This document shows positions 1 to 64,000 of a DNA stretch of 64,000 bases, one piece after another. A model generated the notes under the pieces. That model saw only the letters and a list, made by a program, of their open reading frames with translations, made no database searches and was not told the origin of the DNA. Origin of the DNA: Gammaproteobacteria bacterium Milos-ODIII6 (GTDB lineage: Bacteria > Pseudomonadota > Gammaproteobacteria > Chromatiales > Chromatiaceae); contig JAPTHR010000007.1 of the NCBI GenBank assembly GCA_029228645.1, positions 62,005 through 126,004 of the forward strand. Direction: 5' to 3'. Every line of letters begins with the position of its first letter. Position 1 is the first letter of the stretch. Made by a program: the position numbers and the translations under genes.

Positions 1-348
1 GGCCAACGCCTGGTTGCCATCAAGAACGTCACCTTCAATGAACCCTTTTTCCAGGGACATTTCCCGCAAAAACCCGTCATGCCGGGGGTGCTCATCATCG
101 AGGCGCTGGCGCAGGCCACCGGTTTGCTCGCGATGGAGAGCGAGGAGGTCAGCGGGGCGGCGATCTACTACCTCGTCGGGGTCGACAAGGCCCGCTTCAA
201 GCGCCCGGTGGTGCCCGGTGACCAGCTCAGGCTCGAGGTCTCGGTGACCAGGCAGCGGCGCGGCATCTGGAGTTTCTCTGGCAAGGCTACGGTGGATGGC
301 GCGGTATGCGCCTCGGCCGAGATCATGTGTACCGCGAGAGATCTGTGA
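1..348 (+). CDS. fabZ: 3-hydroxyacyl-ACP dehydratase FabZ (3' part)
   Basis: The reading frame is open from base 1 and ends at a TGA at 346-348, so the 5' end lies outside the window. FabZ dehydrates (3R)-hydroxyacyl-ACP in cytoplasmic fatty acid elongation. The visible protein has the hot-dog-fold active-site segment [14 protein letters not shown], whose His is the catalytic histidine of the family, followed by [10 protein letters not shown] with the catalytic Glu. It lies one base upstream of lpxA (stop 348, ATG 350), the classic fabZ-lpxA-lpxB order linking 3-hydroxyacyl-ACP use to lipid A synthesis. Only the N-terminal few dozen residues are missing. Confidence 0.95.
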
Positions 349-349
349 A

Positions 350-1120
350 ATGATCGACGCCCGGGCGGTCGTCGATGCAGCCGCGGAAATTGACGAGGGA
401 GTGGAGATCGGGCCCTTCTCCATCATTGGCGAGGGTGTACGGATTGCCTCCGGTACCGTGGTCGGCCCGCATGTCGTGATTCGCGGCGACACCCGCATTG
501 GTCACGACAACCGTATTTTCCAGTTTGCCTCGATCGGAGAGGACCCCCAGGACAAGAAATACGCGGGCGAGCGGACCCGGCTGGAGATCGGCAACCGAAA
601 TCAGATCCGGGAATTCGTCACCGTGCATCGGGGTACGGTTCAGGATGCCGGCCTCACGCGCATCGGGGACGACAACCTGCTGATGGCCTATGCGCATGTG
701 GCGCACGACTGCGAAATCGCAAACCATGTGATCATGGCGAATGCGGCCTCCCTGGGGGGGCACGTACAGGTCCACGATTGGGCCATACTCGGCGGCTTCT
801 CCGTGGTGCACCAGTTCTGCAGTGTCGGCGCGCACAGTTTCGCCGGCATGTCGAGCGTGATCAGCAAGAGCGTGCCCCCCTACGTGCTGGTCGCGGGTCA
901 TCCGGCGCGGGCGCGTGGTATCAACAGCGAAGGGTTGAAACGTCGCGGTTTCGATGAGCAACAGATCGCGCTGATCAAGCGGGCCTATCGCATTCTCTAT
1001 CACTCCGGCCTCATGGTGGGGGATGCCATGGCCCGACTGGAGTCGGAATTCCCTGAATCGCCGGAGATTCGCCTGCTGGTGCAGTTCCTGCGCGATAGCC
1101 AACGCAGTTTCATTCGGTAG
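350..1120 (+). CDS. lpxA: UDP-N-acetylglucosamine acyltransferase LpxA
   Basis: LpxA transfers a 3-hydroxyacyl chain from ACP to UDP-GlcNAc, the first step of lipid A synthesis in the cytoplasm. The 256-residue protein is close to the E. coli length (262). It shows the left-handed beta-helix hexapeptide pattern from about residue 10 to 190, and the segment AYAHVAHDCEIANHV carries the catalytic His that corresponds to E. coli His125. The frame could begin upstream at 296, but that would overlap fabZ; the ATG at 350, one base after the fabZ stop, gives the family N-terminus. It is coupled to fabZ upstream and to lpxB eight bases downstream. Confidence 0.96.
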   Translation: MIDARAVVDAAAEIDEGVEIGPFSIIGEGVRIASGTVVGPHVVIRGDTRIGHDNRIFQFASIGEDPQDKKYAGERTRLEIGNRNQIREFVTVHRGTVQDAGLTRIGDDNLLMAYAHVAHDCEIANHVIMANAASLGGHVQVHDWAILGGFSVVHQFCSVGAHSFAGMSSVISKSVPPYVLVAGHPARARGINSEGLKRRGFDEQQIALIKRAYRILYHSGLMVGDAMARLESEFPESPEIRLLVQFLRDSQRSFIR

Positions 1121-1128
1121 CACGCCCG

Positions 1129-2271
1129 GTGCGCATTGCAATCGTTGCAGCTGAGGCCTCCGGCGACCTGCTCGCGGCCGGACTTATGGCGCAGCTGCGC
1201 CGGCATTTTCCCGCGGCGCAATTCGAAGGTATCGGTGGCCCGCGCATGCAGGCGGTGGGCATGCAGCTGATCGAGCCGATGGAATCGCTCTCGGTCATGG
1301 GTCTGGTCGAGGTGTTGCGGCACCTGCCGCGCCTGCTGAGACTGCGCAGCGCGCTGACTGCCCGCTGGTCGCAGCATCCGCCGGATCTGTTCATCGGGGT
1401 CGATGCGCCGGACTTCAATCTCACGCTCGAACGCCGGCTGCGTCGGCAGGGCGTGCCGGTGGTGCACTATGTGAGTCCGACAGTCTGGGCCTGGCGCCGC
1501 CATAGGGTCCGCAAGTTGCGCGGCTCGGTCGACCTGCTGCTGAGCATCTTCCCCTTCGAGCCCGATTTTCTCGAGTCGCACGGCGTGCACTCGACCTACG
1601 TCGGGCACCGGCTTGCCGGGGATATGCCCCTCCAGCCCGATCGCGCCGGCGCCCGCGCAGCGCTCGGTCTGGCGCCCGATGCGCCGGTGCTCGCCGTTCT
1701 GCCGGGGAGTCGTCGCAGCGAGGTCGAGCGCCTGGCGCGTCCCTTTCTGCAGACGGCAAGCGCGTGCGCGCAGGCGCTGCCCGGGCTGCGAATCGTGACC
1801 CCCCTGGCTGGCGAGGCCAGCGCGGCGCTCTGGCAACAGCAAAAGGCAATGCATGCGCCGCACCTCGAGATCGTGGAAGGACTGCATGCCAGCCGCGAGA
1901 TGCTCGCTGCCGCGGACGTGGTCCTGACCGCATCCGGCACCGCCACCTTCGAGGCGCTCCTGAGCAAACGTCCGATGGTGGTCGGTTACAAACTCAACCA
2001 GCTCACCTACCTGATCGCCAAGTGGCTGAAACTGGTCAAACTCGAGCATGTGGCCATGGCGAATCTGCTGTCAGGCGAGGCCCTGGCGCCGGAGTTCATC
2101 CAGGATGCGTGTGAGCCGGAAAACCTGGCGCCGGCGGTGATCGCCTTTTTCCGTGACCCGGCGCGGGTGCAGGCGATTGAACGGGCGTATCGCCGAGTGC
2201 ACGAGTCCCTCGCGCTGGATACCGACGCGCAGGCGGCTCAGGCGGTGGTGGATCTGTTGAAGCAGCGCTAG
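1129..2271 (+). CDS. lpxB: Lipid-A-disaccharide synthase LpxB
   Basis: LpxB condenses UDP-2,3-diacylglucosamine with lipid X to make the lipid A disaccharide at the inner face of the cytoplasmic membrane. The 380-residue protein matches the family length (E. coli 382), begins with the typical VAAEASGDLLAAGLM segment and has YVSPTVWAWR and the glycosyltransferase segment ASGTATFEALL. The start is a GTG at 1129, giving MRIAIVAAEASGD. The stop codon TAG (2269-2271) lies inside a CTAG that is also the outer end of the palindromic element at 2268-2570, so the element touches the last codon without changing the protein. No rnhB follows. Confidence 0.96.
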   Translation: MRIAIVAAEASGDLLAAGLMAQLRRHFPAAQFEGIGGPRMQAVGMQLIEPMESLSVMGLVEVLRHLPRLLRLRSALTARWSQHPPDLFIGVDAPDFNLTLERRLRRQGVPVVHYVSPTVWAWRRHRVRKLRGSVDLLLSIFPFEPDFLESHGVHSTYVGHRLAGDMPLQPDRAGARAALGLAPDAPVLAVLPGSRRSEVERLARPFLQTASACAQALPGLRIVTPLAGEASAALWQQQKAMHAPHLEIVEGLHASREMLAAADVVLTASGTATFEALLSKRPMVVGYKLNQLTYLIAKWLKLVKLEHVAMANLLSGEALAPEFIQDACEPENLAPAVIAFFRDPARVQAIERAYRRVHESLALDTDAQAAQAVVDLLKQR

Positions 2272-2570
2272 CAGTCTGTCGGACTTAACGCTGTTTGGCT
2301 GCAAAAACCTTTCAGGAAAAGGTTTTCACGCAAGCCGCGTAGCGGTGAAACACAAGGATGTGTTTCATAAATCGCGGATAGCGATCAACTGACCTTATCG
2401 GACTCGTCAAATAGGTCCACTATTCTCCTCATCCGATAATCTCATTTGATTCGCTCCCGCGAATTTGATGCTGGGCATCCTGCCCTTCACCCCTTCGGGG
2501 CCAGCAAAGCTGGTCAATCCGCTCCTGGCGGATTAGTCGCTTCAAACGGATAAGTCCGACAGACTGCTAG
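2268..2570. mobile_element. MITE-like palindromic element, 303 bp
   Basis: The ends 2268-2287 and 2551-2570 are perfect 20-base inverted repeats, each with CTAG outermost. The interior codes for no protein but is rich in short hairpins: AAAACC...GGTTTT near 2303-2328, GAAACAC...GTGTTTC near 2346-2368, and pairs around GGCCAGC/GCTGGTC and AATCCGC/GCGGATT near 2500-2535. Terminal inverted repeats, no transposase and folded interior fit a non-autonomous miniature element. The outer CTAG copies may be a target duplication (CTAG or inner TA), but because CTAG is itself palindromic the boundary between repeat and duplication cannot be fixed. The parent transposase family is unknown to me. Confidence 0.75.
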
Positions 2571-2642
2571 CCCGACCCGTGACGAAGGCATGAGGTCGCG
2601 GGCGCTCATTCTTCGCATAGGGACATCGCAGCCGCAGCAGGT

Positions 2643-3233
2643 TCAATCTTCCTGGAATGCCTCGGTTTCATAGCGCCACACCCGCACCCCATCCGCCCAG
2701 TAGTCAGTTGCCAGGCCGGCTTTGAGCTTCAGATGGGCGAGAAACTGGTCCGGGTCCGGAAGCGATTCCCATACCGACGGCAGGAAGGTGCCCCGGTGCC
2801 CGTCGGGCGTTGCGAGGATCAAGCCATCCACCCCTGGACGAATCTGTTGCAGCAGGTCCTCTTCGCTGTCGAAGTCGATTGGCCGTGGCGGGCCGAGGAC
2901 CGATATCTCGATATGGGTCGCGTCCAGCTCGTCTGCCGCGAGCGGCGCGAAGCGCGGGTCACGAAAGGCGGCGGAATAGGCGTTTTCGGCGATGTCTTCG
3001 ATCAGGGTCTGAACCGGTTCCAGATGCCCGATACAGCCGCGCAAGCGGCCCGATCGGGTAAGCGTCACGAAGCAGGCTCTTTCTGCCCGGAGTGCCTCCG
3101 GGAAGTCGTCGCCTGACACCTTCAATGCCGAGCCGGTCTCCAGTCCATGGAGGATCGATTCCCGAGCCAGGCGCAGCATCGTCTGACGCTCGGCCTCGCC
3201 GTATTCTCCAGTGGTCTGCTCAGTGGAAGACAT
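2643..3233 (-). CDS. amrA: AmmeMemoRadiSam system protein A (AMMECR1 family)
   Basis: A 196-residue protein of the AMMECR1 fold, identified by the family signature LRGCIGHLEP at about residues 64-73 and the conserved FRDPRF segment near residue 90. AMMECR1 proteins occur in all domains of life, and their bacterial members sit beside Memo and a radical SAM gene, as here. The biochemical role is not settled; a part in a radical SAM reaction is inferred only from association. The start ATG at 3233 overlaps the end of the Memo gene (3220) by 14 bases, so the two are probably translationally coupled. The symbol is a convenience for the system name. Confidence 0.88.
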   Translation of the reverse strand: MSSTEQTTGEYGEAERQTMLRLARESILHGLETGSALKVSGDDFPEALRAERACFVTLTRSGRLRGCIGHLEPVQTLIEDIAENAYSAAFRDPRFAPLAADELDATHIEISVLGPPRPIDFDSEEDLLQQIRPGVDGLILATPDGHRGTFLPSVWESLPDPDQFLAHLKLKAGLATDYWADGVRVWRYETEAFQED

Positions 3234-4005
3234 AGGCGCCGTATCCGACTACGCGGTCGCGTGGACCGGCGGTATCCCCCGAGTTACGCAGGTCCCGGGT
3301 CTGCACCCCCAACGCGTGCGCCTGGGCCGACAGCAGCAGCCCCCGGATGGGGTTGCGCCCACAGGCATCCTCGTGGCCGATGTCCGGGTCGAGGGCCTCG
3401 ATGTGCGCGCTGGTGTTACGGTCCTTCTGCACGGCAGTGGCATAGTCGTGGTAGTGGCTCAGGTCCGAGCTGATCACGATCAGGGTCTCTGCTCCGCCCC
3501 ACAGGAGATCGAGCAGCGCGGCCACCTCCTGCGGTTCGGCATCGCCGACGATAAAGGGAACCAGGCGGATATCCCCGAGGGTCCGCTGCAGGAAGGGCAG
3601 CTGCACCTCGAGGGCATGTTCACCCTCGAACGCCTGCTCCAGGATACCGACCTGGGGCAGGGCGAGCGCCTGTTGCACTGCGGCAGTATCCACCGGGATA
3701 TCGCCCAGTGGGGTGCGGAACTCCACGGCAGCCGTGGTGGCGATGCCGCGAAACGCGACCCGGTGCGAGGGAGCGAGCACCACCACGCGCTCGATTCGAC
3801 CCGCAACAGCCTGCAGGCTGGCATAGGCATTGGCCGCGATCGGACCGGAGTAGACGTAGCCTGCATGTGGAGCGATCAGCGCCTTGGGTGCCGGGCCGGG
3901 GTAGGGCGCCGCCTCACCGAGGTATTGATCGATTTGTCCGGCCAGCTGCGCCGGGTCTGCCGGATAAAACATACCTGCGACATTGGGCATCTGTGTGTGC
4001 GTCAC
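3220..4005 (-). CDS. amrB: AmmeMemoRadiSam system protein B (Memo family)
   Basis: Memo-family protein related to LigB-type dioxygenases. Visible family segments are PHAGYVYSGP, APSHRVAF, EGEHALEVQLPFLQ, SSDLSHY and the Cys-containing EDACGRNPI; from memory, human MEMO1 uses two His and one Cys at matching places to bind iron. The frame extends upstream to 4242, but the GTG at 4005 is preceded by GGAGGA (4013-4018) eight bases away, and the protein then begins just before the conserved NVAGMFYPAD; this gives 261 residues. ATGs at 3990 and 4032 are alternatives. It is divergent from the radical SAM gene, leaving a short shared control region at 4006-4066. Confidence 0.86.
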   Translation of the reverse strand: MTHTQMPNVAGMFYPADPAQLAGQIDQYLGEAAPYPGPAPKALIAPHAGYVYSGPIAANAYASLQAVAGRIERVVVLAPSHRVAFRGIATTAAVEFRTPLGDIPVDTAAVQQALALPQVGILEQAFEGEHALEVQLPFLQRTLGDIRLVPFIVGDAEPQEVAALLDLLWGGAETLIVISSDLSHYHDYATAVQKDRNTSAHIEALDPDIGHEDACGRNPIRGLLLSAQAHALGVQTRDLRNSGDTAGPRDRVVGYGAYVFH

Positions 4006-4066
4006 CTTGCAATCCTCCGGGAATGTATCCATAAAAAGCATAGGGCCATATTCCAAGGATTCAATC

Positions 4067-5170
4067 ATGAGCGATTTTCCCATCCAGGCCGGTGCTGAGG
4101 TGGTGTCCACGACATACTGGCACAAGCTCGATGACGGGCGGGTGCAGTGTGATGTCTGTCCGCGGGCCTGCAAGCTGCACGAAGGGCAGCGCGGCCTCTG
4201 CTTCGTGCGCGGCTGCCTCAACCACGAGGTCGTGCTGACCACCTATGGGCGGTCCAGCGGTTTCGTTATCGATCCGATCGAGAAGAAACCGCTCAACCAT
4301 TTTCTGCCGGGCAGCTCGGTTTTTTCCTTCGGCACCGCCGGTTGCAATCTCTCGTGCAAGTTCTGTCAGAACTGGGACATGAGCAAGTCGCGCGAAATGG
4401 ATACCCTGGCGGATGCGGCCTCGCCCGAGGCGATTGCGCGCGTGGCAAAGGAGAACGGTTGCCGCAGCGTGGCCTTTACTTACAACGACCCGGTGATCTT
4501 TCTCGAGTATGCCGTGGACGTGGCCAGGGCATGCCGCGCGGAAGGCATCAAGACCGTGGCGGTCACGGCGGGATACATCTCGCCGGGCGCGCGGGAGGAT
4601 TTCTTCGCTCACATGGACGCGGCGAACGTGGACCTGAAGGCCTTCAGCGATGCGTTCTACCACAAGATCTGCGGCGGCCACCTGCAGCCGGTGCTGGACA
4701 CCCTGGTTTACCTGAAACACGAGACCGACGTCTGGTTCGAACTCACCACCCTGCTGATACCGGGCGAGAACGACAGCGAACAGGAGATCGACGAGATGAC
4801 CCGCTGGGTGGTGGAAAAACTCGGCCCGGACGTGCCGATGCACTTCACCGCCTTTCATCCCGACTGGAAGATGCTCGATCATCCGTCGACGCCGCCGGCG
4901 ACCCTCACCCGGGCGCGCGAGATCGCGCTGCGCAACGGGGTGCACCACGCGTTCACCGGGAATGTGCACGACAAGGGCGGTCAGAGCACCTGGTGCCCGA
5001 AATGCAAGCAGCTCGTGATCGAGCGTGACTGGTATGAACTAGGCGAATGGCATCTGGATGCCGCCGGCCACTGCGCACACTGTGGCGAGCCGATCGCCGG
5101 AGTGTTCGAGGCAGGCCCGGGAAACTGGGGTTCGCGCCGCCAGGTGGTGCGGATGAGTGGCCGGGCATGA
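4067..5170 (+). CDS. amrS: AmmeMemoRadiSam system radical SAM enzyme
   Basis: A 367-residue radical SAM enzyme. The SAM/4Fe-4S motif is CNLSCKFC (Cys93, Cys97, Cys100). An N-terminal Cys cluster (CDVCPRAC, residues 28-35, plus Cys45 and Cys50) and a C-terminal zinc-ribbon-like pair, CPKC and HCAHC, flank the core. It resembles pyruvate formate-lyase activases, but no glycyl radical enzyme lies nearby, as is usual for this subfamily; substrate unknown. The ATG at 4067 has AAGG ten bases upstream; the longer frame from 3983 would overlap the amrB start region. It is divergent from amrB/amrA, whereas many genomes keep all three on one strand. Confidence 0.9.
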   Translation: MSDFPIQAGAEVVSTTYWHKLDDGRVQCDVCPRACKLHEGQRGLCFVRGCLNHEVVLTTYGRSSGFVIDPIEKKPLNHFLPGSSVFSFGTAGCNLSCKFCQNWDMSKSREMDTLADAASPEAIARVAKENGCRSVAFTYNDPVIFLEYAVDVARACRAEGIKTVAVTAGYISPGAREDFFAHMDAANVDLKAFSDAFYHKICGGHLQPVLDTLVYLKHETDVWFELTTLLIPGENDSEQEIDEMTRWVVEKLGPDVPMHFTAFHPDWKMLDHPSTPPATLTRAREIALRNGVHHAFTGNVHDKGGQSTWCPKCKQLVIERDWYELGEWHLDAAGHCAHCGEPIAGVFEAGPGNWGSRRQVVRMSGRA

Positions 5171-5231
5171 CGGCCGAGTAGGGCAGGCGTTACACTGCGC
5201 GCCTCCTTATTGACCAAGCGACGGCCTGCCA

Positions 5232-5813
5232 ATGCGATTGTGTGACCGGGATATTGTCCAGGCCCTCGACGAGGGGCGGATTCAGATCGATCCTCGACCG
5301 GAGGACCACAAGATCAGCGGCGTCAGCGTCGATCTTTGCCTGGGTGACCGTTTCAGGGTCTTCAGTTCGCACCAGACGCCCTACATCGACCTCTCCGGGA
5401 CCCGTGAGGCGGTCAACGCCGCGGTCGAGCGGGTCATGAGCGACGAGATACTGGTCTCGCCCGAGGGGCGTTTCGTGCTCCATCCCGGCGAACTCGCGCT
5501 CGGGATCACGCGCGAAGCGATCACCCTGCCGGATGACCTGGTCGGTTGGCTGGATGGGCGTTCCAGCCTGGCGCGCCTCGGCCTGATGGTGCACGTGACC
5601 GCGCATCGCATTGACCCCGGTTGGAGCGGCAACATTGTGCTGGAGTTCTTCAACTCCGGGAAACTGCCGCTTTCCCTGCAACCCGGGATGTCCATCGGCG
5701 CGATGAGCTTCGAGACCCTGAGCGGACCGGCGGAGCGTCCCTATGTGAAACGCGAGGACGCCAAGTACCGCGGCCAGAGCGGCCCGGTCGCGAGTCGCAT
5801 CAGCGAAGACTGA
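5232..5813 (+). CDS. dcd: dCTP deaminase Dcd
   Basis: Deaminates dCTP to dUTP, feeding dTMP synthesis. The protein is 193 residues, the same length as E. coli Dcd, with the family segments [22 protein letters not shown] and [15 protein letters not shown]; the Glu in the last segment is the catalytic glutamate of the family. It stands alone on this strand and is exactly back to back with purN: its stop ends at 5813 and the purN stop begins at 5814, so no room is left for a separate terminator between the two. Confidence 0.96.
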
Positions 5814-6485
5814 TCAGGCGGCAGGACTGTCCGTCGCCCAGCGCAGCGGCTGCTGCAGCGGCGCATCGTCCATCATCACCCCCTGTTCGGGATCGAGCCG
5901 GAGTCGTCCCTGCGCAAACCACTGGATCACTGCCGGGTAGATCTGATGCTCCTGTTGCAGCACCCGCGCCGCCAGGGTCGACTCGTCATCCCCAGGCAGC
6001 ACCGCTACCTCGGCCTGCAGTACCACGGGACCGCCGTCCAGTTCCTCGGTCACGAAATGCACGCTGGCCCCATGGATCCGGTGCTGTTCCTCGAGCGCGC
6101 GCCGGTGGGTATGCAGGCCCTGCAGGCGTGGCAACAGCGAGGGGTGGATGTTGAGCAGTCGCCCGGCGTAATGTTGCACGAAGTCCGGTGTCAGGATGCG
6201 CATGAAGCCCGCCAACACGACCAGGCCCGGCTGGTATCGATCGATTTTCTTTACCAGGGCGGCATCGAAAGCGCCGCGGTCGGGATAGTCTGCGTGCGCC
6301 ACCACCTCGGTCGGTATTCCCGCCGCGCGGGCGCGCTGCAGGCCGTAGGCATTCCCCGCATTGCTGATCACGGCGCTTACCTCGGCGTGCAGCGCACCAT
6401 AGGTGCAGGCATCCATGATTGCCTGCAGATTGCTTCCGCTCCCGGAGATCAGCACCACGATCCGCAGTTTGGAGCCCGGCTTCAT
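5814..6485 (-). CDS. purN: Phosphoribosylglycinamide formyltransferase PurN
   Basis: Transfers a formyl group from 10-formyl-THF to GAR, the third step of purine synthesis. The 223-residue protein begins [17 protein letters not shown], has the substrate-binding [11 protein letters not shown] and the active-site segments NIHPSLLP and [13 protein letters not shown], where Asn, His and Asp form the catalytic set. A longer frame reaches 6701, but the ATG at 6485 overlaps the purM stop as ATGA, the usual coupling, and gives the expected length (E. coli 212). The C-terminus is slightly longer than in E. coli. Confidence 0.95.
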
Positions 6486-7543
6486 CCCTGATAGACGACC
6501 CGAGCCTGGGCATCCCCGCCGGCTTCGATCTGTCCCAGGCGGATGACGGTTTCGCCCAGTGATTCCAGCAGCTCGCTGGCGCCATCGGCTTGCGCGGCTG
6601 GCAGGCAGATGACCATGCCGATGCCACAGTTGAAGGTGCGCAGCATTTCCTGCGGCGCGATCCGCCCGTTCTGCTGCAACCAGTTGAATACCTCTGGCCA
6701 CTGCCAGGCGCCCGGGTCGATCAACGCCTGGGTGTTTTCCGGCAGTACCCGCGGAATGTTTTCGCTCAGACCGCCGCCGGTGATATGCGCGAGCGCATGC
6801 ACCTCGGTCGCGGCCAACAGCTGCAACAGGGGCTTCACGTAGATGCGGGTCGGCGCCAGCAGGGCCTCGCCCAGGGTGCGTCCATCGAAGGGCTGGGTCA
6901 GATCGGCATCAGCGACCTCGATCACCTTGCGCACCAGTGAGTAGCCGTTCGAATGCGGACCGGAGGATGCCAGCCCGAGCAGGACGTCGCCCGGCTGGAC
7001 CGAGTCCGGTTGCAGGATGCGGTCTTTCTCCACGATGCCGACCGCAAAGCCTGCCAGGTCGTAGTCCTCGCCCTCGTACATTCCGGGCATCTCGGCGGTC
7101 TCCCCACCGGTGAGCGCGCAGCCCGCCAGCTCGCAGCCACGCGCGATACCGGATACAACCTCGACCGCGGTATCCACCGCAAGGTGCCCGGTGGCGTAGT
7201 AGTCGAGGAAAAACAGGGGCTCCGCTCCCGCCACCACGATGTCGTTGACGCACATCGCGACCAGGTCGATCCCGATCGTGTCGTGGCGTCCCATCTGCAT
7301 TGCCAGCTTGAGCTTGGTGCCGACCCCGTCGGTACCGGAAACCAGTACCGGCTGGCGATAACCGGGAGGGATCTCGAACAAGGCCCCGAAACCGCCCAGG
7401 CCGGTCAGTACGCCGGGGCGGAAGGTGTTGCGGACCAGGGGTTTGATCCGTTCGATCAATGCATTGCCAGCGTCGATGTCGACCCCCGCTTTGGCGTAAC
7501 TGAGGCTTTCTCTGGGGTCGCTGTGGGATGTACTGTCGCTCAA
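6482..7543 (-). CDS. purM: Phosphoribosylformylglycinamidine cyclo-ligase PurM
   Basis: ATP-dependent closure of FGAM to AIR, the fifth step of purine synthesis. The protein carries [17 protein letters not shown] at the N-terminus, [14 protein letters not shown] and [11 protein letters not shown], all PurM/ThiL-superfamily signatures. There is no ATG near the family N-terminus. I chose the TTG at 7543, with GGAG six bases upstream, which gives 353 residues against 345 in E. coli; the open frame itself runs back to 7888. It is translationally coupled to purN. The shared region with the divergent DUF2066 gene (7544-7648) should hold both promoters. Confidence 0.93.
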
Positions 7544-7648
7544 GGCGCGCTCCGGTAGGGGTTTGGGGTAGGGCGGGAATTTTAACCTCTTAGCGGCGCT
7601 CTTGGTACGTGGTGTGACGCTCGCGGGGGGACTGATAAACTTCGTCGG

Positions 7649-8746
7649 ATGAAGCTTCTCAAACCATTCCTCCTGCTCCTGCTCGCTCTGCATGCGGTGG
7701 TCGCCGCGGCGCAAGTCCCGGATATCTTCAGCGGCGAGGTCCCGGTGGCTGACGAGAGTCCCGCAACCCGGGCTCTCGCACTGCAGCAGATTCTGCGCCA
7801 GGTGATGGTGCGTGTCGCCGGCCAGCGGAGCATTCTCGCGGCAGAGGCTGCCAACGAGGTCCTGCAGGACGCCGGTGCCCTGGTGCAACAGTTCCGCTAT
7901 CGCAGCGCGCCGGGTCCGGCGGATGGCGAGGCGACTCCCCAGCGCTACCTGCAGGCGCGTTTCGATCCCCCTGCGCTGCGACGTGCGATGCTTGGCAAAA
8001 GACTCCCGGTCTGGCTGGGCGAGCGACCCCGGGTGCTGCTATGGGTGGCGACCGAGGAAAACGGGGTCCGGCGCCTGCGGAGCGTCGGAGACGAGCGCCC
8101 GGTGCGCGAACGGCTGTTACAGCTTGCCGAGGAACGCGGCATGCCCCTGCAACTGCCGTTGTTGGATCTGGAGGATCGGGCTGCGATCACCGCTGCCGAC
8201 GTCTGGAGCGGCTTTGCCGGCGCGATTCAGCGCGCGTCGCAACGCTATCCGCATGAGGTGGTCCTGACCGTCGGTGCTACCCGATCGGGTGGCGGACGCT
8301 GGCTGCTTGCATGGCGACTGTGGCGGGATGGGCAGTACCGCGAGCTTTCCAGCGCGGGGGATGCGCTTGCAGATGCGCTCGCAAGCGGACTCGACCTGGT
8401 ACAGGATCGATTGGCGCAACAATCCGGTGCGGTCCTTCCGGATCACAGCGATATGACCCGCATCAGCGTTGAGGGGGTCAGCACCCTGCAGGCCTATGGG
8501 TACCTGATGGAGGCACTGCGCCTGCTGCCGCAAGTCAGTACGGTCGTGGTGCTGCAGGCGGAGCCCGATCGCCTGCTGCTGGGTGTGGATGCGGAAGGCG
8601 GCCGGGAGGTCCTGACACGTGCGCTGATCAGGGATCCTTCGCTGGTCGCGTTGCCCGCGGCGGCAAAGGATGTGACACAAGCCGGTCAATCAGCGGTGAC
8701 GCTGCACTACCAGTTTATCGACCCGGGTGCGATCGAACAGCCATGA
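7649..8746 (+). CDS. DUF2066 domain-containing exported protein
   Basis: A 365-residue protein with a clear signal peptide ([22 protein letters not shown], cleavage after about residue 21). The mature part begins with the segment [19 protein letters not shown] and continues [10 protein letters not shown], which I recognise as the DUF2066 signature. Function is unknown. In many Gammaproteobacteria this gene sits between purM and a CDP-alcohol transferase/AI-2E/hda block, exactly as here. Its stop overlaps the next start as ATGA at 8743-8746, so it is the first gene of a four-base-overlap operon. It was probably periplasmic from the start: no transmembrane segment follows the signal peptide. 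Confidence 0.85.
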
Positions 8747-9300
8747 TCCGGCTGCGGCATATCCCCAACGTGATCACCGTCCTGCGCATCCTGCTGGTCG
8801 GTCCCATCGTCTGGGCATTGCTCGAGGAACGCTATCAACTGGCGATTGGACTGTTTCTGGTCGCAGGTGTGTCGGATGCGGTGGACGGATTCCTCGCCAA
8901 ACAGTTCGATTGGAGCAGCCGTCTGGGTGGCATCCTGGATGCGCTCGCGGACAAGTTTCTGCTGGTCTCCACCTTCCTCGCATTGTGGTGGCTTGGCATG
9001 TTTCCGGGCTGGTTCGTGTTTCTGATCCTGGTGCGTGATGTCGTCATCGTGAGCGGAGGGATTGCCTACCGCACCCGCGTCGGGATCTTCGACCCTGCGC
9101 CGACGCTGATCAGTAAACTCAATACCTTTCTGCAGATCCTGCTGGCCGCCCTGGGCGTGCTTCACCTTGGAATGATGCCGCTTCCCGCGTGGGTATTTCA
9201 GCTGCTGATCTGGAGCGTCGTGGCGACCGTGCTCCTGAGTGGCGCCGGCTACGTGATGGAATGGAGCCGGCGCGCTGCGAATGGGGGCCGGAGTGACTGA
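8743..9300 (+). CDS. CDP-alcohol phosphatidyltransferase family protein
   Basis: A 185-residue inner-membrane protein with about five to six hydrophobic segments. The family metal-binding motif is present as DAVDGFLAK followed by GGILDALADK (residues about 46-72): all four Asp are in place, but the position that is Arg in the usual DGxxAR consensus is Lys here. It should exchange the CMP of a CDP-diacylglycerol-type donor for an alcohol headgroup, as PgsA does with glycerol 3-phosphate; the real acceptor cannot be told from sequence. Its 3' end overlaps the AI-2E gene by about 20 bases. A separate canonical pgsA is likely elsewhere. Confidence 0.85.
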   Translation: MIRLRHIPNVITVLRILLVGPIVWALLEERYQLAIGLFLVAGVSDAVDGFLAKQFDWSSRLGGILDALADKFLLVSTFLALWWLGMFPGWFVFLILVRDVVIVSGGIAYRTRVGIFDPAPTLISKLNTFLQILLAALGVLHLGMMPLPAWVFQLLIWSVVATVLLSGAGYVMEWSRRAANGGRSD

Positions 9301-10348
9301 GAGCCGCCCCCTGCTGCTCCTGGTCTGGACAGGACTGGGTGCATGGACCCTGTATCTTCTGTCGCCGATCCTGACGCCGTTTCTGTTTGCGGCCCTGCTG
9401 GCGTACCTCGGGAACCCCTTGTTGGGCCGCCTCGAGGCCTACCACCTGCCGCGCGCCCTCGCGGTCACGCTGGTGTTCCTGGCGCTGTTCGGGCTGTTGC
9501 TGCTGCTGTTGTTGATCCTGGTCCCACGCCTCGAGGACCAGGTCTCGCAGTTGCTGGGCAGGCTCCCGCGCTACCTGGAGTGGCTCAAGGGTTATCTGCA
9601 ACCCTACCTGGAGCAGTGGCTTCCGGAGGCAAGGGAGACGCTCAATACGCAGTTGTTAGGCGAGGCGCTGGCGCAGCATTGGCAGACGGCGGGTGGGGTG
9701 CTTGCCGGGGTGTGGCAGTCGCTGAGCCGATCCGGTCTGGCGTTGATCACCTGGCTGGTCAATCTTTTGCTGGTCCCTGTTCTGGCGTTTTACCTGCTGC
9801 GCGACTGGAACAGGCTCATTTCCACCGCGGCAACACTCCTGCCGCGGGATTCCAGCGTGCCATGGCGGCGCCTGGCACGTGAGTCGGACGAGGTGCTCGG
9901 GGCATTTTTGCGCGGCCAGCTGGCGGTCATGTTTGCGCTGGGGGTGATCTATACCACCGGGCTGTGGCTGGTGGGACTGGAGTTTGCGCTCCTGATCGGG
10001 CTGCTGGCGGGCGTGGTGAGCTTTGTCCCTTATCTCGGACTGATATTCGGGATCGCCGCGGCGGGGCTGGCTTCCCTGGTCCAGTTCCAGGGCCCGGACC
10101 AACTGCATTGGGTGGCGCTGGTTTTCATCGTGGGCCAGGTGCTCGAGGGCAGTCTTCTGACCCCCCGATTGGTCGGCGAGCGGATTGGGCTGCACCCGGT
10201 CGCGGTCATCTTCGCGGTCATGGCAGGCGGCCAGCTGTATGGCTTTTTCGGCATCCTGTTGGCCCTGCCGGTCGCGGCGGTGGCGATGGTGTTCCTGCGC
10301 TACCTGCTCGAGAGCTACCAGGCCAATCAGGCCGGATCCTCGCCATGA
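9281..10348 (+). CDS. AI-2E family transporter (PerM/YdiK type)
   Basis: A polytopic membrane protein of up to 355 residues with about eight hydrophobic segments and the family pattern LLVPVLAFYLLRDW and YLLxPxLVG-like region GSLLTPRLVGERIGLHPVAVI. The family is named for TqsA, an autoinducer-2 exporter, but most members have unknown substrates; the neighbourhood (hda, yfgD, purMN) corresponds to E. coli perM. The start is either the ATG at 9281 or the GTG at 9293, which overlaps the stop of the preceding gene; the frame gives no decisive ribosome-binding site. It converges on hda with a 33-base gap. Confidence 0.88.
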   Translation: MGAGVTESRPLLLLVWTGLGAWTLYLLSPILTPFLFAALLAYLGNPLLGRLEAYHLPRALAVTLVFLALFGLLLLLLLILVPRLEDQVSQLLGRLPRYLEWLKGYLQPYLEQWLPEARETLNTQLLGEALAQHWQTAGGVLAGVWQSLSRSGLALITWLVNLLLVPVLAFYLLRDWNRLISTAATLLPRDSSVPWRRLARESDEVLGAFLRGQLAVMFALGVIYTTGLWLVGLEFALLIGLLAGVVSFVPYLGLIFGIAAAGLASLVQFQGPDQLHWVALVFIVGQVLEGSLLTPRLVGERIGLHPVAVIFAVMAGGQLYGFFGILLALPVAAVAMVFLRYLLESYQANQAGSSP

Positions 10349-10381
10349 TCGAACCGTGTAAAACCCGGGGATCGCAGCCGG

Positions 10382-11076
10382 CTATTGGTTCAACAGGCGG
10401 TCGCGAACAAAAGGGATGGTGAGGCGACGCTGTTCGGCGAGCGAATCCCGGTCGAGTCGCTCGATCAGTCTGGCCAGCTCGGAGACATCGCGGGAGTGAC
10501 GCTGCAAGAGGTAGCGCGCCACTTCCGCCGGCATGTGCAGTCCGCGCCGACGAGCGATCCGGATCAGCAGCAACTCGCGTTGCAGGTCCTGCAAAGGCTT
10601 GATTCGATAGGTTACCCCCCAGGCCAGACGTGAGCTCAGGTCCGGCAGGTCGAAGCCGGCCGTGGAAGGGGGCTTGTCCCCGCTGAAAAGCAGCCGCGCC
10701 CCGCGCTCGCGCGCGCGATTGAACAAGCCGAACAGGGCCTGTTCCCAATCCTCCTTGCCGGCGAGGCGCTCGACATCGTCGATCGCGATCAGCGGGTATT
10801 GCTCCATACCCTCGAGCAGCCCGGGTGAGAGCGTAGCGATGTCTCCCCCGGGGAGATAGGCCGGGGTCCAGCCGATCTCGCGAGCGGCATTGCATTGCCC
10901 GAGCAGGAGGTGGCTGCGACCACTACCGCGCGGTCCGTGGATGTACAGTTGCGACTCGCCGTGCTCCTGCAACTGCCGTTGCAGCAGCTGCAGCAGCGCT
11001 TCGTTGTCGCCGAAGACGAAGTCGTCGAGCCGGCTTGGGCTGCGCACCTCGAGCCCCAAAGGCAGTTGTCCGGGGT

Positions 11077-11080
<4 letters not shown>
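10382..11080 (-). CDS. hda: DnaA regulatory inactivator Hda
   Basis: Hda with the DNA-loaded beta clamp stimulates ATP hydrolysis by DnaA and so limits re-initiation. The 232-residue protein begins MNPGQLPLGL, which contains the QLPLGL-type clamp-binding motif of Hda, then has an AAA+ core: HGPRGSGRSHLLL (Walker A), LIAIDDVERL (Walker B), and SSRLAWG followed by the sensor region. The frame extends to 11362 but the ATG at 11080 overlaps the DUF2069 stop as ATGA and gives the proper length. It is the last gene of the yfgD-wrbA-DUF2069-hda operon. Confidence 0.95.
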
Positions 11081-12367
<1,287 letters not shown>

Positions 12368-12440
12368 GGCGACGACCCTGGACTGATTCGAAGGCCCGCT
12401 ATGGTAATCACTGGCCCAAAGGCTGAAAAGGGAAGGTATT

Positions 12441-13718
12441 GTGAGTATGGGTACGCGCTTGGCCACACTGGGTCCACAGTCGAAGGCTCACATCGGCAAA
12501 TTCGTCGGTTTCGTGAAGCTGGTGGTACAGCAGTTCCTGGCGCACCGCGACGACCGCAATGCCGCCGCGCTGACGTTCACCACGCTTTTGTCTCTGGTGC
12601 CCCTGATGACGGTTTCGCTGGCGATTTTCTACGCCTTTCCGGCAGCGGAAGAGGTGAATGCCGTGCTGCAGGATTTTCTGTTCCAGAATTTCATGCCGAC
12701 AGCCGGCGAAGTACTGCAACAGCACCTGGACGCCTTCATCAGCAAGGCCTCAAGCCTGAGTGGGCCCAGCTTTGCCGTCCTGATCGCTGTGGCGCTGCTG
12801 TTGATGTCGAACATCGACCAGTCGCTGAACACCATCTGGGAGGTGCGCGCGAAACGCGGCTTCGTCAGCAAGTTCCTAACCTATTGGGCTGTACTGACCC
12901 TCGGTCCGCTTCTCATTACCGCCAGCGTGCTGGCCACCTCGAAACTGGTGATCCTGGCAGGCATGGCGCATTCGCCCTGGTGGGAGGGGCTCCTCAAGCT
13001 GGCCCCGGTATCGAGTTCGCTGCTCGCGTTCACCCTGATCTACGGGCTGGTGCCGAATGTGCGCGTGAAGTTCTCGCATGCACTCATCGGCGGCGCCGTG
13101 GCGGCGCTGTTGTTCGAGCTGGCCAAGCGACTGTTCGCTTTCTACCTCCAGACCTTCCCCACCTACGAGGCGATTTATGGTGCGCTGGCCACGGTGCCGA
13201 TCTTCCTGGTGTGGTTGTACCTGACCTGGACCATCGTTCTGATAGGGGCAGAGGTGGCCCATGGATTGCGCCTGTATCATTGGAACAAGCCGAATCCCCG
13301 TGGAGTGGAACCCGGCTTCAGCGATGCGGTCTACCTGTTGCTATTGCTGGACGAGGCCTCTGCGCAGGGGAGGGCGCTCTCGCTGTGGGAGATCACCGCT
13401 TCCTGCGACGCCTGGCGGGAGGACCGGATAGCCAACCTCCTGGCTGACATGCAGGAGCGCCACTGGGCGCACCAGACAGCGGATGGTTCCTGGTCACTGG
13501 CACGGCGCCTGAACGACCTGACCCTGTACGAAGTCCTGATGCAGGGTCGCTATCCGCTGCCGAAGGAGTCGGATGTTCGCTGGGATGGCGTCTCGGGACT
13601 GGCCGATCGATTCCAGGCGGCCCGCTCCGGGGCGGCGGGGGCTCTGGATGTGGCGCTGGCGGAATTCAGGCTCAGGCGGGCGGACACCCCTTCGCTCGTT
13701 GCGCGACAGGGAGGTTGA
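12441..13718 (+). CDS. YihY family inner-membrane protein
   Basis: A 425-residue protein of the YihY/BrkB family (UPF0761). It shows the family segments RNAAALTFTTLLSLVPLM near the first membrane helix and GGAVAALLFELAKRLFAFY and LVWLYLTWTIVLIGAEV towards the last, with six or so hydrophobic helices in residues 30-290, and a soluble tail of about 130 residues. The family was once called ribonuclease BN in error; its real role is unknown. Start is GTG at 12441 (GGAAGG just upstream) or ATG at 12447. It is divergent from yfgD with a 73-base control region. Confidence 0.88.
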   Translation: MSMGTRLATLGPQSKAHIGKFVGFVKLVVQQFLAHRDDRNAAALTFTTLLSLVPLMTVSLAIFYAFPAAEEVNAVLQDFLFQNFMPTAGEVLQQHLDAFISKASSLSGPSFAVLIAVALLLMSNIDQSLNTIWEVRAKRGFVSKFLTYWAVLTLGPLLITASVLATSKLVILAGMAHSPWWEGLLKLAPVSSSLLAFTLIYGLVPNVRVKFSHALIGGAVAALLFELAKRLFAFYLQTFPTYEAIYGALATVPIFLVWLYLTWTIVLIGAEVAHGLRLYHWNKPNPRGVEPGFSDAVYLLLLLDEASAQGRALSLWEITASCDAWREDRIANLLADMQERHWAHQTADGSWSLARRLNDLTLYEVLMQGRYPLPKESDVRWDGVSGLADRFQAARSGAAGALDVALAEFRLRRADTPSLVARQGG

Positions 13719-13746
13719 GCTGGATACTTTGCAACCCGGCTGCGGC

Positions 13747-13772
13747 GGATCGTCCTGATCCAGGGTTTTTTC
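13747..13772 (+). terminator. Possible weak terminator after yihY
   Basis: GGATC at 13747-13751 pairs with GATCC at 13757-13761 around a five-base loop, and a T-rich run (about six T) follows from 13766. The stem is short for an intrinsic terminator, so this is tentative. Confidence 0.35.
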
Positions 13773-13845
13773 AGTGTGGATGCAGGAATTGTCGGCAGGG
13801 AATAGCGTCTGCATGCCCAAATTCATCTCTTGCCTGGGAAGGGTA

Positions 13846-14328
13846 ATGTTTCGATCACGTCTTTTTCTCGTTTTTGTTCTGCTCCTGGCGGTCCCCGCGG
13901 CTTATTCCGATGACCGGGTGGACTTCACCCTGCCGGATATGCAGGGTAAGCCTCATCGACTTTCCGATTACCGTGGACAGTGGGTCCTGGTCAACTACTG
14001 GGCAACCTGGTGTCCACCCTGCCGCGAGGAGTTGCCTGAGCTCGAGGTGTTACACAGCCAGTCGGATGGGAAGGCGGTGGTGCTTGGCGTGAATACCGAG
14101 GCGATCGATCACGAGGAATTGTCATCCTTCCTGGAAGAGCAGTTCCTTTCGTTTCCAATTCTGGTTGCGGGGCCGCGGCCCAAGCCGGCGCAGCGCCTTG
14201 GCAGTCTGCAGGGCCTGCCGACCTCCTTCCTGGTCGCGCCGGATGGACGCCTGGCAGCGAAGACGGTCGGTCCGGTGACCGCTGATGGCGTTCGCCAATT
14301 CATCCAACAATACGAACGGTCCAACTGA
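13846..14328 (+). CDS. TlpA/ResA-type periplasmic thiol-disulfide protein
   Basis: A 160-residue thioredoxin-fold protein with a signal peptide (residues 1-21, cleavage near AYS/DD). The redox motif WCPPC is at residues 55-59 (Cys56, Cys59), after NYWAT, and the cis-Pro loop is GLPTSF, so this is a TlpA/ResA-like, probably reducing, periplasmic thioredoxin. The ATG at 13846 has GGGAAGGG upstream and places the signal peptide at the N-terminus; the frame extends to 13774. It opens a run of four closely packed genes ending at 16945 (two thioredoxin-fold proteins, TolC and adaptor). Confidence 0.88.
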   Translation: MFRSRLFLVFVLLLAVPAAYSDDRVDFTLPDMQGKPHRLSDYRGQWVLVNYWATWCPPCREELPELEVLHSQSDGKAVVLGVNTEAIDHEELSSFLEEQFLSFPILVAGPRPKPAQRLGSLQGLPTSFLVAPDGRLAAKTVGPVTADGVRQFIQQYERSN

Positions 14329-14343
14329 GAGGGGTAAGTGGCA

Positions 14344-14883
14344 ATGTCGATCGTCACACGCTGTTTTGCAATACTTGTGCTGCTGTGTGCGCCTCTGGCG
14401 CAGGCGGCGGAGACACGCGACCCGCAGCGTTACTTCTTCGACGAGAGCTTCGGGGATCTCAGCGAGGAACTCGAGAACGTGCGCGACCAGGGCAAGCGCG
14501 GCATTCTCATCATGTTCGAGATGGACGAGTGCCCTTTCTGCCATCGGATGAAATCGATGGTGCTCAACCAGCGCGACGTGCAGGACTTCTTCAAAGAACA
14601 TTTTCTGATCCTTTCGATCGACGTCGAGGGGGATGTCGAGATCGTCGATTTCGAGGGGCGTCAGACGGCGATGAAGGATTTTGCGCTCGAGCAGTTCCGG
14701 GTGCGTGCGACCCCGGTGTTCGCGTTCTTCGATCCCGATGGCAAGTTGCTGACGCGCTATACCGGCGCGGCCCGGGACAAGCAGGAATTTCTGCTCCTCG
14801 GGCGCTACGTGGTTGAACAGATTTACCTCGAGGAACCGTTTGCGCGTTACAAGCGCCGCATGAAGCAGCAGGCGCAACCTTGA
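14344..14883 (+). CDS. Exported thioredoxin-fold protein (CPFC motif)
   Basis: A 179-residue exported protein with signal peptide residues 1-21 (cut near AQA/AE) and a thioredoxin-like domain: motif ECPFCHRMK with Cys63 and Cys66, and cis-Pro at RATPVFAF. It resembles the SoxW/thioredoxin_2 group rather than TlpA. GTG at 14338 is possible, but ATG at 14344 sits at a better distance from GAGGGG. The gene follows the TlpA-like gene by 15 bases and overlaps the TolC gene by four bases (TTGA), so it is translated together with an export complex. A second redox protein of different subtype beside the first suggests two distinct steps of thiol handling (inference). Confidence 0.82.
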   Translation: MSIVTRCFAILVLLCAPLAQAAETRDPQRYFFDESFGDLSEELENVRDQGKRGILIMFEMDECPFCHRMKSMVLNQRDVQDFFKEHFLILSIDVEGDVEIVDFEGRQTAMKDFALEQFRVRATPVFAFFDPDGKLLTRYTGAARDKQEFLLLGRYVVEQIYLEEPFARYKRRMKQQAQP

Positions 14884-16166
14884 TCTACCAGCGTCTCGTT
14901 CTTGCCGGCCTGTTCGTGCTGGCATCCATGGCGTCTGCGAGCGACTCGCGAGAACCTCTGCCGGATCCGCTCGGGCTCGATCAGGCGCTCCGGCTTGCGG
15001 TGGAGGGCGTGCCGGCGCTGCTGAGCGCAGACGCGGGGCGCGAGGGGGCAAATGCCGACCTCCTTGCTGCACAATCGCTGCATGACTTTCGGATTGGTCT
15101 GGAGGGCAGGGCGCGCCTGGTCGAGCCGTCCTTCAAGTCGGATAACGACGATCCCAACGACAGCCAGGCCCGCCTGCTGCTGAGCAAGCGTCTCTACGAT
15201 TTCGGCTACGGCGAGGCGCTCGAGTCGGCCGCCGACAAGAGCCGCCAGGCCAGCGAGTTCGAGGTCCGGGAGGCGCGCCAGCAGCACATCCTCACGATCA
15301 TGCGCGCCTTCTTTGATGTCATCCTCGCTGACCTGAGCTACGCGCGCGACAATGAGGCCATGACGGTCGCCTTCCTGGCGTGGGACAAGGCGCGCGACGA
15401 AAACGAGTTGGGCCGCTTCTCAGATGTGGAATTGCTGCGTCTTGAAGCCGACTACGAGGAAGCCCGCCGGCAGCGTCTGATCACCGAGCAGAGCCAGCGC
15501 CTGACGCGATCACGCCTGGCGATAGCCATGGGACGACCCAACGATCTCGCATCCAATCTGAGCGCGCCTGCGATTGACCTGGGGCAGGCCGCGGAAGGCG
15601 ATTTCGAGGAATTCTGGCAACGCGTGCAGGCAGGGCACCCGCTTCTGCGTGCGCTCGCGATGCGCCTGGAGGCGGCCAGTGACCAGCTCGCCTCGGCGCG
15701 TGCGAGCCATGGACCGGTGCTCAGCGCCGAGCTGGAGGCCGGGGTATACAACCGGAACACCGCGTCCACCCACCCGCTGGGGGGTGGTCTGCTGCTCGAA
15801 GTGCCGCTGTATACGGGCAGCCGCAAGGACGCAGCCGTAATGCAGGCGCAGGCGGGACTCACCGAGGCAAAGGGGGCACACCTGGAAGCGCAACTGCAAC
15901 TGCGACAGCAGGCGCTCGAGGCCTGGTTGGAGCGGGTGCGGCTGCGCAGTGACATCCGTGCCTTCGGGATTCAGGGCGATTACCGCGATCTCTATCTTGA
16001 TCGCAGTCGCGCTCTGTATGAACTTGAAGTCAAAACGGATCTCGGTGACGCCATGACGCGGATCACCGAGGTGCGCGTAAAGCGAATGCGTGCCCTGTTC
16101 GACTGGGCGATCAACGAGGCCCGGATCAAGGCGCTGACGGGCAGTCTGTTGGAGGACGACACATGA
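14880..16166 (+). CDS. TolC family outer-membrane protein
   Basis: A 428-residue outer-membrane efflux protein with a signal peptide (about residues 1-21) and two repeats of long amphipathic helices typical of TolC. Start is TTG at 14880, overlapping the previous stop as TTGA; no ATG or GTG nearby gives a signal peptide. Its stop overlaps the next start (ATGA), so a TolC-adaptor pair is translationally coupled. No dedicated inner-membrane transporter is encoded with it. Confidence 0.85.
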   Translation: MIYQRLVLAGLFVLASMASASDSREPLPDPLGLDQALRLAVEGVPALLSADAGREGANADLLAAQSLHDFRIGLEGRARLVEPSFKSDNDDPNDSQARLLLSKRLYDFGYGEALESAADKSRQASEFEVREARQQHILTIMRAFFDVILADLSYARDNEAMTVAFLAWDKARDENELGRFSDVELLRLEADYEEARRQRLITEQSQRLTRSRLAIAMGRPNDLASNLSAPAIDLGQAAEGDFEEFWQRVQAGHPLLRALAMRLEAASDQLASARASHGPVLSAELEAGVYNRNTASTHPLGGGLLLEVPLYTGSRKDAAVMQAQAGLTEAKGAHLEAQLQLRQQALEAWLERVRLRSDIRAFGIQGDYRDLYLDRSRALYELEVKTDLGDAMTRITEVRVKRMRALFDWAINEARIKALTGSLLEDDT

Positions 16167-16945
16167 TCAAGCCGTTGCAGGGGGTGGCGAAAGCCCTGTT
16201 GATTTTGAGCCTGCTGGGTATCGTTCCCGCTTCGCTCGCCGGTGAACTCGCGGCGACAGTGGACTGGGGAAAGCGCCTGGGGATGGGTACGCTGGTACCC
16301 GGGGTCGTGCAGAGGGTGGAGGTGAGCCCGGGGCAGCGGGTGGAGGCCGGGGCACCATTGCTGGCGCTCGATCAGAAAGCCTATCGCGCCCGGCTGCGTG
16401 CCGCCGAGGCGGATGTACGCCGCGCGCGTATCCTGCTTGACGAGGCCCGGCTCGAATTCGAGCGCGCGCAGGAGCTGTTCGATCGCACGGTTCTGTCCAA
16501 GCACGATCTCATGCTCGCCGAAATCGGGTTGCGCACCGCCGAGGCAGAGACTGCCGCCGCCAACGCGGGGGTCGTGGCGGCGCGCTCGGAGATAGCCTAC
16601 AGCGAGTTGCAGGCGCCCTTCGATGGTATCGTGATCGAGGTCCGCGCAGAGCCGGGGCAGGCGGTCAATGCGGAATCCGGGGTCCCGGAACTGCTGGTAC
16701 TGGTCGATGACCGGACTCTCAAAGTGAAGGCGCTTGCCGATGCCGGCTCGCTGGCGGCAATCCTGGCGGCGGATGCGGTCCGGGTGAAGTTGGATGGGAG
16801 GGAACTGGTGGCCAGCGAGGTCCGGCCCGGGTTCGAGTCCATGAAAAACGTCCAGGGACAGGAGCTCTTCGCTGTTATCGCGGTGGTGGAGCGTCCCGAC
16901 GATCTGGTGGTGCGTTCGGGGCAATCCGCAAGAATTCTCTGGTAG
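16163..16945 (+). CDS. Periplasmic adaptor (membrane fusion) protein
   Basis: A 260-residue HlyD/RND-type adaptor with a signal peptide (residues 1-26, ending SLA/GE). A biotinyl-lipoyl-like half, PGVVQRVEVSPGQRVEAGAPLLALD, is followed by an alpha-hairpin (about residues 70-145, heptad-rich RAAEADVRRAR...) and the second lipoyl half SELQAPFDGIVIEVRAEPGQAV. At 260 residues it is shorter than most RND adaptors (350-400), with a reduced beta-barrel/membrane-proximal part. It ends six bases before the convergent cpdA stop; no pump gene follows. Confidence 0.84.
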   Translation: MIKPLQGVAKALLILSLLGIVPASLAGELAATVDWGKRLGMGTLVPGVVQRVEVSPGQRVEAGAPLLALDQKAYRARLRAAEADVRRARILLDEARLEFERAQELFDRTVLSKHDLMLAEIGLRTAEAETAAANAGVVAARSEIAYSELQAPFDGIVIEVRAEPGQAVNAESGVPELLVLVDDRTLKVKALADAGSLAAILAADAVRVKLDGRELVASEVRPGFESMKNVQGQELFAVIAVVERPDDLVVRSGQSARILW

Positions 16946-16950
16946 TAGCC

Positions 16951-17853
16951 CTACTCGTAGCCGCCCGAGGCGACTTCCAGGCCGGCGGGCATCTCGTCTA
17001 TGCGCATCACTTCGCTCAATATCTTGCCGTTTGGCGTCAGGGTCAGCAAGCGGAACCCGGGCTGACGCTGGTCTACCGAGAAGTCCTTGGATTCCGGTTC
17101 GAACTGGACGCAGGTCGAGGGCGTTCCCATGAGGCGCAAGCCATTGCGTTGCTCGTCGAACTGCTGGTGGACGTGTCCCCAAAGCAGTCCTTTGACCTCG
17201 GGGTGAGCAGCGATCGTATCGAAGAAGATCGCGGCGTCATCCAGGCCCATTTCATCCAGCCAGGCGCTGCCGACGGCAACCGGCTGATGGTGCATGCTGA
17301 TCAGCGTCGGTTGGCGGGATGTCTCGAGGGTCTGCCGCAGGTGCTGCAACTCCGTCTGCCCCAGGCACCCCCCGACCTTCCCGGGCACGACGGAGTCCAG
17401 GAGGATCAGGCGCCATCCCTTGTTTTCAACCACTCGCGGGCAGGAGACGCGCTTTCCCCGCAGGTGCTCGCGCATCGTGTCGGGGTCGTCGTGGTTGCCA
17501 GGCAGGCAATACACCGGGACGCCGAAACTGTCGAGGATGTCGGCCAGCTGGCGGTAACCTGTCGGGGTCGCGTCGTGTACCAGATCGCCGGTCGCCAGGA
17601 CCAGGTCCGGCTGCCAGCCGGTGTCGACGAAGGCCTGAATGACTGCACGAAAGCTCGCGAGTGTGTCTACACCAAGCAGACGACCTGTATTGTCCGAATA
17701 CAGGTGGGTGTCTGTTATCTGTAGAATCTTCAGGGAATCTCGCGGCACGGCCGTCCTCCGTTGCCCACGCTCCCGGGCCAGGCTGAGGTCTACAGGTTCC
17801 GATGCACCTTTGCGCAACCCGTCATAGTCTCTTTTGCCGGTTTTCGACATCAT
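16951..17853 (-). CDS. cpdA: 3',5'-cyclic-AMP phosphodiesterase CpdA
   Basis: Metallophosphoesterase that hydrolyses cAMP to AMP. Metal-binding motifs run in order: ITDTHLY, ATGDLVHD, PGNHDD, SMHHQPV and WGHVHQQFDE; all match CpdA class III phosphodiesterases. The frame gives 300 residues with a 40-residue extension before LKILQITDTH compared with E. coli; two adjacent ATGs (17853, 17850) begin it, without a strong ribosome-binding site, so a start closer to the domain is possible. It is divergent from oxyR across a 288-base region. Confidence 0.9.
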   Translation of the reverse strand: MMSKTGKRDYDGLRKGASEPVDLSLARERGQRRTAVPRDSLKILQITDTHLYSDNTGRLLGVDTLASFRAVIQAFVDTGWQPDLVLATGDLVHDATPTGYRQLADILDSFGVPVYCLPGNHDDPDTMREHLRGKRVSCPRVVENKGWRLILLDSVVPGKVGGCLGQTELQHLRQTLETSRQPTLISMHHQPVAVGSAWLDEMGLDDAAIFFDTIAAHPEVKGLLWGHVHQQFDEQRNGLRLMGTPSTCVQFEPESKDFSVDQRQPGFRLLTLTPNGKILSEVMRIDEMPAGLEVASGGYE

Positions 17854-18141
17854 AGGTCAGTAGACTCCCGATCCAACAGCCTGGTTTCCGCGTAATGTGA
17901 GCGAGTTCCCGCTCCCGCTTGCTTCCTGCAGGGAAGTTCAGCAGGGATCAGTGGCCTTGCCCTGCCCGAGTCGCGGTAACATGTCCACGGGTCGATGCAC
18001 GGCAGACCGCCGATAACGAATACTGTTCCCAATTGCAGTATTTTTAGCGGCTCGTTTGGCACATTTAACGGCCTTACAGCTGTTTCTTTAGTTCCGGGGC
18101 CGATGTCTGGAGACACTGCCCCGCATTATCCATTTTTCGCT

Positions 18142-19068
18142 ATGACCCTGAACGAGTTGAGATACATCGTGGCTGTCGCCAGAGAGCGACACTTTGGACG
18201 TGCTGCAGAGGCCTGCCACGTCAGTCAGCCGACACTCAGCGTGGCGGTGAAAAAGCTGGAGGACGAACTGGGCATCCGGCTGTTCGAGCGGCGCAAGGGC
18301 GACATCAGCGTCACCCCGATCGGGGAGCAGGTGATCGGCCAGGCACAGCGGGTTCTGGAAGAGGCCAGTGGGCTGCGCCAGATCGCCGCCCAGGGAAAGG
18401 ATCAGTTGGCTGGGCCGCTTCGCCTGGGGGCGATCTACACCATCGGCCCCTACCTGCTACCGAACCTCATCCCGAGGCTGGCGGATGCCGCACCCAATAT
18501 GCCGCTGGTGGTAGAGGAGAACTACACGGCGGTCCTGAGTGAACGGCTTAAACAGGGCGATCTCGACGTCATCATCATCTCACTGCCGTTCGAGGAGCCC
18601 GGTCTGCGGACACTGCCACTGTACGAAGAGCCCTTTGTGCTGTTGATTCCCAGTTCGCATCCGTTCAACCAGCGCAAACGTGTCGATGTCGATAAGTTGA
18701 GCAAGGAGGACGTCCTGCTGCTGGGGTCGGGGCATTGCTTTCGCGACCAGGTGCTGGAGATCTGCCCGGACTGCCTCGGCAAGAGCAGCGAGGGCCACCC
18801 CCGCCAGACCATGGAAGGGAGTTCCCTCGAGACCATCCGCTACATGGTGGCCAGTGGCCTGGGTGTCACGGTGCTGCCCTGCACGGCGGCCGGAGCGGAG
18901 CGATTCTCCGAGCGTCTGCTCGAGATTCGCCGGTTTTCCGGGAAATCACCCAGCCGCGTGGTGGCGCTGGCTTGGCGCAAGAGTTTCCCGAGACCCGAGG
19001 CGGTCAATCTGCTGCGGGAGACGATTCAGGCCTGTCGACTAAGCTGTACGCGTAATGTCAAAAAGTAG
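18142..19068 (+). CDS. oxyR: Peroxide-sensing regulator OxyR
   Basis: LysR-type regulator: an N-terminal helix-turn-helix (HFGRAAEACHVSQPTLSVAVKKLE) and a sensor domain with the OxyR redox pair in GHCFRDQVLEIC, the two Cys nine residues apart as in E. coli Cys199/Cys208. I chose ATG at 18142, giving 308 residues and the family N-terminus MTLNELRYIV; the frame extends to 17995 without support. OxyR activates peroxide defence genes when these Cys form a disulfide. An OxyR-type operator lies just after its stop (19075), preceding rubrerythrin, so its direct target is next door. Confidence 0.95.
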   Translation: MTLNELRYIVAVARERHFGRAAEACHVSQPTLSVAVKKLEDELGIRLFERRKGDISVTPIGEQVIGQAQRVLEEASGLRQIAAQGKDQLAGPLRLGAIYTIGPYLLPNLIPRLADAAPNMPLVVEENYTAVLSERLKQGDLDVIIISLPFEEPGLRTLPLYEEPFVLLIPSSHPFNQRKRVDVDKLSKEDVLLLGSGHCFRDQVLEICPDCLGKSSEGHPRQTMEGSSLETIRYMVASGLGVTVLPCTAAGAERFSERLLEIRRFSGKSPSRVVALAWRKSFPRPEAVNLLRETIQACRLSCTRNVKK

Positions 19069-19074
19069 GACTCC

Positions 19075-19112
19075 AATAGGTTTAATCTATCGGAGGAATT
19101 ACCAGAAACAAT
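19075..19112 (+). promoter_or_regulatory. OxyR operator upstream of rubrerythrin
   Basis: ATAGGTTTAATCTAT at 19076-19090 matches all ten fixed positions of the OxyR half-dyad consensus (ATAGntnnnanCTAT). A second, weaker dyad, ATTACCAGAAACAAT at 19098-19112, starts exactly 22 bases later and keeps six of ten positions, the spacing expected for a bound OxyR tetramer. The site ends just before the predicted -35 box at 19113, as in activated OxyR promoters. Confidence 0.78.
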
Positions 19113-19141
19113 TTCACTCTAGGGAGGGGGATGCCTATATT
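19113..19141 (+). promoter_or_regulatory. Predicted sigma-70 promoter for rubrerythrin operon
   Basis: TTCACT (19113-19118) and TATATT (19136-19141) are separated by 17 bases. The -35 box is weak, as expected for an activator-dependent promoter, and abuts the OxyR operator. The leader downstream holds a perfect six-base-pair hairpin at 19155-19170 (GCCGGA/TCCGGC) and the strong site TGGAGG at 19185-19190. Confidence 0.6.
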
Positions 19142-19197
19142 CTCCCCGCTAGCTGCCGGAATCGTCCGGCTTGTTTGAAGCAAATGGAGGAATACCA

Positions 19198-19617
19198 ATG
19201 TCCCTGAAAGGTTCCAAGACCGAACAACACCTGAAGGATGCGTTTGCGGGCGAATCCCAGGCCAACCGTCGCTACCTGTACTTTGCCGCCAAGGCGGATG
19301 TCGAAGGTTTCAACGATGTTGCCTCTGTATTCCGTTCCACCGCGGAAGGTGAGACCGGTCACGCCCATGGGCACCTGGAGTACCTGGAGCAATGCGGCGA
19401 TCCGGCCACCGGCCTGCCGTTTGGTGGTACCTCTGACAACCTGAAGACCGCCATCGCTGGCGAGACCCACGAGTACACCGACATGTACCCGGGCATGGCG
19501 AAAGATGCGCGCGACGAAGGTTTCGATGAGATCGCTGACTGGTTTGAGACCCTGGCCAAAGCCGAGCGTTCTCACGCCAACCGTTTCCAGAAGGCTCTGG
19601 ACACCCTCGGCGACTGA
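19198..19617 (+). CDS. Rubrerythrin without rubredoxin domain
   Basis: A 139-residue ferritin-like di-iron protein. Glu/His ligand motifs are visible as [29 protein letters not shown] and [10 protein letters not shown], arranged as in rubrerythrins, which reduce hydrogen peroxide to water. There is no C-terminal CxxC rubredoxin domain, so another protein must supply electrons; the adjacent Fe-S oxidoreductase is the obvious candidate (inference). The ATG at 19198 has TGGAGG seven bases upstream; a longer frame starts at 19171. A strong terminator follows, so expression of the next gene probably comes from read-through or its own promoter. Confidence 0.92.
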
Positions 19618-19631
19618 ACGCAGTTGCTGAC

Positions 19632-19656
19632 AAAGGGGCCGCAAGGCCCCTTTTTT
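19632..19656 (+). terminator. Intrinsic terminator after rubrerythrin
   Basis: AAGGGGCC at 19633-19640 pairs with GGCCCCTT at 19645-19652 around the loop GCAA, followed by a T run to 19656. A strong intrinsic terminator that may attenuate the downstream Fe-S gene relative to rubrerythrin. Confidence 0.85.
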
Positions 19657-19687
19657 CCCTGAACAATAAATTCGAGCGAGACACGAC

Positions 19688-21016
19688 ATGGCAGGATCCA
19701 GAGAAGGCAGTCTCGAGGCGCCCACCCGGCACGCCCTCGATTGGTCCAATCCGGACTTTTACAACGAGGACAAACTGTTCACCGAGTTGGAGCGGGTGTT
19801 CGACATCTGTCACGGATGCCGGCGCTGCGTGAGCCTCTGTCATTCCTTCCCGACCCTCTTCGACCTGGTGGACGATTCGGAAACCATGGAGGTGGACGGG
19901 GTTGCCAAGGACGACTACTGGAAGGTGGTTGATCAATGCTACCTGTGCGATTTGTGTTTCCTGACCAAATGTCCGTACGTGCCGCCACACGAGTGGGACC
20001 TCGATTTCCCGCACCTGATGCTGCAGGCCAAGGCGGTCAAGTACAAGAAGCAGGGCGCGTCATTCCGTGACAGGACCCTGACCAGCACCGACAGGCTCGG
20101 CAAGTTTGCCGGGTTCCCGATTGTCGCTGGCGTGGTCAACAGCATGAATGGTAACAAGGCGTTCCGTGGCGTGCTCGAAAGCAGTTTTGGCGTGCATCGG
20201 GATGCCGTGCTGCCCAAGTTTCACAGTAAGTCGCTGCGTAGCCGGATCTCGCCGGATGACGGCAGCGGTGCCGAGGCGGCCGGCCCGACCACAGGCAAGG
20301 TAGCCCTGTTCGCGACCTGCTACGGCAACAAGAACGACCCCAAAAGCGGCGAGGACCTGGTCGCCGTGCTGCGCCATAACGATATCCCGGTGACCCTGGC
20401 CGACAAAGAGGTCTGCTGTGGCATGCCCAAGCTGGAGCTCGGTGATCTCGAGGCCGTTGCGCATGCCAAGGAGGTCAACATACCCGCTCTTGCCAGGCTG
20501 GTTGACGAGGGTTGGGACATCATGGCGCCGGTGCCGTCGTGCGTGCTGATGTTCAAGCAGGAGCTGCCGCTGATGTTCCCGGACGATCCGGAGGTGGCCA
20601 AGGTGCGCGACGCGATGTACGACCCGTTCGAGTACCTGATGCTGCGCCATAAGTACGGCAAGCTGAAGACCGATTTCAAGGGCGAACTCGGCAAGGTTGC
20701 CTACCATGCGGCTTGTCACCAGCGGGTGCAGCGCATCGGCCCGAAGACAAAGGAATTCCTGTCGTTGATTCCGGGCACCGAGATCGAAACCATCGAACGC
20801 TGCTCCGGGCATGACGGCACCTACGCGGTCAAAAAGGAGTTCCACGAGCTTTCCATGAAAATCGCCCGGCCTGTGGTCAACAGGGTCAAGCAGGGCGAGG
20901 CGGCGCACTACAGCAGTGACTGCGCCATGGCCGGTCACCAGATCGCGAACGGTCTCGGCGATGGCAGCGAGCCCGAGCATCCAATGACCCTGGCACGTAT
21001 TGCCTACGGCATCTGA
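19688..21016 (+). CDS. Heterodisulfide reductase-related Fe-S oxidoreductase
   Basis: A 442-residue soluble protein of the HdrD/GlpC group. Two N-terminal 4Fe-4S sites: Cys41, Cys44, Cys47, Cys51 (CHGCRRC...) and Cys84, Cys87, Cys90, Cys95 (CYLCDLC...KCP). The C-terminal half has CCG-domain elements: EVCCGMP, AACHQRV and SSDCAMAGHQI, but the second CCG is ERCSGHDG, with Ser in place of one Cys, so its cluster may be non-canonical. Its place between rubrerythrin and a ferritin-like gene suggests it passes electrons to rubrerythrin or handles thiols under oxidative stress. Next start is 20 bases downstream. Confidence 0.85.
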   Translation: MAGSREGSLEAPTRHALDWSNPDFYNEDKLFTELERVFDICHGCRRCVSLCHSFPTLFDLVDDSETMEVDGVAKDDYWKVVDQCYLCDLCFLTKCPYVPPHEWDLDFPHLMLQAKAVKYKKQGASFRDRTLTSTDRLGKFAGFPIVAGVVNSMNGNKAFRGVLESSFGVHRDAVLPKFHSKSLRSRISPDDGSGAEAAGPTTGKVALFATCYGNKNDPKSGEDLVAVLRHNDIPVTLADKEVCCGMPKLELGDLEAVAHAKEVNIPALARLVDEGWDIMAPVPSCVLMFKQELPLMFPDDPEVAKVRDAMYDPFEYLMLRHKYGKLKTDFKGELGKVAYHAACHQRVQRIGPKTKEFLSLIPGTEIETIERCSGHDGTYAVKKEFHELSMKIARPVVNRVKQGEAAHYSSDCAMAGHQIANGLGDGSEPEHPMTLARIAYGI

Positions 21017-21035
21017 CCCTACAGGAGAAAGACAA

Positions 21036-21323
21036 ATGGCTAACGAGGGTTACCACGAGCCGACAGAAGAACTGTCCGACGAGGCGCGCGATCTGCATCG
21101 CGCCATCATTTCCCTGATGGAGGAACTCGAGGCAGTTGATTGGTACAACCAGCGCATGAGCGCGACCAAGGACGAAGAACTGCGTGCGGTGCTCAAGCAC
21201 AACCGTGACGAGGAGATGGAGCATGCGGCCATGGTCCTGGAGCTGATCCGTCGCCGGGTGCCGGAGTTCGACAAGGAACTGCGCGACTGGCTGTTTACCG
21301 ACAAGCCGCTCGCTCACCACTGA
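21036..21323 (+). CDS. Encapsulated-ferritin-like (EncFtn) protein lacking cargo peptide
   Basis: A 95-residue two-helix protein. Segments RHRAI-like HRAIISLMEELEAVDWYNQR and HNRDEEMEHAAMVLELIRRR match Rhodospirillum rubrum EncFtn closely; from memory its ferroxidase ligands Glu32, Glu62 and His65 correspond to Glu30, Glu60 and His63 here. EncFtn subunits form annular decamers with ferroxidase sites at dimer interfaces and are normally packed in encapsulin shells by a C-terminal peptide of LGIGSL type. This protein ends FTDKPLAHH with no such tail, and no shell gene is in the window. ATG at 21036 has AGGAGA upstream; the frame extends to 21000. Confidence 0.88.
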   Translation: MANEGYHEPTEELSDEARDLHRAIISLMEELEAVDWYNQRMSATKDEELRAVLKHNRDEEMEHAAMVLELIRRRVPEFDKELRDWLFTDKPLAHH

Positions 21324-21349
21324 TCACAGAGACACCGGGAGTAAACGCA

Positions 21350-21934
21350 ATGGCCAAACTGAGCCGCGAAGACCTCTACAGCCTGGAAAAGTACGCCGAA
21401 GTGCGTCCGGAATATCGTGCCAAGGTGATGGCGCACAAGAAGAACCGTCGCCTGCCGGTCGGCCCGAACGCCAACCTCTACTTCGAGGACCGGACCACGA
21501 TGCAGTATCAGATCCAGGAGATGCTGCGCATCGAAAAGATCTTCGAGGCAGACGGCATCCAGGAAGAGCTGGATGCCTACAATCCGCTGATCCCGGACGG
21601 TTCCAACTGGAAGGCGACTTTCATGATGGAATACTCGGATCCCGATGAGCGCCGTGTGCAGCTATCGCGTTTGTTGGGAGTGGAAAAGCACGTCTGGATG
21701 CAGGTGGCCGATTTCTCCCGAATCACGCCGATCGCGGACGAGGATCTCGAGCGTGAGGACGAGGAAAAAACCTCTTCGGTACACTTCATGCGCTTCGAGC
21801 TGACGCCCGAGATGGTCGACGCGGTCAAGAACGGCGCGGCCCTGAGCGCGGGCATCGATCACCCGAACTATGTCTTCTCGGTTGAGCCGATCCCGCAAAA
21901 TATCCGCGACTCGCTGGCTGGGGACCTGGACTAG
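21350..21934 (+). CDS. DUF3501 family protein
   Basis: A 194-residue soluble, acidic protein that I recognise as DUF3501, from the start LSREDLYSLEKYAEVRPEYRA and the segment LPVGPNANLYFEDRTTMQYQIQEMLR. No catalytic motif is apparent. The family is repeatedly found with rubrerythrin and an HdrD-like Fe-S protein, as here, so a role in peroxide or iron handling is likely by association only. It is 26 bases after the EncFtn-like gene and ends the operon, before a REP array. Confidence 0.82.
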   Translation: MAKLSREDLYSLEKYAEVRPEYRAKVMAHKKNRRLPVGPNANLYFEDRTTMQYQIQEMLRIEKIFEADGIQEELDAYNPLIPDGSNWKATFMMEYSDPDERRVQLSRLLGVEKHVWMQVADFSRITPIADEDLEREDEEKTSSVHFMRFELTPEMVDAVKNGAALSAGIDHPNYVFSVEPIPQNIRDSLAGDLD

Positions 21935-21958
21935 CCGCCCTGCCGCATAGGCTCTCTC

Positions 21959-22159
21959 GTAGGAGCGGCCCTGGCCGCGAATGTTCGCGAGCAAGCTCGC
22001 TCTTACGGCGCAGCGGTAGTGCCTGTCCCTCTGTAGGAGTGGCCTTGGCCGCGAATGTTCGCGAGCAAGCTCGCTCCTACGGCGCAGCGGTAATACCTGT
22101 CCCTTTGTAGGAGCGGCCTTGGCCGCGAATCAAACCTTCGCGAGCAAGCTCGCTCCTAC
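21959..22159. repeat. Array of three REP-like palindromes
   Basis: Three copies (21959-22006, 22033-22080, 22107-22159) of a palindromic unit that begins GTAGGAGCGGCC, has an inner TTCGCGAGCAAGC hairpin and ends GCTCCTAC (or TCTTAC in the first copy), separated by 26-base spacers that are themselves near-identical. The repeat period is about 74 bases. Resembles Pseudomonas-type REP elements with their extragenic position. A related pair of halves occurs at 35171-35228. No RAYT transposase gene is in the window. Confidence 0.85.
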
Positions 22160-22181
22160 GAGGCCAGCTGATGCAGTGGCC

Positions 22182-22697
22182 TCAGAATCCCTCGGTAGAG
22201 GTGAACAGGCCCACCCGGAGGTCGGATGCCGTGTAGATCTCCCGACCATCGACCTCCATGCGTCCGTCCGCGATGCCAAGCACCAGCTTGCGCGTGATCA
22301 CGCGTTTCATGTCCAGGTAGTAGGTCACCTTTTTTGCGCTGGGTAGCACCTGGCCGGTGAACTTGACGTCACCGACGCCCAGAGCGCGTCCGTGACCCGG
22401 GTTCCCCAGCCAGGCCAGGTAGAACCCCACCGACTGCCACATGGCATCCAGGCCGAGACAGCCCGGCATCACTGGGTCGCCGGGGAAATGGCAGTCGAAG
22501 AACCACAGACTCGGGTCGATATCGAGTTCCGCGATGATCTGGCCCTTGCCGTGATTCCCGCCTGAATCACTGATCAGGTTGATCCGGTCCATCATCAGCA
22601 TGTTGGGAGTGGGCAACTGTGCGTTACCCGGCCCGAACATCTCTCCGCGACCGCAACGCAGCAGGTCTTCGCGGTCAAAACTCTCTTGTCTGGCCAT
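22182..22697 (-). CDS. fabA: 3-hydroxydecanoyl-ACP dehydratase/isomerase FabA
   Basis: Dehydrates 3-hydroxydecanoyl-ACP and isomerises the product, the branch point for unsaturated fatty acids. The protein is 171 residues (E. coli 172), with NMLMMDRI, the catalytic segment [14 protein letters not shown] (His) and GLDAMWQ (Asp), and [14 protein letters not shown] lies at a good distance from the ATG at 22697; an ATG two codons earlier (22703) is possible. The longer frame to 22754 is not supported. fabB, its usual partner, is not adjacent. Confidence 0.95.
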
Positions 22698-22809
22698 CGA
22701 CATCCACCTCTGAAAACAGCGCGCGAGTGTTACCGCTGAACGTGAGGATGTCAAATCCGATCAGACTCTCCAGGTTCAATTGAAGCTGTCGCGGCGGCCG
22801 TGTCGCGAT

Positions 22810-24537
22810 TCAGCTTGTTTCCTGGGCGATCCGGTCCTTGATGAACCCGAGAAAGTTCTCCAGCGGGAGCATGCGGTTCTCGCTGTCCGTTCGGGCGCGG
22901 TACTCCAGCTCGCCGTTTTTCAGTCCGCGCTCTCCAATGACTACCCGGTGGGGTATGCCGATCAGTTCCGCATCCGCAAACATGACCCCGGGGCGGGCGT
23001 CCCGGTCGTCGAACAGCACGTTGATGCCCGCGGAGATGAGTTCAGCATAGAGTTTCTCGGCGGCTTCCCGAACGATCGCCGATTTGTGCATCTGCATCGG
23101 GATCAGTGACAACTGGAAGGGGGCCAGGGCGGTGGGCCATAGAATGCCCTTGTCGTCATGGTGCTGCTCGATTGCCGCCCCGACCACCCGGGATACTCCG
23201 ATGCCGTAGCAGCCCATGGTCATGACCACCGCCTTGCCGTTCTCATCGAGAACAGTGGCATTCAGTTTTTCGCTGTAGGTCTGGCCGAGCTGGAAGATGT
23301 GTCCCACCTCGATGCCGCGCGCGATGGTGAGTGTGCCCTGGCCATCTGGCGAGGCGTCTCCCTCGACCACGTTGCGCAGGTCCGCGACCTCCGGTAGCGG
23401 CAGGTCGCGCTCCCAGTTGACCCCGAACCAGTGTTTTCCGTCTTCGTTGGCGCCGCTGGAAAAGTCACTGCTTACCGCGGCAGCACGATCGACAACGATC
23501 GGCATGTCCAGGCCGATGGGGCCGAGCGAACCGGGGCCCGCACCGACCGCGGCGCGGATGGCGTCTTCGCTGGCCATTTCCAGGGGATCGGCAACCAGAT
23601 GGTGCTTGCTCGCTTTGACCTCGTTCAGTTCGTGGTCGCCTCGCAGTACCAAGGCAATGAGTTCGAAATCGCTGCCCGGCGCGGCACGCACGATGAGTGT
23701 CTTGACCGTGCGCTCGATCGGTTGGTTGAACTGCTCCACCAGTTCCGCGATGGTTTTCGCCTTCGGTGTGTCGACCTTGCGCCGATCCTCGGTCGGAGCC
23801 GCTGCCTCCGGTCGTGGTGCAACCGCCTCGGCCAGCTCGACGTTGGCGGCATAGTCACTCTCGGTCGAGAAGGCGATGGCATCCTCGCCGGCATCCGCGA
23901 GTACGTGGAACTCGTGTGATGCGCTCCCCCCGATGCTGCCGGTATCCGCCGCGACCGGGCGATAGTCCAGGCCGCAGCGCTCGAAGATCCGGCAGTAGGT
24001 CGCATGCATGACCTCGTAGGTCTCCTGCAGCGAGGTCTTGTCGGCATGAAAGGAGTAGGCGTCCTTCATCAGGAATTCGCGCGCACGCATGACGCCGAAG
24101 CGCGGGCGTCGCTCATCACGGAACTTGGTCTGGATCTGGTAATAGTTGACCGGCAGTTGGCGGTAGCTGCGCAGCTCGTTGCGCGCCAGGTCGGTGATGA
24201 TCTCCTCGTGGGTCGGGCCGAAGCAGAACTCGCGCCCATGCCGGTCCTGCAGACGCAATAGCTCGTCGCCGTATTTGAACCAGCGCTCCGACTCCTGCCA
24301 GAGCTCGGCGGGCTGCACCGCCGGCATCAATACCTCCAGCGCCCCCGCGCGATCCATTTCCTCGCGCACGATGCGCTCCACCTTGCGCAACACCCGCAGG
24401 CCAAGTGGTAGCCAGGTATACAGGCCAGCCGCGAGTTTGCGGATCAGTCCGGCGCGCAGCATCAGCTGGTGACTGGGGATCTCCGCGTCGGAGGGGACTT
24501 CCTTGAGGGTCTGCAGGGGGAATCGGGATACGCGCAT
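22810..24537 (-). CDS. proS: Prolyl-tRNA synthetase ProS
   Basis: A 575-residue class II synthetase of the bacterial type (E. coli 572), charging tRNA-Pro. It has the motif 2 region [21 protein letters not shown] (residues about 140-160), an inserted editing domain around residues 230-400 (the segment with LRGDHELNE), and the motif 3 and anticodon-binding parts ([25 protein letters not shown]). The start ATG at 24537 gives the family N-terminus [13 protein letters not shown]. Its substrate tRNA-Pro(TGG) is encoded at 28873 in this window. Confidence 0.95.
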
Positions 24538-24854
24538 GTTTCTCGGTCTTTGCGGTCAATTGAAGCGGGGAATTCTACCTCAAGTACCTGCCGCTGCCGG
24601 TTGTGGCGCTCTCAGAAAGTGTCTTGCGCGAATTCTCTCCACGACAGCGTCCCCGGTAAGCGTTCACGAGCCGTTTTCCCAAGACCGGAATCAAAAGCGC
24701 GGCGTTGTGTGAGGAGATTGGCAGTTTTCCACGACCCCCGCTTTCGCTGGGAATTAATCACTCCAGGTTCCTCATCCGCAACGTCCCAACGCCGCTACAC
24801 GCGACGAAGGCTAGGGCAGTTGCGCCTGAAGCGCATCAATCGCGGGAGACGGAA
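24538..24854. other. Intergenic region, 317 bp, no feature seen
   Basis: Lies between the divergent proS and the repeat-rich secreted protein. No convincing reading frame, terminator or palindrome is visible. It must contain both promoters, but I cannot place them. Confidence 0.5.
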
Positions 24855-25469
24855 ATGAAGTTATCGAGAATTGGATTGTCACAGCTGTTGGCGCTGGCGT
24901 TGTTCGTCTCAGCCGCTTCGCCGGCATCCGCTGGTTTCTTCAGTGGCTTATTCGGCGGCGGAACCTGCGGTCCCATTCGCCAGGCGTTGGGCTGGTGCGG
25001 GAGTTCGGGTGGAACCACGACCGGGGGTACCACTACGGGTGGAACCACTACGGGTGGAACCACTACGGGTGGAACCACTACGGGTGGAACCACTACGGGT
25101 GGAACCACTACGGGCGGGACTACCACAGGAGGGAGCGCCGATACCGGCAGCACTGACACCGGCAGCACTGACACCGGCAGCACCGATACCGGGAGCACCG
25201 ATACCGGCAGCACCGATACCAGCAGTACTGATACCGGCAGTGCTGATACCGGCAGCACCGATACCGGCACGAGTGATGGTTCCGATTCCACCAATGGCAA
25301 CGCTGGTGGAAATGGAGGAGGCAATTCGGGGGGTGGTTCCAGCTCCGGCTCCTCCGGGTCTTCGACTGTTGCTGACAATGCGGTGAAGAGCTTTACCGTG
25401 AGCAATGACGGTGGTTCCTACGCGATCGGTATCAGCGGCGTCGGGCGCGTCAACAGCCAACGTTATTGA
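24855..25469 (+). CDS. Secreted repeat-rich low-complexity protein
   Basis: A 204-residue protein with a signal peptide (residues 1-26 ending SPASA/GF), a short Cys-containing head (CGPIRQALGWCG), eight GGTTT pentads (residues about 52-91), nine STDTG/SADTG pentads (about 94-138), a Gly/Ser-rich linker and a folded-looking tail (NAVKSFTVSNDGGSYAIGISGVGRVN). The DNA repeat unit is 15 bases throughout, so copy number can change by slippage. No homologous family is recognised. GGGAGACGG precedes the ATG at 24855; the frame extends to 24705. The next gene is a pilin 12 bases away, suggesting a shared transcript. Confidence 0.8.
   Translation: MKLSRIGLSQLLALALFVSAASPASAGFFSGLFGGGTCGPIRQALGWCGSSGGTTTGGTTTGGTTTGGTTTGGTTTGGTTTGGTTTGGTTTGGSADTGSTDTGSTDTGSTDTGSTDTGSTDTSSTDTGSADTGSTDTGTSDGSDSTNGNAGGNGGGNSGGGSSSGSSGSSTVADNAVKSFTVSNDGGSYAIGISGVGRVNSQRY
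25008..25127 (+). repeat. Tandem 15-bp repeat encoding GGTTT, eight units
   Basis: Eight in-frame 15-base units, most reading GGTGGAACCACTACG exactly; the first, second and last units carry third-base changes. The five central units are identical, indicating recent slippage or conversion. Confidence 0.93.
25134..25268 (+). repeat. Tandem 15-bp repeat encoding STDTG, nine units
   Basis: Nine in-frame units of AGCACCGATACCGGC type. Variant residues are Ala at position 2 in two units and Ser at position 5 in one. More diverged than the GGTTT array next to it. Confidence 0.9.
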
Positions 25470-25481
25470 GGGAGACTGGGT

Positions 25482-25886
25482 ATGCGACAGAAAGGCTTTA
25501 CATTGATCGAACTGGTCACGGTGATGGCGGTGGCTACCATCCTTTTGGGTGTAGGCATCCCCGGGTTTCGGGCGCTGGCGACCACCAACCAGCTGACGTC
25601 CACCTCCAACCAACTGGTGAGTTCGTTGAACCTCGCCCGACAGGAGGCGGTCACAAGGGGCGTTCCGGTTTCCGTTTGTTCATCTTCCGATGGGGCGAGC
25701 TGCAGCGGGGGCACGGATTGGACCGTAGGCTGGATGGTCTTTGCGGACAACGGGACTACACCAGGAGCCTTTGACGGCAGCGATACCCGCCTGAGGATCT
25801 ACGGTGCCACCGAGGGCGATTCGACTATTACCGGTGACAGCCTGGTCCGCTACACCCCCTGGGGTGCCTTGGATACTGCCTACTGA
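25482..25886 (+). CDS. Type IV pilin-like GspH/FimT protein, possibly C-terminally short
   Basis: A 134-residue prepilin with a five-residue leader and type III signal GFTLIELV (cleavage after Gly5, Glu at mature position 5), a hydrophobic helix, and the GspH/FimT region NLARQEAVTRGVPVSVC and WTVGWMVFAD. Most FimT/GspH proteins continue to a final beta-strand pair after the point where this one stops (WGALDTAY), so it may be truncated. It follows the repeat-rich secreted protein by 12 bases; no other pilus assembly genes are in the window, so it would depend on a type IV pilus or type II secretion machine elsewhere. Confidence 0.82.
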   Translation: MRQKGFTLIELVTVMAVATILLGVGIPGFRALATTNQLTSTSNQLVSSLNLARQEAVTRGVPVSVCSSSDGASCSGGTDWTVGWMVFADNGTTPGAFDGSDTRLRIYGATEGDSTITGDSLVRYTPWGALDTAY

Positions 25887-25958
25887 TCTTGGTAACGGAA
25901 CCCGCATGCCGGTGGCATGAGGAAGTCGACGAACGCCCAGCAGGGGTGAAGGGCAAAT

Positions 25959-25996
25959 GTGAATCCAGTGGATTCACGCAGTGCCCTGAACGGGCA
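25959..25996. other. Two adjacent hairpins between convergent genes
   Basis: GTGAATCC/GGATTCAC (25959-25977, three-base loop) and TGCCC/GGGCA (25982-25996). They lie between the convergent pilin and ettA genes and could act as a bidirectional terminator, though no T run follows. Confidence 0.45.
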
Positions 25997-26018
25997 GGAT
26001 CGCGGCTACAGGGATGTA

Positions 26019-27686
26019 TCAGGCATCGATCTTCTTGTATTTGATCCGGTGTGGATTAACCGCCTCATCCCCCAATCGCCGCTTCTTGTCTTCCTCGTAG
26101 TCGGCGAAGTTGCCTTCGAACCATACGACCTGCGAATCCCCCTCGAATGCGAGGATATGGGTCGCGATGCGATCCAGGAACCAACGGTCGTGCGAGATAA
26201 CCACCGCGCAGCCGGGAAAGGCCAGCAGTGCCTCCTCGAGCGCTCGCAGGGTCTCGACGTCGAGGTCGTTGGTTGGTTCGTCGAGCAGCAGCAGGTTGCC
26301 GCCCGATTTGAGCAGCTTGGCCAGGTGGACGCGGTTACGCTCGCCGCCGGAGAGATCCCCGACCTTCTTCTGCTGGTCGGAGCCGCGGAAATTGAAGCGC
26401 GAGCAGTAGGCGCGCGACTGCACCTGGTAGTTGCCCACCGTGATGATGTCCTGGCCATCCGAGATCTCCTCCCAGACCGTCTTCTTGGCATCCAGGGCGT
26501 CGCGACTCTGATCGACCGCCGCGATCTGCACGGTTGGACCGATGCGCATCTCGCCATCGTCCGGCTTCTCTTCGCCAGTCATGATGCGGAACAGGGTGGT
26601 CTTGCCTGCGCCGTTGGGGCCGATGATGCCGACAATGCCGCCGCGTGGCAGGTTGAAGCTCAGGTCCTCGTACAGCACCCGGTCGCCGAACGCCTTTTTG
26701 AGGTGATTCGCCTCGATGACCAGGTCACCCAGGCGCTCCCCGGGCGGGATGTAGATCTCATTGGTCTCGTTGCGTTTCTGGAAATCCGAGTTCTGCAGCT
26801 CCTCGAAGCGCGCCAGGCGCGCCTTGCTCTTGGCCTGGCGTCCCTTCGGGTTGGAGCGCACCCACTCCAGTTCCTCTTTCATTGCCCGGATACGCGACTG
26901 TTCGGACTTCTCTTCCTGCTCGAGGCGTTTCTCCTTCTGTTCCAGCCAGGAGGAGTAGTTGCCCTCCCATGGGATGCCATGGCCGCGGTCGAGTTCGAGA
27001 ATCCAGCCGGCCACGTTGTCCAGGAAGTACCGGTCGTGGGTCACCGCCACCACGGTGCCGGGGTAGTCGTGCAGGAAGCGCTCCAGCCAGCCGACCGATT
27101 CGGCATCGAGGTGGTTGGTCGGCTCGTCCAGCAGCAGCATGTCCGGCTTGGACAGCAGCAGGCGGCAAAGAGCCACCCGGCGACGTTCGCCACCGGATAG
27201 CTTGCTGACGTCGGCATCCCAGGGCGGCAGCCGCAGCGCGTCTGCGGCGACTTCCAGCTGGCGTTCGAGATTATGCCCGTCGGCGGCCTGGATGATGTTC
27301 TCCAGGTCCGCCTGTTTTTTTGCCAGGGCGTCGAAGTCGGCATCCGGCTCGGCATAGGCGGCGTAGACCTGCTCAAGCTCCCGCATCGCCTGCTTGACCT
27401 CGCCGAGTGCCTCCTCGACGTTGCCGCGCACGTCCTTGTCCGGGTCCAGCTGCGGTTCCTGCGGCAGGTAGCCGATGCGAATGCCCGGTTGTGGCCGTGC
27501 CTCGCCATCGATCTCGGTGTCCACCCCGGCCATGATCCGCAACAGGGTCGACTTGCCCGCGCCATTGAGGCCGAGGACGCCGATCTTCGCGCCGGGGAAA
27601 AAGGACAGGGAGATGTCGCGCAGGATCTGCCGCTTCGGCGGCACGACCTTGCTGACACGGTTCATGGTGTAGATGTATTGGGCCAT
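26019..27686 (-). CDS. ettA: Energy-dependent translational throttle protein EttA
   Basis: ABC-F ATPase that binds the ribosomal E site and gates elongation by energy status. The 555-residue length equals E. coli EttA. Two ABC domains: Walker [10 protein letters not shown] and GPNGAGKTT, signatures LSGGERRR and LSGGERNR, Walker [12 protein letters not shown] and [11 protein letters not shown]. The opening [15 protein letters not shown] is diagnostic of EttA among ABC-F proteins. The ATG at 27686 starts the protein. It is single, convergent with the pilin gene. Confidence 0.95.
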
Positions 27687-27812
27687 CGGTATTCAGCTGC
27701 AGTAAGTGTGAGTCTGGAAACGGGTCGCGATCTTACAACACGTACCCTGCTACTTGTTCAGGAACGTGCCCCGGCGCTGCGGTAGGCGGCGCCAGGCGTG
27801 TTGGGCTTCGGA

Positions 27813-28670
27813 TTAGTCTGCGGCGTGCAGCTCCGCGGCCTGCAGGGTGTTCTGCAGCAGGGTGGCGACGGTCATGGGGCCAACCCCGCCGGGGACCGGA
27901 GTGATCCAGCCCGCTACCTCGCGCACCACATCGAAGTCAACGTCCCCGCAAAGGCTGCCGTCATCGAGGCGATTGATGCCGACGTCGATCACCGCCGCGC
28001 CAGGTTTGATCCAGTCCGCCTGTACGAATTTCGGGACACCGACGGCGGCGACCACGATATCGGCATTGCGCACCTTGGTAGCGAGGTCTTTGGTTTTGCT
28101 GTGGCACACCGTCGGTGTGCAACGAGCGGCGAGTAGCTCCAGGAACATGGGGCGACCGACGATATTCGATTGGCCGATGATCACGGCATCCTTGCCGACC
28201 AGGGCGAGGCCGGTCCTCTCCAGCAGGGTCATCACCCCGCGCGGGGTGCAGGGACGCAACAGGGGGATGCGCAGCGCGAGCCGGCCGATGTTATAGGGGT
28301 GAAAGCCATCCACGTCCTTGGTCGCGAGAATGCGCTCGGTGACCGTTTCCTCGTCGATCTGTTCGGGCAGGGGCAGTTGCACCAGGATGCCGTCGACGTC
28401 CTCACGGGCATTGAGCTGGTCGATCAGTTGCAGGAGTTCCTGCTGCGAGGTCGAGGCCGGCAGCTGCTTGAGCTCGGAGTGGAAGCCAACCTGCTCACAG
28501 GCTCGCTGTTTGTTACGCACATACACCTGGGAGGCCGGGTTTTCCCCCACCAGGACCACCACAAGCCCGGGGGGGCGTTGGCCGGCAGCATCGCGCCGCT
28601 CGACCTCGCGCCGGACCTGTTCCCGGACCTCGGCGGCGACAGCCTTGCCATCCAGTATCTGAGCACTCAT
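27813..28670 (-). CDS. folD: Methylenetetrahydrofolate dehydrogenase/cyclohydrolase FolD
   Basis: Bifunctional enzyme interconverting methylene-, methenyl- and 10-formyl-THF; 10-formyl-THF is used by PurN of this window. The protein is 285 residues (E. coli 288), with the active-site [13 protein letters not shown] (Lys), the [11 protein letters not shown] segment, the cofactor-site [10 protein letters not shown] and [16 protein letters not shown]. The ATG at 28670 has AGGA four to eight bases upstream; the frame reaches 28694 without support. Divergent from the tRNA cluster. Confidence 0.95.
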
Positions 28671-28813
28671 AGGGGTTCCTGCTGGGCGTTCCAAATCGAG
28701 GCGAAGATGATATCAGATCACCCTCGGCGTCAGCCCTGCCGGCCGGCTCCGTCTGGCTGCGGAAAACACCAACAGGAGCTTAATCCGGGGGTGTCCAAAA
28801 CGCCCCGGGATTG

Positions 28814-28842
28814 TTGACGCAAAAGCCGTGGCTGCGTATTAT
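28814..28842 (+). promoter_or_regulatory. Sigma-70 promoter of the tRNA operon
   Basis: TTGACG (28814-28819) and TATTAT (28837-28842) with a 17-base spacer, a strong match to consensus. The discriminator after the -10 is GC-rich (TTGCGGCC), typical of stringently controlled stable-RNA promoters. It is 30 bases upstream of tRNA-Pro. Confidence 0.8.
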
Positions 28843-28872
28843 TTGCGGCCTTCACCTCTGGATGAAGTGCCA

Positions 28873-28949
28873 CGGGGTATAGCGCAGTCTGGTAGCGCGC
28901 CTGCTTTGGGAGCAGGATGTCGGGAGTTCGAATCTCTCTACCCCGACCA
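28873..28949 (+). tRNA. tRNA-Pro (anticodon TGG)
   Basis: A 77-base cloverleaf with acceptor CGGGGTA/TACCCCG, anticodon stem CCTGC/GCAGG and loop TTTGGGA (anticodon TGG at 28907-28909), T arm GGGAGTTCGAATCTC, discriminator A and encoded CCA. First gene of the three-tRNA transcript. Confidence 0.97.
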
Positions 28950-28976
28950 ATTTCGCAGCCTCGGGGCGATGAACAT

Positions 28977-29053
<77 letters not shown>

Positions 29054-29150
29054 ATACAATGTGGCTGGCAATGTGCTGGCAGGATTTCCGGCCCCTGCGG
29101 GGGCGTTAGCCCATCTGCGTTTGTCCGCGGGACAAACGGTTTGGGCCCAC

Positions 29151-29166
29151 CCTGCCGGGCGCGCCA
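29151..29166 (+). repeat. Direct duplicate of the tRNA-Arg 3' end
   Basis: CCTGCCGGGCGCGCCA here is identical to 29038-29053, the final 16 bases of tRNA-Arg including CCA. The 97 bases between the copies encode nothing evident and contain an eight-base-pair hairpin at 29119-29137 (GTTTGTCC/GGACAAAC). This is the footprint shape left by tRNA-targeted integration, or a decayed tRNA copy. Confidence 0.8.
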
Positions 29167-29190
29167 TTTTCATGGCAAGACCATTTAATG

Positions 29191-29266
29191 GTGGGTATAG
29201 CTCAGTTGGTAGAGCCCCGGATTGTGATTCCGGTCGTCGCGAGTTCGAGTCTCGTTACCCACCCCA
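29191..29266 (+). tRNA. tRNA-His (anticodon GTG)
   Basis: A 76-base cloverleaf: acceptor GTGGGTA/TACCCAC, anticodon stem CCGGA/TCCGG with loop TTGTGAT (anticodon GTG), T arm with GAGTTCGAGTCTC, discriminator C and CCA. The extra G at -1 that histidyl-tRNA synthetase needs is the leading G. Last gene before the terminator. Confidence 0.97.
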
Positions 29267-29276
29267 TATCCCGGAC

Positions 29277-29304
29277 AAGGGGCTGCGAATGCAGCCCCTT
29301 TTTC
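29277..29304 (+). terminator. Intrinsic terminator of the tRNA operon
   Basis: AAGGGGCTGC (29277-29286) pairs with GCAGCCCCTT (29291-29300) around loop GAAT, followed by a T tract. A strong rho-independent terminator placed 10 bases after tRNA-His and before glyA. Confidence 0.92.
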
Positions 29305-29351
29305 GTTTAACATTATTTGTCTTTACAAGCTGGATTCGAGGTGGCCGCCCG

Positions 29352-30608
29352 ATGTTTGACTACTCCATGAAGATCGAAGGTTATGACGACGAGCTGTTCC
29401 AGGCGATAAAGGAAGAAGAACGTCGCCAGGAGGAACACATCGAGCTGATCGCCTCGGAAAATTACACCAGCCCGCGGGTGATGCAGGCGCAGGGCTCGGT
29501 TCTGACCAACAAGTACGCCGAGGGCTACCCGGCCAAGCGTTATTACGGCGGCTGCGAGTACGTCGACAAGGCCGAGCAGATGGCGATCGATCGCGCCAAG
29601 GAGCTGTTCGGCGCCGACTACGCCAACGTCCAGCCGCACTCCGGTTCGCAGGCGAATGCCGCCGTCTACATGGCCTTGTGCCAACCGGGCGATACCGTAC
29701 TCGGTATGTCGCTGGCGCATGGAGGTCATCTCACGCACGGCGCCAAGCCCAATTTCTCGGGCAAGATCTACCACGCGGTGCAGTACGGTCTGAACCCGGA
29801 GACCGGCGAGATCGACTACGAGGAGGTCACCCGGCTGGCACGCGAGCACAAGCCGAAGATGATCGTGGCGGGGTTCTCCGCCTATTCGCGCGTGGTCGAC
29901 TGGCAGCGCTTCCGCGACGTCGCCGACGAGGTCGGCGCCTACCTGCTGGTGGACATGGCACATGTCGCGGGACTGGTGGCGGCGGGGGTTTACCCGAACC
30001 CGGTTCAGATCGCCGACGTCACGACCACCACTACCCACAAGACCCTGCGGGGTCCGCGCGGCGGCCTGATCCTGGCGCGCGCCAACGGCGAAATCGAGAA
30101 GAAGCTCAATTCGGCTGTTTTTCCGGGCGGGCAGGGTGGCCCGCTCATGCACGTGATCGCGGCCAAGGCGGTCGCTTTCAAAGAGGCGATGGAGCCCGGC
30201 TTTGTGGACTACCAGAAACTGGTGGTGCGGAATGCCCAGGCAATGGCCGAGGTGTTCCTGCAGCGCGGCTATGACGTGGTTTCCGGGGGCACCGACGATC
30301 ACCTCTTCCTGGTCAGCTTCATCGAGGCCGGCCTGACGGGCAAGGACGTGGATGCCTGGCTGGGTGCGGCCAACATCACGGTCAACAAGAATGCCGTGCC
30401 GAACGACCCGCAGTCGCCGTTCGTGACCTCCGGTATCCGCATCGGCACCCCGGCGATCACGACCCGCGGCTTTGACGAAGAGGACTCGCGCGACCTGGCC
30501 AGCTGGATGTGTGACGTCATCGACAGCCGCGGCGACCAGGCCACGATAGACGAGGTCAAGGGCAAGGTGCTCGCGGTGTGTGAGCGCTACCCGGTCTACC
30601 GCAAGTAA
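29352..30608 (+). CDS. glyA: Serine hydroxymethyltransferase GlyA
   Basis: PLP enzyme converting serine and THF to glycine and 5,10-methylene-THF, the main one-carbon source. The 418-residue protein matches E. coli (417), with the PLP lysine in [15 protein letters not shown] and the substrate segments ELIASENY and [11 protein letters not shown] at 29352 gives [10 protein letters not shown]; the next in-frame ATG (29367) is also possible. Upstream of nrdR by 17 bases and probably co-transcribed with the riboflavin genes. Works with FolD of this window in folate one-carbon flow. Confidence 0.96.
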
Positions 30609-30625
30609 CCGCCGGGTCCTGAGAC

Positions 30626-31129
30626 ATGCGCTGCCCCTTTTGCGGTGCCCTGGATACCAAGGTCGTCGACTCGCGTCTGCACGGTGATGGCGATCAGGTC
30701 CGGAGGCGCCGCGAGTGCACCGTCTGCAAGGAGCGTTTCACCACCTATGAATCGGCCGAACTCAATCTCCCGCGGGTGGTAAAGAGCGACGGTCGGCGGG
30801 TCAACTTCGATGGGCGCAAGCTGCGTGCGGGCATCGACCGCGCGCTCGAGAAGCGCCCGGTGTCGATCGAGGCTATCGACAGCGCGGTGCATCACATCAT
30901 GCGCAAGCTGATGTCGCGCGGCGAGGGGGAGGTCTCCTCGCGCACGATCGGCGAGCTGGTCATGGAGGAACTCAAGCAACTCGACCAGGTTGCCTATGTG
31001 CGCTTTGCCTCCGTGTACCGCCAGTTCGAGGATGTACAGGCCTTCAGCGAGGAGATCGAGCGCCTGCGCAGCGAGCCTTCGCCCGAAGTCCGGCGGGCCC
31101 AGCTGGATCTGCTGGACGACGACAAGTGA
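30626..31129 (+). CDS. nrdR: Ribonucleotide reductase regulator NrdR
   Basis: Zinc-finger and ATP-cone repressor of ribonucleotide reductase genes. The 167-residue protein begins [17 protein letters not shown], with the second zinc-binding pair [17 protein letters not shown], followed by an ATP-cone (about residues 49-139). Its stop overlaps the ribD GTG start (GTGA), the conserved glyA-nrdR-ribD order of Gammaproteobacteria. Confidence 0.96.
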
Positions 31130-32250
31130 CCGACTCCTTCAGTCGTGCGGACCATGTCTTCATGGCGCGCGCCCTCTTGCTGGCGAAGAAGGGACGCTAC
31201 ACCACCGACCCCAATCCCCGCGTCGGCTGCGTGCTGGTAAGGGACGGAGCGGTGGTCGGCGAGGGCTGGCACCGACGCGCCGGCGAGCCGCATGCGGAGC
31301 GCCTGGCGCTGGCTGAGGCGGGTGAGCTTGCACATGGCGCCACCGCCTACGTGACCCTCGAGCCCTGCTGCCATTACGGGCGTACCCCGCCTTGCACCCT
31401 GGGCCTGATCGAGGCCGGGGTGAGCCGCGTGGTGGCCGCCATGCGCGATCCCAACCCGCGCGTTTCGGGTGAAGGCCTGGCGCAGCTTCGCGAGGCGGGA
31501 ATCGAGGTCGTAGCGGGGCTGCTCGAGACGGATGCGGCGGGTTTGAACCCCGGCTTCATCAAGCGGATGCGCGGTCAAGGCCCGTACGTGCGTCTCAAGC
31601 TGGGGATGAGCCTGGACGGGCGTACCGCGATGGCCAACGGGGAAAGCCAGTGGATCACCGGTGATGCCGCCAGGCGCGACGTGCAGCGTCTACGCGCCGC
31701 CAGCAGTGCGATCCTTACGGGCATAGGCACGGTGATTGCGGACGACCCCTCTCTCAACGTCCGTCTGAAAGGGTCGGACCTGGGCCTGCCCGAAGGGCTC
31801 GATTTGCGCCAGCCGCTGCGCGTGGTGATGGACTCCTCCGCCCGCATGTCCGCCGCCGCGCGCATGCTCGGCATTCCCGGTCAGACACTGGTTTACGTCG
31901 GACCGCAGGCAGACGGTCAGGCGCTGCTCGAGGCGGGCGCGTTGGTGCATCCTCTGCAGCGCGATGCCAGCGGTGGGCTCGCCTGGGACGCGCTCATGCA
32001 GGACCTGGCCGGACGCGAGGTCAACGAGGTGCTTATCGAGGCCGGCGCCACGCTAGCTGGCTCGGCGCTGGCCGCCGGGGTGGTGGATGAACTGATCGTG
32101 TACACCGCGCCGCACCTGATGGGCGATCAGGCGAGGGGACTGGTGCACCTGCCGGGCATCGAACGCCTGGCGGACCGTGTGCCCCTGCGGCTGGAGGACA
32201 TGCGCGCCTTTGGTGACGACCTGCGTCTGAGTTATCGCCTCATATCCTGA
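31126..32250 (+). CDS. ribD: Bifunctional deaminase/reductase RibD
   Basis: Catalyses the deamination and reduction steps between GTP cyclohydrolase II and lumazine synthase in riboflavin synthesis. Of 374 residues; the zinc deaminase motif is HAERLALA...[12 protein letters not shown], and the C-terminal reductase domain starts at about residue 150 ([16 protein letters not shown]). The start is GTG at 31126 overlapping the nrdR stop. Its 3' end overlaps the convergent chemoreceptor gene by 11 bases, unlike the usual direct passage to ribE. Confidence 0.95.
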
Positions 32251-34282
32251 ACTGGCTGGCCATGCCCTGGAGCTGTTGCGACAGGGTGGCCAGGTCGGCG
32301 CTGGCGCGGTTGATGGAATGGCTGCTGTCGACGATCTCGCCGCTGGTCTCACCGATCCGGCTGATGCTGTGCGAGACTTTGCTCGCACTGTGTGCCTGGA
32401 CCTCGACGGCTTCGCTGATGCCCTGGTTCACCCCGGCAATGCGCGAAACCTGGGTTGCGATCCGGTTGAATATCTCTCCGGTGGCGCCGCCCTGTGTGAC
32501 CGTCTGGCGCGCATATTCCTGTCCCTTGTCCATCAGGTCGGCCGCTCGGCGGGCGCCGTCCTGGACCCTTTCGATCATTGTCTGGATCTCCGCGGTGGAC
32601 TGCTGTGTCCGGCCGGCCAGGGAGCGAACCTCGTCCGCGACGACGGCGAAACCACGGCCCTGCTCCCCAGCCCGCGCCGCCTCGATCGCGGCGTTCAGGG
32701 CGAGCAGGTTGGTCTGGTCCGCGATGCCCCCGATGACCTCGAGCACGCCGCCGATGGCCTCGCTGTCGCTGGCGAGTTCATTGATGGCCTGACCCGCCTG
32801 CTGCACCTGTGAAGCCAGTTTCTCGATTGCCTCGACGGTCAGGCGGACCTGCTCGTTACCTGAAGCCGTCTGCTCGTTCGCCTGCGCGGTGCTCTCCAGG
32901 GCGCTTTTGCCTGCTTCGCTCACGTCCGACATGTGATCAGCCATCTCCTGCATCGCCTGTTCGACCTGCTGGCTCTCCTCGCGCTGGGTCTCGATGTGCG
33001 CGAGATTGGCGCTGCTTGCCTGTTGCAGCTGCTGCGCCGAGTCGCTCAACTGCGCGATGGCCTCCTGGACCTGCGCAATGGTGGAGCGAATGCGTCCGGT
33101 GAACTTGTTGAAGGCTAGGCTGGTGCGGCCGATTTCGTCATCACGCGATGCCGCGAGTTCGACGGTAAGGTCGCCTTCGCCCTCGGCGATGTCTTCCAGA
33201 CGTGCTGCCAACTCGCTGACCGGACGGGCGATCAGGCGCAGACTGATGAGGTATCCGGCGATCGCAACCAGCAGCCCGATGGCGGCCATGATGACCGTGC
33301 TCAGTTGCGCGGAGTTCGCACTGACCCGTACCCCGGTGACCTGGGATTCGATCGAGCCATTGGTTTCCAATTCGATCTGGCGCGCCAGCTCCATCAGGCT
33401 GTCAGCTGCCTGGCGGTAGTCGGCACGCGCGCTTTGCAGGCTTTCCGTGATCAGCATGACCTGGTCAAACAGGGTCTGGTTATTCGCCAGCGCATTCGCA
33501 ATGGCCTGTGCAAAGGTCTCGCCCGCGAAGTGTCCGCGCCGGACCGCTTGTTCGCCGAGAAGCTCCGACTCGGCAATCTGTTCCAGGTAGATCTCCAGGT
33601 CGCTCAGGTTGGTGGCTGCCTGATCACGGAGCTCACGGTCGTTCGGCTTTTTGATCAGCGCTTCCAGGTTGAACAGGCGGCTGAGCAGTGCCAGGCGCGC
33701 CTCGGTGGTCGCCGACACAATTCCCCAGGCCTCGCTGTCACGAACGTCTGTGTCGTCCTCTTCAGTCCGGTTGATATTCCACTCGGCGTTGACAATCTCC
33801 TGGCTTGCGAGCTCCTCGGCCTCGATCAGGAGATCCTTGGTATGTCCGACCAGGGCAAGCATCTGCTTGTGTTGCCCGAGAAACTGCTGGTTAAGCTCCA
33901 GCAGCTTGTCGCGTGCGCCGTCGAAGTTGGTCGTGGGCGCTTCGATCGCCTGCAGCCGTTCGCCGGGGACGAGTCCGGCGGACTGGATCTTGCTCATGGC
34001 GCCACTGGTCAGGCGCTGCCCATGCTGCATGTCCTCGCCGGACTGTTCACTGTCTCCACGCAAGGCCTGGTCGACCGCGATGAGTTGTATCTGTACGCCG
34101 CGAATACCCTCGTTGATGGCTTCATGGGTCTGCTGCACAGGGCCGATCATGAAATGCAGGGCCTGGCTGAGCCGATCCACGGCGAGGTAGGCGACGCTTC
34201 CGCCGGCGACCGTCAGCAGGGCCATGGCAAGATAGCCGGCACCAATTTTCTGCGCGATCGAGAGTTTGAGCCGCAAGGCCAT
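32240..34282 (-). CDS. Methyl-accepting chemotaxis protein
   Basis: A 680-residue chemoreceptor: transmembrane helix at about 14-35, a long periplasmic helical ligand domain (about 36-327), second helix about 328-349, HAMP domain, then the signalling domain with the conserved tip [23 protein letters not shown]. The C-terminus ends at QGMASQFRI with no CheR-binding pentapeptide. The ligand domain is four-helix-like and not assignable. It lies on the opposite strand inside the rib cluster, with its stop 11 bases inside ribD; no che genes are in the window. Confidence 0.92.
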
Positions 34283-34474
34283 CCGCTTCCTCCGGGAGGG
34301 TATTGCCCTCGTATTTTCGGGTAGATTCTCTAGGAATTCGGTACCTTGTGGATAAACTTTAACGGGCCTGACCCACCCGGGAGCCTTACGGCGCTCGCCG
34401 GTCGCTTGTCACCCTCCGTTATCGGTGCCAGTGTTCGCGGGTTTGAGTAGGCAGAAATCAGGGGGAGTTCTGGC

Positions 34475-35134
34475 GTGTTTACCGGAATCATTCAGTCCAT
34501 CGGGCAGGTCGGCGCCATGCAGTCGCGCGGGGGCGACCTGCGCCTGCGCATCCTCACCGGCAAGCTCGATCTCAGCGATGTCGAGTTGGGGGACAGTATC
34601 GCGGTCAACGGTGTCTGTCTTACCGCCGTGGAATTGCCGGGTGATGGTTTCCTCGCGGATGTCTCCAACGAAACCCTCTCGCTGACCTCGCTGGGGCAAC
34701 TCGAGCCGGGCAGTCACGTGAACCTGGAAAAGGCGCTGACCCTGCAGACCCGACTCGGCGGCCACCTGGTTGCCGGGCACGTGGATGGTCTGGGGGAGGT
34801 CCTGGACCGGCACGACGATGCACGTTCGGTGCGATTCAGGATCCGCGTGCCGCGCGACCTGGCGCGTTACATCGCGCACAAGGGTTCGATCACCGTGGAC
34901 GGCACCAGCCTGACAGTCAACGCGGTCGATGGGGATGTCTTCGATCTCAATATCGTCCCGCACACGCTGCAGGAAACCATCATGGCGGATTACCGGCCGG
35001 GACGGCAGGTCAATCTCGAGGTGGACCTGGTGGCGCGCTATCTGGAGAGATTGCTACTGGGTGAGGCCGCGGCAGAGCCGGGCCACAAGGGCGTGGATCT
35101 GCAGATGCTGGCGCGGGCCGGCTTCAAGGTCTGA
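34475..35134 (+). CDS. ribE: Riboflavin synthase alpha subunit RibE
   Basis: Dismutates two 6,7-dimethyl-8-ribityllumazine molecules to riboflavin. The 219-residue protein has two lumazine-binding repeats: MFTGIIQSIGQV...NGVCLTAVEL and, in the second half, GGHLVAGHVDGLGEV...DGTSLTVNAVDG. Start is GTG at 34475, with GGGGGAG seven bases upstream. No FMN riboswitch consensus is visible in the 192 bases upstream; the gene is separated from ribD by the chemoreceptor. Confidence 0.95.
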   Translation: MFTGIIQSIGQVGAMQSRGGDLRLRILTGKLDLSDVELGDSIAVNGVCLTAVELPGDGFLADVSNETLSLTSLGQLEPGSHVNLEKALTLQTRLGGHLVAGHVDGLGEVLDRHDDARSVRFRIRVPRDLARYIAHKGSITVDGTSLTVNAVDGDVFDLNIVPHTLQETIMADYRPGRQVNLEVDLVARYLERLLLGEAAAEPGHKGVDLQMLARAGFKV

Positions 35135-35170
35135 TCCCGTTTATACCGTCCGCTGCCCGGCGCGGCTTTG

Positions 35171-35228
35171 GTTCGCGAGCAAGCTCGCTCCTACGGACAC
35201 GGTCAATATCCGGTAGCGGCCCTGGCCG
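35171..35228. repeat. REP-like palindrome halves
   Basis: TTCGCGAGCAAGCTCGCTCC (ending CTAC at 35194) and GTAGCGGCCCTGGCCG (35213-35228) match the right and left halves of the REP unit at 21959-22159, but in swapped order. They lie between ribE and the convergent aldolase gene. Shows the REP family is dispersed. Confidence 0.75.
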
Positions 35229-35229
35229 T

Positions 35230-35880
35230 TCAGCCGTTGAGCTCGCACGCGCGCCGGTAGAGTCGCAGCAGGCGCAGGCCGGCGATTGCGGGCGTTTCAG
35301 CGAAGACCACGATGCCGTCCTCGTGTCCCCCCATGCTGAATACGCCCTGCTCCCGGCAGGTTCCCTCTTGCAGCAGACGCTGAACCTCCTGTGCCATCTC
35401 CGGGGTGCCATAGGCCGCCTGCGGTGGGGTGCTCGGCAGATCCAGTACGGCTCCTTGCTGCCAGATCAGGGGGCTGTGCACATGGATCACGAAGTTGATT
35501 TCCGGGAGCTCTCGATAAACCTGGGCATGGGTGAGCGATTCCGAGGAGGGGCGGGCAGGCCCCTGTGAGCTGACCCGGTTGGAAGCGATATCGCAGGCGC
35601 TTACCCAGCCGATGTCGTCCAAGGTAAGCGCATCCCTGCCGCCGGTCTGAGTGCCGGTGACCAGAAAGCCGTGCTCGAATCGCTGGCTGATATTTCCGTA
35701 GGCGGCGCCCTCGTAACGAAGCGGGTCGCGTCCGATCAGGTTCAGCGCGCGGCAGATGGCGAACCAGTGGTGAATCGCTGTCGCGTCGGCGTGCCCGGGC
35801 AATTCTCCGGGAAGGTGCGTCAGTTCGAACTTGATCACCCCATCCAGGGGGGCGTGTGATGACTTGCCGCCGGTGCTCAT
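35230..35880 (-). CDS. Class II aldolase/adducin family protein
   Basis: A 216-residue class II aldolase-like protein; the His pair FVIHVHSPLIW fits the zinc site of the family, and EGAAYGNISQR and VTGTQTGG are typical strand segments. These proteins cleave or epimerise sugar phosphates or act as related lyases; the substrate cannot be told. The final zinc His is probably in SMGGHEDG. I chose ATG at 35880 (MSTGGKSSH); the frame reaches 35955. It sits on the opposite strand between ribE and ribBA, with a REP half-pair beyond its 3' end. Confidence 0.82.
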   Translation of the reverse strand: MSTGGKSSHAPLDGVIKFELTHLPGELPGHADATAIHHWFAICRALNLIGRDPLRYEGAAYGNISQRFEHGFLVTGTQTGGRDALTLDDIGWVSACDIASNRVSSQGPARPSSESLTHAQVYRELPEINFVIHVHSPLIWQQGAVLDLPSTPPQAAYGTPEMAQEVQRLLQEGTCREQGVFSMGGHEDGIVVFAETPAIAGLRLLRLYRRACELNG

Positions 35881-36081
35881 AAGGTGTTTTCCCTGGACTC
35901 CTGATGCCGCATGGGGGAATTCTACGGAGACTGGGCGTGCGTGTCTTGCCAGCAAGCCCTCCCTTCCGGGCCGGTCGGGTGAAGATTGCGGGAGAAATCG
36001 AAGCCGTTTCTCCCGCTTCGACGCGCCATGCGCAAGGCGGTGGTGCTAGAATTCGCCGTTCGCTAATACAGAAGTGGTCTC

Positions 36082-37227
36082 ATGGGGCTCAACACCACAG
36101 AAGAAATTATCGCCGACCTGCGTCTTGGCAGGATGGTCATCATCATGGATGACGAGGACCGGGAGAACGAGGGCGATCTGGTCATGGCGTCGGAGAAGGT
36201 GACCCCGGAGGCCATCAACTTCATGGCCCGTTACGGGCGCGGCCTCATCTGCATGACGCTTACCCGCGAGCGCTGCCAGCAACTGCGCCTGCCGCTGATG
36301 GTGAATAGCGATAACCAGCTGGAGTCGACCAATTTCACCGTCTCGATCGAGGCGGCGGAGGGTGTCACCACTGGCATATCGGCCGCTGACCGGGCGACCA
36401 CGGTGCTCGCCGCGGTAGCCAGCGAAGCCAAGCCGCAGGACCTGGTACAACCGGGCCACATCTTCCCGCTCATGGCGCAGCCCGGCGGTGTGCTGGTGCG
36501 TGCCGGTCACACCGAGGCGGGCTGCGACCTGGCGCGCATGGCCGGCCTGGAACCGACTTCAGTGATCGTGGAGATCCTGAACGAGGACGGGTCCATGGCA
36601 CGGCGTCCCGACCTCGAGGCCTTCGCGGCTGCGCATGGCCTCAAGATCGGCACCATCGCGGATCTCATCCAATACCGGATCAAGAACGAGAAGACCGTCG
36701 AACAGGTGAGTGATTGCCTGCTGCCGACCCAGCATGGCGACTTCCACCTTTATGCCTACCAGGACGTCGTCGGAAATGACATCCATCTGGCCATGGTGTA
36801 CGGCGAGATCGACCCCGAGCAGCCGATCCTGGTTCGGGTGCATGTGCAGAACAGTCTGTGTGACCTGTTCGAGGGGGCCCACGAATGTGGCTGGCCGTTG
36901 CGCTCAGCCATGGATTACGTGGCCGGCCAGGGTGGCGGGGTGATCGTGGTGTTGCGCAATTACGACAGTGCGCGCGATATCGTCAACCGCATCGAGGAAC
37001 TGAAACACGGCAAGAAGCCGGAGCCGCGCCCGGATGGCAAGTCGTCGCGCAACGACGAGGACTTGCGCACCATCGGCGTCGGGGCCCAGATCCTGGTCGA
37101 TCTCGGGGTGCGCAGGATGCGCGTCATGAGCGCGCCCAAGCATCTGCACGCGCTCGCCGGTTTCGACCTCGAAGTCACCGAATTTGTCAGCACTGAAGAA
37201 CAGCAAGTGGGAGTTGCGGAGCTATGA
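36082..37227 (+). CDS. ribBA: RibBA-type protein with degenerate GTP cyclohydrolase II half
   Basis: The N-terminal half (residues about 1-200) is a complete 3,4-dihydroxy-2-butanone-4-phosphate synthase ([24 protein letters not shown]), making the four-carbon unit for lumazine. The C-terminal half resembles GTP cyclohydrolase II, but the zinc site usually written HSEC...RCDCG is degraded to VHVQNSLC...HECGW (residues 253-271), and the GxGRGIGL-type catalytic region is replaced by [13 protein letters not shown]. So this half is probably not a cyclohydrolase; such proteins are common in Proteobacteria. 381 residues, overlapping ribH by four bases. Confidence 0.93.
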
Positions 37228-37691
37228 CTATCAAAACCATCGAAGGCGGCATGACGGTGACCAATGCGCGTTTCTGCGTGGTCGTCGCCCGCTGGAACAG
37301 CTTCGTGGTGGACAGCCTCGAGGCCGGGGCGATCGACACGCTGCGGCGGCATGGCGCCAAGGATGCCGACATCACCGTGGTGCGTCTGCCGGGTGCTTTC
37401 GAGATGCCGCTCGTGCTGGAGAAGATCGCGCAAAAGGGTGAGTACGATGCGATCGTCGCCCTCGGCGCCGTCATCCGGGGTGGCACGCCGCATTTCGAAT
37501 ACGTCGCCGGTGAGTGCGTCAAGGGTATGGCCCAGGTGACCCTCCAACACGGCGTCCCGATCGCCTTCGGCGTGCTGACCGTGGATACCATCGAGCAGGC
37601 GATCGAGCGCGCCGGCACCAAGGCCGGCAATAAGGGTGGCGAGGCGGCTGCCAGCGCCATCGAGATGGTCAACCTGCTGCGTCATCTGTGA
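37224..37691 (+). CDS. ribH: 6,7-dimethyl-8-ribityllumazine synthase RibH
   Basis: Condenses the RibD product with the RibB product; forms icosahedral or pentameric assemblies. 155 residues with the family segments [41 protein letters not shown] and [18 protein letters not shown], in which the His is catalytic. ATG at 37224 overlaps the ribBA stop (ATGA). The nusB start follows eight bases after its stop. Confidence 0.96.
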
Positions 37692-37698
37692 GCAGCGC

Positions 37699-38130
37699 GT
37701 GAGCCGGCAACGCAGCAAGGCACGAGGCCTGGCGGTCCAGGCTGTCTACCAATGGCAGATAGCGGGGCAGCCGGTGAACGACATCTTCGCCCAGTTCATG
37801 ACCGAGCATTCGGGCAAAAAGGTGGATACCGATTACTTCCGCGACCTTCTGCATGGCGTGGTCGCCCACCTCGGACGCATTGACGAGGGACTCGGCGATT
37901 ACCTCGACCGCGATATCGAGCGGGTGGATCCGGTCGAGCGGGCGATCCTGCGTTTGGCCGCCTACGAGTTGCTCGAACATCCTGAAGTGCCGTACCGGGT
38001 CGTGATCAACGAGGCGGTCGAACTGGCCAAGGTGTTTGGCGCGGAGCAGGGGCATCGCTACGTCAACGGCGTGCTGGACAAGGCGGCGCGCCGCCTGAGG
38101 CCCCTGGAGATGGCGGCGCAGGGCTCCTGA
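37699..38130 (+). CDS. nusB: Transcription antitermination factor NusB
   Basis: Binds boxA RNA with NusE in rRNA antitermination. 143 residues from a GTG at 37699, giving VSRQRSKARGLAVQAVYQW; the family features include the N-terminal Arg-rich RSKARGLAVQALYQ-like segment, RVDPVERAILRLAAYEL and RVVINEAVELAKVFG, all typical. The open frame extends further upstream but inside ribH in another frame. The rib-nusB-thiL order is the usual one. Confidence 0.94.
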   Translation: MSRQRSKARGLAVQAVYQWQIAGQPVNDIFAQFMTEHSGKKVDTDYFRDLLHGVVAHLGRIDEGLGDYLDRDIERVDPVERAILRLAAYELLEHPEVPYRVVINEAVELAKVFGAEQGHRYVNGVLDKAARRLRPLEMAAQGS

Positions 38131-38147
38131 CTCACTGCAGCAGTGGC

Positions 38148-39113
38148 ATGCCCGGCGAATTCGATCTGATCCACCGCTACTTCGAGGCCGCAACCGCGGC
38201 CAGAACCGATGTGGTTCTGGGTGTCGGGGATGATTGCGCCCTGTTGCGCCCGCCGGCCGAGCGGCTGCTCGCAGTCAGCACCGATACCCTGGTCAGTGGC
38301 CATCATTTTTCCCCTGACGTGAACCCCGAAGCACTCGGACACAAGGCGCTCGCCGTCAATCTCAGCGATCTGGCGGCGATGGGCGTCGAGCCCGCCTGGG
38401 CCAGCCTGGCGATCACCCTTCCAAGCGCAGACGAGGCATGGCTGGCGGCTTTCATGCGTGGGTTCTCGTCACTCGCGGACGCATTCGGGGTCGCCCTGGT
38501 GGGGGGCGATACCACCGCGGGTCCGCTCAGCGTCACCCTGACTGTGCAGGGTTTCGTGGACGCTGTGCGCAGCCTGCGACGCGATGCCGCCTGTCCCGAT
38601 GACGGGATTTACGTCAGTGGCACCCTCGGTGATGCGGGGCTGGCTTTGCGGATGCAACAGGGGGTGTTGGATTCACCGCCGGTCCCGGAACTGCAGGCGC
38701 GCCTCGATCGCCCCACGCCGCGGGTGCAGCTGGGTCTGCAACTGCGCGAGTTCTGCCGCTGCGCGATCGATGTGTCAGACGGCCTGGGCGCTGACCTGGG
38801 ACATGTGTGCGAGCGCAGCGGCGTGGGCGCGAGACTGGAGCTGGCGAAAATACCCCTGTCCAATCCCGTGCGCGCCTACGTGCAGGCCACCGCGGACTGG
38901 TCCGTACCGCTATCATCGGGTGACGACTACGAACTGCTGTTCACCGTCCCGGCTGCACAGCGATCGGTTTTCGCTGGGCTCGCGGCGGGGCTCGCCACCC
39001 CGGTGACCTGCATTGGGGAGGTCGTGGAGGCGGGGCAGGGAATTCAGGCGCTGGCGCCCGATGGCAGCCTTATCGAGGAACTGGAAAAAGGCTATGACCA
39101 CTTTCGAGCCTGA
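38148..39113 (+). CDS. thiL: Thiamine-monophosphate kinase ThiL
   Basis: Phosphorylates TMP to TPP. The 321-residue protein has the PurM-type ATP-binding fold with GVGDDCALLRPP, VSTDTLVSGHHF, LVGGDTTAGPL and the Mg/TMP site CAIDVSDGLGADLGH. ATG at 38148 is 17 bases after the nusB stop and its 3' end overlaps pgpA by 20 bases, the canonical arrangement. Confidence 0.95.
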   Translation: MPGEFDLIHRYFEAATAARTDVVLGVGDDCALLRPPAERLLAVSTDTLVSGHHFSPDVNPEALGHKALAVNLSDLAAMGVEPAWASLAITLPSADEAWLAAFMRGFSSLADAFGVALVGGDTTAGPLSVTLTVQGFVDAVRSLRRDAACPDDGIYVSGTLGDAGLALRMQQGVLDSPPVPELQARLDRPTPRVQLGLQLREFCRCAIDVSDGLGADLGHVCERSGVGARLELAKIPLSNPVRAYVQATADWSVPLSSGDDYELLFTVPAAQRSVFAGLAAGLATPVTCIGEVVEAGQGIQALAPDGSLIEELEKGYDHFRA

Positions 39114-39591
39114 GAAACTGCCACGACCCGATCTGACCCGCCCGGTGCACCTGCTCGCCTTCGGCTTCGGTTCCGGCCTCTCGCCCTGGGCGCCGGGGAC
39201 GATGGGCACCCTGGCCGCGATGCTCATCTACCTGCCGCTCAGCCAGCTGCCATTCGAGGGCTATGCCCTGCTCACTCTGGCGGCGATTGTCGTCGGCATC
39301 TGGATCTGCGGCTGGTCGGCACGCCAGCTCGGTGTGCACGACCATCCTGGAATCGTGTGGGACGAGATCGCGGGCTATCTGGTGACGATGCTCGCGGCGC
39401 CTGCAGGCCTGGTCTGGATGCTGGTCGGCTTCGTCCTGTTCCGGCTGTTCGATATCCTCAAGCCATGGCCGATAAGCTGGTTCGACCGGCGCGTGGGTGG
39501 CGGGCTGGGCATCATGCTGGACGATGTGGTGGCCGGGCTTGCCGCAATGGCCTGCCTGCAGTTGCTGACGGCGTTCCTTGGGGCCACTTGA
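39094..39591 (+). CDS. pgpA: Phosphatidylglycerophosphatase A PgpA
   Basis: Removes phosphate from phosphatidylglycerol phosphate. 165 residues with the family motifs GSGLSPWAPGTMGTLAA, HDHPGIVWDEIAGY and MLDDVVAGL, plus hydrophobic membrane segments between. ATG at 39094 lies inside thiL (20-base overlap), the standard coupling. Ends 13 bases before the convergent folE2 stop. Confidence 0.95.
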   Translation: MTTFEPEKLPRPDLTRPVHLLAFGFGSGLSPWAPGTMGTLAAMLIYLPLSQLPFEGYALLTLAAIVVGIWICGWSARQLGVHDHPGIVWDEIAGYLVTMLAAPAGLVWMLVGFVLFRLFDILKPWPISWFDRRVGGGLGIMLDDVVAGLAAMACLQLLTAFLGAT

Positions 39592-39604
39592 ACCGGGCGG
39601 CTGA

Positions 39605-40426
39605 TCAGGCCGGGGCGGCTTCCTTGTCGAACTCGATCAGCGCGTAGGCGGAGTGGTTGTGAATGGACTCGAAATTCTCCGATTCCACCACGTAGGCGCT
39701 GATGCGCTCGTCGGCATTCAGTCGGGCGGCTACGTCGCGGACCATGTCTTCGACGAACTTGGGATTGTCGTAAGCGCGCTCGGTAACGAACTTCTCATCC
39801 GGCCGTTTGAGCAGGCCGTACAACTCGCAGGAAGCCTCCTTCTCGACCAGATCGATGATTTCCTCGATCCATATGAAGGCTGAGGTGCGCACCGACACGG
39901 TTACGTGCGAGCGTTGATTGTGGGCGCCGTAGTCCGAGATCGACTTCGAGCAGGGGCACAGGCTGGTGACCGGCACCACGACCTTGATAAACATGCTCGG
40001 CTTCCCGTTCTTGATCTCGCCGGACAGGGAAACCTCGTAGTCCATGAGGCTTTCCACCCCGGACACGGGCGCCTTTTTGTTGATGAAGTAGGGGAAGGAC
40101 ATCTCGATATGGCCCTCCTCCGACTCCAGGCGCTCCGCCATCTCGGCCAGCATCACCTTGAAGGTCTCGACGGAGATCTCGCGCTCGTGCGAATTGAGGA
40201 TCTGCACGAAGCGCGACATGTGTGTGCCCTTGAAGTTGTGCGGAAGGAACACATACATGTTGAAGTTGGCGATCGTATGCTGCTCGCCCTCGCTGCGGTC
40301 GCTCACCCTCACCGGGTGACGGATGTCTTTGATACCGACCTTGTTGATCGCGATCCGGCGGGTGTCTGCGCTGGACTGGACGTCTTCGATATCAGCGGGA
40401 TTTACGGGTTTGGTGACTGCGGTCAT
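39605..40426 (-). CDS. folE2: GTP cyclohydrolase FolE2 (type IB)
   Basis: Type IB GTP cyclohydrolase I, which makes dihydroneopterin triphosphate for folate or queuosine and can use metals other than zinc. 273 residues; family segments are [32 protein letters not shown] (the metal-binding Cys is here) and [12 protein letters not shown]. In many genomes folE2 is a backup induced by zinc starvation through Zur; I see no clear Zur box upstream (40427-40500). The ATG at 40426 is preferred over the frame start at 40498. It follows ispA in the same direction after a 232-base gap where dxs often lies in relatives. Confidence 0.93.
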
Positions 40427-40658
40427 GTTTACTGGCGGGTGATGTAGCCCGCCCCTTTCGCAATAGTTGACTAATTTGCTGAGGATAATAAACCTCAAGC
40501 GGTTTTTGGGCTACAGGGAACCCGAAAAACCCCCCATTATCCCGGGTCGCTTGGATTCTGGCCAGTTTTGCGCACCGGGGGACCAGGCGCAGGTCCGGTT
40601 CACAGGCAAAAATAACGACGTCCAACACCGATTCCGCAAGCGCAAGCGGCGGACAGCC

Positions 40659-41561
40659 TCAATGCGAGCGCCCGACGATGTAACGGGCCAGGTCACGCAG
40701 GGTGTCTGCATCCTCGCCCAGCGATCCGATGCTATCGAGCGCCTCCTCGAACAGCTGCCTGGCCATGTCACGCGCGCCGTTCAGGCCCAGAAGCGCTGGA
40801 TAGGTGGGTTTGTTGTCGGCCGCATCCTTGCCACGGGTTTTGCCCAGCTGGCTGGTCTCGCCAGCGACATCGAGAATATCGTCCTGCACCTGGAACGCCA
40901 GTCCGATACATTTCGCGTAATGGTCGAGCTGGCGCACGGTCTGCGCGGGCGCCGCATCGGCACTCAGGGCGCCGAGGCGCACCGAAGCGCGGATCAGCGC
41001 GCCGGTCTTGTGGATGTGCATGTTCTCCAGCTCGGCGATGGTCAGCTCGCGCCCGACCGCGTCGATATCCAAGGCCTGACCACCCGCCATGCCACGGCAA
41101 CCGGCCGCCAGCGCCAGTTCGTCGATCATCTGGAGACGCGTTGCCGCTGACAGTCCGGGCAGGGGTGCATGCGCCATCAAGCGGAAAGCGAGCGTCTGCA
41201 GGGCGTCACCCGCCAGGATGGCAGTCGCCTCGTCGAAGGCCTTGTGGCAGGTCGGGCGCCCGCGTCGCAGTTCGTCGTCGTCCATGGCCGGCAGGTCGTC
41301 ATGTACCAGCGAGTAGGCATGGATGAGTTCGACCGCGCAGGCGGGTATGTCCAACCGCTCTTTGGGCGTACCACACACGCGTCCCGCCGCATAGACCAAC
41401 ACCGGCCGGATGCGTTTGCCCTCGCCCAGAGTCGCATAGCGCATAGCCGCGTGCAGGCGTGCCGGCTGGATGGACTCTGCGGGCAGGGTGTCCTCCAGGC
41501 ACGCCGCCACCCGTTCGCGACAGTCGGCGAGAAACACCTGGAAGCGTGGATCAAGCGTCAA
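40659..41561 (-). CDS. ispA: Farnesyl diphosphate synthase IspA
   Basis: Makes farnesyl diphosphate for quinones and undecaprenyl phosphate. 300 residues with the first Asp-rich motif DDLPAMDDD and the second DDILD, plus GxGKRIRP-type LGEGKRIRPVLVY. The start is TTG at 41561, overlapping the xseB end by 11 bases; GGAAG is about nine bases upstream. The standard xseB-ispA order is present but no dxs follows. Confidence 0.94.
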   Translation of the reverse strand: MTLDPRFQVFLADCRERVAACLEDTLPAESIQPARLHAAMRYATLGEGKRIRPVLVYAAGRVCGTPKERLDIPACAVELIHAYSLVHDDLPAMDDDELRRGRPTCHKAFDEATAILAGDALQTLAFRLMAHAPLPGLSAATRLQMIDELALAAGCRGMAGGQALDIDAVGRELTIAELENMHIHKTGALIRASVRLGALSADAAPAQTVRQLDHYAKCIGLAFQVQDDILDVAGETSQLGKTRGKDAADNKPTYPALLGLNGARDMARQLFEEALDSIGSLGEDADTLRDLARYIVGRSH

Positions 41562-41790
41562 CGTCGAAGGCTTCCGTTTCGGCGTCCGGGGTATTGCTGG
41601 TCAGCAGCTTGACCTTCTGTTCCGCCTCGCTGAGCGACTTCTGGCAGATCCGGGTCAGCGCCACGCCCTTTTCGAGGGAGGCGAGCGACTCCTCGAGCGA
41701 GAGTTCGCCCGATTCCATGCCTTCTACCAGGGCTTCGAGTTGTTGCAGGGCGTCCTCGAAACCGAGGTCAGGGGAGGATTTTTTGCTCAC
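41551..41790 (-). CDS. xseB: Exodeoxyribonuclease VII small subunit XseB
   Basis: A 79-residue helical subunit of exonuclease VII; E. coli XseB is 80. Typical segments are DLGFEDALQQLEALVEGMESGELSLEESL and FEKGVALT-like LEKGVALTRICQKSL. Starts with GTG at 41790. The long open frame of which it is the end (to 43554) is a shadow of parE; only this short stretch is real. The XseA subunit is not in the window. Confidence 0.92.
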   Translation of the reverse strand: MSKKSSPDLGFEDALQQLEALVEGMESGELSLEESLASLEKGVALTRICQKSLSEAEQKVKLLTSNTPDAETEAFDVDA

Positions 41791-41901
41791 GAGATCAGGT
41801 CCGGGGGAATGATCGACGCATTCTATGCGAACTCGCGAACTTTCGCAGGAAGGGTGCAGAGCAGGTAGAATCCAGCGTCTTTGACAATTGGGTGATATGC
41901 C

Positions 41902-42453
41902 GTGCGCTGGCTGATATGTGTTTTCCTTTTGACGCCGATCCTGGCCTGGGGTCAGGACAAGGTCCTCGACGACTACCTGGGCTATGGCGCCGATGACACA
42001 AGGTATGACGAGTCGCTGGAGATCCCCTGGGTGGAGATCGAGACGCGCGTGCAGCAGGGCCCAAAGGAGCCTGATCTGACCGAGGTCGAGGTGGAGCGCC
42101 TGCCGCCCGGCATGACGCTGTATGCGGACCTGGAGAATCTGACGGTGGACGAACGCGACCATGTCGCGCGTCTGTGGCTGGTGGTGCGCTCGAGCGGTGG
42201 AGTCGACAATGGCAGCTACGAGGGGTTTCGCTGCGCGACCGGTGAATACAAGGTTTATGCCTACCACAATCCGAATCGATCGACCCCGCTTCGCCGCGTG
42301 CGCCTCCCGCGCTGGCGGGTAATCCGGCCAAACGACTATCGCTCGGACCTGGTTCAGGACGTCCTGTGTTCCGATACCAACCCGCGTGATCCGGACAGCG
42401 TAAGGGTCCGTCCCATGCGCGATGTCAGTGATTACCAATCGCCCTACGAATAA
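41902..42453 (+). CDS. CNP1-like family exported protein
   Basis: A 183-residue secreted protein with a short signal peptide (cleavage near residue 17, WGQ) and a body I recognise as CNP1-like (segments RLWLVVRSSGGVDNGSYEGFRCATGEYKVYAY and RWRVIRPNDYRSDLVQDVLC). Function unknown. Start is GTG at 41902. It is separated from xseB by a 111-base divergent region and stands 21 bases before parE. Confidence 0.7.
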   Translation: MRWLICVFLLTPILAWGQDKVLDDYLGYGADDTRYDESLEIPWVEIETRVQQGPKEPDLTEVEVERLPPGMTLYADLENLTVDERDHVARLWLVVRSSGGVDNGSYEGFRCATGEYKVYAYHNPNRSTPLRRVRLPRWRVIRPNDYRSDLVQDVLCSDTNPRDPDSVRVRPMRDVSDYQSPYE

Positions 42454-44361
<1,908 letters not shown>

Positions 44362-44485
44362 ACACCAGCGACAATCAATTCGGTGTCCGGCAACCCCGCC
44401 CGAGCCCGGCAATCGCTCCGGAGGGGCGTGGCCGGCCCCCGGGATTGTGTAGAATCCCGCTTTTTTCGCAGCTCTCGCATCCGAC

Positions 44486-46738
44486 ATGGACCACGAACCG
44501 CAGTACAACCCCGACGGCACCGAGCGCCTGCCGCTGGCGCAATTCACCGAGAAGGCCTACCTGGATTACTCCATGTACGTCATCCTCGACCGGGCGCTGC
44601 CGTTCATCGGGGATGGCCTCAAGCCGGTACAGCGGCGCATCGTGTACGCGATGTCCGAGCTGGGCCTGTCGGCGGCCGCCAAGTTCAAGAAGTCGGCGCG
44701 CACCGTGGGCGACGTCCTGGGCAAATTTCATCCGCACGGGGATTCGGCCTGTTATGAGGCCATGGTGCTGATGGCGCAGCCGTTCTCCTATCGTTACCCA
44801 CTGATCGACGGGCAGGGCAACTGGGGTTCGCCCGACGATCCCAAGTCGTTCGCCGCGATGCGTTACACCGAGGCGCGCCTGACGGCATACGCGCAGGTGC
44901 TGCTGGCCGAGCTGGGGCAGGGCACGGTCGAGTGGCAGCCGAACTTCGACGGCACTCTGGACGAACCCGCGCGCCTGCCGGCGCGCCTGCCGAACGTGCT
45001 GCTCAATGGCAGCACCGGGATCGCGGTCGGTATGGCCACCGATATCCCGCCGCACAATCTGCGCGAGGTGGCGGCGGCCTGCATCCACCTGATCGAGGAG
45101 CCCAAGGCGGGCGTGGCCGAACTGTGCGAGCACATTGCCGGACCCGATTACCCGACCGAGGCGGAGATCATCTCCACCCCGGAGGAGCTGCGCCGCATCT
45201 ACGAGACCGGGAATGGTTCGGTCCGGATGCGTGCCGCCTGGCACCGGGAAAACGGTGCGGTGGTCCTGGATGCGCTCCCTTACCAGGTGTCCGGGTCCCG
45301 GATCCTGGAGCAGATCGCCGCCCAGATGCAGGCCAGGAAGCTGCCCTGGATCGAGGATCTGCGGGATGAGTCCGATCACGAGAACCCGACCCGGCTGGTC
45401 ATCCTGCCGCGCTCCAACCGGGTCGATCTCGACCGGGTCATGCTGCACCTGTTCGCGATCACCGATCTCGAGCGCACCTACCGGGTCAATATGAACATGA
45501 TCGGCCTGAACGGTCGGCCGGAGGTCAAGGACCTGCGCGAGCTGCTCAAGGAGTGGCTCAGCTTCCGCTTCGACACGGTCCGACGGCGACTGGAATTCCG
45601 CCTCGACAAGGTCGTCGATCGCCTGCACCTGCTCGAGGGCCTGCTGATCGCCTTCCTCAACCTGGACGAGGTGATCCGCATCATCCGCAGCGAGGACGAA
45701 CCCAAGCCGGTCCTGATGGCCCGCTTCGAGCTCACGGATGTGCAGGCCGACTACATCCTCGACACCAAGCTGCGCCAACTCGCGCGTCTCGAGGAAATGA
45801 AGATCCGGGGCGAGCAGGAGGAACTGGAACGGGAGCGCCAGGAACTCGAGAGGACCCTCGGTTCCAAGGCGCGCATGAAGACCCTGGTCAAGAAGGAACT
45901 CGCCGCCGATGCGGAGAAGTTCGGTGACCAGCGACGTTCACCCATTCTGCGGCGCGATCCGGCCGTGGCCATGGACGAGGCCGAGCTGGCGCCGAGCGAG
46001 CCGGTCACGGTGGTGCTTTCGGAGAAGGGTTGGGTGCGTGCGGCCAAGGGGCATGAGATCGACCCGACCGAGCTGGCCTTCAAGACCGGCGACGCCTACC
46101 GCGATTCGGTGCGCCTGCGCAGCAACCAGCAGGCGGTGGTCCTGGATTCCAGTGGACGCAGCTATTCCCTCGCCGCGCACACCCTGCCATCGGCGCGCGG
46201 CCAGGGAGAGCCACTCACCGGGCGTTTCTCCCCCCCCGCAGGGGCTGTCTTCGAGGCCGTGCTTGGCGGTGATCCCTCGGGCTGGTGGCTGCTCGCCTCG
46301 GATGCCGGTTATGGCTACCGCGCGCAGGCATCCGATCTGGTGGCGAACAAGAAGGGCGGCAAATCGGTTCTCACCCTGCCGAAGGGCGCCAGGGTGCTGA
46401 AACCGGCGCCGCTTTTCGATGCGGATTCCGATCGGGTGGTCGCGGTCAGTAGCGAGGGGCGAATGCTGGTGATTCCGGCGAGCGAACTGCCGGCCATGGC
46501 GCGTGGCAAGGGCAACAAGATCATCGGCATACCCGCGAAGGCGGTCGCAGACCGCAGCGAATATGTCGTTGCGATCGTCGTCGTGCCCGAGGGTGGCAAG
46601 CTGCGCGTGATCTCGGGCAAGCGATACCTGACCCTCAAGGCCGCCGACCTGAATGCCTACGAGGGCGAACGCGGACGGCGTGGACACAAGTTGCCGCGAG
46701 GCTTCCAGAAGGTCGACGACCTGATTCTGGAGGGCTGA
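44486..46738 (+). CDS. parC: DNA topoisomerase IV subunit A ParC
   Basis: Breakage-reunion subunit. 750 residues (E. coli 752); the quinolone-resistance region is [27 protein letters not shown], in which the active-site Tyr is further on (RYTEARL); the coiled-coil tower and C-terminal beta-propeller follow. At the position equal to E. coli Ser80/Glu84 the sequence reads GDSACYEA, the wild-type residues Ser and Glu. Four bases before mrcB. Confidence 0.96.
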
Positions 46739-46742
46739 AGCG

Positions 46743-49190
46743 GTGGCGCGCAAACGCCCCTCGCGGCGCAAGGGCGCCCACAAGCGCCGCAAGACACAGC
46801 AACGGGCTGCCGCGCAGAAAAAGCGCAGCACCCAGCGTCCGGCGGCAAAAGGCTCCGGGTCTTCCCGGGCCAAGGGCGCCTCGAGGGCCGCCAGGGCGAG
46901 GCCCGGGACGCGAGCGAAACGACCGGCACGTCGCTACGGACGGGTCCTGCTGGCCTTGGGAATGCTCGCGCTGTTATCCATCGGGGGCTATGCGCTGTAC
47001 CTCTCGGCCGAGGTCAGGGTCGCCTTCGACGGCAAGCGCTGGGCAATCCCGGCGCGTGTCTATGCCCGTCCTCTCGAGCTGTACGAGGGCGCCGCGCTGA
47101 CCCGCGAGCAGTTGCGCCACGAGCTGCAGATCCTCGGCTACCGCCACATGCGCCAGCCGGCCGGGGAGGCGCAGTGGGGGGATGGCAACGGTCGCTTCGT
47201 GATCCACACCCGTGCGTTCCGCTTCTGGGATGGCGAGCAGCCGGCGCTGCGGCTGCGCGTCGGCTTGTCTCGCGGCGCCGTGAGTTCCCTGAGTGATGAG
47301 CGGGGGCGAGCGCTGGATATCGTGCGCCTGGAACCGGCCGATATCGGGAGTATCTACCCGGCGCACCGCGAGGACCGCGTCCTGGTACGACGCGCGGACT
47401 TGCCGGATCATCTGGTCGAAGCCCTTCTGGCGGTCGAGGACCGTCGATTCTTCTCCCATCACGGAGTCGATCCGCGCGGCATAGCACGCGCGTTCTGGGC
47501 CAACCTGCGCGCCGGGGGCGTGGTCGAAGGCGGCAGCACGCTCACTCAGCAACTGGTGAAGAACTTCATCCTCGATCCGAAGCGCAGTCTGTGGCGCAAG
47601 ATCAACGAGGCGCTCATGGCGCTGATCGTGGAGTCACGCTACTCGAAGGACGAGATCCTCGAGGCCTACGCCAACGAGATCTTCCTGGGCCAGGATGGGG
47701 ATCGCGCGATCCATGGTTTCGGCCTCGCGGCAAACTTCTACTTCAACCGTCCGCTCAAAGAGCTTCGTCTGCACGAGGCCGCCTTGCTGGTGGGTCTGGT
47801 CAAGGGAGCCTCCTACTACAATCCCAGGCGTCACCCGGCGCGCGCGCTGGAGCGCCGCAACCTCGTGATCCGGCAGATGCAGGAGCAAGGTTATATCGCC
47901 GCCGAAACGGCGCGGCTTGCCAGCGCACTGCCGCTTGGGGTCAGCGCGAAGGGGCGTGGGAACGAACACCGCTACCCGGGCTTCATTCAGCTGGTCCGTC
48001 GCCAGTTGCAAGCGGATTATCGTGACGAGGATCTGACCTCGGAAGGGCTGAAGATATTCACCACGCTGGACCCCTGGGATCAGCATATTGTGGCCAGAGA
48101 GGTTGGCGCCGGGCTGGCCGAGATTGAGAAGGCGCGCCGCATCCCGGGCTCGACCCTGCAGGCGGCGGTGGTGATCGCATCCCCTCAGAGCGGCGAGATC
48201 CGCGCCCTGCTTGGGGATCGTGATGCCGCTTATGCGGGCTTCAACCGGGCCCTGGACGCACGCCGCCCAATCGGCTCGCTGGCCAAGGTGGCGGTCTATC
48301 TGAGCGCGCTGGCGCAGCCCGATCGGTACACCCTGGCGACTCTGGTGCGCGATGAGCCGGTGCGACTCGAATTGCCGAACGGCAACATCTGGACTCCACA
48401 GAACTTCGACCATGAGGTGCACGGGCGGGTATCCCTGCTCACTGCGCTGGCTGAGTCACTCAACCTGGCGGCGGTCAACACCGGCCTGGAGATCGGGGTC
48501 GGGGAGGTCGTCGATACCCTCGAGCAACTCGGGGCGGGGGAGGAGGTGGACGCCTATCCTTCCGCATTGCTGGGCGCTTTCCCGCTCTCCCCGCTGGACG
48601 TGACCCAGGTGTACCAGACCGTCGCCGCGGGTGGTTTCCGCGCGCCGCTGCATGCGATCCGCGAGGTGCTGGATGCACAGCATCAGGCGTTGCAGCGCTA
48701 CCCCCTGGAGGTGCGACGGAGCGTCGATCCTGCCGCGGCCTACCTGTTGACGACCAGTCTGCAGGAGGTGGTGCGTTCCGGCACCGGGCGCAGTCTGGGG
48801 CGGTATCTGCCGGCCTCGGCGGGCGTTGCCGGCAAGACCGGGACCACCGATGACCTGCGCGACAGCTGGTTCGCCGGCTTTGGCGGCGACCGGGTCGCAA
48901 CCGTCTGGGTGGGTCGCGACGACAACAAGCCGACCGGCCTGACCGGCTCGAGCGGCGCCCTGCGCATCTTTGGTCGGGTGATGCGCGGTCTGGATCTGCA
49001 GCCCCTGACGCCGCTGCCCCCGGCGAATATCGGGTTCCAGTGGGTTGAGCCGGCAAGCGGACTGCGCTCGCGCGAAGGCTGCGAGGGGGCAGTGCAGCTG
49101 CCCTTCGTGCGCGGCAGCGAGCCGGCTCAGGGGTCTGCCTGCGCCGGCAAGGATGAGAGAGGCATACTGCATCGCCTGTTCGGTCTGTAA
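46743..49190 (+). CDS. mrcB: Penicillin-binding protein 1B MrcB
   Basis: Bifunctional glycosyltransferase/transpeptidase, 815 residues, with GTG start at 46743. Lys/Arg-rich cytoplasmic tail (residues 1-60), a transmembrane helix at about 63-84, a UB2H domain, then the GT51 motifs EDRRFFSHHGVD, GGSTLTQQLVKNF and the transpeptidase motifs SLAK (Ser nucleophile), SLN and KTGTT (residues about 695). The next gene, an LpoP-like lipoprotein, is probably its outer-membrane activator. Confidence 0.95.
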   Translation: MARKRPSRRKGAHKRRKTQQRAAAQKKRSTQRPAAKGSGSSRAKGASRAARARPGTRAKRPARRYGRVLLALGMLALLSIGGYALYLSAEVRVAFDGKRWAIPARVYARPLELYEGAALTREQLRHELQILGYRHMRQPAGEAQWGDGNGRFVIHTRAFRFWDGEQPALRLRVGLSRGAVSSLSDERGRALDIVRLEPADIGSIYPAHREDRVLVRRADLPDHLVEALLAVEDRRFFSHHGVDPRGIARAFWANLRAGGVVEGGSTLTQQLVKNFILDPKRSLWRKINEALMALIVESRYSKDEILEAYANEIFLGQDGDRAIHGFGLAANFYFNRPLKELRLHEAALLVGLVKGASYYNPRRHPARALERRNLVIRQMQEQGYIAAETARLASALPLGVSAKGRGNEHRYPGFIQLVRRQLQADYRDEDLTSEGLKIFTTLDPWDQHIVAREVGAGLAEIEKARRIPGSTLQAAVVIASPQSGEIRALLGDRDAAYAGFNRALDARRPIGSLAKVAVYLSALAQPDRYTLATLVRDEPVRLELPNGNIWTPQNFDHEVHGRVSLLTALAESLNLAAVNTGLEIGVGEVVDTLEQLGAGEEVDAYPSALLGAFPLSPLDVTQVYQTVAAGGFRAPLHAIREVLDAQHQALQRYPLEVRRSVDPAAAYLLTTSLQEVVRSGTGRSLGRYLPASAGVAGKTGTTDDLRDSWFAGFGGDRVATVWVGRDDNKPTGLTGSSGALRIFGRVMRGLDLQPLTPLPPANIGFQWVEPASGLRSREGCEGAVQLPFVRGSEPAQGSACAGKDERGILHRLFGL

Positions 49191-49269
49191 GCGGCCGAGC
49201 CGGGGCGGTGCTAGGCTTCCCCGCTTGTGCAAAGATATGCGCGCCAGTTCGCAGCGGAGGAGGCAGACA

Positions 49270-49878
49270 GTGGGTAAATGGGGGTGCGATGGGAGCCGGC
49301 CGGCAGCTGGCTTCCTGGCGAAGCCTGCAGACCGGTCGAACGCGGGGCGTTCGCGTATTGTGCTGCTCTGCCTCGTGGGCATGCTGCTTTCCGCCTGCGG
49401 TTCGACCTACCGGCAGGGGGAACCCGCGCCGGTGGTCTCTCCCGGTGGAACGGCTGCGGCTCCCGCATCGCCCCGGCGGGTCGAGCAATCGGATTCCGTC
49501 GAGGTGAGTGCCTACCGGGAGCCGCAGACGGTAGCGTTGGCGCGGCCGGCACCCGCCAACCGGGCGGTGCGCAATCTCGTGCAGCGCGCCGAGGCGCAGC
49601 GCGAGGCGGGTGAGTATGCGGCCGCCCAGGCGAGCCTTGAGCGTGCGCTTCGGATCGAGCCGGAGAATCCCGACCTCTGGAACCGCCTGGCGCATCTTTA
49701 TCTGCTGCAGCAATCGTTTGCCCGCGCGGAGCAGTTCGCGGCCAAGTCGAACAGCCTGCTGCAGGGTGATGATGGCCTCGCTGCAGACAACTGGTCGGTG
49801 ATCGCTCAGGCGCGCCGCGCCCAGGGCGATGCCGCAGGCGCCCGCCAGGCGAGCGAGCGGGCACGGGTGCGGCGCTAG
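49270..49878 (+). CDS. lpoP: TPR lipoprotein, probable PBP1B activator (LpoP-like)
   Basis: A 202-residue lipoprotein with lipobox LLSAC (Cys43) after a long, charged leader; the mature part has a disordered Pro-rich linker and a tetratricopeptide region from about residue 95 to 185 (RAEAQREAGEYAAAQASLERALRIEPENPDLW...). GTG at 49270 has AGGAGG six bases upstream. The gene directly follows mrcB as lpoP follows ponB in Pseudomonas aeruginosa, where LpoP activates PBP1B; homology is inferred from this order and TPR-lipoprotein type. The TAG stop at 49876-49878 is within the CTAG end of the next element. Confidence 0.8.
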   Translation: MGKWGCDGSRPAAGFLAKPADRSNAGRSRIVLLCLVGMLLSACGSTYRQGEPAPVVSPGGTAAAPASPRRVEQSDSVEVSAYREPQTVALARPAPANRAVRNLVQRAEAQREAGEYAAAQASLERALRIEPENPDLWNRLAHLYLLQQSFARAEQFAAKSNSLLQGDDGLAADNWSVIAQARRAQGDAAGARQASERARVRR

Positions 49879-50143
49879 TGTGGTGAGTCAGAAGTTCGTT
49901 ACGTTTCAGCGTGGCTGTGCGGGCCCATGGCTAGGCGCGCTTGCGCAGGAATGGCTGCACCCCTTTCAAGCAAGGGCAACAACGCCATGGGCCCGCACAG
50001 CCGCGCCCGAAGGGAGCCCCACAAACGGGCCAATACTGCGTTACAGTCCTCGCAAAGGGCCTGCCATTCCCTTCGGACTGCGCCTTGTCTTGGCCCGTTT
50101 GTGGGGCTCTGAAATGCAACGAACTTCTGACTCACCACACTAG
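49875..50143. mobile_element. MITE-like element with nested hairpins, 269 bp
   Basis: Perfect 26-base terminal inverted repeats (49875-49900 and 50118-50143), each with CTAG outermost. Inside lie two further perfect inverted-repeat pairs: 49913-49930 with 49985-50002 (18 bases) and 50015-50033 with 50090-50108 (19 bases). So the whole element can fold as a clover of two long hairpins inside an outer stem. No protein-coding frame is seen. Its left CTAG supplies the stop codon of the lpoP-like gene. It shares no clear sequence with the element at 2268-2570. Confidence 0.8.
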
Positions 50144-50217
50144 GAGTCCGCGCAATTTGACGCAGTCCCGGATGCGCCAGGCTGCTAAACTCGTTTTTTT
50201 CCCCGCAGGATGGCGAT

Positions 50218-50715
50218 GTGTCTCCCCCGTATGCCGCAGACAAGCTGATTGCCCAGGCGCGCGAGCTCGCAGCGGAATACCGCCGGGCCATGGGGAAACC
50301 TCTGCCCGGTGTCAGTACCGAGATCGCCGAGCATGATGCCATCCGCCTGCTTTCGCTCGAACCCAGGAGCGAGGAGCAGGGCGGCTGGGATGCGCTGGAT
50401 CCGGCGTCAGGTGAGCGTATCCAGATCAAGTCGCGCACCATCTTCGACGAGAGCAAGGGCGGCGAGCGCATCGGGCAGCTCAAGGTGAACCAGGAGTGGG
50501 ACGCGGTGGTGTTGGTGCTCATGGATGAGAATTACGAGCCCTACGAGATCTACCGCGCCCATCGCGACGACCTGAGTGAATATCTTGATCGTTCCAGCGC
50601 CAACCGCGCCAAGCGTGGCGCAATGTCTGTGGCGCGCTTCAAGATCCTCGGCGAGCTGGTATGGGACGCGGTCAATGGGAGACAAGAGGAAACCTGGGAC
50701 AACCAGGCAGACTGA
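50218..50715 (+). CDS. Small uncharacterised protein with QIKSR segment
   Basis: A 165-residue soluble protein. Residues 56-73 (GGWDALDPASGERIQIKS) form a D...E...xIK pattern like a PD-(D/E)xK nuclease core, but the fold is not proven; the rest (EWDAVVLVLMDENYEPYEIYRAHRDD) suggests a beta-strand pair followed by a helical tail. I recall similar sequences annotated as DUF6998 but am not certain. GTG start at 50218 with AGGA about eight bases upstream. It precedes yoaA and may be co-transcribed. Confidence 0.6.
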   Translation: MSPPYAADKLIAQARELAAEYRRAMGKPLPGVSTEIAEHDAIRLLSLEPRSEEQGGWDALDPASGERIQIKSRTIFDESKGGERIGQLKVNQEWDAVVLVLMDENYEPYEIYRAHRDDLSEYLDRSSANRAKRGAMSVARFKILGELVWDAVNGRQEETWDNQAD

Positions 50716-50723
50716 TCGCGCCG

Positions 50724-52637
50724 GTGTTTTCGGATATTGAGGACGTACTCGGCCCGGATGGGCAACTGGCGCGCCAGGTGGAAGGATTCGCGCATCGCCC
50801 GCAGCAGGTCGGGATGGCGCAGGCCGTGCTCGACGCGATCGAGGATGGAGAAAACCTGATCGTCGAGGCAGGCACCGGCACGGGCAAGACCTTTGCCTAC
50901 CTGGTGCCGGCGCTTCTGTCGGGCAAGAAGGTCATCGTCTCCACCGGTACGCGCAACCTGCAAGACCAGCTGTTCCTGCGCGACCTGCCGCGGGTAGTGG
51001 ATATCCTGGCAAGCCCCGCCCGCACCGCGCTGCTCAAGGGCCGGGCGAATTATCTCTGCATCCATCGTATGGAACTGGCGCTGCTGGACAGCCGCGGCCA
51101 CCCCCACCATACCCTGCGCGCGCTGCTCAAGGTGCGAGACTGGTCGCATGCGACCGAGCGTGGGGATATCGCCGAGCTGGGCGAGGTGGCGGAGGACTCG
51201 CCGGTCTGGCCCCTGGTCACCTCGAGCACCGAGAACTGCCTCGGCCAGGACTGCCCGGCCTGGAGCAAGTGTCACCTGGTGGAGGCTCGGCGCCGCGCCC
51301 AGGAGGCGGACGTGGTGGTCATCAACCATCACCTGCTGTGCGCGGATTTCGCCATCCGCGATACCGGTTTCGGGGAGCTGCTGCCGGCCGCGGAGGTGTT
51401 CATCATCGATGAGGCCCACCAACTGCCGGATGTCGCCAGCAACTTCTTCGGCGCCACCCTGAGTACCCGCCAGATCACCGAACTGGCGCAGGACACCCGC
51501 GCCGAGTACCACCGCGAGGCCGGCGACCTGCCCAGGCTGCTCGACCAGATCGACACCGTGGACAAGGCAGGCAAGGATCTGCGCCTGACGTTCGAGCGCC
51601 AGCCAACGCGCGGCGCCTGGTCGGAGATCGAGGACGAGAGCGTTATCCAGGAGGCCCTGGAGGCACTGGCCGCGCGACTGGATGAGTTGGAGGGCATGCT
51701 GGATACGGTCCAGGGACGCGGCAAGGGCCTCGACAGCTGCCTGGAACGGGCCCGCTCCCTGGGCAGGCTGCTCGGCGAGCTGCGTACACCCTCGGCGGCC
51801 GAAGAAGTCGTGCGCTGGTTCGAGGTGTTCGGCCACAGCCTGCGTCTCAATAGCACCCCGATCGACATCGCGGAGGTATTCGGCAACACCATGCTGCAAC
51901 ACCCCGCGAGCTGGATATTCACCTCCGCCACCCTGGCGGTGGGCGACAGCTTCGACCATTTCCAACGCCAGCTGGGCATCGTCGAGGCGCGCACCGGCAA
52001 GTGGGACAGCCCCTTCGATTACCAACACCAGGCACTGTGGTATGTGCCGCAGGGCATGCCGGAGCCGAGTGATCGTGGCTATGTGCAGGCGGTGATGCGC
52101 GAGGCGACGGCGCTGATCAAGGCCAGCGGCGGACGGACCTTCCTGCTGTTCACCAGTTACCGCGCGCTCAACGAGGCGGCCGACCTACTGGAGGAGGCCG
52201 ATCTCGGTTACCCGGTCCTGGTGCAGGGCGAGATGCCGAAGGCGGAGCTGCTGCGCCGCTTCGTGAAGCATGGCAACGCGGTGCTGCTGGGCACCGCCAG
52301 TTTCTGGGAAGGCGTGGATGTGCGCGGCGAGGCGCTCTCGCTGGTGGTGATCGACAAGCTGCCCTTCGCCTCGCCGGGCGACCCGGTCCTGCAGGCGCGC
52401 CTGGATGCGATTCGGGCGCGCGGCGGCAATCCCTTCATGGATTACCAGGTGCCGCAGGCGGCGATCGCACTCAAACAGGGGGCCGGGCGGCTGATCCGCG
52501 ATGTCACCGATCGAGGCGTGCTGGTGCTGTGCGACCCCAGGATGCTGAAGAAGTCCTATGGGCATACCTTCCTGGACGCCATGCCGGCGTTTGCACGGAC
52601 CCGCGATCCGGCGGTCGCGCTGGCCTTCTTCGAGTAA
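50724..52637 (+). CDS. yoaA: XPD-family Fe-S DNA helicase YoaA
   Basis: A DinG/XPD-type helicase of 637 residues (E. coli YoaA 636). Walker A EAGTGTGKTFAY at about residue 50, DEAH box IIDEAHQLPD, and the Fe-S Cys set (YLC, ENC, QDC, SKC; between about residues 112 and 184). YoaA in E. coli repairs stalled forks with HolC. The start is uncertain: the frame reaches 50661, inside the previous gene, and GTG at 50724 gives the length expected for the family. Followed by tsaB, as in E. coli. Confidence 0.93.
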   Translation: MFSDIEDVLGPDGQLARQVEGFAHRPQQVGMAQAVLDAIEDGENLIVEAGTGTGKTFAYLVPALLSGKKVIVSTGTRNLQDQLFLRDLPRVVDILASPARTALLKGRANYLCIHRMELALLDSRGHPHHTLRALLKVRDWSHATERGDIAELGEVAEDSPVWPLVTSSTENCLGQDCPAWSKCHLVEARRRAQEADVVVINHHLLCADFAIRDTGFGELLPAAEVFIIDEAHQLPDVASNFFGATLSTRQITELAQDTRAEYHREAGDLPRLLDQIDTVDKAGKDLRLTFERQPTRGAWSEIEDESVIQEALEALAARLDELEGMLDTVQGRGKGLDSCLERARSLGRLLGELRTPSAAEEVVRWFEVFGHSLRLNSTPIDIAEVFGNTMLQHPASWIFTSATLAVGDSFDHFQRQLGIVEARTGKWDSPFDYQHQALWYVPQGMPEPSDRGYVQAVMREATALIKASGGRTFLLFTSYRALNEAADLLEEADLGYPVLVQGEMPKAELLRRFVKHGNAVLLGTASFWEGVDVRGEALSLVVIDKLPFASPGDPVLQARLDAIRARGGNPFMDYQVPQAAIALKQGAGRLIRDVTDRGVLVLCDPRMLKKSYGHTFLDAMPAFARTRDPAVALAFFE

Positions 52638-52685
52638 CCGAACTTACCAAGCAGCCCACTAGGGTGCGCGGGTTAGAATACGGGC

Positions 52686-53378
52686 ATGAAGATTCTCGCG
52701 ATCGATACCACCGAGCAGGCCTGTTCGGCCGCCCTGTTACTGGATGACGCCGTAACCGAGTCCTACCAGGTCGCGGCGCGTCAGCATTCGCAGCTGATCC
52801 TCCCGATGGTGGAGGGGCTGCTGGCTGAGGCCGAGCTGTCGCTTGCCCAGCTCGATGGGCTCGCCTTCGCGCGTGGCCCGGGTTCCTTTACCGGGGTGCG
52901 CATCGCTGCCGCGGTGACCCAGGGCCTGGCTGTCGCCGCTGACCTTCCGGTTGCGCCGGTCTCCAGCTTGCTGGCGTTGGCCCAGGGGGTGATGCTCGGG
53001 ACAGGGGATGCACGGGTGCTGGCGGTGTTCGACGCCCGCATGGGTGAGCTGTATTGGGCCCCCTGCGAGGGGCAGGGCGGCCGGATGCAGTTCGCTGCCC
53101 CGGAACGGGTCAGTGGCGTCGCGGATGTCTCGCTGCCACCCGGCTTCAGCGGGTGGGTCGTGGCGGGCAGTGGGGTATCACCCTATGGGGATCAGCTCGA
53201 GGCCTCGCTGGGGGGCGCTGCGGTCGCCCGTTACCCCGAGGCAAGCGTGCATGCGCGCGATGTGGCCACGCTTGCGGCAGCGGATTTCGAGCGAGGCAGC
53301 GGGGTGCCGGCCGAACAGGCGCTGCCCGTCTATCTGCGCGATCAGGTGGCGCATAAGATGCGCAAGGCGCCGACCTGA
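52686..53378 (+). CDS. tsaB: tRNA t6A biosynthesis protein TsaB
   Basis: Non-catalytic partner of TsaD in making N6-threonylcarbamoyladenosine on tRNAs. 230 residues with the ASKHA-type start MKILAIDTTEQACSAALL and FARGPGSFTGVRIAAAVTQGLA, diagnostic of TsaB. ATG at 52686. The yoaA-tsaB order matches E. coli. Convergent with the CobW gene after an 11-base gap. Confidence 0.95.
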   Translation: MKILAIDTTEQACSAALLLDDAVTESYQVAARQHSQLILPMVEGLLAEAELSLAQLDGLAFARGPGSFTGVRIAAAVTQGLAVAADLPVAPVSSLLALAQGVMLGTGDARVLAVFDARMGELYWAPCEGQGGRMQFAAPERVSGVADVSLPPGFSGWVVAGSGVSPYGDQLEASLGGAAVARYPEASVHARDVATLAAADFERGSGVPAEQALPVYLRDQVAHKMRKAPT

Positions 53379-53388
53379 GAATTACCGC

Positions 53389-54375
53389 TCAGCGGGTGCC
53401 GCTATCGTCGAGCGCAAGCCCACGCAATGCCAGCTCCAGCTCGGCAAGGTCCATCGGCCGGGAGTCGATCAGCTGCAGGCGAGAACTCTCGCCGGCGGCG
53501 GCAGCCCGGGTCTCGCAATCCCCACCGGCGCGGTTGTAGCTGAAATCACCTGCTTCACACCGGAACAGTCCCTTGATGCGTTCCTGCGGCAGGGCGTCCA
53601 GCCACGCCAGCAGGGCCTCCCGGTCGAATCCGTATCCGGAGCCGATCAGCCAGCCCGCGCGGTAATACCCATCCGCCTTTCCCTCGAAGTTCAGCCAGTC
53701 CCGTTGCGCGGCCTCCGCCTTGGGGATGCCGGGCGCCTGCGCCAGCAGGTAAGCGTGCGCCTCGGGGAAGCAGGCGCTGTGTTCCTCCGCGCCCAGCGAC
53801 AGCAGGGCGGGGTCAACAATGCCGTACTCGGTGATCACGATGCGCGCCTTGCGCGGTTCCAGGGTGGCTGCGAAAGTCAGCAAGCGGTCCTCGTCGACCT
53901 CGCTGTAAGCGTCCGCCTTGTTGGCGATCAGGATATCCGCAAGATGAATCTGGTCGATGAAATTGGGATGCTCGCGGTGGCGCGCCGAGTCGAGGTGGCG
54001 TGCATCCATGACGCACAGGGTGGCCTGCAGATGGAGCACCCCCTGGTAGAGCGGCGAGCGCAGCTGTTCCAGAATCTGTGCCGGGTGTCCCAGGCCGCTG
54101 GGTTCGATCAGGATGCGATCCGGCCGCTGCTGCCGGATCAGGCGGTTGAGACCCACCCCGAAGGCGGGCGCCGCCACGCAGCAGAGACAACCGCCGGCGA
54201 CCTCCTCGATCGCCACGCCGGTCTCGTCGAGCAGCAGACCGTCGACCCCCGCCTCACCGAACTCGTTGACCAGTACCGCCCAACGTTGCTGCTCGGGCTT
54301 GTGCTGCAGCAGGTGCCGGATGAGCGTGGTCTTGCCGGTGCCGAGGAACCCGGTGACCAGGTTGACCGCAATCAT
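53389..54375 (-). CDS. CobW/G3E family GTPase (metallochaperone type)
   Basis: A 328-residue G3E GTPase. P-loop GFLGTGKTTL (residues 9-18), the metal-binding CxCC motif GCLCC (residues 61-65), Walker-B-like ILIEPSGLGHP and NKAD for guanine. The C-terminal half shows a shorter CobW-C domain. These proteins deliver zinc, cobalt or other metals. The ATG at 54375 overlaps the stop of the upstream MotB-like gene (ATGA), so it is co-translated with the ion-channel pair, an unusual partner for such a protein. Confidence 0.88.
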   Translation of the reverse strand: MIAVNLVTGFLGTGKTTLIRHLLQHKPEQQRWAVLVNEFGEAGVDGLLLDETGVAIEEVAGGCLCCVAAPAFGVGLNRLIRQQRPDRILIEPSGLGHPAQILEQLRSPLYQGVLHLQATLCVMDARHLDSARHREHPNFIDQIHLADILIANKADAYSEVDEDRLLTFAATLEPRKARIVITEYGIVDPALLSLGAEEHSACFPEAHAYLLAQAPGIPKAEAAQRDWLNFEGKADGYYRAGWLIGSGYGFDREALLAWLDALPQERIKGLFRCEAGDFSYNRAGGDCETRAAAAGESSRLQLIDSRPMDLAELELALRGLALDDSGTR

Positions 54376-55430
54376 TGGCCGCCGCTTTGTTCCTTTGTTT
54401 CCTTCTGCTCGATCGGGCTGTCCCGCGCATCCGCACGGAAGTAATAGTCGTAGCTGGTATGCAGATGGTTGGTGAATTCCCAGGCCTCGTTGTAGGACAG
54501 TCCGCTGTTATCCGGGAAGATGACCTTCACGTACAGCCCGTCGGCATGCTCACGCATCAGGCGGGTCAGCACCAGGTCGAGTCTGCGGCGCGATATCGTC
54601 TGGAACTCGCCGCTGCTGCCCTCGCGCCAGGAGATGTTCTTCTTGCCCAGCTTCTTCGAGTAGCGCACCTCGACCAGGTGGCGGCCCTGGGAAGAGCGGG
54701 CCGGGCGCACCAGCTTGTCGTACTTGACCTGGAGGTTGTCGTAGTCACCCGCGAGTACGAGGTACTTGCGATCCAGTTCCTGTGTGCTCTTGCGCGCACT
54801 CTCGAGGGCCTGGCTGCTGGAGCTGAGTTGATCCTGCAGCTGGTTCGCCTGGTCCTGCGATTCCCTCAGGCTGAGTTGAAGGCTGTCGATGTTGGCCTGC
54901 AGGCTGCGGGCGTCGTCACGTGCCGTCTGGAGCTCGATCTCGCGATTTCGCAGCGATTGGGTCAGGGTGCGCAGGCGCGCCTCCTTGTTCTTTATATCGC
55001 TCTCGAGTTGCTGGCGCGTGAGCGTGAGCCGCGACGATTCCCGGCTGAGTTCATCGCGCTGGCTGGTGAGATCGCCGATGCTGACGAGCTGTTCGCTGAT
55101 CACCGACTCGCGTTCCAGGCCCTTCTGCCGGAGTCGCAGCACCTCCAGGCGCAGCTGATCGACACGTTCCCGGGCACGGTGCAGCGCCATCGACAGGCTG
55201 TCCTTTTCCTCCCCGGTGGCGCGCGCCAGTTCAGCGGCGATGCGTTCCGCTTCCATGGTGGAGCGCAGCTGGTTGACCAGTTCCATGTTGCGCAGCAACA
55301 GCACGACGAGCGCGATCAGGAAGATCATCACGACCGTGGTCATGATGTCGGTGAAGGAAGGCCAGAAGCTCTCGTTGACCTGGCCTTCCTGGCGATTCAG
55401 GCGCAGGTCGATGAAGCCGTCGTCGTTCAT
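54372..55430 (-). CDS. MotB/TolR-like membrane protein with long coiled coil
   Basis: A 352-residue protein with one N-terminal helix following the motif SFTDIMTTVVMIFLIALVV; Asp28 at the membrane entrance matches the proton-path Asp of MotB, ExbD and ZorB. A coiled coil fills about residues 55-240 (long Glu/Arg/Gln-rich heptads), followed by a globular domain (RHLVEVRYSKKLGKKNISW...NEAWEFTNHLHTSYDYYF) without the peptidoglycan-binding OmpA signature. So it pairs with the adjacent MotA-like protein but may not bind the cell wall as MotB does. The stop overlaps the CobW start. Confidence 0.82.
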   Translation of the reverse strand: MNDDGFIDLRLNRQEGQVNESFWPSFTDIMTTVVMIFLIALVVLLLRNMELVNQLRSTMEAERIAAELARATGEEKDSLSMALHRARERVDQLRLEVLRLRQKGLERESVISEQLVSIGDLTSQRDELSRESSRLTLTRQQLESDIKNKEARLRTLTQSLRNREIELQTARDDARSLQANIDSLQLSLRESQDQANQLQDQLSSSSQALESARKSTQELDRKYLVLAGDYDNLQVKYDKLVRPARSSQGRHLVEVRYSKKLGKKNISWREGSSGEFQTISRRRLDLVLTRLMREHADGLYVKVIFPDNSGLSYNEAWEFTNHLHTSYDYYFRADARDSPIEQKETKEQSGGQ

Positions 55431-56407
55431 TCGTCGTCACGCAGGCGGAAGCCGAGGCGCAGCAGGCGGGTGATGGTGCCCATGTCCTGCTTGAGGCTGT
55501 CGACCTTGTCGCGGTGATGCTCGAGGGTCGCGGCGATGTGATCCTCGGTCTGCTTGAATGCGGCCTGCGATTTCTGCATTTCCGCCACCAGGGTCTGCAG
55601 CGAGCGGATCAGGCCCGTGAACTCGTACAGCACGGTGTCCGTCTGGACCTGGAACTTGGGCATCAGGTAGTTGGTGGTCACCTGCTCGATGCCGCTGATC
55701 AGGTTGGTCTGCGCATCGCTCAGGCGGAGGTGGAAGTAGCCGAAGAAGACATAGCAGACGATCGCGGTGATGGTGGTGGAGAGGGCCGTGGACATGCCAT
55801 GGATGACCATGCCCATGCCGCTCGCATCGATCGCGTTTTCCAACACGTCAGATGCCCCGACCAGGGCGATCGACAGCGACACGATGGTGCCGAATACGCC
55901 AGTCAGGATCAGGATGTTGTTGACGAAGCGGGCCAGGCTGCTGCGGGTGCTCTCTGCTGCCACCAGGGTGGAGGCGAGGGCGTTCTGATTGATCGGGGTG
56001 TGACTTTCGTGCAACTCTAAAAGGGTGCGGTAGCGACGGGCCATCAGCGAGTTGGCCGGCAGTCCCTTGAGGGGTTCGTCCGGTCGCCGCGACTGGTTGC
56101 GGATGAAACGGATGACTGCGTTCTCTTCGCGGGCGTAGCCGAGCAGGCTGATCGAGATGCGGAGCATGCCGACCAGGAAGAGGGCGACGATGGTGCCGTT
56201 GATGATCCAGCCGACTCGTGTGAGCTGGTCCTGGAGGTAAATCTGGTTGACGTAGTCCCATTGCCAGTAGCCCAGGCCGCCCGCCACCAGGATGAGAAAT
56301 ACCAGCCGAACCATGGTGTTACGGCTGTAATGGCGGTGAAAGTTGATGTCGCCCAAGTGTCTGCCCTCGCACGGGAACGCTGAATCGAGTGGCGCGAAGT
56401 CTATCAT
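55427..56407 (-). CDS. MotA/TolQ/ExbB family ion-channel protein
   Basis: A 326-residue polytopic protein: helices near residues 33-50, 66-90, 163-185 (ILTGVFGTIVSLSIALVGA) and 204-227 (MSTALSTTITAIVCYVFFGYF), the last two matching the channel-forming pair of the MotA/TolQ/ExbB superfamily. A cytoplasmic C-terminal helical tail (about 240-326) follows. It overlaps the MotB-like gene by four bases (ATGA), the usual subunit coupling. No flagellar or Tol genes are near. ATG at 56407 gives a long N-terminus; ATG at 56314 (MVRLVFL) is a possible alternative start. Confidence 0.84.
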   Translation of the reverse strand: MIDFAPLDSAFPCEGRHLGDINFHRHYSRNTMVRLVFLILVAGGLGYWQWDYVNQIYLQDQLTRVGWIINGTIVALFLVGMLRISISLLGYAREENAVIRFIRNQSRRPDEPLKGLPANSLMARRYRTLLELHESHTPINQNALASTLVAAESTRSSLARFVNNILILTGVFGTIVSLSIALVGASDVLENAIDASGMGMVIHGMSTALSTTITAIVCYVFFGYFHLRLSDAQTNLISGIEQVTTNYLMPKFQVQTDTVLYEFTGLIRSLQTLVAEMQKSQAAFKQTEDHIAATLEHHRDKVDSLKQDMGTITRLLRLGFRLRDDE

Positions 56408-56447
56408 TTAACGGGGTATTCCTGTGTCCAGGGAATCCAGGCAGAGC

Positions 56448-57254
56448 ATGACTGACAATCTCTATCGAGCCGCTTATGACTGTCTGATGCTCGCCGACCC
56501 GGCGCGCAAACAGGCGGCTGCCAGCGAGCTGTACCGGCGTTATCAGGCCGGTGAATTGTCTCTCGAGGCACGCCCCGTGCCCGACGTGCAAACCCCCGGT
56601 CGACCGCTCCAGCCGGTGCTGGTGCCGCCCGCAGAGCTGGCGCATCGCCGCATTGGCACCCCGGAGGGGCAAGCAGCGCTCATCCACGCAGTGGCGCATA
56701 TCGAGTTCAATGCGATCAACCTTGCCTGTGATGCGGCCTGCCGTTATCAGGGGCTGCCCGAGGGCTACTACGCCGACTGGTTACAGGTGGCCGCCGAGGA
56801 GGCCAAGCATTTCGGCCTGTTGCAGCAACGTCTGCAGCAACTGGGCCACGCCTACGGCGACTTCCCGGCGCACAACGGCCTGTGGGAACTGGCGCAGAAG
56901 ACCGCCGACGACCCCCTGCGTCGCATGGCCCTGGTGCCGCGGGTGATGGAGGCGCGCGGCCTGGATGTGACCCCGGGGATGATCAAACGCTTCGAGCGGA
57001 TCGGCGATGAGCGCACCGTCGGGGTTCTGCAGATCATCCTGCGGGAGGAGGTCGGCCACGTCGAGGCCGGCTCACGCTGGTTCCGCTACCTGTGCGAGCA
57101 ACGCGGGCTCGACCCCGAAACCCATTATTTCGAGCTGCTGAACGACTACTTCAAGGGCGGTATCCGCTGTCCGCTGCACAAGGAGGCGCGCCGGCAGGCC
57201 GGTTTCAGCGAGGCGGAGCTGGAGCGGCTCGAGGGGATGTGCCAGCGGAGCTGA
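56448..57254 (+). CDS. DUF455 ferritin-like protein
   Basis: A 268-residue helical protein with ferritin-like ligand pairs: IEFNAIN (with HAVAHIE), AEEAKHF (Glu, His spaced ExxH) and EEVGHVE, matching the DUF455 family. Such proteins are probable di-iron oxidases; substrate unknown. ATG at 56448 is preferred over GTG at 56424. Divergent from the MotA-like gene with a 40-base gap; the divergent pair must share a promoter region. Confidence 0.85.
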   Translation: MTDNLYRAAYDCLMLADPARKQAAASELYRRYQAGELSLEARPVPDVQTPGRPLQPVLVPPAELAHRRIGTPEGQAALIHAVAHIEFNAINLACDAACRYQGLPEGYYADWLQVAAEEAKHFGLLQQRLQQLGHAYGDFPAHNGLWELAQKTADDPLRRMALVPRVMEARGLDVTPGMIKRFERIGDERTVGVLQIILREEVGHVEAGSRWFRYLCEQRGLDPETHYFELLNDYFKGGIRCPLHKEARRQAGFSEAELERLEGMCQRS

Positions 57255-57414
57255 GCCGTTCCTCTTCAGTGGCTCTCAAGGGCCTCGTTGGCAACCGGAG
57301 CGGACATCCGGATTGCGCCGGTGGAGTTCTGCCTGCGGCTGTAAATGGACGATCGCTCTTGCTATCTTGAATCCTCTGCACCCCTGCGTGGAAAACAATC
57401 AAAAGGTATTTTTC

Positions 57415-58206
57415 GTGAAGATAAGAATCCTCGTTTGCCTGCTCGCCCTGCTGATCAGTTTCCCATTGTTTGCCGAGCAACTCGTCGAGCTTGAGAGCCC
57501 CCGTGGAGTCACCCAGAAGTTCCTGCTGATTCAACCGGACAACCCGAAAGCGGCCGTCATCCTGTTTGCCGGCGGCAAGGGAGCACTCGATCTGCAGAAG
57601 GGACTATTCGGCCGGCCGGGTATGAATTGGGGCAAAAATAACTTCCTCGTGCGAACCCGCGAGGATTTCGCCAAACACGGTCTGATGGTGGCTACCGTCG
57701 ATGCACCGTCCTCCCATCAGGGAAAGAGGGGGATGCTCGGCGGTTTCCGAAGCTCATCGGCACACGTGCAGGACATCGACGCTGTGATCACCAAACTGCG
57801 TGAATTTACCGATGTGCCGATCTGGCTTGTTGGCACGAGCCGTGGCACCGAGTCCGCCACCAACATCGCCATCGCATCGCAACAGCCGCCGCACGGGCTG
57901 GTGCTGACTTCGAGCATGACCGTCGGTGATGGGAAAGGACAAGCCGTCACCGACTTTGGACTCAGTCACGTGAAAATTCCCACATTGATCACCCATCACG
58001 AAAACGATGGCTGCGCAAAAACCCGGCCCGGGGATGTTGGCCATATCAAAGCCGGGCTGGTCAATGCTGCCGTGGTGGAAGTGAAGATGTTCAGTGGTGG
58101 TCGGGAGCAATCCAAACCCTGTAATGCGATGAGTCATCATGGTTACCTGGGCATCGAGGATGAAGTGGTCAACGAAATCGTTAGATTCGTACTCTCCAAC
58201 TCGTGA
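57415..58206 (+). CDS. Exported alpha/beta hydrolase-like protein
   Basis: A 263-residue protein with signal peptide (residues 1-20, ending LFA/EQ), an alpha/beta-hydrolase core: nucleophile in GTSRGTES (Ser142), probable acid Asp198 in HHENDGC, and His in MSHHGY (about residue 241). Substrate unknown; esterase or dienelactone-type chemistry cannot be distinguished. Start is GTG at 57415, with AAAGG about ten bases upstream. It opens a less dense, accessory-looking stretch. Confidence 0.78.
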   Translation: MKIRILVCLLALLISFPLFAEQLVELESPRGVTQKFLLIQPDNPKAAVILFAGGKGALDLQKGLFGRPGMNWGKNNFLVRTREDFAKHGLMVATVDAPSSHQGKRGMLGGFRSSSAHVQDIDAVITKLREFTDVPIWLVGTSRGTESATNIAIASQQPPHGLVLTSSMTVGDGKGQAVTDFGLSHVKIPTLITHHENDGCAKTRPGDVGHIKAGLVNAAVVEVKMFSGGREQSKPCNAMSHHGYLGIEDEVVNEIVRFVLSNS

Positions 58207-58493
58207 TTCCGGTTTGACAGCTGCAGCCCGGGAGCCTGTTCCCGGGGCATCGCTTGGCCTCTGGCGCGACATTGGCCGGATACCAACGAGGGCCGGCTTC
58301 CCGCCGGCTGTCGCCCCCTGCATCATGGTGGTCGTGATGCCACCTGAAAGGCCTCTTCACGCGAACCGGGCGGACGTCCCGACGGTGACCGCTGAAAAGC
58401 GATCTCTTTGAAAAATCGTTGATCCCTTTTTCAGCGCGACGAGCTTGCAAAGATGCAAAGATTCTCTTCAACCCCGGCAACGGATCCGTTCGC

Positions 58494-58859
58494 ATGGCCA
58501 AACTCGTTTTCAAACTGAAAGACGTGCCCGAACAAGAGAGCGACGCTATCCGTCGCCTCCTGGATGAACATGGTTTCGAATACTACGAGACCCATGCAGG
58601 CAATTGGGGCATCTCGGTTGCAGGGATCTGGGTGAACGACGATGAGCGGCACGCCGAGGCGCGCGCGCTGATCGATGCGTTTCAGATAGAACATGCCAGG
58701 CAGATGCGCGCCGCTTACCGGGAGCAGTGCCACTCAGGCAAGGCGGAAACGATCATTCAACGGTTTGTGCGCAATCCGCTGCGTTTCGTTCTGTATTTAC
58801 TGTTTGCCGCCTTGATTGGCTATTTCTCGCTGGCGCCCTTCTTCGAGCTGGGCCAGTAA
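58494..58859 (+). CDS. DUF6164 family membrane protein
   Basis: A 121-residue protein, recognised from memory as DUF6164: an N-terminal signal-transducing-looking domain (LVFKLKDVPEQESDAIRRLLDEHGFEYYET, then GNWGISVAGIWV) like DUF2007, and a C-terminal membrane helix (residues about 99-117, FVLYLLFAALIGYFSLAPFF). Function unknown. ATG at 58494 is preferred over the frame start at 58419. Neighbours unrelated. Confidence 0.72.
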   Translation: MAKLVFKLKDVPEQESDAIRRLLDEHGFEYYETHAGNWGISVAGIWVNDDERHAEARALIDAFQIEHARQMRAAYREQCHSGKAETIIQRFVRNPLRFVLYLLFAALIGYFSLAPFFELGQ

Positions 58860-59192
58860 GCAATGGCAAAAGCCGATCTCTGTTTGCGTTTCCCGATGAT
58901 CAGCAATAGGAGGCTGGCGGGATACTTTCCGGCCCTGATCATCGACTACCCGCAGACCCGGACGGAGCAACAGATAAAAGCTGGAGATGGTGGAACCTTG
59001 TTGTAGGACTCAAACACGCCAGTCGAAGCTGGCGGTCCGGCCTTCCTTTTCGCGGTACTTCCGCTTCTGGCCGAAGTGGGAAACGCAAAGGCCGCCACGA
59101 TCGGCGGCCCTTGATGCCGAATACTGGCTGAAGCGGCAAGCAGATTCATCCGCAGCGACAGGACGCCTGCGAACACTGCGATTCGATCCGCA
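58860..59192. other. Intergenic region, 333 bp, no gene seen
   Basis: Open frames here have no recognisable product. A seven-base-pair hairpin GGCCGCC/GGCGGCC occurs at 59090-59109, without a T tract. Otherwise nothing. Confidence 0.5.
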
Positions 59193-59909
59193 TCACTCCG
59201 GCAGCGTCGTCAGATGACTCATGATATCGACCACCACCTGCCGCTCGAGGGCGCGCAGCGCTGGCATATCAGAGTCCGGTTGGCCGTTGAGAATCTTGTG
59301 CATGACCTCCCAGGGGTTGCCCATCTGTTTGCCGAATGACTTCATGCCCTTTGGCTGCTTGCCATCCCGGCCGTGGCATTGGGCGCACATCGTGTTGTAG
59401 TAGGCCGCGCCCTTGGCCATGTCGCCGCCAAGCGGCTTCTTGCTGGCCCGATCGACGTAATTGTCCATGTTCACTTGGCCGGCGTTGATGAATGTCGCGA
59501 GGTCCTGAAGGTCGGCATCCGACAGTTTGTCGCCGTACCCATGCTCCGGGGCCTTCAACAATGCAACGATTTCATCGGCATTGCGGCCTGCAGCGCCATC
59601 GATCCCCTTGATGCCAGTCGCATGTTTGCCCGACTTGTACGCCCCATTCGCCCCCTGGTAATCCCAGCCATGACACTCTTTGCAGCGCCAATTGCTCTGG
59701 GGTTTGGACGCATATTTTCCATTCGCCGGATAAAGCGGATGCATGTTGTCGGGCGCCGAAGCGCCAATCATGGCATACCACTTGTCGTAGAGCTGTCCCC
59801 CTCGCGCCTTCGAAGATTCGGTCTCGGCGTAGGCGGTCGAGACACTGAGGGAGACACCGAGCACAAGGCTCATTACCCCCAAACCAAGCATTTGAAATTT
59901 CGTTGTCAT
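59193..59909 (-). CDS. Dihaem cytochrome c
   Basis: A 238-residue periplasmic protein with signal peptide (residues 1-28, ending AYA/ET) and two haem-binding sites, CKECH (76-80) and CAQCH (175-179), each in its own class I-like domain. Met ligands for axial haem coordination could be in NMHPL and KGMKSFG. It may accept or donate electrons in respiration or thiosulfate chemistry (inference). ATG at 59909 follows a GGAGGGGGAA ribosome-binding site. It is isolated, with no oxidase partner in the window. Confidence 0.88.
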   Translation of the reverse strand: MTTKFQMLGLGVMSLVLGVSLSVSTAYAETESSKARGGQLYDKWYAMIGASAPDNMHPLYPANGKYASKPQSNWRCKECHGWDYQGANGAYKSGKHATGIKGIDGAAGRNADEIVALLKAPEHGYGDKLSDADLQDLATFINAGQVNMDNYVDRASKKPLGGDMAKGAAYYNTMCAQCHGRDGKQPKGMKSFGKQMGNPWEVMHKILNGQPDSDMPALRALERQVVVDIMSHLTTLPE

Positions 59910-60325
59910 ATCTTCCCCCTCCGGATGTTTTTCGTGTTTGGGAAAATTGGCACTGCGGATTAGCGCGGCCAATCTTCTAAAAGTAGTCCACCAAGCAGGT
60001 CTTGGTCTGGAAAGATGGCATTGGATGTGCGTCCGCGAAGCTGGGGACCGCTCTGCGCCGTCGCTTGGTTAGCCGCACTGCCAATCAGCGGAAAGGCGGC
60101 TGCTGGCCGCACCTCGACCCGGCGAGAAGCCTCGACTCACGGAAACCGCCAAGCCTCTCGTGCTGGCCAACAGGCACTGCCAGCTCCCGTCAGGAATCGA
60201 AGGGGTGATCCGCAGCCACAGGCCCCTCTATACTGACGGCACCCGACTTCCGTTGTCGGCACCCGCCTCGGTGATTGAGATGACGGCTGTCCTCCAAGTA
60301 GCGTGTAAATCGTGAGGTATACAGG
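59910..60325. other. Intergenic region, 416 bp, no gene seen
   Basis: Divergent region between the cytochrome and the mutarotase genes. It holds frames such as one at 60015-60236, but none with recognisable product or good start. I see no palindrome or promoter that I can defend. Confidence 0.5.
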
Positions 60326-61231
60326 ATGGATATCACTGAGCTGAATCGTCGCTTCGGTATAGCCGGTCAATTGGCCTTTGAAACGGGTCCAGGTGATCTG
60401 GTTCAGGCCGTCGTCACATCGCTTAAGGCGAGCGCGACCATCAGCACCTACGCCGGTCAGGTGTTGTCTTTCCGGCCCGCCTCGGCAAAGGCTGATCTGC
60501 TGTTTGTCAGTGAAAAGGCTTACCGGCAGGCCGGCAAGGCCATCAAGGGCGGTATTCCGATCTGCTGGCCGTGGTTCGGATCGGACCCCAATGGGAACGG
60601 TGGGCCTGGACATGGTATGGCACGCACAAGCCAGTGGCGGGTCACGGGCAGTCGGCAGCTCGACAATGGCGATATCGAGTTGAAGCTGGGCTTTGCGATT
60701 GCGCCTGGGGCCTACGAATACTGGTCCGTGCCCTTGGCACTGGAGCTTGTAGTGACGGTTGGCGAGACGCTGTCGCTGGTCATGCTGACGACCAACGCCA
60801 GCGATTCGGCCGTGCAGTTGACGCAGGGATTCCATACCTACTTCGCGGTCGGTGATATCGCCAAAGTCGATGTCGATGGGCTCGATGGTGTCGCCTACAT
60901 CGACAAGCTCAACGATTCCGCGCAAGAGATTCAATCCGGGCCTGTTTCGATCTCCGGCGAGGCTGACCGCATTTATCATGGACAGATCGGCGAACTGGCG
61001 ATCGACGATGCAAGCCTCGGGCGCCGCATCCACATCCAGCACGAGGGTAGTGCGAGTGCGGTTGTGTGGAATCCCTGGATCGACACAACCAAGGCGATGG
61101 CCGACCTGGATGACCAGGACTATGAGCGGTTTATCTGTGTCGAGACGGTCAATGCCGGTCCCGATATCGTTTCGCTCCCAGCGGGAGGACAGGCCCGAAT
61201 TTCGGTGAGTTACCGGATAGAGTCACTCTGA
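60326..61231 (+). CDS. D-hexose-6-phosphate mutarotase (YeaD family)
   Basis: A 301-residue aldose 1-epimerase-like protein; signatures are GGIPICWPWFG (substrate entrance), HGMARTSQWRV (His catalytic) and the QGFHTYFAVGDI segment. It equilibrates alpha and beta hexose-6-phosphates. ATG at 60326. Nothing adjacent is metabolically linked. Confidence 0.9.
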   Translation: MDITELNRRFGIAGQLAFETGPGDLVQAVVTSLKASATISTYAGQVLSFRPASAKADLLFVSEKAYRQAGKAIKGGIPICWPWFGSDPNGNGGPGHGMARTSQWRVTGSRQLDNGDIELKLGFAIAPGAYEYWSVPLALELVVTVGETLSLVMLTTNASDSAVQLTQGFHTYFAVGDIAKVDVDGLDGVAYIDKLNDSAQEIQSGPVSISGEADRIYHGQIGELAIDDASLGRRIHIQHEGSASAVVWNPWIDTTKAMADLDDQDYERFICVETVNAGPDIVSLPAGGQARISVSYRIESL

Positions 61232-61395
61232 TCGGCCCGCTTGCGGCGGTACCCTTTGGATGACAACCCAAGCCGATCGGTAGCCGCCTGATCCCGATCG
61301 ATGCCTGATGCGGGCGGGCGGCATCGCTGCATCCGGGGCGCTGTTGGACTGCCTCGATCCAGGGTGGCCGGGTCCGGTTCGCTTTGGTGGTCGGC

Positions 61396-62292
61396 TCAAT
61401 CGGAAGCTTTCCTGATCTCCCGCTTCAGTCGGTAGTACCGCTTGCTGTACCAGAGCTTTTTTCGGTTGGATTGGTTGGCCTGCCACAGATCCGGATCTTT
61501 CAAGATGCCGCAGGCGCGTTGCTGGAAGCCTCTGTTGATGGCTGCATCGGAAATATGATCACTGCCTGCAAAGCAGCAGGTCTCATAGAGGTCGACCACA
61601 TCGGCGGTCAGGTTGGTGTGCTCGTAACCCAACCAGTGGGTCACCTCGTGGAACATCAGCGCGGGCAGCTTACGATAGCGGTGCATGCCATCGACGTGCA
61701 GTGGTTTGCCGGTGAGGTGATCCTCGATCAACGGCTCGCTGAGATTGAAAAAGTCGCGGTAGGTGGCTCGATCGAACTTGCGCGAGAGGAAGCCGCTGAT
61801 GCGGTAGGTGTCGATCAGGATCTCGTTGTCGGCCCCGGGGGCCTCCGCGGGATGTGCCACCGCATAGGCAAAAGTCCGGTCCTCCACGCAACGCAGCACT
61901 TTACCGGAATCGTCATTCAGCAAATAGATGAGACGGCGTGCGTTCTGCTCGTGATAGGGGTGCAGTCTGCCCATCGGCCCCAGACCGGCCATGCACTGGA
62001 GCCCCTGCTGCAAACCCGCCACGAGGTCGCTGGCAAGGCGGTGAAACCCAAGCTCTTCGCTGTTGTTGTCGTGATAGGGGTAGCTCTGGCATCCCTCGAT
62101 CGTGATGCGGCCGCCAATCGTCAGGGCGGGGTGTCTGCCGGCGTTGATTTGATTCCATTCGGCAGGCTGCAGGGATTGCAGCGTTTCCTGGATGCCAGTG
62201 CCGAGATCGGGAATCGTGTCTGCGTGTGTGAACCTTGCCGCCGCCAGGACAAGGATGAAGTACAGACTGGTCCGGACTGAGCGAAGCAACAT
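61396..62292 (-). CDS. Exported metzincin-like zinc peptidase candidate
   Basis: A 298-residue protein with a signal peptide (about residues 1-24, ending THA/DT) and the exact metzincin zinc motif HEVTHWLGYEH (residues 215-225: His215, Glu216, His219, Gly222, His225). Six Cys (68, 100, 135, 239, 240, 261) suggest disulfides outside the cytoplasm. No Met-turn is obvious within the next 40 residues, so family assignment is open. The gene product is otherwise unrecognised. ATG at 62292 follows a weak ribosome-binding site. Confidence 0.72.
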   Translation of the reverse strand: MLLRSVRTSLYFILVLAAARFTHADTIPDLGTGIQETLQSLQPAEWNQINAGRHPALTIGGRITIEGCQSYPYHDNNSEELGFHRLASDLVAGLQQGLQCMAGLGPMGRLHPYHEQNARRLIYLLNDDSGKVLRCVEDRTFAYAVAHPAEAPGADNEILIDTYRISGFLSRKFDRATYRDFFNLSEPLIEDHLTGKPLHVDGMHRYRKLPALMFHEVTHWLGYEHTNLTADVVDLYETCCFAGSDHISDAAINRGFQQRACGILKDPDLWQANQSNRKKLWYSKRYYRLKREIRKASD

Positions 62293-62514
62293 GCAGTCTC
62301 TTTCGAGCTCCCCGAAAGTGAAGATGTGTATACAAACGATATACCATGTATCTCACTTGTCAAACGCCACCGTGTTCCTGGCGCCGCCCACCGGGATTGT
62401 CCTTCGTTTTTGTGTAGCCAGGCCCTTGCGCTCCAGGCGCTTCTGCACAGGGCTCATGCGAGCGCGGCATTCCGAAGATCGTGAGCGCGAGCCAAAAACA
62501 TTGGGGGCCGGCGG

Positions 62515-63180
62515 CTAACGCAGCAGGCGTATTGTGTCGTACCAGGCCTGCGCCAATTCCCCGGTCTGGTCGGTATCGGTCATCACCGCGACCAGTGCCT
62601 CGTCGGGCGGGTCCTGGCCGAACAGCCGTCGGTAATCCTCGACCAGGTTGCGACGCTCGCTTACCCATTCCCCGCTCAGATCCTCGCCAGACTGCAACGC
62701 AAGCATCATCGCGTTGCTGGTGAAGGTGTTGGCCTGGGCTGTATCGCGCGGCAGCCGGTTGGCCCAGATGTAGTTGATCGAACGGGTCCTGAGCGGGAGC
62801 CAGTGAGGAAAGATCACATACACGCGCGCGGCGTAGTCGTCGCCCTGCTTCACCCGGGCATCGCCTTTCTCGAGGACCTTGTCGATCATCCAGCGCCACT
62901 CGAGTAAAGGCCATTCGGATGGGTCGAATCGGAGTGGAAAGATCAGTCCGGAGGCGGTTCCCTCGGCTGTGGCACTGAGCACCTGCTGACCGTTGAGTTC
63001 GACCACGCGGTACTGCGTCCGACCCTCGAAGTGGCGCTCCTCGGTGCCGGGTGGCAGGCCCTCTTCGAAATCCGCGACCGGTAGCATGGCCTGCATCCCC
63101 GTCGCCGAGACAGATGCCAACGACAGCAGGATCCAGGCGGCTGCATTCTTTGCCCTTGCCGGCTGAAAGGTTCTGGTCAT
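62515..63180 (-). CDS. DUF3047 family exported protein
   Basis: A 221-residue protein with a signal peptide (about residues 1-28) and a DUF3047 body, recognised from the segments SGLIFPLRFDPSEWPLLEWRWMIDKVL and DDYAARVYVIFPHW and the ending WYDTIRLL. A jelly-roll-like carbohydrate-binding fold is often proposed; function unknown. ATG at 63180. The next gene upstream is the metzincin candidate on the same strand, 222 bases away. Confidence 0.8.
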   Translation of the reverse strand: MTRTFQPARAKNAAAWILLSLASVSATGMQAMLPVADFEEGLPPGTEERHFEGRTQYRVVELNGQQVLSATAEGTASGLIFPLRFDPSEWPLLEWRWMIDKVLEKGDARVKQGDDYAARVYVIFPHWLPLRTRSINYIWANRLPRDTAQANTFTSNAMMLALQSGEDLSGEWVSERRNLVEDYRRLFGQDPPDEALVAVMTDTDQTGELAQAWYDTIRLLR

Positions 63181-63525
63181 TGCTTTTGCCTTTGACTGCT
63201 GTTTCGATGTTTCAGTGAATCACTGGTGTGCCAAAAGTAACCGGTTCAGGCGGTGAACTCGAGCCTGCCGAAGACTATCTGGCGCCAGCGTCCTTCTGAT
63301 TCGTCTGGAAGCAGAGTAGTAACAGGCAGTTCGCCGACGAGAATCAGCGAGCGGCTGGCCCGGCACAGGCGCCTTGGTATAGAGTCGATAACCGTTTGCC
63401 AAGGGCAAGGGCTCACGAAGAATGGAGCCCCCGCGGCGGTTGCCCAAAGCCTGCGCCTGCAACGGGCCTTGGCCAGGATTTCACATTTCCTTTTCACGAT
63501 CGTTTCCCGTCGCCCGGCTCTGCCT
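63181..63525. other. Intergenic region, 345 bp, no gene seen
   Basis: Short open frames on both strands, with no product I recognise and no strong start. No clear palindrome or terminator. Confidence 0.5.
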
Positions 63526-64000
63526 ATGAACTCTGACAAAGCTGCAAAACAGAAACTCCGGAAAAAGTTCGCACGGCTCAGCGATGAGGTCGCTGCGGTC
63601 AATCGGCGGCTCGATGAATGGCCGGACCCGGCGGCATCCGAGGCATTCCAGTTGCTCTCGCAGGATCGCCTGCAACAGGCTCGGCGCATCGATGAACTGG
63701 GCGACGCAATCCGTGGCCTGCAGGAAAACCTGTCACGCCAGACCCATGAGGGAACGGCGCTCGCTGCATGCATCCGCGAGTTGGAGGCCTACGCCTCGGA
63801 ACTGACCCAGTTCCGGCAGGAGCATGCGGGCAGGCTGACAAAACTCGGCCAGGATGTCGCCTCGGCCCAGCAACAGAATGCCCGCCTGGAACAGGTGACG
63901 ACCGCGATCAGCGCGCGTAACGACGCTGTTGAGGCGAAAAACGAGGAGAAACAGCGCCACGATGATGCCCGGTTTGCCCGGCTGGAGGCCGCCGAAGAGG
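63526..64000 (+). CDS. Coiled-coil protein, 5' part (runs past window end)
   Basis: The frame begins at ATG 63526 and is still open at base 64000 (about 158 codons). It reads MNSDKAAKQKLRKK, then a long Glu/Gln/Arg-rich helix with heptad-like Leu spacing (for example LQENLSRQTHEG and ELEAYASELTQF). No domain is recognisable yet. Because it has no stop in the window it is easy to overlook. Upstream sequence shows no clear ribosome-binding site. Confidence 0.7.
   Translation, partial: MNSDKAAKQKLRKKFARLSDEVAAVNRRLDEWPDPAASEAFQLLSQDRLQQARRIDELGDAIRGLQENLSRQTHEGTALAACIRELEAYASELTQFRQEHAGRLTKLGQDVASAQQQNARLEQVTTAISARNDAVEAKNEEKQRHDDARFARLEAAEE

What the first reader, a model, noticed from the sequence alone, without database searches (positions are those of the whole stretch)
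21036..21323. EncFtn-like ferroxidase with neither shell nor cargo peptide
Seen: a 95-residue protein aligning closely to the R. rubrum EncFtn core, with the expected Glu30, Glu60, His63 ligands, but ending in FTDKPLAHH without an LGIGSL-type tail. No encapsulin shell is in the window. Known: EncFtn family proteins are usually encapsulated, and the shell gene usually neighbours. Inference: a free-standing ferroxidase, perhaps handing iron or peroxide to rubrerythrin.
Basis: partly seen in the sequence, partly recalled or inferred. Interest (0 to 1): 0.72.

Follow-up and report, generated by a model that had tools for sequence, protein, structure and literature searches.

The report
Shell-less ferritin in peroxide-defence operon
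A small iron-oxidising protein of a family famous for working inside protein shells is here encoded with no shell and no docking tag, inside a hydrogen-peroxide-response operon; the shell-less form turns out to be the common one in this bacterial class.

Summary
ORF 21036-21323 (+) is a 95-aa EncFtn-like protein with every ferroxidase and entry-site residue, no targeting peptide, and no Family 1 or SrpI-like shell gene in the complete genome. A hidden tail is excluded: DUF3501 starts 26 nt after the stop. It is not a novelty as an entity. It is 74% identical to N. europaea NE0167 (PDB 3K6C) and is a textbook "s-FLP", the tagless EncFtn class of a 2024 review.

First, in 274 genomes of the class, 79 carry EncFtn and only 14 of these a shell, so shell-less is the usual state here. 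That argues against the review's suggestion that the conserved s-FLP tail (LFTDKPIAHE) is a cryptic targeting peptide. Among 80 copies, tags occur only in shell-bearing genomes. Second, the gene is an optional insert in a known operon (rubredoxin-less rubrerythrin, Fe-S oxidoreductase RFO, DUF3501), beside oxyR. A near-consensus OxyR box lies at 19076-19112, just before a promoter-like site, and sits at the same place in the three nearest oxyR-linked relatives.

Best reading: a peroxide-induced, free EncFtn ferroxidase that disarms Fe(II) in a genome with no recognisable Dps. The fate of the Fe(III) is unknown.

The parts
18142..19068 (+). OxyR-type LysR regulator (308 aa); the HC-8 residues-C spacing of the two redox cysteines of E. 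coli OxyR is kept (GHCFRDQVLEIC)
   Evidence: Pfam HTH_1 and LysR_substrate; best NCBIfam model OxyR PRK11151, 240.8 bits, below its 329 cut-off. Cysteine comparison with E. coli from memory.
19076..19112 (+). OxyR-box: ATAG-N7-CTAT-N7-ATTA-N7-CAAT, 13 of 16 consensus positions
   Evidence: Only match in 64 kb at up to 3 mismatches, 0.02 expected; 5' half perfect including inner T/A; same place at 13-14/16 in L176, L178, L200
19113..19141 (+). sigma-70-like promoter TTCACT-17-TATATT directly after the OxyR box
   Evidence: 9 of 12; one such site found against 1.1 expected in the region, so it counts only by its position
19198..19617 (+). rubrerythrin without rubredoxin domain (aerobic-type, 139 aa)
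   Evidence: PF02915 3.5e-29; NF045767 matched only over 3-144 of 194
19688..21016 (+). [quoted passage not shown]
   Evidence: PF02754 4.4e-12; GlpC models; named RFO in PMC5114695
21036..21323 (+). tagless EncFtn-like ferroxidase (s-FLP type, 95 aa); ligands E30, E60, H63; entry site E29, E32; tail LFTDKPLAHH
21350..21934 (+). DUF3501 protein (194 aa)
   Evidence: PF12007 9.9e-75; model pLDDT 90.6, PDB match only 3FJV, itself of unknown function

Best explanation
It is a shell-less EncFtn-type ferroxidase (s-FLP subtype), very probably an open decamer like 3K6C, expressed with a rubredoxin-less rubrerythrin, its Fe-S oxidoreductase RFO and DUF3501 from one promoter that OxyR switches on when H2O2 rises. 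Rubrerythrin with electrons from RFO reduces the peroxide; EncFtn oxidises cytosolic Fe(II) at the di-iron site between subunits and so takes away the other Fenton reactant, the job Dps does under OxyR in E. coli. Shown here: sequence, intact ligands, absence of tag and shell, operon and its recurrence, OxyR box. Inferred: decamer, activity, OxyR control, the Dps-like role. Unknown: the oxidant (O2 or H2O2) and where the Fe(III) goes.
For: EncFtn core and every metal ligand invariant in 147 tagless copies apart from one N-terminally truncated one. No shell of either tested family in the genome. 65 of 79 EncFtn genomes shell-less, 57 of them at least 90% complete. 19 of 80 sampled copies lie in the rubrerythrin-RFO-EncFtn-DUF3501 context. 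OxyR gene next door; OxyR box expected 0.02 times in the window and repeated in L176, L178, L200. No separate Dps or classical ferritin: the PF00210 hits are a bacterioferritin-like protein in a carboxysome operon, a rubrerythrin-like protein and the operon's rubrerythrin. R. rubrum EncFtn without shell is an active ferroxidase in vitro (PMC5012862).
Against: R. rubrum EncFtn outside its shell oxidises slowly, does not mineralise iron and lets it precipitate, which makes a free version an odd detoxifier. Most tagless copies (46 of 65 in the sample) lie outside the rubrerythrin operon with no shared neighbour and no clear OxyR box, so the peroxide role may hold only for this subset. Only about a third of the rubrerythrin operons examined have a strong OxyR-like site. 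A same-genus genome has the operon without EncFtn, so it is dispensable to it.
Confidence: 0.6

Rival explanations
1. It is encapsulated after all: the conserved tail LFTDKPLAHH is a cryptic targeting peptide for a shell, as the 2024 review lists for s-FLPs.
For: The review lists LFTD(E/N)KPIAHE as a putative, uncharacterised targeting peptide and sees no steric obstacle. The tail is conserved.
Against: No Family 1 or SrpI-like shell in this genome. 65 genomes keep such an EncFtn with no Family 1 shell. Genomes with both (G025, G207, G258, G247) have an ordinary tagged or shell-fused copy beside the shell and a tagless copy elsewhere. The same LFT..P stretch precedes the real tag in tagged proteins, so it belongs to the core.
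Confidence: 0.05
2. It works as an iron chaperone or maturation factor for the rubrerythrin di-iron site (or for RFO), not as a bulk ferroxidase.
For: Tight operon with rubrerythrin and RFO. Low iron capacity of EncFtn without shell, 10-15 iron ions per decamer.
Against: Most such operons, including one in the same genus, lack EncFtn, so rubrerythrin does not need it; most tagless copies are away from rubrerythrin.
Confidence: 0.15
3. It oxidises iron for storage by another ferritin, such as the bacterioferritin-like protein encoded beside the carboxysome gene csoS1 in this genome.
For: The bacterioferritin-like protein is the only other ferritin-type store found by PF00210.
Against: No linkage between the two loci; bacterioferritins have their own ferroxidase site.
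Confidence: 0.1
4. It is a relic of a former encapsulin cargo that lost its shell and is decaying.
For: A second copy elsewhere in the same genome has an in-frame TAA near codon 12.
Against: The window copy is intact with invariant ligands; shell-less copies are in about a quarter of the genomes of the class.
Confidence: 0.04

Closest known systems
Nitrosomonas europaea NE0167 / Ne-EncFtn, PDB 3K6C (s-FLP class, PMC11202242)
   Same: 95 aa, 74% identical, same ligands, no targeting peptide, same FT.KP.AH tail; best sequence and fold match
   Different: Here the gene is in an OxyR-box-bearing rubrerythrin operon; the context of NE0167 was not examined
Encapsulated ferritin EncFtn of Rhodospirillum rubrum (5DA5) and Haliangium ochraceum (5N5F)
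   Same: Core fold and ferroxidase and entry-site residues
   Different: Those have a 20-40 residue tail ending in a ..IGSL-type tag and an adjacent shell gene; here neither exists. K90 replaces the G usual in tagged proteins
Aerobic-type rubrerythrin cluster RBR-RFO-DUF3501 (Cardenas et al. 2016, PMC5114695)
   Same: Rubredoxin-less rubrerythrin, GlpC-like RFO and DUF3501 in one cluster
   Different: An EncFtn gene is inserted between RFO and DUF3501, and an oxyR gene and OxyR box precede it; the paper's text holds no mention of encapsulin or OxyR
OxyR-controlled Dps of E. coli (from general knowledge)
   Same: Ferritin-family ferroxidase under OxyR, Fe(II) removal during peroxide stress
   Different: Dps is a closed 12-subunit cage that stores mineral; EncFtn is an open decamer that does not. 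Analogy only

Membership tests
EncFtn-like superfamily (PF22277) | Profile match above cut-off | tested here: met
   132 bits against 27
EncFtn-like superfamily (PF22277) | Di-iron ligands E32/E62/H65 and entry site E31/E34 (R. rubrum numbering) | tested here: met
   E30/E60/H63 and E29/E32
EncFtn-like superfamily (PF22277) | Open decamer | not testable with these tools
   Only the monomer was modelled; 3K6C at 74% identity is reported as a decamer
Encapsulated ferritin cargo (FLP-TP, TIGR04535) | C-terminal targeting peptide L(F)xV(I)xxL(I) | tested here: not met
   Ends LFTDKPLAHH; 26 nt to the next start codon; TIGR04535 124.3 bits, just under its cut-off of 125
Encapsulated ferritin cargo (FLP-TP, TIGR04535) | Encapsulin shell gene in the genome | tested here: not met
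   PF04454 none; PF19307 none; other encapsulin families not searched
s-FLP (short tagless EncFtn class) | About 95 aa, no targeting peptide, tail LFTD(E/N)KPIAH(E) | tested here: met
   LFTDKPLAHH, 95 aa
s-FLP (short tagless EncFtn class) | Ferroxidase activity | not testable with these tools
   Needs an assay
Aerobic-type rubrerythrin cluster | Rubrerythrin lacking the rubredoxin domain | tested here: met
   139 aa, profile matched only to position 144 of 194
Aerobic-type rubrerythrin cluster | Adjacent RFO and DUF3501 | tested here: met
   rubrerythrin/RFO/DUF3501 neighbours in 19 sampled loci
OxyR regulon | Four-element ATAG-N7-CTAT-N7-ATAG-N7-CTAT site upstream | tested here: met
   13/16 at 19076-19112, 0.02 expected; 13-14/16 in three relatives; binding itself untested

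The most novel reading that the evidence does not exclude
Shell-less EncFtn is a peroxide-stress ferroxidase in its own right, a Dps substitute that stores nothing but passes Fe(III) (or iron for repair) to operon partners such as RFO or DUF3501, an iron route not described so far.
Probability: 0.25. Interest if true: 0.65.

Novelty: new member of a known kind. Interest (0 to 1): 0.42.

Why it matters
The leading model says EncFtn must sit in its encapsulin shell to store iron, and a 2024 review leaves open whether tagless forms are encapsulated by an unrecognised tail. The genome survey says that most EncFtn genes in this class have no shell to enter, so EncFtn must have a use outside shells; the OxyR-linked operon gives a concrete, testable place to look for it.

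Tried and rejected
Hidden C-terminal tag by frameshift: rejected, 26 nt to DUF3501. Shell elsewhere in the genome: none of PF04454 or PF19307. A shared neighbour for the 118 tagless copies outside the rubrerythrin operon: none; the commonest, a glutathione-reductase-like flavoprotein, is in 12 of 118. OxyR or Fur boxes before those copies: no clear enrichment; OxyR-like sites of 12/16 in 4 of 117 against about 0.3 expected. Function of DUF3501 from its fold: only 3FJV, itself unknown. Tree of 94 columns: few branches supported, so one or several origins of taglessness cannot be decided. Loci from the genome search are not turned to the match strand; row L006 in alignment A1 was therefore nonsense and was not used further.

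Full report
What is there. The ORF at 21036-21323 (+) encodes 95 residues, MANEGYHEP...LFTDKPLAHH. It matches Pfam PF22277 EncFtn-like at 6.5e-39 and falls 0.7 bits short of the NCBIfam model for encapsulin-associated ferritins, whose last positions it lacks (124.3 against 125). The best solved structure is 3K6C, N. europaea NE0167, also 95 aa and tagless, at 7e-43; a model of the window protein (pLDDT 85.6) finds the same entry first, at 74% identity. R. rubrum Glu32, Glu62 and His65 bind the two irons and Glu31/Glu34 form a second site in PMC5012862; the window has Glu30, Glu60, His63, Glu29, Glu32. These residues are invariant in 162 copies read here, apart from one copy truncated at its N-terminal part.

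No shell, no tag, no hidden tail. The genome holds no PF04454 and no SrpI-like PF19307 match. The second profile rang in no control genome, so it was run over the class, where it rings strongly in 5 genomes and again not here. The next gene starts 26 nt after the stop codon.

How unusual is this? In 274 genomes of the class, drawn evenly, PF22277 is above cut-off in 79 and PF04454 in 14. All 14 also carry EncFtn, and 65 EncFtn genomes have no Family 1 shell; with at least 90% completeness the figures are 57 of 71. Two of the 65 (G085, G147) have a SrpI-like shell. Reading 80 copies with their flanks: 15 lie next to a shell, 14 of them with a VGSL/IGSL-type tag or its cut remnant and one in one reading frame with the shell; 19 lie in the rubrerythrin operon; 46 lie elsewhere. 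None of the last 65 has a tag. Copies in shell genomes are 15 tagged or fused and 4 tagless; copies in shell-less genomes are 0 and 61 (Fisher 6e-13, not corrected for kinship).

A natural control. Of the 80 nearest named relatives one, L177 (84% identical), carries GGDAAGDDSGTTVGSLKS after the same DKPLAHH, that is, a regular tag. Its genome has a shell on another contig, whose neighbour ends in a similar tag, LTVGSLKTRR. Two Thiohalocapsa genomes (L196, L207) have a shell with its own tagged EncFtn and, elsewhere, a tagless copy. Tags are found only where there is a shell, and taglessness is not a sequencing accident. This bears on a published open point: PMC11202242 lists the s-FLP tail LFTD(E/N)KPIAHE as a putative targeting peptide. 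Since genomes without a shell keep it, and tagged proteins have the same LFT stretch ahead of their real tag, it is more likely part of the core. Position 90 separates the two kinds: K or R in nearly all tagless copies, never in the 15 shell-linked ones.

The operon. Upstream lie a rubredoxin-less rubrerythrin and a GlpC-like Fe-S protein, downstream DUF3501. This is the aerobic-type rubrerythrin cluster of PMC5114695 with an EncFtn gene inserted. A same-genus genome (G007) has oxyR, rubrerythrin, RFO and DUF3501 in the same order without EncFtn, and 68 of 119 DUF3501 genomes have no EncFtn, so EncFtn is an optional part. Gaps in the window are about 70, 19 and 26 nt and no terminator-like site on the + strand lies between the four genes, which fits one transcript.

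Control by OxyR. The gene before rubrerythrin is an OxyR-type regulator. Seven bases after its stop comes ATAGGTTTAATCTATCGGAGGAATTACCAGAAACAAT (19076-19112), 13 of 16 positions of the ATAG-N7-CTAT-N7-ATAG-N7-CTAT consensus (consensus from memory), the only such match in 64 kb with 0.02 expected; its first half is perfect. A sigma-70-like site follows at once. L176, L178 and L200, the nearest relatives with the same oxyR-linked operon, have 14, 13 and 14 of 16 at the same place; four further operons have 12 of 16, most of the rest nothing. OxyR control is thus well supported for this lineage and not general.

Likely function. The rubrerythrin reduces H2O2, RFO probably supplies electrons (proposal of PMC5114695), and EncFtn oxidises Fe(II). 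This genome shows no separate Dps or classical ferritin by PF00210: apart from the operon's rubrerythrin there are only a bacterioferritin-like protein beside the carboxysome gene csoS1 and a rubrerythrin-like protein. The weak point is that R. rubrum EncFtn alone does not mineralise iron and lets it precipitate. So either the turnover is small, or a partner takes the Fe(III), or tagless forms differ in this respect. None of this can be settled by sequence.

Verdict. Observation confirmed; interpretation right on free-standing, wrong on rarity; a new member of a known class with an informative context.

Noticed in passing
own genome G000:C15:14270-14539 (-), L008 1501-1770: Second EncFtn-like copy, 60% identical to the window protein and also tagless (ends FTEKSLSHD), with an in-frame TAA near codon 12: a probable pseudogene or a shortened protein; close to a PPK2-like gene.
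   Followed up: partly
L177 6001-6339: EncFtn 84% identical to the window protein but with a regular TVGSLKS tag, far from any shell; the shell is on another contig of the same MAG. Tag apparently gained inside the tagless group, a cargo in trans.
   Followed up: partly
G258 (L173, L175): One genome carries two closely matching tagged EncFtn-encapsulin loci about 3.2 Mb apart plus a tagless copy in a rubrerythrin operon.
   Followed up: no
L174 (G207:C227): EncFtn and encapsulin parts appear in one reading frame, like the archaeal fusion type, in this proteobacterial class.
   Followed up: no
L092 1465-1908 and 1124-1432 (G000:C5): Bacterioferritin-like gene directly beside an alpha-carboxysome shell gene csoS1: the window's organism is probably an autotroph.
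   Followed up: partly
window 21350-21934: DUF3501 model matches only 3FJV, a solved protein of unknown function; no relation to any other known fold was found.
   Followed up: yes
window 24705-25469: Small secreted-type protein with tandem GGTTT and STDTG repeats, open in several frames.
   Followed up: no
L011 6162-6458 (-) (G009:C56): Shortened, divergent EncFtn copy lacking part of the first helix, with a 27-residue proline/alanine tail, in a genome that also has a normal tagless copy.
   Followed up: no
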